DNA of 34,108 bases from an uncultured Clostridia bacterium (GTDB taxonomy: Bacteria > Bacillota > Clostridia > Christensenellales > CAG-314): contig CANRHP010000014.1 of NCBI GenBank assembly GCA_947630455.1, positions 1 through 34,108 on the forward strand, given 5' to 3'. The translations under genes and the position numbers were made by a program. The notes below the pieces were generated by a model, which saw only the letters and a list, made by a program, of their open reading frames with translations, was not told where the DNA came from and did not search any database. Of this stretch, positions 1 through 34,108 are shown piece after piece; the first letter of the stretch is position 1, and every line of letters starts with the position of its first letter.

Positions 1-1
1 C

Positions 2-280
2 CCCAAAAAGACTTACGCAAACAGACGGCTGACAAGCGGCAGCTATCTTGCGCTCTACCGCAGACTGCTTGCCGACGGCGGGTACTTGACGCAAAAAACA
101 GACAACAAAAGCTTTTTCGAATGGTCGGCAGAAAGCCTTGCACAAAACGGATTTGAAGTATACGACGTCTGCTACGACTTGCCGAATACGTCGGATAATA
201 TCATGACGGAGTACGAAGCCAAGTTTCGCGATGAGGGCTTGCCTATCTATGCGCTGAAAGCAAAATTACCGACAATCTAA
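2..280 (+). CDS. trmB: tRNA (guanine-N7-)-methyltransferase, C-terminal part (5' truncated by window edge)
   Basis: Open frame from base 2 reads PKKTYANRRLTSGSYLALYRRLLADGGYLTQKTDNKSFFEWS...NIMTEYEAKFRDEGLPIYALKA; R-LTS...KTDN..FFEWS...TEYE.KF...G.PIY matches the TrmB C-terminus. Confidence 0.88.
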   Translation, partial: PKKTYANRRLTSGSYLALYRRLLADGGYLTQKTDNKSFFEWSAESLAQNGFEVYDVCYDLPNTSDNIMTEYEAKFRDEGLPIYALKAKLPTI

Positions 281-329
281 AAAAACTTACTCAATTGTAA
301 AAAAATAAACAAAATCGCCATTATTTGAC

Positions 330-350
330 TACTATGTCTGAAATAGTAAT
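330..350. repeat. 21-bp exact intergenic repeat, copy 1
   Basis: tactatgtctgaaatagtaat, identical to 17737-17757; contains IR TACTAT-N7-ATAGTA. Confidence 0.85.
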
Positions 351-679
351 ATATAATTTATAGAAAATCTTAGTTGTTTAATGATTTTTCTTTATTGAAG
401 TCATCCACCACGATTTTAGCACGCAGCAAAAAAGACCATTCTTCTGTACAAAAAAGCACTCTTTGCATATAAAGGAGAGTCGTTGTGATTATATGCAAAA
501 AGCGAGCATATACTTGCAAACAAAGAAGTGAATTAGGTAAAATTTGCTGCGATTTTTTATATAAAATACAAACAATACAGCAAAACAGAAAATAAAGCAA
601 ATCGCCATACAGGCCGGCATTTCAGCATCTGCACGTATGACTTCAATTTATAAGCTTGTGTACTGTCTCACCCACAGTG

Positions 680-1078
680 AAGGTGTTGCAGCTCACAATA
701 ATCTATAACGAGCACACCAATGTAGCTCCAATTTCAAACAATGCCTCGACCTTGTTCTATCAAACGCGAGGGTGTTCGGCGCAAAACAATCTGCAACGAA
801 CGTACGCAGTACGCGAAGCGAAGCCATATTTTAGAGGGCTGTCTCAATTTTCGCAACACACCGACCTTGCTCCATCGGGAGCGAGGGTGTTCGGTGCAAA
901 ACGATCTGCAACGAGCGTACGCAGTACGCGAAGCGAAGCCATATTTTAGAGGGCTGTCTCAATATCCGCAACACACTGACCTTACTCCATCGGGAGCGAG
1001 GGTGTTAGGTGCAAAACAATCTGCAACGAGCGTACGCAGTACGCGAAGCGAAGCCGTTTTGCACCGAATACCCGAGCG
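680..1078. repeat. 115-bp-period tandem repeat array, about 2.5 well conserved units plus degenerate upstream copies
   Basis: Core gcaaaacaatctgcaacgagcgtacgcagtacgcgaagcgaagcc recurs with aagcc at 821-825, 936-940 and 1051-1055 (exact 115-bp period). More diverged copies lie at about 680-820. Unit holds inverted repeats GCGTAC-GCA-GTACGC and GCTCC-ATCG-GGAGC. Confidence 0.92.
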
Positions 1079-3565
1079 TTACTCTTTGTCTGCCGCAGTA
1101 CAGTAGCGAAGAATCTTTTCCACCGCTATGCCGCCTTTTTTGCCGAGCGGCAGCTTGCCCTTGTGATTTTTGTTTTCAACGCTCACGTCGGCGCTGTCTA
1201 CCACATAGGTGTTTGCACGGTCGTAGATAGCAAGCTTGAAGTGCTTGTCGTTTACATAGTCCGCAAATACAACACAGCTACCGTTGTTGCCAAATTCAAT
1301 ACCCTTTGCACCCTTGCAGTTACGGGCGTGCTTGGCAATTTCTTTGACGGAAAGGCGTTTCAAAAATCCCTTGTTGGTTGCCATCAGCATTTCGCCCTTG
1401 TCGCAATCTACCTGTCCCGCAAAGACAACATATTCGTCGTCGGCAAGATTGATACAGTGTACACCGCCCGCCACACGACCTTGCAAGGGCACTTCGCTTA
1501 CATCAAAGCGCGTACAGCCGCCTCGATTGGTGACATAGAAAATTTCTGTATCGGGACGAACCACTTCTACCTTGAATATCTCGTCTCCGTCCTTACCCTT
1601 GTAGCCCTGAAATACGGATTTGAGCAGTTGATACTCGCTCCAAGCGCTGCGTTTGATCATACCCTGACGCGTATAGAACAGCAATTCACCGCTTACCTCG
1701 TCGGAATTTTGTGCAAACACCGCTACCGGAGTTTCTCCCATTTGCGCATCGGGGAAAATGTGCGATAATGTTACGCCGGCGTCGCGATAGCGAATCTCGG
1801 GAAGATCCCCCGCCTTGATACGGAAGCAGTTTCCCAAATTGCTGAAAAACATAACATTGACATCGGTGCGTGTTTCAATAGCACGCGTCAAAAGCTCTGC
1901 AGATGTGCTGCCTATGGCGTCTTTGTTGGACATATTGAAGTTTTTGCCGGGGATACGCTTCAACGTGTAATCGGCAGCGATACCGATCACTACCGTTTCA
2001 ACGGGCTTTTCGTCAGTTTCGCTTGGGATAACAGCGTCATCTTCCGTCTTGCAAATTTCCGTCAAGCGCGGCGATTTGTAGTTGCGTTTTAATGTGGAAA
2101 GCTCGGATTTGATGAGCTCCATTTGTTCCTTGCGGCTATTGATTATGACATTGAGGCGGGCTATTGTACGTTCGAGTTCTCTAAGCTCGTTTTCCAGCTT
2201 GTTGACTTCCAGTTTGGTAATACGTGCCAAACGCAGATCCAAAATTGCCTGAGCTTGACGCTCGGACAGGTCGAAACGCTCTCTCAGCTTGTTGCGCGCG
2301 TCTGTGGTTGACGCGGCGTTTTTGATAATGTATATAACTTCGTCGATGTTTGTTACGGCGATCACTAAACCCTGCAAAATGTGGGCGCGTTCCTTTGCTT
2401 CGTCAAGCTCGAAACGGCAGCGTTTGAGTATCACGTCACGTTGATAGGAAACATAGTAGGCGATTATGTCCAACAATCCCATTAACTGCGGCTTACCGTC
2501 TGCAATAGCCACCATGTTGATGCCGTAGGACATCTCCAACTGCGAATATTTGAAAAGATTTTTTATTATTTGTTTGACATCGCAGTCCTTACGAAGCTTT
2601 ATAACCGCACGCAGCCCCTCCTTGTCGCTTTCATCTACTATTTCCGAAATACCGGCGAACATATCCTTTTTTTCATCCTTCAAGGCGGCAATACGTATGA
2701 GCATATCCGCTTTGTTTATGCCGTAGGGTATTTCCGTAATAACGATGTTGCGCCTATCTCCCGGAGCCACCTCAATATGCATGCGAGCACGCAGAGTAAT
2801 TTTGCCCTTGCCGGTATCATACGCCTGAAGCAGACCGTCCCCGGGAATTATGTGACCGCCTGTAGGAAAATCCGGACCCTTGATGATCTTCATCATGTTG
2901 GATAGAGAAATCCTCGGATTGTCGATATAGGCAATCGTACCGTCAATTACTTCGGCAAAGTTGTGAGGCGGAATGTTGGTGGCAAGCCCCACCGCTATGC
3001 CCGTTGCACCGTTAACCAACAAATTGGGGAATCGTCCCGGAAGCATATCCGGTTCCTTTGTTGTATCGTCGAAGTTGCGCGACCAACGAACGGTGTCCTT
3101 TTCTATGTCGCGCAGCAGCTCCATAGCGCAGGGGGAAAGCTTTGCCTCTGTATAACGCATTGCAGCGGCGCTGTCGCCGTCGATATTGCCGAAGTTGCCC
3201 TGTCCGATAATAAGGGGCACATTCATTGCAAAGGGCTGCGCCATACGCACCATTGCGTCATAAATGGAGCTGTCTCCGTGCGGATGGTAACGTCCCATGC
3301 AGTCGCCAACGATCCTCGCAGACTTGCGGGTAGGCTTGTCGGGCGTGTTGCCCTGCTCATACATTGAGTAAAGTATACGGCGCTGAACGGGTTTCAAACC
3401 ATCCTCAACGCGCGGGAGGGCGCGATCCAAAATTACATGCTCCGCGTAGGGCATCATGGATTCGTGCATTACCACCTCCATGGGCTTTGTGAGCAAATTG
3501 GAGCCATCCTCCATTTTGACTATTTCGCTGTGTTCCAAATCGAAAATATCTACTTGTTCACTCAT
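1079..3565 (-). CDS. Type IIA DNA topoisomerase subunit A (GyrA/ParC family)
   Basis: [81 protein letters not shown]; paired with an upstream gyrB/parE. A GyrA-box (QRRGGKG) is not evident. Confidence 0.95.
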
Positions 3566-3579
3566 TTGTGTTTACCTCA

Positions 3580-5541
3580 CTACACCAATTTGTTGAACAG
3601 CGCGTCGCTGTCTTTGTTGAAATCGGCGTTTTCTGTGATGTACGCCTTGCGCGCATCTATCTGATCTCCCATAAGCGTTGTGACCATGCGCTCCGCTTCG
3701 GAGAAGTTCTCTATCGTAACACGCATAAGCGTGCGAGTTTCGGGATTCATCGTCGTTTCCCACAGCTGTTCGGCATTCATTTCTCCCAAGCCCTTGTAGC
3801 GCTGCAAATCATATCCGCGCCCAAACTCACCGACTATTTCCTGCAATTCGTAGTCGTCATAGGCGTAACGAACCTTGTCCTTTTTGGAAATTTTGTACAG
3901 AGGCGGCATTCCAATGTACACATGCCCGTCGGTAATCAATTCACGCATGTAACGGAAAAAGAAGGTAAGCAAAATTGCCCTTATGTGCGCGCCGTCTTGG
4001 TCGGCATCGGAAAGAATTATTATTTTATCATACTTGAGGTCGTCAATGTTGAAATCTTCCTCACCTATGCCCGTGTCTAAAGCGTTGATCAGCGAACGGA
4101 TCTCCTCGTTGGCAAGCACTTGGTCTATACGCTTGCGTTCGGCATTGAGCGGTTTGCCTCTCAACGGAAGTATCGCTTGGAAACGGCGGTTGCGCGCCTG
4201 CTTTGCGGAGCCGCCTGCACTGTCGCCCTCTACGATGAAAAGCTCATTTTTCTTGGCGTCACGTCCTGTGCAGCTGGCAAGCTTGCCCACCAGCGTGCTG
4301 TTGAAAATGCTGTTTTTCTGACGTGTGACCTCCTTCGCTTTGCGCGCCGCCTCGCGAACCTTGGCGGAAGCAATTGATTTTTTTATAATAACCTCTGCAT
4401 CAGCCGAATTTTTAGCAAGAAGCTCGTTGAATGCATCCGTTGCCAGCGCTTCACAGGCGACCTTTGCCTCAACATTGCCCAGCTTAGTCTTGGTTTGTCC
4501 CTCAAACTGCACGTTTGCCATCTTGATAGACATAACAAGCGTGATGCCTTCGCGGAAGTCCTCGCCCAAAAGATTTTCATCCTTGGCTTTCAAAAAACCT
4601 TTTGTACGCGCATAGTCGTTGAAAACCTTCGTCATTGCGGATTTGAGTCCAGTCTCGTGCATACCGCCCTCTCCGGTGGGAATGTTGTTGACGTAGCTGA
4701 TCACATTCTCGGTGTAGTTTGTTGTGTACTGAAATGCAAATTCCAGCTGCAATGTTTCATTTTTGCCCGACCAATAAAGCGGATTGAGATGCAGCGGCGC
4801 TTTGTTTTCGTTGAGATACACCACAAAGTCTCTCAGTCCGCCGTCGTAACAGAAGGTCTCGGATTTTACGTTGCCGTCATCATCGTCCGCGCGCTCATCC
4901 GTAAGCGTGAAGGTTATGCCCTTGTTGAGGAAAGCAAGCTCCTTGATACGCTTGTGGATAATTTCATAATCCATTTGGATGTTTTTGAATACACGTGCGT
5001 CGGCAAGGAACGTTACCGTACTGCCATGCTCGTTGGTTTCTCCGATTTTGGTCAGATGATCCTTGGGCACACCGGAAAGCACCTTGCCGTTTTCATCTAC
5101 CGGGCTGTGAAAGTGCTGTTCATATTCATATCCACCTTTTTTGACGTTTACGGTAAGCCAAGAGGACAACGCATTGGTGACGCTTGCACCTACGCCGTGC
5201 AGTCCGCCGCTGAAAGCGTAGTTCTCGTTGTTGAATTTGCCTCCCGCATGCAATTGCGTAAAAACCACTTCCACACCGGAAATTTTGAGCTGCGGATGCT
5301 CGTCCACAGGTATCCCGCGCCCGTTGTCGGAAACTGTAACACTGCCGTCCTTGTGCAATGTTACCGCTATCCTGTCGGCATAGCCGTTGCTTGCCTCATC
5401 CACCGCATTGTCAACAATTTCCCAAAGCAGATGATGAAGTCCCGTTCGACCCGTTGTGCCTATGTACATACCCGGGCGCATACGGACGGCGTCCAAGCCC
5501 TCCAACACCTGAATATCTTTTGCTTCGTAAGTTTTGTCCAA
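3580..5541 (-). CDS. Type IIA DNA topoisomerase subunit B (GyrB/ParE family)
   Basis: GLDAVRMRPGMYIG, EIVDNAVDEA, QTKTKLGN, EGDSAGGSAKQARNRRFQAILPLRGK. Start refined to TTG at 5541 (GGAGG-AAAGACAA-TTG-GAC-AAA); the listed ORF extends to 5610. Confidence 0.95.
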   Translation of the reverse strand: MDKTYEAKDIQVLEGLDAVRMRPGMYIGTTGRTGLHHLLWEIVDNAVDEASNGYADRIAVTLHKDGSVTVSDNGRGIPVDEHPQLKISGVEVVFTQLHAGGKFNNENYAFSGGLHGVGASVTNALSSWLTVNVKKGGYEYEQHFHSPVDENGKVLSGVPKDHLTKIGETNEHGSTVTFLADARVFKNIQMDYEIIHKRIKELAFLNKGITFTLTDERADDDDGNVKSETFCYDGGLRDFVVYLNENKAPLHLNPLYWSGKNETLQLEFAFQYTTNYTENVISYVNNIPTGEGGMHETGLKSAMTKVFNDYARTKGFLKAKDENLLGEDFREGITLVMSIKMANVQFEGQTKTKLGNVEAKVACEALATDAFNELLAKNSADAEVIIKKSIASAKVREAARKAKEVTRQKNSIFNSTLVGKLASCTGRDAKKNELFIVEGDSAGGSAKQARNRRFQAILPLRGKPLNAERKRIDQVLANEEIRSLINALDTGIGEEDFNIDDLKYDKIIILSDADQDGAHIRAILLTFFFRYMRELITDGHVYIGMPPLYKISKKDKVRYAYDDYELQEIVGEFGRGYDLQRYKGLGEMNAEQLWETTMNPETRTLMRVTIENFSEAERMVTTLMGDQIDARKAYITENADFNKDSDALFNKLV

Positions 5542-5962
5542 TTGTCTTTCCTCCGATGAGTGTTGTCGTTTGTTTGATCCGAAACGCTGCCTGCAAAAAT
5601 AAACTCGCAAGATATCTTGCAGCGCTTACATTGCGCATGACGGCAGCTGACACTTGCATAAACTTGCAATCTGCCGTGTAAAAAGCTTCTCTCTGAGCCG
5701 CTGTTTCGAACTTAATTATTATATCATATTTAACTGTGCTTTGCAAGAGAATTTTTTATATTTATTCATTAAAAACAAGTAATTTTGGGTCAAAATTTGT
5801 TTATTCAGAAAATTTTGCATATTTATGCGTATGTTTGCATTTTTATACATTAGCATTGTATAATTATGCAAAATTTGTCGAATAATTACAGAAGATTACA
5901 AATAGTAAGAAAACCTACAAGAAATATACAAAAAACCGCCTGCCTCTGCGCAAAAAGTGTTG

Positions 5963-5993
5963 AAAAAACTCTTCTCGCAAAAAGGAGAAGAGT
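5963..5993 (-). terminator. Intrinsic terminator downstream of the alpha/beta hydrolase gene
   Basis: Minus strand: ACTCTTCTC-CTTTTTGC-GAGAAGAGT followed by TTTTTC. Confidence 0.8.
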
Positions 5994-6057
5994 CAAAAAT
6001 ACAAACCGTAAAAAGGGTAAAAGATCCAAACCCAAGCCGTATTGCAGCCAGCAGCAG

Positions 6058-7014
6058 CTATTTTGCAGTCTTTTTTGCAGCAAAACCCTCTTTTTTACCT
6101 GTCGGCTGCGGAGCGGGAGTTCGCGCATCCAACCATTTCAACACATCGGCAAAAACCTCTGTCTTGTTGATTTCGTTGAGTATCTCATGGCGGGCACCTT
6201 CATACAGATGAAGAGTGACATCCTTGACGCCTACCTTGTCGGTATAGAACTTGGCAAGCTTTGTCACTCCCTTGCCGTAGTTTCCTACGGGATCGTCGCC
6301 GCCGGCAATCAGTAAAATCGGAGTATCCGCGTTGATTGTACTGTAGCTTTCCTTACTGTAAAGCTTAGAAATACCCGCCATAAACGAACGGTAGAAATTT
6401 GCCGAACAGGTGAAGCCGCACTGCTCATCACTGTTGTACTTTGCAACCTCCTTTTCGTCGCGGTTAAGCCAACTGTTGTTGCCGCCGAATTTCTTTTCGT
6501 AGCTTTTGAAGGACAGCTTGACAATAAGCTCCGCCGGATATCTGCCCCCTTTGTGTCGGCACATACTGCGAGCGATCACTCCGCATGCCGTGAAGCTTGC
6601 ACCCTTGATATAATTGCTGCCGCACAATATAAACCCATTTACATTCGGATGAGCTTCGATGACTGCCTGCGTGACAAAGCTGCCGTAGCTGTGCCCCATC
6701 AGGTAGAGGGGCAAGCCGTACTTTTCGCGACAATAATCCAATATCGCCAGCTGATCGCGGACGTTGTTGCCGAACATATCTCCTTCCTCGTAGCCCAAGC
6801 TGTCCTTGGCAGCAGTCAAGCCGTGACCGCGATGATCGTTCATAACCACTATATAACCATTGGCGTTGAGAAAGCCCGCAAAAGTATCATAACGAGCCGA
6901 GTGCTCAGCCATTCCGTGAGCAAGCTTCACCACTCCCTTGGGCTTGGAGACATCATCCCAAACGTATAACTGAACCTCCCTTTGATCGTGAGATACAAAC
7001 CGCGTCAATTTCAT
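6058..7014 (-). CDS. Alpha/beta hydrolase (lysophospholipase / monoacylglycerol lipase-like)
   Basis: KLAHGMAEHSARYDTFAGFLNANGY, NDHRGHG, LMGHSYGSF nucleophile elbow, catalytic His in GARHEILNE. Start MKLTRF at 7014 preceded by AAGGCGG; the ORF track extends to 7110. Confidence 0.85.
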   Translation of the reverse strand: MKLTRFVSHDQREVQLYVWDDVSKPKGVVKLAHGMAEHSARYDTFAGFLNANGYIVVMNDHRGHGLTAAKDSLGYEEGDMFGNNVRDQLAILDYCREKYGLPLYLMGHSYGSFVTQAVIEAHPNVNGFILCGSNYIKGASFTACGVIARSMCRHKGGRYPAELIVKLSFKSYEKKFGGNNSWLNRDEKEVAKYNSDEQCGFTCSANFYRSFMAGISKLYSKESYSTINADTPILLIAGGDDPVGNYGKGVTKLAKFYTDKVGVKDVTLHLYEGARHEILNEINKTEVFADVLKWLDARTPAPQPTGKKEGFAAKKTAK

Positions 7015-7157
7015 ATTGCACCGCCTTGATGTTGATGATTGTATTGTACGCAATTTACCGCAAAATGTCAATATAGCAATGAAGCAAAAAACATATACTT
7101 TCCATCGCAAAACGACAGCTTATCATAATACGCCAAAAAAATACATAAAATATCCTT

Positions 7158-8222
7158 ATGAAAATTGTATTTACAGGCGGCGGAACAGCGGGGCACGTGA
7201 CGCCAAACATCGCGCTCATCGACAAAATGAAAAACTGCGACGTGTATTACATCGGAACGAACGGAATGGAAAAAGATATCGTCAAACCACTTGTCGAGCA
7301 AGGCATTGTGGAATACTGCACTATCACCGCACACAAGCTGCGCCGCAAGCTAAGCTTAGAGAATCTTCTGCTGCCATTTCGCCTGTGCAAAAGCGTCGGC
7401 GAAGCAAAAAAACACCTAAAACGTATTGCCCCGGACGTTATTTTCAGCAAGGGCGGCTACGTGGGACTGCCCGTGACGATAGCGGGAAAGCAGCTGGGCA
7501 TACCCACCGTGATACACGAAAGCGACATGTCGCCGGGGCTTGCCAACAGACTGTCGGCAAAATTTGCAGATGTGTATCTTTCCGCTTTTGATTGCGACAA
7601 ACGCGCTCAGGTGGCCGGGGTGCTTGTGCGTGACGTTACGCACGGCGACAGGCAAAAGGGACTTGCCGCAATGGGATTGGACGGAGCAAAGCCCGTACTG
7701 CTTGTTACGGGAGGCAGCTTGGGTGCGCAAGCGCTTAACGACGCGATCTGCCGCTGCAAGGAACTTGCAGACAGATTTGACATATTTGTGATCACAGGCA
7801 AAAACAAGCGCATTGATTGCAGCTATGTGCGGCAGACGGAATTTGTATCAAATATGCCGGATCTTTTTGCCGCTGCCGACGTGTGCCTGACGCGCGCGGG
7901 AGCTAACAGCCTTGCCGAGCTTACGCTTGCTCGGGTGCCCTTTGTGACGGTGCCGCTTACCAAACAATCGCGGGGCGAGCAGGTGCAAAACGCCGAATGG
8001 TTTGTAAACCGTGGTTGCGGCATACTGCTGCATGAGGACAATTTGGAAAGCGGGCTTTGCAAGGCGATAAACGCCGCCTACGACAACCGCACCGCTATTC
8101 AAGCCAAGCAGCGCGCGCAAAAAGACTTATATGGCACTGACAAGGTGGCGGATATACTGCGCAGAACAGCCAAACAAGAACGCAAAGCGGCGCAATCGAG
8201 CAAACGCAAAAATAACATGTGA
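7158..8222 (+). CDS. murG: UDP-N-acetylglucosamine--N-acetylmuramyl-(pentapeptide) pyrophosphoryl-undecaprenol GlcNAc transferase
   Basis: MKIVFTGGGTAGHVTPNIALI, VIFSKGGYVGLPVTIAGKQLGIPTVIHESD, LLVTGGSLGAQALN, TRAGANSLAELTL. Confidence 0.95.
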   Translation: MKIVFTGGGTAGHVTPNIALIDKMKNCDVYYIGTNGMEKDIVKPLVEQGIVEYCTITAHKLRRKLSLENLLLPFRLCKSVGEAKKHLKRIAPDVIFSKGGYVGLPVTIAGKQLGIPTVIHESDMSPGLANRLSAKFADVYLSAFDCDKRAQVAGVLVRDVTHGDRQKGLAAMGLDGAKPVLLVTGGSLGAQALNDAICRCKELADRFDIFVITGKNKRIDCSYVRQTEFVSNMPDLFAAADVCLTRAGANSLAELTLARVPFVTVPLTKQSRGEQVQNAEWFVNRGCGILLHEDNLESGLCKAINAAYDNRTAIQAKQRAQKDLYGTDKVADILRRTAKQERKAAQSSKRKNNM

Positions 8223-8286
8223 CGGGCAAAACGAGCGGAACACACAAAACACAGCAAGTTTATTCACAAATCAACTGACGCAATAC

Positions 8287-8317
8287 AAAAGGAACGGCGC
8301 AAAGCCGTTCCTTTTTT
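8287..8317 (+). terminator. Intrinsic terminator of murG, probably bidirectional (also serves the LRR gene)
   Basis: AAAAGGAACGGC-GCAAA-GCCGTTCCTTTTTT perfect stem plus T-run. Confidence 0.85.
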
Positions 8318-8337
8318 CTGTTCGCTGCATGTTACTA

Positions 8338-9369
8338 TCAGGAACGCGTCCACTCGAAATCAAACGCTGTAAAAAACCATGCGTTTTGGATGGGGTCTGT
8401 GAGCGACAAAAGGCTACCACCGAAAGAGAAAATACCATCTGACCGCCAACCGTAGGGATTTTCAAACGTGATGCTTTGCAAACCGCTGCAATTCCTGAAA
8501 GCATTCATGCCTATACTTGTCACGTTGCGCGGAATTGTAATTGATGGCAAACTACTGCAAGATGAGAAAGCCCATCTGCCTATGCTTTGCAGTTGGCTGT
8601 CTCCTTCAAATATCACTGTTTGCAGACCACTGCAACCGGAGAAAGCATACTCACCTATGATTGTAACGCTACTCGGAATGATTATCGATGTCAAACTGCT
8701 GCAACCTGCGAAAGCCGAATTGCCTATGCTTGTGACACTGCTCGAAATTGAGATGGATGTCAGATCGCTGCAACCACGGAAAACCTCATAGCCCATGTTT
8801 GTGACTCCGCTCGGAATCGTGATTGATGTCAGACTTTCACAACTTCCAAAAGCACGGTTGCCTATGCTTTGCAGTTGACTGTCTTCTTCAAATGCCACTG
8901 TTTGCAAATTGTAGCAATTGAAGAAAGCACTCTCGCCTATGCTCGTGACGCTACTCGGAATGGTAATAGACGTAAGACTACTGCAATATTCGAAAGCATT
9001 ATTGCTTATGCGGGTGACGGGCAAGCCTTTGTAATAGGAGAATATAACAACATTGCCTGTCGCATTTTTAGATTTTGACACATAGTAGCTTTGTCCATCG
9101 TTGGAAAGAGTGTATATCACGCCTTGCGTAAAGGAGTATCCGCATATTTCACAGTTGTCGCCGTCGCCAATGTGCAAAGCAACGTCCGATCTCAAATCAT
9201 GTCCGCATATAGCGTCGTGCCAATGTTCAGAGTCATTCCAACTCCAAAAAACGGAAAATGTGTGATTATGAGGTTCGGGTTTTTCTTCATCGCATGCTGT
9301 GAGTATAATAGCCGCGAGCAAAATTGTTGCAGCCAGTATTGCAACCAAAAGTAATCGTTTTGTTTTCAT
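8338..9369 (-). CDS. BspA-like leucine-rich-repeat lipoprotein
   Basis: Signal peptide with lipobox (IILTAC), repeated SLTSITIPSSVTSIGESAFxNCxxL units; AAGGAGAAATATT-ATG start context. Confidence 0.85.
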   Translation of the reverse strand: MKTKRLLLVAILAATILLAAIILTACDEEKPEPHNHTFSVFWSWNDSEHWHDAICGHDLRSDVALHIGDGDNCEICGYSFTQGVIYTLSNDGQSYYVSKSKNATGNVVIFSYYKGLPVTRISNNAFEYCSSLTSITIPSSVTSIGESAFFNCYNLQTVAFEEDSQLQSIGNRAFGSCESLTSITIPSGVTNMGYEVFRGCSDLTSISISSSVTSIGNSAFAGCSSLTSIIIPSSVTIIGEYAFSGCSGLQTVIFEGDSQLQSIGRWAFSSCSSLPSITIPRNVTSIGMNAFRNCSGLQSITFENPYGWRSDGIFSFGGSLLSLTDPIQNAWFFTAFDFEWTRS

Positions 9370-9431
9370 AATATTTCTCCTTGTGTATATAATTCAACAA
9401 AAAAGTGCCGTTAATTTTTTTTATGCACGTA

Positions 9432-9720
9432 CTACCTGGAACGTTTCCAATTGTACGTAACATAAGTCGAGGTTAGATACTTGGCGTTTTCAGTCGGGTC
9501 GGTAAGAACACGAAATTCTATGCGTTCATGTATAAGTCCAAAATAATACATTGCATACCAACGGTATGGATTTTCAAATGTAACACTTCGCAGACCGCTG
9601 CAACCTACGAATGCATATTCGCCTATGCTTGTGACAGGCAAGCCTTTGTATTCGGCTAATATGATCACATCGCTTGTTGTTGCTTTTTTGCCATCGGATT
9701 CAAATGTCGGTTTGATCCGA
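9432..9720 (-). pseudogene. 5'-truncated BspA-like LRR paralog fragment
   Basis: The frame KKATTSDVIILAEYKGLPVTSIGEYAFVGCSGLRSVTFENPY... aligns with KNATGNVVIFSYYKGLPVTRISNNAF... of the adjacent LRR gene but lacks a signal peptide and is closed upstream by an in-frame TGA. Confidence 0.7.
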
Positions 9721-9724
9721 TGGC
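9690..9724. repeat. Strong hairpin (inverted repeat) at the truncation point of the LRR fragment
   Basis: GCCATCGGATTCAAA-TGTCGG-TTTGATCCGATGGC: about 14 bp stem with a one-base bulge, then TTTTGATTTTT on the plus strand. Confidence 0.8.
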
Positions 9725-9787
9725 TTTTGATTTTTCAAAAAACAGAAGAAGTTTCTATTTTTTTCAAGATATGGATGACTTTATCAA

Positions 9788-12154
9788 TCAAGAAATCCGC
9801 TTGAAATGATAATGTCTGAAAGAACTATGTAGAAAACTATCTATTGAAGATGATAATTTTGTACTATCGGTTACACCGCTAAACTTTTCTGTATATTCTA
9901 CACGTCCCGTCCCCCATATTGATTGAGAATCCCAATAAAAGCTCTCCCATTGGCTTGGTGCAGACTCGTATGCATCTTGAATAATCAAGCTTTGCAATCC
10001 GGAACATCCCTCAAAGCTGCCTTCACCAATCGCTACAACATCTGCTCCCAAAGTAATCTTTGTCAACATAGAACAGCCGTAAAACGCATTCACATCAAGA
10101 GCTCCGCTACGAACCGTTATCTCACGCAATGAATCGGGAATATAATAGTTATAATATAAGGTGTAGCTATAGATATCAAAAATACTTCCGGAGTTTACAG
10201 TAGTTAAATATTGCATGATTCCACCATCATTTTTCGTTCTACTTTCCTTCCATCCGAAAATATAACCGAATACACTATTATGAGCACCGTGAATCCCTGT
10301 AGAATTTGACTTTTTATACCCAACAAAAGGTAAATCCATAACAGTTAAAGATCTACACCCTTTAAAGGCTGCTGCTCCAATTTGTGTTACACTGTCAGGA
10401 ACAGCAATTTCTGTCAAATTACTACATTCCGAAAACGCGGAATCGCCGATGCGCTCCACACTGTTACCTATTGTTACGCTCGTAAAACCACTGCATCCAT
10501 AAAATGCTCGCGCACCGATGCTTGTCACACTTTCCGGAATCACTACACCTTTTAGTGCGGAGTTATTAAGAAATGCACTCTCTGCTATTTCTTTCACAGG
10601 TAATCCTAAATGTGAGAACGGAATGACAATTACTTCATCTCTACAACTACCACGACCCGACACAATATAATATTGTTGATTCGAACTCAATTCATATTCT
10701 AACCCTTCGCTAGGCTTTGGCGCTCCGCAGTTGCGACACTGTCCATCATCGCCGTAATCATGCTTTGGCTCCCCGTACTCAAAAGTGGTTTCACCTTTCG
10801 TGCCACAAACTGCGCAGGAGTAGTAATATGTTGCGGCTCTTGCGCATGTTGCCTCGGAAACCAAATACAGTTCCTCTACCTTCCGTTCTGTGAAGTTATG
10901 CTTTCCGGTCGGCTCTCCGTGCTCAAAAGTGGCTTCATCTTTCGCACCACAAACGGCGCAGGAGTAATAATACTTTGCAGGAGATACGCACGTTGCTTGA
11001 GACGCCAAATATTTCTCCTCTACCTTATGTTCGGTAAAGCTATGCTTTCCAGTCGGGTTACCGTGTTCAAATATTTCTGAACCTTTTTCCCCGCAAACCA
11101 CACAGGAATAATAATACTTCGCAGGAGAACCGCATGTTGCCTCGGATGCCAAATACAGTTCCTCTACCTTCCGTTCTGTAAAGGTATGTTTTCCGGTCGG
11201 CTCTCCGTTCTCAAAAGTGGTTTCACCTTTCGCACCGCAAACTGCGCAGGAGTAATAGTACTTTGCGGGAGATACGCACGTTGCTTGAGACGCCAAATAT
11301 TTCTCCTCTACCTTATGTTCGGTAAAGCTATGCTTTCCGGTCGGCTCTCCATGCTCAAAAATGGTTTCACCTTTCGCACCGCAAACCGCGCAGGAGTAAT
11401 AGTACTTTGCGGGAGATACGCATGTTGCCTCAGATGCCAGATACAGTTCCTCTACATTCTGTTCGGTAAAGCTGTGCTTTCCAGTCGGCTCTGTTCGGTC
11501 ATCCTCAAAAGTTGTTCTGCAAACCGTACAATTATAGACAGTATATCCTCCGGTTACACATGTAGCTGCTACTATGCGATCCACAGTAAATGCTGTGCAA
11601 TTTGCCTTGTTATGCACGACATTTTTTCCGGGACAACCTTTGGATGTTTCACCACTTCCGCTACTCTGACTTCCGGTTCCGCTGCCTTCACCTGTGCCAC
11701 CTGTACTGCCTCCGGGATTTCCACCTGTTGTGCCGCCCGGAGTTTGAGTTGTCCCGCTGCCGCCACCGATATCACCGCCAGGATTGTCTCCGGTGTTTCC
11801 GCCGGTGCCTTCACCTGTAGTGCCGCCGGCTCCCGTGCCTGTTCCTGTGCCAGTTCCCGTACCACTGCCGGTTCCACTGCCTGTACCGGTTCCACTGCCG
11901 GAGTTACCACCTGTACTGCCGCCAGTGTTTCCACTGGTTCCTGTGCCGCTGCCGGTTCCTGTGCCACTGCCTGTTCCCGTGCCACTGCCTGTTCCTGTGC
12001 CACTGCCTGTTCCTGTGCCACCAATACCACCGGTGCCTCCATCAGGATTGGGAGTAGTGGCACCGAATTTGTAAACAAATATCACTACCGCAGCAGCAAG
12101 CGCAAGCACCAACACTACTGCAAGGACAATGAGCCAAATGCGTTTTGTTTTCAT
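9788..12154 (-). CDS. Surface-exposed, N-terminally anchored multidomain protein: TM segment, Gly/Thr/Ser-rich stalk, five 48-aa Cys-containing repeats, BspA-like LRR domain
   Basis: N-terminal [32 protein letters not shown]; (GTGTGS)n stalk; repeated [51 protein letters not shown] units such as [43 protein letters not shown]. Confidence 0.85.
10774..11494 (-). repeat. Five tandem 144-bp (48-aa) coding repeats, alternating two subtypes
   Basis: Protein repeat [48 protein letters not shown]. Subtypes [14 protein letters not shown] and [14 protein letters not shown] alternate A-B-A-B-A. Confidence 0.85.
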
Positions 12155-12186
12155 AGTTATTTCTCCTTGTGTATAAAGTTCAGCAA

Positions 12187-12216
12187 CAAAAAAGTGCCGT
12201 TCTTGCGAAACGGCAC
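12187..12216 (-). terminator. Intrinsic terminator in the 5' leader of the 9788-12154 gene (leader RNA A)
   Basis: Minus strand GTGCCGTT-TCGCAAG-AACGGCAC-TTTTTTG, only ~30 nt upstream of the start codon. Confidence 0.85.
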
Positions 12217-12348
12217 CCGTAAAGCGCCTCTTCGCATAGTTGCGACACTAGTTTACAATATTATCCGAAAAAGGGATTATATGTTGCGAATAAGGTATGC
12301 TCTACCTAAGAGATACCCATTTCCGAATAATATTAAACTGTGTCGCAA
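12187..12348 (-). ncRNA. Candidate structured leader RNA A
   Basis: TTGCGACACAGTTTAATATTAT..CGGAAA pairs with TTTTTCGGATAATATTGTAAACTAGTGTCGCAA (about 29 pairs), enclosing a small branched domain and followed by a linker and terminator. Confidence 0.65.
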
Positions 12349-12352
12349 TTGT

Positions 12353-12381
12353 ATTGTACAATACGGCGGGGCAATTGTCAA
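12353..12381 (-). promoter_or_regulatory. Sigma-A-type promoter for leader RNA A
   Basis: Minus strand TTGACA-17 nt-TACAAT. Confidence 0.85.
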
Positions 12382-12478
12382 TAAATAAAATACAGACACT
12401 GCCCTGCACACTATTGTTAGCAGCAAATAACCTGTCGTGCGCAAACGCTATGCTAACACAACAGCCTTTTTTGAACAA

Positions 12479-12509
12479 CAAAAAAGTGCCGTCCCTACCG
12501 AAACGGCAC
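12479..12509 (-). terminator. Intrinsic terminator of leader RNA B
   Basis: Minus strand GTGCCGTT-TCGGTAGG-GACGGCAC-TTTTTTG. Confidence 0.85.
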
Positions 12510-12640
12510 TGTAGATGCGTGTCTCGATAGTTACCACACTATTACTTTCCAAAAACTTGCGCTATTGGGAATTGACACACTTATCTACCGATGAGATTGT
12601 GCACAAATTTTTGGAATATTAAAAGTAATAATGTGGTAGC
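12479..12640 (-). ncRNA. Candidate structured RNA B (orphan paralog of leader A, no ORF behind it)
   Basis: TACCACATTATTACTTT(TAATATT)CCAAAAA pairs with TTTTTGGAAAGTAATAGTGTGGTA. Same promoter-stem-linker-terminator layout as RNA A. Confidence 0.65.
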
Positions 12641-12643
12641 TAC

Positions 12644-12672
12644 ATTGTACTATATAGGTGGAAAAATGTCAA
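12644..12672 (-). promoter_or_regulatory. Sigma-A-type promoter for RNA B
   Basis: Minus strand TTGACA-17 nt-TACAAT. Confidence 0.85.
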
Positions 12673-12830
12673 GCAGTGCGCGAAGCGAAGCCATATTGTA
12701 GAGGACTGCCTCAATTTCCGCAACACACCGACCTTGCTCCATCGGGAGCGAGGGTGTTCGGTGCAAAACAATCTGCAACGAGCGTACACAGTACGCGAAG
12801 CGAAGCCGTTTTGCACCGAATACCCGAGCG
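12671..12830. repeat. Second locus of the 115-bp repeat (one full unit plus flanking partial)
   Basis: cgaagcgaagccatattgtagaggactgcctcaatttccgcaacacaccgaccttgctccatcgggagcgagggtgttcggtgcaaaacaatctgcaacgagcgtac.cagtacgcgaagcgaagccgttttgcaccgaatacccgagcg, nearly identical to 830-1078. aagcc at 12688 and 12803 (115 bp apart). Confidence 0.92.
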
Positions 12831-12831
12831 A

Positions 12832-13752
12832 CTATTCGTCGTGGTTCATTTCCGCAATTTGACGGCAGCGCTCAATGACGGCAAGGCGCAGCCGCTGAGG
12901 CTTTTCCACTCGCACACCGCTGCCGAGAGACAATATTTTGTTTACAAGCAACTCGTCATAGGGAAGAATCGCCTTGGCAAGAAAGCTCTCCCCCATTTTT
13001 GCAACGGCGCTGACGCCCAACCACTCTTCGCATGCGGAAAGCGCACCCGGGGCAACGGTAAGCAAAACCTCGCACATTTCCTTGCCCTTGAGCACGTCCG
13101 TCTTTATCACACTGCTGTCTACCCCGTCGAAGCTTCTGCCGCTGAATTTGTCTCCCACCTCCAGCCGAACTATGCGGGAGATCTTGAAATAGCGAAAATC
13201 CCTGCGCAAACGACAAAAGCTGTACACGTACCAAGCCCCGTCCTTGAGTATCAGACAATAGGGCTCGATGATACGCACCGAATCAACGCCGTCCTTGGAA
13301 TGGTACTCGATGTGACACAGCTTTTTTTGCGCTATGCAATCGGATATTGTGTTGACCAACTCGCCCAAAACACTGTCGCCGCCGTCCACGATAAGCTGTT
13401 CGCTCTTTAACACTGTTACGCCGGCATGCGTTCGGTTGAGACCCTGCAGCTTGGTGGTTACACGTTTGGTTACGTCGTCCTGCAATGTGGAGCTTTGTAA
13501 GCTGAAAATAAGACGCTCGTACTCCTCGGGAGTAAAGTAGGTGGCTTTGAGCTTGTAATTTTCCACTATACGCCAACCACCGCCACGCCCGAGACAGCTT
13601 TCAATCGGTACACCGCCCTCTGATAGCATAGACATATAGCGATAAACGGAGCGAACGGAAATTTCATATTTTTTTGCCAAGTCCTCCGCGCGCACAAGCC
13701 CGTCTGCAGAAAGCAGAGTGGACAGCATACCTACCAACACGGGAATTTGCAT
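12832..13752 (-). CDS. WYL-domain transcriptional regulator (HTH_11/DeoR-like, YafY family)
   Basis: N-terminal HTH (RAEDLAKKYEISVRSVYRYMSMLSEGGVPIESCLGRGGGWRI) and WYL core (IEPYCLILKDGAWYVYSFCRLRRDFRYFKISRI). Confidence 0.9.
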   Translation of the reverse strand: MQIPVLVGMLSTLLSADGLVRAEDLAKKYEISVRSVYRYMSMLSEGGVPIESCLGRGGGWRIVENYKLKATYFTPEEYERLIFSLQSSTLQDDVTKRVTTKLQGLNRTHAGVTVLKSEQLIVDGGDSVLGELVNTISDCIAQKKLCHIEYHSKDGVDSVRIIEPYCLILKDGAWYVYSFCRLRRDFRYFKISRIVRLEVGDKFSGRSFDGVDSSVIKTDVLKGKEMCEVLLTVAPGALSACEEWLGVSAVAKMGESFLAKAILPYDELLVNKILSLGSGVRVEKPQRLRLAVIERCRQIAEMNHDE

Positions 13753-13912
13753 ATATTTGCCTCCGATTGAATATTATTGAGTGGTTTGTTCTCAACAAAC
13801 TATGGCACACCATACGCGGCGACCTTCAAACGCAAAACATTCGATCGAATTACAGAAGGGATAAATTGCGTATCGAAGTCGAAACGAGTGCCATAGTTAA
13901 ATTATAAAATAC

Positions 13913-13928
13913 TGACAATATATTGTCA
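13913..13928. promoter_or_regulatory. Perfect 16-bp palindromic operator candidate
   Basis: TGACAATA|TATTGTCA in the divergent region between the WYL regulator gene and a small plus-strand ORF. Confidence 0.65.
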
Positions 13929-13966
13929 AGATTTTATAAAAAAATGTCAAAATAATTTTAAAAAAC

Positions 13967-13982
13967 TGCCAACATATTGTCA
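13967..13982. promoter_or_regulatory. Second, imperfect copy of the operator overlapping a putative -35
   Basis: TGCCAACATATTGTCA; TTGTCA at 13977-13982 doubles as a -35 with TTTATA 17 nt downstream. Confidence 0.5.
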
Positions 13983-14034
13983 AATTTAGTATGATAAAAT
14001 TTATATATAAAAATGAAAAAACGGAGGCACCCAA

Positions 14035-14205
14035 ATGAATTACGATTGCTCCAACGAATTTGATCTGGACGACATTTACGCCAAGCTTCTCGGAGCAAAT
14101 GCTCCGAAAACAGTTGCAATGCGTGACTTTTTTGCGCCGATAATACGCCTTGCCGACTTCCAACGCGCGATGAGCAGCATTGTGGGCGCGCCGCTAAACA
14201 GGTGA
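14035..14205 (+). CDS. Small hypothetical protein (56 aa)
   Basis: ATG preceded by ACGGAGGCACCCAA; MNYDCSNEFDLDDIYAKLLGANAPKTVAMRDFFAPIIRLADFQRAMSSIVGAPLNR*. Below the ORF-track size cut-off. Confidence 0.5.
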   Translation: MNYDCSNEFDLDDIYAKLLGANAPKTVAMRDFFAPIIRLADFQRAMSSIVGAPLNR

Positions 14206-14275
14206 CGCGATACACAATGACAAGGCTTGCGCCCAACGCGCGTTTTGCCGATAACCCTTTCGAAATGACTTGGAC

Positions 14276-15385
14276 TTACTTCTTTTTTATCCCGCCGGCT
14301 CCGTTCAGTACACCGGATTCGAATGTATAGGTAAAGCATTGCAGCTCGCGATAATCCGCAATTGCTTCGTTGACAAGCGCCTCTCCGTAGCCGGTACGTG
14401 AGTAGCGTCCTTCCCAAAGTCCAAAAGCAAGAGAACCGGGCGTAGTGTTGATCTCATTGACATACAGGTTGCCGGTTGTTTTGTCTAACAGATAGTCCAC
14501 GCGTATCACCCCGCTAAAACCAAACTTTTCGTATATATCCGCCGTTTGACGGCATACTTCCTTTTTTAGGCCTTCCGAAATTTCGGAAGGCTTTTTTTCG
14601 GCATTGTTTTCGATGTACTTATCCTCAAAAGTCAAAAGCTCGTTGACTGTTACGGGTACGTCAACATTACTTACGCGTACCTCACCTCTGTCACGCAGTG
14701 CAGCACAGTTGAGTTCGACAAAATCCGTCAAAGCTTCCTCTACAAGCACATGGGGAGAGTACTCAAAGGCCTGCTTCAATGCGCTGTCCAACTCGTTTAT
14801 TTCGTGCACCACCTTGACTCCTATGCTGGAGCCCAAAAGCGATGGCTTTACAATCAAGGGCAAGCTGAGCTGCGCTACAGACTGCGCCGCCTGCTCAGGG
14901 CTTTTGCGAGATACATCCACTCCCTTTACCGTTTTGAAACCAAGGCATGTAAGCATGCGCTTTGTGAGTATCTTGTCCATGGCAATTGCGCTTGACGCCA
15001 CATCGGAACCCACAAGGGGAATTCCACACAATTGACATAACGCCGCCACCGTGCCGTCTTCGCCGTTAAGCCCGTGACAACAGTTGACGGCAACATCCAC
15101 ATTAAGCTTTGTTAGGCGCGTGCCTTTGACAATGCCGATGGCACCTTCGCCCGTCAAAAAGACCACACGGCTTTTCGGCTTTTCCACAAGGTGTCTTTTG
15201 GGCGTCCAATCGTTGCCTACAAGGTGGGCGCGATTGTTTTTGTCTAAGTAAACGCTGATAATATTGCCCTTAAAATAGCCCTTTGCAAGACAAGCGGTGA
15301 TTACGGAAATGTCGTGTTCGCAGCTTTTGCCGCCGTAAATCAATACAATAGTAGGCATATCTGCGCTTTTTGAATTTTTTTTCAT
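14276..15385 (-). CDS. ddl: D-alanine--D-alanine ligase
   Basis: VLIYGGKSCEHDISVITA, VNCCHGLNGEDGTVAALCQLCGIPLVGSDV, SLLGSSIGVKVV, GVIRVDYLLD...LYVNEINTTPGS. Start MKKNSKS at 15385 (GGAG-AAAAAA-ATG) or MKTNQH at 15415; the ORF track extends to 15535. Confidence 0.92.
   Translation of the reverse strand: MKKNSKSADMPTIVLIYGGKSCEHDISVITACLAKGYFKGNIISVYLDKNNRAHLVGNDWTPKRHLVEKPKSRVVFLTGEGAIGIVKGTRLTKLNVDVAVNCCHGLNGEDGTVAALCQLCGIPLVGSDVASSAIAMDKILTKRMLTCLGFKTVKGVDVSRKSPEQAAQSVAQLSLPLIVKPSLLGSSIGVKVVHEINELDSALKQAFEYSPHVLVEEALTDFVELNCAALRDRGEVRVSNVDVPVTVNELLTFEDKYIENNAEKKPSEISEGLKKEVCRQTADIYEKFGFSGVIRVDYLLDKTTGNLYVNEINTTPGSLAFGLWEGRYSRTGYGEALVNEAIADYRELQCFTYTFESGVLNGAGGIKKK
14570..14598 (+). terminator. 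Terminator-like perfect palindrome inside ddl, oriented to the plus strand
   Basis: GCCTTCCGAAA|TTTCGGAAGGC followed by TTTTTTT, within the codons for KKPSEISEGLKK on the minus strand. Confidence 0.6.
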
Positions 15386-15420
15386 TTTTTTCTCCATATG
15401 CTGATTTGTTTTCATCTCTG

Positions 15421-16884
15421 TCAGATATTTACAACGTCGGGCAAATCGTTTTGAAATACAAGTATTCCTCCCATTGCCAACGGTGCCGCCAGCTGTACCG
15501 CGCCGGCAAGATTTTGTGCAGTCATCACTCTGCACCCGCTCAAGGTCAATCCCTCTACAAGAAAATCGGCATTTTTACCCAATACCACCGCCGCGTCACA
15601 AGCTTGACCCAACAACAGCCCGCATTGCACGTTCATTTCGCGGCGAAGCTTGCCGCACTCTACCAATCCCTGCGTAATGACTACCTTGGGACATACAAAG
15701 CTTTTGAGCGTTTTACAGCAGCTCTCCACACCGGGGAGACTGCCGTTGTAGCTGTCGTCTAAAATGTAAAATCCGTTGCCTTTGGTAAGCTGCAGCCGAT
15801 GCGGCGTCTGCTTTATCCTGACAGTGTTTGCAATAGTATCGAAAAGCGGCTGTCCTAAACGAAGCGTCGCCTGTATACATATTTCTAATGTATTCGTTAT
15901 ATAGGAGGCTACTTGCGGAAGCTTGACCGTGCGTACATCTCCGGACACATTGACAGAAATTGATGTACCGTCAAAATCCACGGTCGAGTCCGTTTGCAGC
16001 CCTTCATTTGACAAAAACTTTGCGCACACACCGCAGCTTGTAAAGCTCAGAGCAATGTCGTCTCTGCTGTTTAATATGCAAAAACCGTCTTGAGGAAGAT
16101 TTTCTACAAGCTCTCTCTTGGTGAGAATAACATTTTGCAAGCTTTTGAATGTGGACAAATGCTGCGCACACACGCCCGTCACAATGCCGTATTTGGGTCG
16201 ATAGAGCTTGCACAATGCGGCAATATCCCCTTTTTGACGCGCTCCGAACTCCAGCAGGACGTAACGAGCACCGTTGAGATCGGTTTTGTTGATAAATGCC
16301 GCAATACCTAACGGCGTGTTGCAGCTGCCTTGAGGAGAAATACAATTGTTTAGCAGTGCGGAAAGCATGTCCTTGACGGACGTCTTGCCGTAGCTGCCAG
16401 TTACTGCAATAACCTTTGCGCCGCTTTGCCGCAGCTTGACTTGTGCAAGACGAAGGTAGTGATGATTTATCAGCAAATCCAAGGGCAGACACAGCCCCCA
16501 AGCAAACAACACAAAAAGAGGCAGCAGCCAAACCCACCAGCTTATATTGACGAATACACACAGAATACTAAGCACAATCGCTTCCGCCGTCAACATACGC
16601 CAGATACGTTTTGTGAGCTTAAGCGGGCTTTTGCGCGGAAGAGTATTCCAAACAACGGCAAGCAGGGCAAACAACCCCGCATCAAAGTAAATGCCGTACT
16701 GCCAAAGCTTTATCGCCACCACCGCAATAACCTGCGTGAGCAAAAGTATCATATAGTAAAGCGAAAAACAAAGCTTAAAATATCCCCGCACAGGGCGGTA
16801 GCTTGCCGCCTGCAGCACACGAAAACACTCCGCTGACAGGGCAGTTAGGCATATAGCACTAAATATCTCCGTTGCAATTTTCAC
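15421..16884 (-). CDS. Mur ligase family protein, MurF-like, with N-terminal multi-TM domain
   Basis: Walker A VIAVTGSYGKTSVKDMLSALL, LLEFGARQKGDIAALCKLYRPKYGIVTGV, HRLQLTKGNGFYILDDSYNGSLPGVESC; residues ~1-150 are mostly hydrophobic helices. Confidence 0.88.
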   Translation of the reverse strand: MKIATEIFSAICLTALSAECFRVLQAASYRPVRGYFKLCFSLYYMILLLTQVIAVVAIKLWQYGIYFDAGLFALLAVVWNTLPRKSPLKLTKRIWRMLTAEAIVLSILCVFVNISWWVWLLPLFVLFAWGLCLPLDLLINHHYLRLAQVKLRQSGAKVIAVTGSYGKTSVKDMLSALLNNCISPQGSCNTPLGIAAFINKTDLNGARYVLLEFGARQKGDIAALCKLYRPKYGIVTGVCAQHLSTFKSLQNVILTKRELVENLPQDGFCILNSRDDIALSFTSCGVCAKFLSNEGLQTDSTVDFDGTSISVNVSGDVRTVKLPQVASYITNTLEICIQATLRLGQPLFDTIANTVRIKQTPHRLQLTKGNGFYILDDSYNGSLPGVESCCKTLKSFVCPKVVITQGLVECGKLRREMNVQCGLLLGQACDAAVVLGKNADFLVEGLTLSGCRVMTAQNLAGAVQLAAPLAMGGILVFQNDLPDVVNI

Positions 16885-16887
16885 CGA

Positions 16888-17571
16888 TCACTCCACAAAG
16901 TTCTGTATAGTTTGGGCAAAGGCGCGGGGAGATCGAAAAAAGGCAAAGTGATCGCCCTCGATTTCCACTAAGCTGCTTTCGGGGATAAGACGACGAAGAG
17001 TACGCGCCTGCCATATAGGGACTGCGGCGTCGTCGCGCCCGGCAACGATAAGCACGGGACAAATTATACGCTTGGCGTAACGACTCAAATCCTCGTTTAT
17101 CACCTTGATAAATGTTGCGCGCATTGTATCGCTGCAGTTGAGATAATCGTCGCTGGCATTTGAAATATCAATTTTTCCGAAAAGCTTTTTGAATTTGTAT
17201 CGCCTCACATGCAACCACCGTTTCAGCGAAAAACGCCGTATCCCCGCAGGCGCGACCAATAGTATGCGCGACACAAGTTCGGGATGAGTTGCAGCAAACA
17301 CCATTGCTACTCGACATCCGAAGCTGTGACACACAAGCGCTGCACGTACAATGCCCTGCTTTTGAAAAAAGTCGTACAGATCCTCGGCATAATCGCCGAC
17401 ATTCCAACCGGCTGCTGGCGGCGGATCGCTTTTGCCAAAGCCGCGCATATCAACAAGGATATTGTGCAGATTAGGAAGCTTGTCGACAACGGGTGAAAAT
17501 ATACTGCCGTCGCAGCCCCAGCCGTGCAGATACACAACAGTAATGCCTCTGCCCGTTTGCAAAAAATACAC
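16888..17571 (-). CDS. Alpha/beta hydrolase
   Basis: TVVYLHGWGCDGSIFSPVVDKL, VDMRGFGKSDPP, LVCHSFGCRVAM nucleophile elbow, VAGRDDAAVPIWQA, IEGDHFAFF. Confidence 0.88.
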   Translation of the reverse strand: MYFLQTGRGITVVYLHGWGCDGSIFSPVVDKLPNLHNILVDMRGFGKSDPPPAAGWNVGDYAEDLYDFFQKQGIVRAALVCHSFGCRVAMVFAATHPELVSRILLVAPAGIRRFSLKRWLHVRRYKFKKLFGKIDISNASDDYLNCSDTMRATFIKVINEDLSRYAKRIICPVLIVAGRDDAAVPIWQARTLRRLIPESSLVEIEGDHFAFFRSPRAFAQTIQNFVE

Positions 17572-17736
17572 TCGCCCACCTCAAGCTATTGTATGACCGA
17601 AAATAACAAAAAGTGACCGATTTCACACTAATTTGCCCTTTGTTGACAGAATCGTTTTTTTCAAATATTTTGTGTAAGGCAATATCTAAAGCTAAATTTT
17701 ATACCAATATATAATAAAAATACGACATAAAACATG

Positions 17737-17757
17737 TACTATGTCTGAAATAGTAAT
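17737..17757. repeat. 21-bp exact intergenic repeat, copy 2
   Basis: tactatgtctgaaatagtaat, identical to 330-350. Confidence 0.85.
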
Positions 17758-17821
17758 TTATAAATTGTTAAAATACGAAATAATTGACGTTTTTAAATAT
17801 TCCATAACTTCAGAAAGTATT

Positions 17822-17849
17822 AAAAAAGCCGCCCTTAACTTAGGGACAG
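17822..17849 (-). terminator. Intrinsic terminator of the tsaE-tsaB-rimI operon
   Basis: Minus strand GCTGTCCCT-AAGTT-AAGGGCGGC (stem with wobble pairs) followed by TTTTTTA. Confidence 0.65.
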
Positions 17850-17895
17850 CTTATCTGAAAAACATTTGCAATATTACGAAATCACAGATCGAAGC

Positions 17896-18348
17896 TTACA
17901 ATTGCTTGACCATTGTATAGGCGTCTCGAGTGGCGTAACGTTTAGTGCGCCGATAAAAATTCGGACGGGTGCCGGCAATATCGTAGCCGCATTTTTTGTA
18001 CAGTTCGACTGCGGCTGTATTTGCAGTATTGACCTCCAGTTCGCAGCGTTCGCACCCCTGCACTTTCGCAAAATCCTCTACTGTTTGCAATAAACGTGTG
18101 GCTATGCCCTGCCGACGGAATTCGGGAAACACGGCGATATTGCAGATCTGCGCTTCCTCATACATAATACGAACGCATACATAACCAACAATCGAACCGT
18201 CTGCCACTTCACCGAAAAGATGAGAAAATTCGTTTTGATATTCGCCTATAAGATTGCTTACTGTCCACGCCTCTTTGCCGAAGCATTCTTTTTCGATTTT
18301 ATTAAGCTGAAACACCGTCTGCATTGAAAAATTGAGCTTATCGATCAT
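17896..18348 (-). CDS. rimI: Ribosomal protein alanine N-acetyltransferase (GNAT)
   Basis: CNIAVFPEFRRQGIATRLLQTVEDFAKVQGCERCELEVNTANTAAVELYKKCGYDIAGTRPNFY; overlaps tsaB. Confidence 0.9.
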   Translation of the reverse strand: MIDKLNFSMQTVFQLNKIEKECFGKEAWTVSNLIGEYQNEFSHLFGEVADGSIVGYVCVRIMYEEAQICNIAVFPEFRRQGIATRLLQTVEDFAKVQGCERCELEVNTANTAAVELYKKCGYDIAGTRPNFYRRTKRYATRDAYTMVKQL

Positions 18349-18904
18349 TTCTTTCCTCCGCTTGAGAACGTCTTATATACAAAGGCGTAAGCTCATCGTT
18401 GAAATTGCCTTCTGCAAAACGCTTCCGTATAATTTGTACTGCTCCGTCCAAATAATCGCACGCCGTACCCTTTCCTGCAGAAATAGCGCGAATATCATCA
18501 TAAGATATCAAACAAGGAGAAACACCTGAATTGCAGTCGGCAAAATAGTAACCGTTGCCCGCGTCTATTATTGCACTGCCCTTAGCGCCGCATTTTGCCG
18601 AAAGGGATATTGCATCCAAACAATTGACGGCAATGTATGGGCGCGGTACTGCCGTGTTGTACCCCTTTACTGTGGCAACACCTATTCGTATGCCCGTAAA
18701 GCTTCCCGGACCTATCGCACAGGCATAAGCATCCAAATCGTTGAAGCTGACATTGGCTTCCGTCAGCGCTTGCTGCACCTTGCCGCAAAGCAGCTCACTG
18801 TGACGACGCTGTGAATCAGCCTGCGCCACAATAGTAGCCTTGTCGGCTTCAATTACAGCAACAACAAGGTCGGATGTAGTTGTATCTACAAAAAGAATTT
18901 TCAT
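18338..18904 (-). CDS. tsaB: tRNA threonylcarbamoyladenosine biosynthesis protein TsaB
   Basis: MKILFVDTTTSDLVVAV...RRHSELLCGKVQQAL...AIGPGSFTGIRIGVATVKGYN. Confidence 0.92.
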   Translation of the reverse strand: MKILFVDTTTSDLVVAVIEADKATIVAQADSQRRHSELLCGKVQQALTEANVSFNDLDAYACAIGPGSFTGIRIGVATVKGYNTAVPRPYIAVNCLDAISLSAKCGAKGSAIIDAGNGYYFADCNSGVSPCLISYDDIRAISAGKGTACDYLDGAVQIIRKRFAEGNFNDELTPLYIRRSQAEERNDR

Positions 18905-19326
18905 TGTCTTATCGTTATGCGGCGCATGTTGTCGCCAAGCTTATCTATTTGCACCGTTGTGCAGCGAGTAGGCAGTAAATCAACGATCCGTTCGCTCCAC
19001 TCTATTGCGGAAACGGCATCTTTGTCGTAAAAAAGCTCGTTTAGACCGGTGATCTCCACTTCCTCGCTGTTTTCTATGCGATAAAAATCAAAGTGATTAA
19101 GCGTGAGACGTCCGCGATATTCGTTGTGCAGCGCAAACGTTGGGCTGGTGATCACCTCATCTATGCCCAAGCCCCGCGCTAAACCTTTGACAAAATGAGT
19201 TTTGCCTGCGCCGAGCTCCCCTTTCAAAAGCAGCACCTCACCGCCGGTGAGATTTAGCGCAAACTGTTCGGCAAAAGCCTCGGTTTCCTCTGTGGATTGA
19301 GTTGTGATTTGCGAAACTACTTTCAT
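18901..19326 (-). CDS. tsaE: tRNA threonylcarbamoyladenosine biosynthesis ATPase TsaE
   Basis: LLLKGELGAGKTHFVKGLARGLGIDEVITSPTFALHNEYRGRLTLNHFDFYRI; overlaps tsaB by 4 nt. Confidence 0.93.
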   Translation of the reverse strand: MKVVSQITTQSTEETEAFAEQFALNLTGGEVLLLKGELGAGKTHFVKGLARGLGIDEVITSPTFALHNEYRGRLTLNHFDFYRIENSEEVEITGLNELFYDKDAVSAIEWSERIVDLLPTRCTTVQIDKLGDNMRRITIRQ

Positions 19327-19463
19327 TGTATCAATATTTTACTACAAATCGACAAATATATCAAGCGCTTGCATTGTAACTGACACAGTATCGACTTTTA
19401 TAAAACGACCGTTGATCAAACACAATACTGTTGATTTCAAAGCTGCTGCCTTTCGCCACAAAA

Positions 19464-19494
19464 AGACGAAAAGACCCGTCTATAAAACGGGTCT
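19464..19494 (-). terminator. Terminator-like hairpin upstream of tsaE, beyond the ECF transporter tail on the opposite side
   Basis: Minus strand AGACCCGT-TTTATAG-ACGGGTCT-TTTCGTCTTTTTG, located between tsaE (start 19326) and the transporter stop (19630). Confidence 0.7.
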
Positions 19495-19629
19495 CGGTAT
19501 GTCAAAAGATCGTATAAAATCAACGCTCAACATGTTTGACGCGCTGCAAATCAAATTGCGAAACTATGCAGAAGCCGCCCGTATTGCACATATCTAAGCT
19601 TAGAGACAGCTGTCGGACTTTAATGCATG

Positions 19630-20442
19630 TCAATCGTTTTGATCATCCGACGACGAGCCATGCTCTGCGTCGACGGGCGCAGGTACGGCTTGGGTCGATT
19701 TTTTTTTGCGGCGAGACGCGTCCATAGTCCAGTGCAGCGCGCGGCTGAGCGGTTTGTAGAGCAGAAATGTGATAACGCAGGTTGCCGCGGTTTTAATCAC
19801 ATTGAAAAGCAACGTCCACCATAACGCCGTCATCATTACGCTATGCTCGGTCATACCGTACACGGGCAGCAAAATAAATTGATTGCATAGCCACATAGCG
19901 CCGCAAAATACCAAGCTACTTACAAACAGACTGAGCACGGCGCCTCTTTTGTTGCGGCGAAGCTTGTAAATCAACCCTGCAACTACTGCATATACTGTGC
20001 CCGAAATCAAATTGGACAGCGGTCCGACCAAATTGGTGCTTGTACCGGAAATAAGCAGTTTTACCACAATTTTAACAATATTTACGGCAGCGCCGGTTAT
20101 CGGTCCATACATAAACGAAGCAAGCAGCGTTGGTACGTCGGAAAAATTCATTTCCAACCATGGAGTTGCAGGCAGCAGCGGAAATTCCAAATACAACAGC
20201 GCCACGCCCAGCGCAGAGAAAAACGCCACATGCGCCAGATAAATCGCAGAATGTACGGTTGTATCTCGTTTGGAAAATCTTGCGGTTGGCGCATGACCTG
20301 CGGACGCGGAATTTTTGGCGGCTCGTATTTTTCGTAAAGAGACGATCTGCCATATGATAATGCCAACCTCAAGAGCTACGACTATACCTAAAATTGTGCC
20401 GACCAATGCGTCGACCTGATTGAAACACAACAAGCTTGTCAC
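19630..20442 (-). CDS. ribU: ECF transporter S component, riboflavin (RibU-like)
   Basis: Multi-TM; FFSALGVALLYLEFPLLPATPWLEMNFSDVPTLLASFMYGPITGAAVNIVKIVVKLLISGTST; preceded by an FMN riboswitch. Start refined to GTG at 20442 (AAGGAGG-TATCTTTT-GTG). Confidence 0.88.
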   Translation of the reverse strand: MTSLLCFNQVDALVGTILGIVVALEVGIIIWQIVSLRKIRAAKNSASAGHAPTARFSKRDTTVHSAIYLAHVAFFSALGVALLYLEFPLLPATPWLEMNFSDVPTLLASFMYGPITGAAVNIVKIVVKLLISGTSTNLVGPLSNLISGTVYAVVAGLIYKLRRNKRGAVLSLFVSSLVFCGAMWLCNQFILLPVYGMTEHSVMMTALWWTLLFNVIKTAATCVITFLLYKPLSRALHWTMDASRRKKKSTQAVPAPVDAEHGSSSDDQND

Positions 20443-20543
20443 AAAAGATACCTCCTTTATTTGTTTTAAGCGACGTATCCAAGGAACGTTTCCCCAAAGT
20501 ATCCCGCACCGACGTATATACGCAACATATTGCAGCGTAAAAA

Positions 20544-20573
20544 CAAAAAACGCCCGCGGAGATCCTCCGGGGC
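20544..20573 (-). terminator. Riboswitch expression-platform terminator
   Basis: Minus strand GCCCCGGAG-GAT-CTCCGCGGGC-GTTTTTTG between the FMN aptamer and the ribU start. Confidence 0.8.
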
Positions 20574-20593
20574 ACAATACACAAAGTATTTCA

Positions 20594-20717
20594 TTCTTTT
20601 CTCATCCGGACTGTACCGTCGGCTCGGGAATTTCACCCGCTCGGCGCCGCCTGCATGCAGGAAGCGTTCATAGGCTTTCACTATCGGTGTGGAATTGCAC
20701 CACGCCCCAAAGAATTT
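20594..20717 (-). promoter_or_regulatory. FMN riboswitch (RFN element)
   Basis: Minus strand TTCTTTGGGGCGTGGTGCAATTCCACACCGATAGTGAAAGCC...GAGCGGGTGAAATTCCCGAGCCGACGGTACAGTCCGGATGAGAA matches the conserved RFN core. Confidence 0.96.
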
Positions 20718-20830
20718 GTTGTTGTAATTATATTTTAGCACTGAAATATAGATTGCGCAACCGTTTGAATACAAATTTTGCAAAACGTGGTTCGGCAATG
20801 GAAGCTTAAGCTTGCAAAACACCGACTTAA

Positions 20831-21634
20831 CTATTTGGCATACATCATATATACGATACGGGACACAAGACGCTGCGGCAGAATTCGCGAAAGCATGCAA
20901 AGTGTTTTGTAGCTTGTTCCAATGGCAGAAAGAGGCTTTACGCGGCGTTTGAGACATTGCCTGCAAATATACCTGCCTGCTACAGACGACTTCATTCCAT
21001 GCTGCTCATCACGTTCCATTTTGGCTACGGATGCCGAAATGCGACCGCCGTACTCGCTGTCGCCCAATTCAGACTTTTGCCGTGCGGCAGTAAAACCGGT
21101 TGCGATGTCTCCGGGCATAACTGCAGTGACGCTTATTCCGTATGGACGTACCTCGTTGGCAAGTGCTTGAGAATAGGAGTTCAAAGCCGCTTTCGAAGCG
21201 GAATAAAAAGCTTGAAAAGGTATCGAAATGGCTCCCGCAACGGAGCTTACGATAACAATTCGCCCATGTTTTTGCAGTCGCATTGTGGGCAGCACAGCTT
21301 TAATGGCATTTACGGAGCCGAAAAAATTTACGTCAAACTGCCGTTTGGCGTCGTTGAGATCAGTAAACTCCACAGCGCCCGAGATACCGAAACCGGCGTT
21401 GCACACCAAGATGTCTATCTGTCCTTCGGAAGCAAATACCCCGTGAAAGGATTTTGCAATTGCATCCTCATCTGTAACGTCGCACACAATATGGTGCGCC
21501 GTGTGAGTTACATCAGAGCGACGACTCATTTCGTAGACGGTAACTCCGGCGTTCTGTAACGCCTCAACCACAGCTAAGCCTATACCGTTGGAGCCGCCTG
21601 TAACAACTGCTACTGTTTTAGTCTTTACTTGCAT
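20831..21634 (-). CDS. Short-chain dehydrogenase/reductase (candidate 3-ketosphinganine reductase)
   Basis: VAVVTGGSNGIGLAVVEAL, LVCNAGFGISGAVE, VSSVAGAISIPFQAFYSASKAALNSYSQALANEVRPYGISVTAVMPGDIATGF; overlaps the upstream AOS gene. Confidence 0.9.
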   Translation of the reverse strand: MQVKTKTVAVVTGGSNGIGLAVVEALQNAGVTVYEMSRRSDVTHTAHHIVCDVTDEDAIAKSFHGVFASEGQIDILVCNAGFGISGAVEFTDLNDAKRQFDVNFFGSVNAIKAVLPTMRLQKHGRIVIVSSVAGAISIPFQAFYSASKAALNSYSQALANEVRPYGISVTAVMPGDIATGFTAARQKSELGDSEYGGRISASVAKMERDEQHGMKSSVAGRYICRQCLKRRVKPLSAIGTSYKTLCMLSRILPQRLVSRIVYMMYAK

Positions 21635-22812
21635 ATTCCATTTACCTTGAGAACCTTATATATAATCTCAGTAGCTTCATCGATCAACGGCTCGGTGTGT
21701 GTGGCCATGAGTGATGTTCTGAGCAAGCACTCATGCGGCGCCGTTGCCGGAGGCAGCGAGCTGTTGACATAAACGCCCTCGTTGTAAAGCTGCTTTGCTA
21801 TCGACAGCGTTTCTATTGTTTCGTAGGTGTAGATAGGTATGATAGGCGTTTCGCTCATACGGATTTTGATCCCGCGCTCCGTTAATTTGTTGCGGAAATA
21901 TGAAGAAATGTAACGCAAATGATCTACCAGCTCGGGGTGAGAGATCAGCTGATGCAGCGCTTCCAACGCCGTTGCGCAGCTGCAGGGAGTTATACTTGCG
22001 GAAAAGATGAAGGGGCGCGATACATGTCTGACGTAATCGCATACTTCGTGGCTTGCCGCCATATAACCGCCCAAGCTTGCCAAGGATTTGCTGAAGGTGC
22101 CCATGTAGATGTCCACTTCGTTTTCCAATTGGAAGTAGCTGGCGGTACCTCTTCCTCCTTCGCCAAGGACACCGAGACCGTGAGCGTCATCCACCATCAC
22201 GCGCGCGCCATAGTTGCGAGCAAGACGTGTAATTTCGGGAAGGTTGGCTATGTCGCCGCCCATGCTGAATACGCCGTCTGTAACTATGAGTATTCCCGCA
22301 TTGTCGGGAACCTTTTGCAGCTGCCGCTCGAGATCCTGCATGTCGGCATGCTTGAAACGTAGCATTGTACCGTAGCTTAACCTGCAAGCGTCATAGATAC
22401 TTGCATGATTTTCTCTGTCGCAGATCACATAGTCGCCGCGACCGACAATGGCGGAAATGATACCGAGATTGGATTGAAATCCCGTAGAAAAAGTAACCAC
22501 ATCCTCCTTGCGTAAAAATTCGGCTAGTTCCCTTTCCAGCTGTTGATGAAGCCGAAGCGTGCCGTTAAGAAAACGTGATCCGCTGCAGCCGGTGCCGTAT
22601 TTTTTTAGTGCGTCAATACCCGCTTGTATGACGTCGGGATTGGCGGTCAAGCCTAAATAATTGTTGGAGCCAAGCATTATGCGGCGCTTGCCCTCCATCA
22701 TAACCTCAACGTCCTGACGAGACTCCAACGCATGAAAATAGGGATAGACGTCCAGCTCACGCGCCTGTTTGAGCAAATCGATCCCTTTGTAGCATTTTGA
22801 AAAAATATCCAT
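21625..22812 (-). CDS. Alpha-oxoamine synthase family PLP enzyme, serine palmitoyltransferase-like
   Basis: DVYPYFHALESRQDVEVMMEGKRRIMLGSNNYLGLT, YGTGCSGSRFLNGTLRLHQQLERELAEF, TDGVFSMGGDIANLPEI, VDDAHGLGVLGEGGRGT, GTFSKSLASLGGYMAA (PLP Lys in FSKS), FIFSASITP. Confidence 0.85.
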   Translation of the reverse strand: MDIFSKCYKGIDLLKQARELDVYPYFHALESRQDVEVMMEGKRRIMLGSNNYLGLTANPDVIQAGIDALKKYGTGCSGSRFLNGTLRLHQQLERELAEFLRKEDVVTFSTGFQSNLGIISAIVGRGDYVICDRENHASIYDACRLSYGTMLRFKHADMQDLERQLQKVPDNAGILIVTDGVFSMGGDIANLPEITRLARNYGARVMVDDAHGLGVLGEGGRGTASYFQLENEVDIYMGTFSKSLASLGGYMAASHEVCDYVRHVSRPFIFSASITPCSCATALEALHQLISHPELVDHLRYISSYFRNKLTERGIKIRMSETPIIPIYTYETIETLSIAKQLYNEGVYVNSSLPPATAPHECLLRTSLMATHTEPLIDEATEIIYKVLKVNGICK

Positions 22813-22859
22813 GACGTCCTCCTTTTGAAATTATAATATTTTTTTTATTATACCATATA

Positions 22860-22882
22860 AAAGTCAACTAATTGTTAACTTT
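22860..22882. promoter_or_regulatory. 23-bp near-perfect palindrome upstream of the AOS/SDR operon
   Basis: AAAGTCAAC-TAATT-GTTAACTTT, near TATAAT-like sequence. Confidence 0.5.
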
Positions 22883-22965
22883 GTTATTATAATAGAATTT
22901 AGATGTTAATTACAAAAAATATTTTTATTATTGTTTATCCCCGAAAGCAAAGTTGACGAGTACGT

Positions 22966-23001
22966 AAAAAATCGCATCTAACACTGCAATATCAGATGCG
23001 A
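22966..23001 (-). terminator. Intrinsic terminator downstream of pfkA
   Basis: Minus strand TCGCATCT-GATATTGCAGTGTT-AGATGCGA-TTTTTTA. Confidence 0.8.
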
Positions 23002-23033
23002 AATTTTGCGTAAGCTTTAGTTTAGATAAATCG

Positions 23034-24029
23034 TCAATATTTAACCAAGCTCTTTGTCAAATTGTATACTTGTTCGTTGAAGGTCTTTTTCTTAGCAAGA
23101 GCCTCAAGCATGTCCTCATCAAAAACAACATCGTTTTTTATTCCGATCACACGGTCTGTCTTGCCTTCCGTCAAACATTTGACAGCGTGCGCACCCATAA
23201 TCACGCCCAATTTTCTATCAAAAACCGTGGCATCGCCGCCGCGCTGCAGATGTCCAATTACTACACTGCGTATATTGATTTCGGGCAGTCGCTTCAAGAT
23301 GTCGTTCATCACCTTTTCCGCTTCATGTCCTTTATCAAGCGTTCCATCCGAGCGGAGCCCCTCTGAGACAAGAATGATATTGTCAAACTTTCCGACAGAT
23401 TCGTTGTGGCGTATTGTCTCCGCCAGGGCGTCTGCGTCGTAGTTCTTTTCCGGCACACACACCGCCTCCGCACCGCAGGCAAGTGCAGCGAATATGGCGA
23501 TATCTCCGCAATCACGCCCCATCACCTCCACAACACACGAACGTTTGTTGCAGCTCATTGTGTCACGCAGCTGCGTTACATTGTTGGCTACAACCGCAAC
23601 CGCACTGTCAAAGCCCAATGTGTAGTCGGTGTATGCCAAATCATTGTCGATCGTGCCGGGAATTCCGATAACCTTGATTCCATAATTGGTACTCAGCACC
23701 TTTGCCCCCTGAAAGCTTCCGTCACCACCGATAACCACCAAGCCCTCAATGCCGTATTTTTTGAGTGTATCAACTGCCTTCTGTTGTCCTTCGGGCGTTT
23801 TCATTTCCGAGCAGCGCGCCGTTCCCAACACGGTGCCGCCCCGATTTACAATACCTTCAACGCTCTTCGCGGAAAGCTCCTCAACAATGCCGTCAATGAG
23901 TCCGCGGTAACCGTCATGTATACCGTATACCGTCAATCCGTGTGACAGCGCACAACGAACTGTGGCATAGACTGCCGCGTTCATTCCCTGAGAATCACCG
24001 CCGCTTGTCAAAACCCCGATTTTTTTCAT
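23034..24029 (-). CDS. pfkA: ATP-dependent 6-phosphofructokinase
   Basis: IGVLTSGGDSQGMNAAVYATVR, GYRGLIDG, IPGTIDNDLAYTDYTLGFDSAV, VVEVMGRDCGDIA, GHLQRGGDATVFDR. Confidence 0.95.
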   Translation of the reverse strand: MKKIGVLTSGGDSQGMNAAVYATVRCALSHGLTVYGIHDGYRGLIDGIVEELSAKSVEGIVNRGGTVLGTARCSEMKTPEGQQKAVDTLKKYGIEGLVVIGGDGSFQGAKVLSTNYGIKVIGIPGTIDNDLAYTDYTLGFDSAVAVVANNVTQLRDTMSCNKRSCVVEVMGRDCGDIAIFAALACGAEAVCVPEKNYDADALAETIRHNESVGKFDNIILVSEGLRSDGTLDKGHEAEKVMNDILKRLPEINIRSVVIGHLQRGGDATVFDRKLGVIMGAHAVKCLTEGKTDRVIGIKNDVVFDEDMLEALAKKKTFNEQVYNLTKSLVKY

Positions 24030-25543
24030 AATGTATCTCCTTGCTGTACGCTGTCGGCATGCTTTTCGCCTTTTTTACGTACATATTTTCTGTTGTAATT
24101 CAGACCAAGCCTTTCATAACAAACTAATCTCTTTTGCAGCCGAATATAAAAGTCTTTTTTACGTTTACTCCACGCACATTCGGCAAGAGCGTCTAACCGT
24201 GGCAAGATCTGAAAAAACAGTTGATCGGGATCTTCCACATGCTGCGTCCATATAGCGCCCTCGATCCCGAGAACGTTTGCGCGATCCGCTTTACGTACTC
24301 CCTTAAAGGGCTTGAGCTTTAGCGTATATTCCAACGGTAAAATATTGTAAGCACGGTTGAAATTAACTTTTCTACGCGGTGAAACTATAATTTGACGTCC
24401 AAAACGCGTATCCCTAACGGCACGGTAATGCTTGGTAGGCGTCCATACTTGACTGACAACAGCCTTGTCTGTACTTTTGGTTACACCGTCGTTGCGAATG
24501 ATAACTATTTTGCCCTTTTGCTCCAGATGAATGCGGAACATCTCGATCATGTGCGTTTGCAATTCCTCAAGACTGTCCATATGCAGCTCTGCCATACGCT
24601 CTCGGCATAGCTTGCAGTTGCACCATCTGTCTTTCGCAACCTCTTCACCCCCTAAGTGAACATAGCGCGACGGAAACAACTCGCACACTTCGTCCAGCAC
24701 ATTGTTTACAAACTCGTAAACCTTGTCGTTGCCGGCGCAAAGTATTTCCTTTGACGTGGACCACTTTTTTCGCACTTCGGACACGCTGCCCGTGCAGCTG
24801 AGCTCGGGATATGCGGCAATAGCGGCCACAAAATGTCCCGGAAGATCAATTTCCGGCACTATTTCAACATTTCTTGCTGCCGCATAGGCAACAAGATCCT
24901 TCACTTCGTCCTTGCTGAGATAGCCGCTGTGCGGAACGTCGTCAACAAATGTTTCGCCGTTGCGGCTGACCTCGGATCCGAAGCGTTTGCTTGCAATCTC
25001 GGTAAGCAGCGGATATTTGTCTATTTGAAGTCGAAAACCTTGGTCGTCCGTCAGATGAAGGTGAAGAACATTGAGCTTGACCTGCGACATCACGTCCACA
25101 AGAGTTTTGAGAATGTCCAATCCGAAATAATGACGCGCAATATCCACCATGAAACCGCGATAGGCAAAACGAGGACTGTCCTCCACATAGCCGTCGGCAC
25201 ATGAAATCTCACTCTGCTTTGTATCCAGCTTGAAGATCTGTCTGAGACTTTGCACTGCATAAAAAGCGCCTGCCTTGCCTGACGCAGTTACAGTTGCTAC
25301 GCCTCGGCTGATCATGATAACATAGCCCTCGGCAGGCAGTGCAGCATCTGTGGAAAATATTATCTGCGCTTCTGAAATTATATCCGTAAACTGTAAAAAG
25401 AAACCGCAGCTGTCGTAAACCAGGTCGGCAAGCATTTCCGCCTGTGCGGTAAAATCGCTGTCGCAAAATATCTTCGCATGACCGTCTATCGTAAAACTGC
25501 CGCTTACATTTTCAGATTTTTGAGGAAAAGGTAATATCTTCAT
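24026..25543 (-). CDS. Beta-N-acetylhexosaminidase (GH20)
   Basis: YRGFMVDIARHYFGLDILKTLVDVMSQVKLNVLHLHLTDDQGFRLQIDKYP, PEIDLPGHF, VHLGGEEV; start MKILPFPQKSE at 25543; overlaps pfkA start by 4 nt. Confidence 0.93.
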   Translation of the reverse strand: MKILPFPQKSENVSGSFTIDGHAKIFCDSDFTAQAEMLADLVYDSCGFFLQFTDIISEAQIIFSTDAALPAEGYVIMISRGVATVTASGKAGAFYAVQSLRQIFKLDTKQSEISCADGYVEDSPRFAYRGFMVDIARHYFGLDILKTLVDVMSQVKLNVLHLHLTDDQGFRLQIDKYPLLTEIASKRFGSEVSRNGETFVDDVPHSGYLSKDEVKDLVAYAAARNVEIVPEIDLPGHFVAAIAAYPELSCTGSVSEVRKKWSTSKEILCAGNDKVYEFVNNVLDEVCELFPSRYVHLGGEEVAKDRWCNCKLCRERMAELHMDSLEELQTHMIEMFRIHLEQKGKIVIIRNDGVTKSTDKAVVSQVWTPTKHYRAVRDTRFGRQIIVSPRRKVNFNRAYNILPLEYTLKLKPFKGVRKADRANVLGIEGAIWTQHVEDPDQLFFQILPRLDALAECAWSKRKKDFYIRLQKRLVCYERLGLNYNRKYVRKKGEKHADSVQQGDTL

Positions 25544-25737
25544 TGAAACCTCTGAAAGGTAAAAAAGCTTGTTAAGTACGAAATATGATTGTATTTCAAA
25601 AATGAACACAACAACGTACATTGTTATTGTAACACAAACGCGCGTTTTTTACAACTTTATTGATGTAACTTTCGGAGGCGCCGCTCTTTTTTTGACATCG
25701 CCATACATATTCAAGACAAATACATATCCTAAATGTT

Positions 25738-25772
25738 ACAAAACAGCTCTCGCATGAAAACAAGCGAGAGCC
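25738..25772 (-). terminator. Terminator of the pot operon
   Basis: Minus strand GCTCTCGC-TTGTTTTCAT-GCGAGAGC-TGTTTTG. Confidence 0.75.
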
Positions 25773-25809
25773 GAATCAAATAGTCTGATAATCAATTATC
25801 CTGAACAAA

Positions 25810-27468
25810 TCAACCTTCCGCGTCGGTACTGTGTGTACGAACCGTGTGACGCGCAACACGTTTGATCCGCAATATGAGAAATACCACAGCAACAGCCACA
25901 GCGACAGCAAGCATCGTCCAACCCAACAGAGGTAAGGCATTGACACCTGCCGAACGGGAGTAGTTCCAGGCGGTAACAACGTCGTGATTTTTATCGCCGA
26001 AATCTCTCATCACACCCAAACTGTCTATATTGCGATAGTTGTCCGCATTGAGCGCGGCACTTTCAAAAGGATATCTCCAATTGCTGCCGCTTATCTCATC
26101 GTAACTGACAATATCGCCTTCCTCGTTTTCGTAGCTGTTGTGGAAGAAATAAAGCTCAAATTCCTCCCAATCGGCAAAATCACATTCATCTTGAGCAATG
26201 GGATTGCCGTCCTCATCCACAGCATCCCACAGCTCGGGTGCATAGACATTGTAGCCTTCGGCAAGTACCGCGCGCGCATCGTCATCTTGCTTTATCACAT
26301 CCGATTTTACGGAGGCAGAGTATCCTATCTCAAGCAGGTTTGCCGCTGCCACATCCGGACGGTTGAGATAATTGATGAAAAGCTTGATAGCGTCCAGATG
26401 CTCGGGATTGTGAGTTTTGGGCACTACCCAACCGTCAAACCAAATATTGCCTGTACTGTGAGGCACGTAGTAAGCCAATTCATAGTCGCCGTCCTCGCCG
26501 AGCTCGTCATTCCAGCTTTCCTCCACGGCATACATAGCGTCGCCGCTCCAGGCAAGGTCGACATACGCGTTTCCTGTGAGCAAATCGTCTTTGCCGAAAT
26601 CCACCTCATAGCCAAACAGTTGACTTTTTTGATTTGTGAGCACCTGTTTGACGCAATCCAACAGCTGATCGTCAACAGCATTGATAAGCTCGCCAACAGG
26701 CATTTCCGTGTAGTAAACGCCGTCCTTATTTTTCAATCCGTCAAGACGACCGCTTTCCAACAGATAGAATACCGTTGCCGCATAGCTGTCTCGAATACTG
26801 TCTTTCATCAATATACTGCCGGTTAGTCCCTCGCTGAGCAGCTCTCCCGCGCCGTTATCATTGAATAGAATACCCCAATTGGCACGGTTGAGGATCTCCT
26901 CATCGTAGATTCCAAGATCCATAAATGCATATTTATTGTAGAGCACACCCAACGTTCCGTACATATACGGTACAAAAAAATCCACCATACTGACCGGCTC
27001 CGCCTTGCCCTCGACATTGATATTGCCAAAGGTCGCGCTTACCTTGTCGATAATGCCCGGCTCTACGTTGTCACTGTTGTGCTCATATATGTCCTTATTG
27101 ACGTTGACGGAGAAGCTCGCCGTGTACTGCTCCTCATCAAAATAATGCATTGGCACAAGCATATCCATTTCGATAAGCTTTTGTATCGCATATTCACTGG
27201 GACACACCACATCTACATTGCTGTCTCCCTTGGTAAGACGAGTCAGCATAGTTTCGTTAGTATCAAATGTAACGTAGGTTATGTCGATATTTTTACCCGT
27301 GACCTCTTTATAATAATTTTTAAAGTCGGTCAGCTTGTCGTCAAAAATGTAATCCGCCCAGTTATAAATTACCAAGCTGTCTTTTTCCTCGGTGTCACAG
27401 GCGGCAAAGGTAGCCAAAACAAGGCACGCAAGCAGCAAAATTGCCACTGCGGAAACAAATTTTTTCAT
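25810..27468 (-). CDS. potD: Spermidine/putrescine ABC transporter substrate-binding lipoprotein with C-terminal TM segment
   Basis: LATFAAC lipobox, LVIYNWADYIFDDKLTDFKNYYKEVTGKNIDITYVTFDTNETMLTRL; C-terminal WTMLAVAVAVAVVFLILRIKR. Start at 27468 (AAGGAGG-TAAAGAA-ATG). Confidence 0.9.
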   Translation of the reverse strand: MKKFVSAVAILLLACLVLATFAACDTEEKDSLVIYNWADYIFDDKLTDFKNYYKEVTGKNIDITYVTFDTNETMLTRLTKGDSNVDVVCPSEYAIQKLIEMDMLVPMHYFDEEQYTASFSVNVNKDIYEHNSDNVEPGIIDKVSATFGNINVEGKAEPVSMVDFFVPYMYGTLGVLYNKYAFMDLGIYDEEILNRANWGILFNDNGAGELLSEGLTGSILMKDSIRDSYAATVFYLLESGRLDGLKNKDGVYYTEMPVGELINAVDDQLLDCVKQVLTNQKSQLFGYEVDFGKDDLLTGNAYVDLAWSGDAMYAVEESWNDELGEDGDYELAYYVPHSTGNIWFDGWVVPKTHNPEHLDAIKLFINYLNRPDVAAANLLEIGYSASVKSDVIKQDDDARAVLAEGYNVYAPELWDAVDEDGNPIAQDECDFADWEEFELYFFHNSYENEEGDIVSYDEISGSNWRYPFESAALNADNYRNIDSLGVMRDFGDKNHDVVTAWNYSRSAGVNALPLLGWTMLAVAVAVAVVFLILRIKRVARHTVRTHSTDAEG

Positions 27469-28280
27469 TTCTTTACCTCCTTTTGCGTGCGCTTGATATT
27501 CATCAGCAGCAGCAACGTAAACATCACTACAAAGAATATGCTGAACACCGCAAACCAAAAAGGCTCCAACGATTTTACGCGCGCATCTTCATAGATATAT
27601 GTGGAAAGCGTTTCAATACCCGTATCGCCCTTGTTGAACTGGGTAATGATAAAGTCGTCGAGACTCAAAGTAAATGCCATTGCAAATCCGCTGACAATAC
27701 CGGGCATGATATAGGGAAACACAACCTTTATCATTGCGGCAAAGGGGTTGGCACCCAGATCCAACGCCGCTTCATACATATTTGGATCCATACGCTGCAA
27801 ACGCGGCAAAATGGACAGCACTACATACGGAGTGCAAAAAGCAACGTGCGAAATAATCAGCCGAGTCATTCCCTGTGGGAAAATTGTCGAAAATGCGGCA
27901 AAAAACACCATAAGGCTTACCGCCATGACAACTTCGCTGTTTATCATTGGCAATTGGTTGACGGTAAGAACAAGCTTTTTTGTTTTGCGACCGAGCGCAT
28001 ATATGCCTATTGTGGAAAAGGCGCCCAAAACGGTTGATATTACGCTTGCGGAAACAGCAAGAATTGCAGTGTTTTTCAGCGCGTCCAACAACCCCGCATT
28101 CTGTTCGGGGTCAAACAACGTCTTGTAGCTATCAAACGTAAAACCGTTTGTAAAGCTGAAACGACTTGTTCCGCTGAAGCTAAACACAATGATAAGGAAT
28201 ATGGGAAGATACAACAGTGCCAGCACTAACCCGAGATAGCCTTCGGCGCAAATGCGCGCCGCGAGATTGCGCTTTTTCAT
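27465..28280 (-). CDS. potC: Spermidine/putrescine ABC transporter permease
   Basis: Multi-TM permease with EAALDLGANPFAAMIKVVFPYIMPGIVSGFAMAFTLSLDDFIIT. Confidence 0.93.
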   Translation of the reverse strand: MKKRNLAARICAEGYLGLVLALLYLPIFLIIVFSFSGTSRFSFTNGFTFDSYKTLFDPEQNAGLLDALKNTAILAVSASVISTVLGAFSTIGIYALGRKTKKLVLTVNQLPMINSEVVMAVSLMVFFAAFSTIFPQGMTRLIISHVAFCTPYVVLSILPRLQRMDPNMYEAALDLGANPFAAMIKVVFPYIMPGIVSGFAMAFTLSLDDFIITQFNKGDTGIETLSTYIYEDARVKSLEPFWFAVFSIFFVVMFTLLLLMNIKRTQKEVKK

Positions 28281-29074
28281 AGTACGCTCGTGACCTCCTC
28301 GTCCTTACTTGTGAGATTGACTATTACATTAGCTACCACTACAAGCACCAACATCACCAAACTCATCACACTGCCCACACCAAAGCTGTTGGTCGTCTTG
28401 GAAAAATGCATATTGATAGCGTCACCGAACAGGAATATCTTGCTGCTGGACAATATTTCCGAAATGGCAAACGTGGAAATTGCGGGGATAAAAGTCATCG
28501 TGATACCGCTTACAATACCTGGTAAAGACAACGGCAAAACGGTTTTCAGAAAAACCGTCATTTTGTCTGCGCCGAGATCTTCTGCCGCCTCAATGTAGCT
28601 ATGGTCAATGCTCACCAGCGTTGTATGCAAGGGCAGTATCATATATGGCAGATAATTGTACACCATTCCGAACAGCACAGTACCCATACCCAGCTGCACG
28701 TCAAGCGCCATAAATATGGCTTTTGTGGATAGCGTTCTGATCAGGAAATTGACCCACATCGGCAGTATAAACAACAGTACCAGCACACGGTTGCTTGCGT
28801 GATATTTTGCCAAAAAATATGCGCAAGGGTAACCTATTACCAAACATATAAGAGTAGTAACCAAACCGATGATCAACGAATTGCCAAGTACCGTCAAACC
28901 GCCGCCGGCATCGGAAAAAAATTCCGCAAAGTTTTGAAAGGTAAACTTGTTGGCGTCATCAAGAAAGGCGTTGATGAGAATTATCACCAGCGGAACAACT
29001 ACAAACAGCAGTAAAAATATCATATAAGGGTAGGCAAAGGCACGCCGTGAAAAGCGAAACTTAAACTTCTTCAT
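28277..29074 (-). CDS. potB: Spermidine/putrescine ABC transporter permease
   Basis: Multi-TM permease with EAAEDLGADKMTVFLKTVLPLSLPGIVSGITMTFIPAISTFAISEIL. Confidence 0.93.
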   Translation of the reverse strand: MKKFKFRFSRRAFAYPYMIFLLLFVVVPLVIILINAFLDDANKFTFQNFAEFFSDAGGGLTVLGNSLIIGLVTTLICLVIGYPCAYFLAKYHASNRVLVLLFILPMWVNFLIRTLSTKAIFMALDVQLGMGTVLFGMVYNYLPYMILPLHTTLVSIDHSYIEAAEDLGADKMTVFLKTVLPLSLPGIVSGITMTFIPAISTFAISEILSSSKIFLFGDAINMHFSKTTNSFGVGSVMSLVMLVLVVVANVIVNLTSKDEEVTSVL

Positions 29075-30515
29075 CCTTTACCTCCTCGATGATCAATTTG
29101 TCGGGGGCAATTTTGATGCCGACGCGGTCTCCTATACTCCACTCATAGTCGTTGTCCACGAAAAAGTCATAGTAGTCGTCGGTGCGCACGATATATTGCC
29201 AATAGCTGCCCTTGTAGATTGCGGAAATTACGGTAGCGCCGATGATGCCGTCCTCCTCGTCGTCGGTAAGCTCAACGTCGTCGAAGTCCACTTTTACGTG
29301 AACCTTGGTATTTTCGGGCAGCTCGGACAGGCATGGGAATTTGCCCTCGCACATATATACGACGTTAGCTTCCCACATTTCGCCGTCCAGCTCGTTGATA
29401 AGACGAGACTTGTGCATAATGTGGAAGTCGAAGGGCTTGATGTATATACCGATTGTTTCGCCCGTCTGCACCTCTACATTGTCGTGGATAACAACCTCGT
29501 TGCGTTCGTCGCCATGCGTCAGCGCCGTTACCTGATAGTGGTCGCCCTTAAACACGCAGCTGAGCACCTCCGCTTCCACAAGACATTGTTTGTCGTCCGT
29601 GGGAACGATTTTTATATCCTCGGGGCGCACAATAACGTCGATCGGCTCGTTGTACTTGAAGCCCTTGTCTACACACTCAAACTTGTGACCGGAAATATCC
29701 ACGCAGCAATCCTTTACCATCGTTCCCGAGAAGATATTAGATTCGCCGATAAAGTCCGCCACAAAGGCGTTGGCAGGCTCGTCGTAGACCTTGGTGGGTG
29801 TACCTATTTGCTGAATTTCGCCGTCCTTCATAACTACTATCGTATCGGACATTGTAAGCGCCTCTTCCTGATCGTGCGTTACGTACACAAAGGTTATGCC
29901 AAGCTGCTTGTGCATTTGCATAAGCTCCAGCTGCATATCCTTGCGCATTTTGAGGTCCAAAGCTCCCAACGGTTCGTCGAGCAGAAGCACCTGCGGTTCG
30001 TTGACAAGGGCGCGCGCAATAGCGACACGCTGTTGTTGTCCGCCGCTAAGACTGTTGACGGCACGATGACCATAGTCTTCCAAATCAACCATTTTGAGGG
30101 CGGCATTTACCTTGTCGGTTATTTCCGCCTTGGTGAGATGACGCATTTTTTGCGTCTTGTTGCCGTTTTTATCGGTTTTGGGCTCGCCGTCGGGAACGGT
30201 TTTCATTTTAAGCCCGAAAGCTATGTTGCCAAACACGTTGAGATGCGGGAAAAGCGCATACTTTTGAAACACGGTGTTGATGTTGCGTTTGTGAGGGGGC
30301 AGCATAGTTATATCTTTCCCGTCGAAAAGAATTGTACCGCTTGTAGGCTGCTCAAAGCCGGCAATCATCCTGAGAGTAGTTGTTTTGCCGCAGCCGCTGG
30401 GACCGAGAAGGGTCACAAACTCGCCGCGACGGATAGTGAGAGAGATGTTTTTGACAACGGGCTTGTCACTGTAACTTTTGCTGACATTTTTGATTTCGAT
30501 AATTTTGTCGTCCAT
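29061..30515 (-). CDS. potA: Spermidine/putrescine ABC transporter ATP-binding protein, long C-terminus
   Basis: Walker A GPSGCGKTTTLRMIAGFEQPTSG, LSGGQQQRVAIARALVNEPQVLLLDEPLGALD; TOBE-like C-terminal region extended by ~100 aa. Confidence 0.95.
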   Translation of the reverse strand: MDDKIIEIKNVSKSYSDKPVVKNISLTIRRGEFVTLLGPSGCGKTTTLRMIAGFEQPTSGTILFDGKDITMLPPHKRNINTVFQKYALFPHLNVFGNIAFGLKMKTVPDGEPKTDKNGNKTQKMRHLTKAEITDKVNAALKMVDLEDYGHRAVNSLSGGQQQRVAIARALVNEPQVLLLDEPLGALDLKMRKDMQLELMQMHKQLGITFVYVTHDQEEALTMSDTIVVMKDGEIQQIGTPTKVYDEPANAFVADFIGESNIFSGTMVKDCCVDISGHKFECVDKGFKYNEPIDVIVRPEDIKIVPTDDKQCLVEAEVLSCVFKGDHYQVTALTHGDERNEVVIHDNVEVQTGETIGIYIKPFDFHIMHKSRLINELDGEMWEANVVYMCEGKFPCLSELPENTKVHVKVDFDDVELTDDEEDGIIGATVISAIYKGSYWQYIVRTDDYYDFFVDNDYEWSIGDRVGIKIAPDKLIIEEVKDEEV

Positions 30516-30524
30516 AGCTGCCTC

Positions 30525-31061
30525 CTAAAAGTTCGACGGGGTAGTAACCCAAAGAACCTTGCTTTCCTCTTTTTTTGTATTTTCTATAAAGTGCTGTCTC
30601 TGACCGTTAAGCGAAAAGGATTCTCCGGCTTTGATGTGATACGTCTCGTCGCCGATATGAAGCTCCACCGCGCCCTGGAGAACATAGCCGAATTCCTCTC
30701 CTTCAAACGGATCACGCAAAGCGCTTTGTTCGCCCTGTGCGAGGGTCAAAACAATGGGTTCCATATGCTTGATCTGCGAATTTGGTATCAGCCATGTGCT
30801 TGTTCCGCTGCCGTTAGCCGACACAAAGTAATCGGACGGGGTGTACACCACCTGCTCCTTGGTGGGCTCCGCAAAAAACTCATACAGAGTAACTCCCAGA
30901 ACATTGAGTATATCCTCGAGCGTAGCAATGGACGGCGAGCACAAATCGTTTTCCAGCTGTGAAATGTAGCCCTTAGTGAGCTCTGTTCGCTGTGCCAGCT
31001 CTTCCTGCGTGAGATCCAATTGCAATCTATATTGCTTGATTTTTCGACCTATTTCGACCAT
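30525..31061 (-). CDS. XRE-family HTH plus cupin regulator (PuuR-like)
   Basis: IGRKIKQYRLQLDLTQEELAQRTELTKGYISQLENDLCSPSIATLEDILNVLGV and a cupin (PFEGEEFGYVLQGAVELHIGDETYHIKAGESFSLNGQRQHFIEN). Start at 31061. Confidence 0.92.
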   Translation of the reverse strand: MVEIGRKIKQYRLQLDLTQEELAQRTELTKGYISQLENDLCSPSIATLEDILNVLGVTLYEFFAEPTKEQVVYTPSDYFVSANGSGTSTWLIPNSQIKHMEPIVLTLAQGEQSALRDPFEGEEFGYVLQGAVELHIGDETYHIKAGESFSLNGQRQHFIENTKKEESKVLWVTTPSNF

Positions 31062-31173
31062 ATACGACACTCCGACATAAAAAAATACCCTTTGGCTAAC
31101 CAAACCTTATTTACTGTACTGCCGTATTTCACAGCGCAAGCACGACGGCTTGCATATACGAAAATAAATTTGT

Positions 31174-31187
31174 TTGCCAATGGGCAA
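31174..31187. promoter_or_regulatory. Palindromic operator candidate at the expected pot transcription start
   Basis: TTGCC-AATG-GGCAA immediately downstream of the -10. Confidence 0.5.
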
Positions 31188-31194
31188 CGTAAAC

Positions 31195-31223
31195 AGTATA
31201 CAACTGCGATTAAGTTATGTCAA
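31195..31223 (-). promoter_or_regulatory. Sigma-A-type promoter of the regulator-pot operon
   Basis: Minus strand TTGACA-17 nt-TATACT. Confidence 0.85.
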
Positions 31224-31317
31224 ACAATTTGATTAAAATTGCTAAACTTTTTTTACTATTGCTAAGATTTTTGTTTAGTATCAAAAGCATTTACCGCGTT
31301 TTGTTGTATGAAACGCG

Positions 31318-32586
31318 TCAAAGTATGGTTGTGCCGACAGATCTCGGCTTCAGAGAGTACACTTTGTCGACACCGTACTTGGCTGTTGCGGCAGAAAGAA
31401 AAGACGTCAAACAAGCATGCGGAACAACGCAAAGAACCGTACCGGCAAAGCCGCCGCCGTGTACACGCGCGCCGCAAGGGCAAACGCTGTGAGCAAAGTC
31501 TATGATATCCGCAATAGCAGTATCGTGTTCGTCTACGGCACAATTTTTGAGTTGAGTGAGACTGCTTTCGCCCGAAGCGTTGATAAGTGAAATGACATCG
31601 GACAGATAGGTTTGGCTCTTGTCAGACAATTTTGGAGTGCAGTGAGCGCCTCTATCCGCTTGACCGATAAGCAATTCGCTCATTTGCTCGACCCTGCTAA
31701 GCTCGTCGAAAAAGTGCTTGGCACGCAAGGTCTGCCTGACGCCGACAGCATGCGCAGCTTCTTCGTACCTTTCAAAAAATTCGATAGGGTCTACTTCTAT
31801 CAGGCGTTTTTTGCCAAAGTACCCTGCAACCGCCTGCATATCTGCTGGAATGGCCGCATACAAATCGGACAATTGCGAATGGCTTTTTCCCGTGTTGATA
31901 AGCACCAAGGATGCGCCGTAGAGATCTGTTTGCAGTTTTTCATAGCGCAGTCCGTCGGAAAAATCCAACCGTACCGTACCGCCGATAGCGATCACACTTT
32001 GATCAAGCAAGCCGCACGGCTTGCCAAAATATACGTTTTCCGCAAACTGTCCCGCACGAGCCAATATATCCTCGGGAATACAGTCGTCGTTGAAAAGAGC
32101 GGATATTATCCTGCCCACCAACAGCTCAAAAGCGGCGCTGCTGCTCACTCCCGCACCGGTGGGAATTACGGAATCGGTGTAGGCGTCAAAGCCGCCGACA
32201 CGAAAACCCTGCTTGCGAAGATATTTCACCATACCCTTTACCAAGCCGGCACTTCGCTCACAGGGAGCGTCGTCATTTACGGAAATACGAATGGTTTGAC
32301 GGTTTTTAGCAGCAATGCGTATCACATCGGCAGAGTTGGCACGAAACGCCGCGATAATGTCTATGTTTACCGTGCAAGCAAGCACTTTGCCGCCGTTGTG
32401 ATCCAAATGGTTGCCTATCAGCTCCACTCGCCCGGGAGAGCTGCACAACAATGCCGAACCGTAACCGAATTGTCGTCTAAATTTTGCCAATACATCGGCA
32501 TAACGGTTGAGATCGGCTATTTTTTTGTAGCTGTAAAGTTGATCGAGATATGGCAATACCTCGTTTGCGAAAGAAAAAAATTGCAT
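31318..32586 (-). CDS. galK: Galactokinase
   Basis: SSPGRVELIGNHLDHNGGKVLACTVN, PTGAGVSSSAAFELLVG, CGLLDQSVIAIGG, CGARVHGGGFAGTVLCVV. Confidence 0.93.
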   Translation of the reverse strand: MQFFSFANEVLPYLDQLYSYKKIADLNRYADVLAKFRRQFGYGSALLCSSPGRVELIGNHLDHNGGKVLACTVNIDIIAAFRANSADVIRIAAKNRQTIRISVNDDAPCERSAGLVKGMVKYLRKQGFRVGGFDAYTDSVIPTGAGVSSSAAFELLVGRIISALFNDDCIPEDILARAGQFAENVYFGKPCGLLDQSVIAIGGTVRLDFSDGLRYEKLQTDLYGASLVLINTGKSHSQLSDLYAAIPADMQAVAGYFGKKRLIEVDPIEFFERYEEAAHAVGVRQTLRAKHFFDELSRVEQMSELLIGQADRGAHCTPKLSDKSQTYLSDVISLINASGESSLTQLKNCAVDEHDTAIADIIDFAHSVCPCGARVHGGGFAGTVLCVVPHACLTSFLSAATAKYGVDKVYSLKPRSVGTTIL

Positions 32587-32646
32587 AAATTCAAATAGAT
32601 ATCGCAGGTGATAAGATATGAAAATTTTACCGTTTGATACGTTTAC

Positions 32647-32675
32647 ATTTTACACTTTTTTTTACGCAAAATCAA
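32647..32675 (-). promoter_or_regulatory. Putative galK promoter
   Basis: Minus strand TTGATT-17 nt-TAAAAT. Confidence 0.65.
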
Positions 32676-32676
32676 C

Positions 32677-32731
32677 AACTTGCAGCGAATTTGACAATCG
32701 TTGCGACAAAACTTACAGCGAATTTGACAAT
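32677..32731. repeat. Two direct repeats just upstream of the galK -35
   Basis: aacttgcagcgaatttgacaat (32677-32698) and aacttacagcgaatttgacaat (32710-32731), 33-bp period. Confidence 0.85.
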
Positions 32732-32755
32732 GTGAGTGGTTGCGAGACAAGCAAA

Positions 32756-32785
32756 GGGCTCCCAAATTGGGAGCCCCTCGTTTTT
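32756..32785. terminator. Terminator-like palindrome between galK and the right-edge gene
   Basis: GGGCTCCCAA-A-TTGGGAGCCC followed by CTCGTTTTT on the plus strand and TTTGC on the minus strand. Confidence 0.75.
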
Positions 32786-32865
32786 ACTGTGACAATTTTA
32801 CGCGGCGCGTAATGTGAACACATAGGCGCACAAATCAATGCGCACAACGCGTATCTGTTGAATGG

Positions 32866-34108
32866 TTACGCTTCCACGTAAGTGATAACAACCTTAGCAA
32901 TCTGTCCGTTTTTACCAGAAGTACACTGAGAAATATTGAAGAAACACATTCCATCAGCTTCGTCGGCGGTTACTGTGATAACAACATTTTCCGAGTTGTT
33001 ACCACTTACAGCATCTTCAGACGTTTGATGTTCAAGCAACGATGTAGAAGAAAGTTTTACTGCATACTTTGCAGTACCGGCAGATCCTTTGGGTACGGTA
33101 ACTTCTATCTTGGTTATTGCACCCTTGACAGCCTCTGTGTTTGCAACGTACGCACTTCCTCCGTTCAAAAACAAGTATTTATATTCCGAGGCGCTTGTTG
33201 ATGCTTTTTGTTTCGTTGCACCAAAACTTTGGAATTTCAATTTAGTGACGTCATCACCAAACTCAAACTGTTTTTGAACATTCGTCTCGTATCCCAGAAT
33301 ACTCGGCAACCCTGTTTTATCATTTGTGAAATCAAGAGTTATCGTTTTTGTCGTTTTTTCGCTCTCAGATGCAAGTGTTACAACTAACTTGTTAGGACCC
33401 GCTGCAACAGTGACTTTGAAGGTTTTTCCGTCAGATTCCGCCTTTATAACCTCATCGTTAAATTTCACTTCAACGATTTTCATCCCTGCATTGACCGTTA
33501 CGGTTACGGTAACTTCGTCACCGTAAATGAAGCCGCTTTCTTTGGAAAGAGATACGCTTCCTTTATCCGCGTCAATTTCAGTCTTGATTTCATATGTGAT
33601 GTTAGCTTTTACTTCCTCTCTGGAAATAAAGTACGCTTTCAATTCTCCGCCGTAACCACTTTCCCAAACGCCACCGACTTTGATTTTATCGCCGGGTTGC
33701 ATTTGCGTAAGCAAGTCTTGATATTTTTGAGGATTGGTGAAAGTATACTTTTGCGTTCTGCTATCCCATACGCATGCCGAAACACTGTCTGCAAGTCCAT
33801 AGATAACAATGCTCTTGCCGGTTTCGGGGTCAACGAGCAAGCCGTTGCCATATTTGTCGTCGGAGCTGCCCGTGGGCACCCAAACTCCCTCAAGTTCATA
33901 AATTGCAAGATATCCTGCTGTGGGCTTTTGATCACCGAGGAATTGCTCGATGGTTAGTCCTGTGATATGCTGGGGTTCTACATCTTCGTCACCGCCGGGG
34001 TCAGTTCCACCGCCAATTTCACCGTTGTAGGTGCCAAGATACAGCAGGTAGTTGCTGCCAACATTATCGTACACAGTAGCGCTCACAGTGTCGTGTGTTG
34101 CACTTTTT
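32866..34108 (-). CDS. Partial secreted/cell-surface protein with OB-fold-like and Ig-like regions (5' end beyond the window)
   Basis: Frame stays open to the window edge (KSATHDTVSATVYDNVGS...); TIEQFL...AIYELEGVWV...GNGLLVDPETGKSIVIYGL..., VTVTVNAGMKIVEVKFNDEVI. Confidence 0.75.
   Translation of the reverse strand, partial: KSATHDTVSATVYDNVGSNYLLYLGTYNGEIGGGTDPGGDEDVEPQHITGLTIEQFLGDQKPTAGYLAIYELEGVWVPTGSSDDKYGNGLLVDPETGKSIVIYGLADSVSACVWDSRTQKYTFTNPQKYQDLLTQMQPGDKIKVGGVWESGYGGELKAYFISREEVKANITYEIKTEIDADKGSVSLSKESGFIYGDEVTVTVTVNAGMKIVEVKFNDEVIKAESDGKTFKVTVAAGPNKLVVTLASESEKTTKTITLDFTNDKTGLPSILGYETNVQKQFEFGDDVTKLKFQSFGATKQKASTSASEYKYLFLNGGSAYVANTEAVKGAITKIEVTVPKGSAGTAKYAVKLSSTSLLEHQTSEDAVSGNNSENVVITVTADEADGMCFFNISQCTSGKNGQIAKVVITYVEA

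Follow-up and report, generated by a model that had tools for sequence, protein, structure and literature searches.

Tandem 5' Leaders Ahead of a Surface Protein Gene Belong to a Family of Putative Transcription-Attenuating RNAs in Clostridia

Results

The window (the whole stretch of DNA analyzed, 34,108 nucleotides of contig CANRHP010000014.1, assembly GCA_947630455.1, from an uncultured Clostridia bacterium) carries two neighboring genes for BspA-type leucine-rich repeat (LRR) proteins on its minus strand. The one encoding the 788-residue protein is the only one of the two found to carry a unit-type leader, as determined with covariance model R2 (below). The features of the locus and its surroundings are collected in Table 1. 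Unit B is followed directly by the promoter of unit A with no gene in between, and the T run of unit A is followed by an AAGGAG Shine-Dalgarno (SD) sequence (12168-12163) and the ATG (12154) of the LRR protein. The initial annotation had described two minus-strand units, each with a TTGACA-17-TACAAT promoter, a long closing stem, and a terminator with a T run, the second of them just ahead of the LRR gene. All of these features were located as described. The closing stem of unit B consists of 16 + 15 bp with a 7-nt bulge in between, and that of unit A of 8 + 6 + 14 + 3 bp. The predicted folding energies of units B and A are -65.9 kcal/mol (z -8.9) and -62.6 kcal/mol (z -7.4), respectively, and neither was equaled by any dinucleotide shuffle. 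A gene for an HTH-WYL transcriptional regulator lies directly upstream of the tandem leaders. An intergenic repeat of ~115 nt occurs in tandem near the start of the window and as a single copy immediately upstream of the unit B promoter, and its copies are 67-94% alike.

Table 1. Positions of the leader units, their parts, and the surrounding features in the window
Feature	Position	Strand	Basis or detail
Promoter of unit B	12644..12672	-	TTGACA-17-TACAAT, from sequence
Unit B promoter boxes	-35: 12672-12667; -10: 12649-12644	-	spacer 17 nt
Predicted unit B transcription start	near 12637	-	first bases of closing stem
Unit B leader RNA, B type	12478..12639	-	fold and covariance-model matches
Unit B closing stem	12532..12638	-	fold; covariation in relatives
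Unit B P1	12638-12623 with 12547-12532	-
Unit B AU-rich bulge	12622-12616	-
Unit B P2	12615-12601 with 12562-12548	-
Unit B apical pseudoknot strand	12574..12589	-	GGUAGAUAAGUGUGUC; partner is linker 12523-12511, -16.1 kcal/mol
Unit B linker	12511..12530	-	CUAUCGAGACACGCAUCUAC; duplex energies, swap tests
Unit B linker strands	antiterminator 12530-12521; pseudoknot 12523-12511	-	overlapping
Unit B terminator hairpin	12485..12510	-	12510-12502 with 12493-12485, T run after
Unit B antiterminator partner	12504-12495	-	GUUUCGGUAG; inside terminator region
Promoter of unit A	12353..12381	-	TTGACA-17-TACAAT, from sequence
Unit A promoter boxes	-35: 12381-12376; -10: 12358-12353	-	spacer 17 nt
Unit A leader RNA, A type	12186..12348	-	fold and covariance-model matches
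Unit A apical pseudoknot strand	12285..12306	-	GGUAGAGCAUACCUUAUUCGCA; partner is linker 12236-12219, -20.6 kcal/mol
Unit A linker	12219..12236	-	UGCGAAGAGGCGCUUUAC; antiterminator strand 12236-12224, pseudoknot strand 12236-12219
Unit A terminator hairpin	12194..12216	-	12216-12209 with 12201-12194, T run after
Unit A antiterminator partner	12216-12204	-	overlaps terminator hairpin
Gene downstream of unit A, 788-aa BspA-type LRR surface protein	9788..12154	-	Pfam LRR_5, E 5.6e-33
Neighboring BspA-type LRR protein gene	8338-9369	-
HTH-WYL transcriptional regulator gene	12832-13752	-
Intergenic repeat, ~115 nt, tandem	747-1091
Intergenic repeat, ~115 nt, single	12673-12843
FMN riboswitch	20590-20718	-	101 bits
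ECF-transporter S component gene	19630-20577

Neither unit was found to belong to a known RNA class, in agreement with the initial annotation. Using Rfam 15 with a covariance-model score at or above the family gathering score as the criterion, no family matched A or B (T-box, SAM, FMN, cobalamin, c-di-GMP-I/II, preQ1, ZTP, and fluoride included), and a permissive search of the A/B region with E up to 10 returned noise only. The order-level and class-level relatives gave no Rfam match either. The sole Rfam match in the window is the FMN riboswitch, which lies directly upstream of the gene for an ECF-transporter S component, probably a riboflavin transporter. The units resemble 6S RNA (RF00013) in their long closing stem, a length of about 160-190 nt, and the occasional presence of two copies. 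They differ from it in being leaders, and the only RF00013 match of the genome lies elsewhere (C2:88605-88811, 40.1 bits). The searchable text of the RNA-motif literature (PMC8040213, PMC11109978, PMC8632094, and others) contained no description of the units; supplementary motif lists may hold an unnamed entry.

Relatives of the units were found by three kinds of search. Copies were detected by blastn in 15 of 25 genomes of the genus, with the linker and terminator as the most conserved parts. A pattern scan of genome contigs returned 30 stretches, chiefly from rabbit-gut and rumen MAGs, every record being titled Clostridia or Clostridiales. Covariance model R1 was built from 25 B-type units, window B included, and R2 from 39 diverse units; the E-values of both are rough because the calibration was short. 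R1, which contains nested pairs only, scored window B at 157.8 bits (E 3e-33, with window B itself in the training set) and yielded matches in 19 of the 25 genus genomes and in other families of the order. The corresponding R2 scores were 131.9 bits for window B and 110.7 bits for window A. Since R1 was trained on B units only and detects A-type units at E about 1e-9 (window A, 3e-10), the A and B types are homologous, and the two units of the window are a tandem pair of homologous, predicted 5' leaders. The initial annotation had stated that their stems differ completely; the structure is indeed kept, but the two stems are not unrelated.

R2 matched 139 of 396 sampled genomes (49 of 142 genera) at the order level and 77 of 290 (49 of 181 genera) at the class level. 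Among 300 genomes drawn from the whole phylum, a good specificity control for this search, the sole match was the genome of the window. When more candidates were scored, single genomes were found to contain 20, 14, 12, and 12 copies. From these sequence comparisons the units apparently constitute a large, multi-copy, and undescribed RNA family in Clostridia. The genome of the window holds four units, of which the diverged fourth (L231, G000:C40:405-594, plus strand, 56 bits) precedes a 276-residue protein whose start resembles those of the proteins behind L057, L145, and L146, and so represents a recurring family of targets. Tandem leaders with a promoter each, as at window positions 12186-12672, also occur at L020, L021, L074, L168, and L214, and at L022 (3018-3684) three leaders of the B, a third, and the A type stand in a row ahead of one gene.

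The order of parts is P1, bulge, P2, apical region, P2', P1', linker, terminator with T run, and SD-ORF. In an RNAalifold analysis of a MAFFT alignment of the B units, stem P2 was lost through register shifts, and covariance-model alignments were therefore adopted. Across 95 aligned units, 31 of the 32 nested pairs covary, with 1068 double-change cells versus 114-200 in slid controls, in an alignment fitted to these pairs. For the 38 close B-like units the count is 234 versus at most 45. The sequence of P2 is free, and P1 keeps its identity in places (A6-U226, 100%; U224, 98%; G223, 99%). The bulge is AU-rich, often AAUA, and lies on the 5' side only. Few unpaired positions reach 80% conservation: A18 and A20 of the bulge (the bulge A's being kept at about 81%), G73, G74, A230, and C233 (100%). 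A -10 box is found just upstream in 93 of the 95 units, versus 17 of 95 at random positions, and in 84 of 95 it ends exactly 4 nt upstream of the model start. Because this register is fixed, the transcript should begin with the opening bases of the closing stem.

Two further pairings, absent from all models used for alignment, involve the linker. In the putative pseudoknot the apical strand pairs with the linker (GGUAGAUAAGUGUGUC with GACACGCAUCUAC in unit B), and in the putative antiterminator the 5' part of the linker pairs with the 5' arm and loop of the terminator (CUAUCGAGAC with GUUUCGGUAG in unit B; UGCGAAGAGGCGC with GUGCCGUUUCGCA in unit A). Among the B-like units 93.7% of the pseudoknot cells pair, versus at most 66% when slid, and a column-wise count gave a modest 22 double-change cells versus 10.9 shuffled; the sequence itself is free to drift among units. 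The antiterminator pairs are nearly invariant within the genus and show no covariation there on their own, so their comparative support comes from the wider family, where both strands change together: CAUUCG/CGAAUG (L128), CUAAGCGAUA/UAUCGUUUAG (L133), and CAAUCGG/CCGAUUG (L160). In a few copies, such as L054, the loop no longer contains most of the antiterminator complement.

Column-wise counting of the pseudoknot across the class is blurred by indels, and a swap test that is independent of alignment columns was used instead. Duplex energies of cognate and swapped partners were compared for 51 non-redundant units. The apical strand and linker gave -17.7 kcal/mol for cognate versus -11.6 kcal/mol for swapped partners (z -13.8), and the linker and terminator -17.1 versus -10.5 kcal/mol (z -15.0). 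The permutation p of 5e-5 for both pairings is the permutation floor, and is not exact because the units have common ancestry. The apical strand and terminator, used as the control, gave -8.4 versus -8.2 kcal/mol (z -0.6), and this flat result argues against a compositional cause. The outcome was the same in a 25-unit test with an independent segmentation, in which a few units were mis-segmented. The swap test thus shows both predicted pairings to be cognate-specific.

When the RNA was ended before the 3' arm of the terminator, the antiterminator fold was predicted for 51 of 51 units, at -16.4 kcal/mol versus -7.8 kcal/mol with a shuffled linker. The calculated energies of the pseudoknot, antiterminator, and terminator of unit B are -16.1, -16.6, and -17.8 kcal/mol, respectively, and those of the pseudoknot and antiterminator of unit A are -20.6 and -20.0 kcal/mol. 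Such near-balanced alternatives are as expected of a switch. The pseudoknot and antiterminator are mutually exclusive because their linker strands overlap in sequence. Judged from the geometry, the antiterminator and terminator should exclude each other as well, since they share bases of the 5' arm and the antiterminator partner ends a few nucleotides from the 3' arm.

An ORF with an SD sequence was found within 300 nt of 75 of the 95 units, and within 60 nt on the same strand for 61, with a median gap of 19 nt from the T run to the start of the SD-ORF. For the other 20, no ORF qualified within 300 nt; some of these are upstream members of tandems and some lie near contig ends. Among 68 downstream proteins from the order and nearby, 29 are BspA-type LRR proteins, 13 contain List_Bact (InlB-type) repeats, and about 11 contain zinc ribbons. 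The 45 from the class-level set include 9 with LRR_5 and 5 with Cu_amine_oxidN1, along with peptidase M23, CHAP, lectin, and GDSL domains. The N-termini, judged by eye, are often lipoprotein-like or signal-peptide-like. The predicted targets are thus mainly BspA-type LRR proteins and other secreted or lipoproteins.

At L034, L037, L047, L053, L054, L074, and L139, a second promoter lies between leader and gene, just past the terminator, and its -35 and -10 boxes are separated by a spacer of about 15-18 nt that contains 8-10 consecutive G. This arrangement looks like slipped-strand phase variation of those surface-protein genes.

Discussion

Comparison of the sequences shows, for the predicted RNA, its stems, pseudoknot, antiterminator, terminator, promoter register, and position ahead of a start codon. 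We consider it very probable that the units are leaders that act in cis to attenuate transcription, each with a promoter of its own and a switch between pseudoknot and antiterminator. The RNA, which is presumably expressed, would begin at the first base of the long closing stem. The large apical loop of this stem would present the pseudoknot strand to the linker, which follows the stem and has two mutually exclusive partners. The pseudoknot, formed first, would occupy the linker, the intrinsic terminator would form, and transcription would stop. If the pseudoknot were prevented, the linker would bind the 5' arm and loop of the terminator as the antiterminator, no terminator would form, and RNA polymerase would continue into the gene lying 20-50 nt further on, which in most cases encodes a secreted or surface protein. 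Within the window, a pair of these leaders would act in tandem ahead of the LRR protein. We infer that the pseudoknot corresponds to the off state and the antiterminator to read-through, and that an effector (a metabolite, a protein, or a physical signal) biases the choice between them.

From two copies, the initial annotation had proposed a leader that attenuates transcription, and had recognized no known RNA class in it. The proposal is supported by the present 95 aligned relatives, for which covariation, specificity, start codons, and antiterminator agree; the pseudoknot and antiterminator had been overlooked, and it is because of these two pairings that a hairpin plus terminator now reads as a switch.

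It is not at all likely that the units are instead free small RNAs, always terminated, that act in trans through their loops and lie near genes by chance. The promoter and terminator of each unit, the many copies, and the 20 units lacking a nearby SD-ORF would suit such RNAs, but the competition between antiterminator and terminator appears to be under selection, which would be pointless if transcription always ended there, and a same-strand SD sequence and start codon follow at a median of 19 nt past the T run. That the units are mobile or REP-like repeats, or hairpins acting at the DNA level, is hardly credible; many copies and inverted repeats are what would suggest this, whereas structure is kept rather than sequence, the promoter register is fixed, the copies point into genes, and searches of phage and plasmid records and of viral contigs gave no match. 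Cyclic-di-GMP riboswitches regulate surface proteins in other Clostridia, and a cyclic-di-GMP or other known riboswitch that had diverged past Rfam detection would fit the targets. We regard this as very improbable in view of the Rfam noise and of the lack of GGDEF proteins in the genome of the window and in most genus genomes with 5-7 copies. None was found in the window's genome (G000), G005, G006, G008, G031, or G032, each with 3-7 copies, which with the Rfam result makes c-di-GMP unlikely as the signal. An attenuator based on a leader peptide was rejected as well: a short SD-ORF inside the leader was found in just 15 of the 95 units under a lenient rule and is not conserved.

The nature of the signal divides the remaining explanations. 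Few unpaired bases of the units are conserved above 80%, unlike those of most metabolite aptamers, which counts somewhat against the main reading; this low conservation and the wide assortment of target genes are no less compatible with a protein or a general signal than with a classical metabolite. An attenuator worked not by a small molecule but by an RNA-binding protein that contacts P1, the AU-rich bulge, or the apical hairpin is a possibility that we entertain tentatively. The retained P1 identities and bulge A's, set against the drifting pseudoknot, and the diversity of the targets speak for it. However, there is no candidate protein. LoaP-dependent antitermination is alike in that a leader RNA hairpin governs read-through of clostridial genes, but no LoaP exceeded the curated cut-off in 15 genomes rich in the RNA, where only NusG-like matches below the cut-off were found, as in control genomes. 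A ligand-free sensor of temperature, Mg2+, NTP level, or polymerase speed is unlikely. It would exploit the fact that pseudoknot and antiterminator are nearly equal in energy, as they are in A, in B, and in the mean of 51 units, yet unit by unit these energies vary and are uncorrelated (r 0.03), and the geometry of a pseudoknot lies outside nearest-neighbor energies.

We return to the cis-acting attenuator. Like riboswitches, the units are positioned in cis in a 5' leader and, from the swap tests and the folds of shortened RNAs, appear to have an expression platform with mutually exclusive structures. We call the RNA family new and its kind already known: an attenuating leader, similar to pseudoknot riboswitches whose expression platform is a terminator. 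As in preQ1-I and other H-type pseudoknot riboswitches (fluoride, ZTP), pairing of a hairpin loop with a downstream strand would set antiterminator against terminator; those aptamers, however, are small with a conserved ligand core, whereas the units have a ~30-bp stem, a pseudoknot of drifting sequence, and no Rfam match. T-box leaders are likewise Gram-positive 5' leaders with exclusive antiterminator and terminator and many copies per genome, but they target amino-acid genes rather than surface proteins, no T-box match was obtained, and the antiterminator strand of the units pairs with the terminator loop in addition to the 5' arm.

On balance we lean, if only slightly, toward an undescribed class of effector-controlled RNA switch that occurs across many clostridial families, can reach ~20 copies in one genome, and would place surface proteins in a regulon of one signal. 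Tandem copies with their own promoters would allow signal integration at a single gene, and the poly-G promoters would add phase variation. If this is true, the copy number of up to 20 would, to our knowledge, make the RNA among the most reused attenuators per genome, and further study could draw on a covariance model and on dozens of natural variants in each clade, with a three-state mechanism that can be tested and an orphan-ligand problem to solve. A common group of gut Clostridia would then run much of its surface, including BspA-like LRR, InlB-repeat, and other secreted proteins, through an RNA switch that is missing from Rfam.
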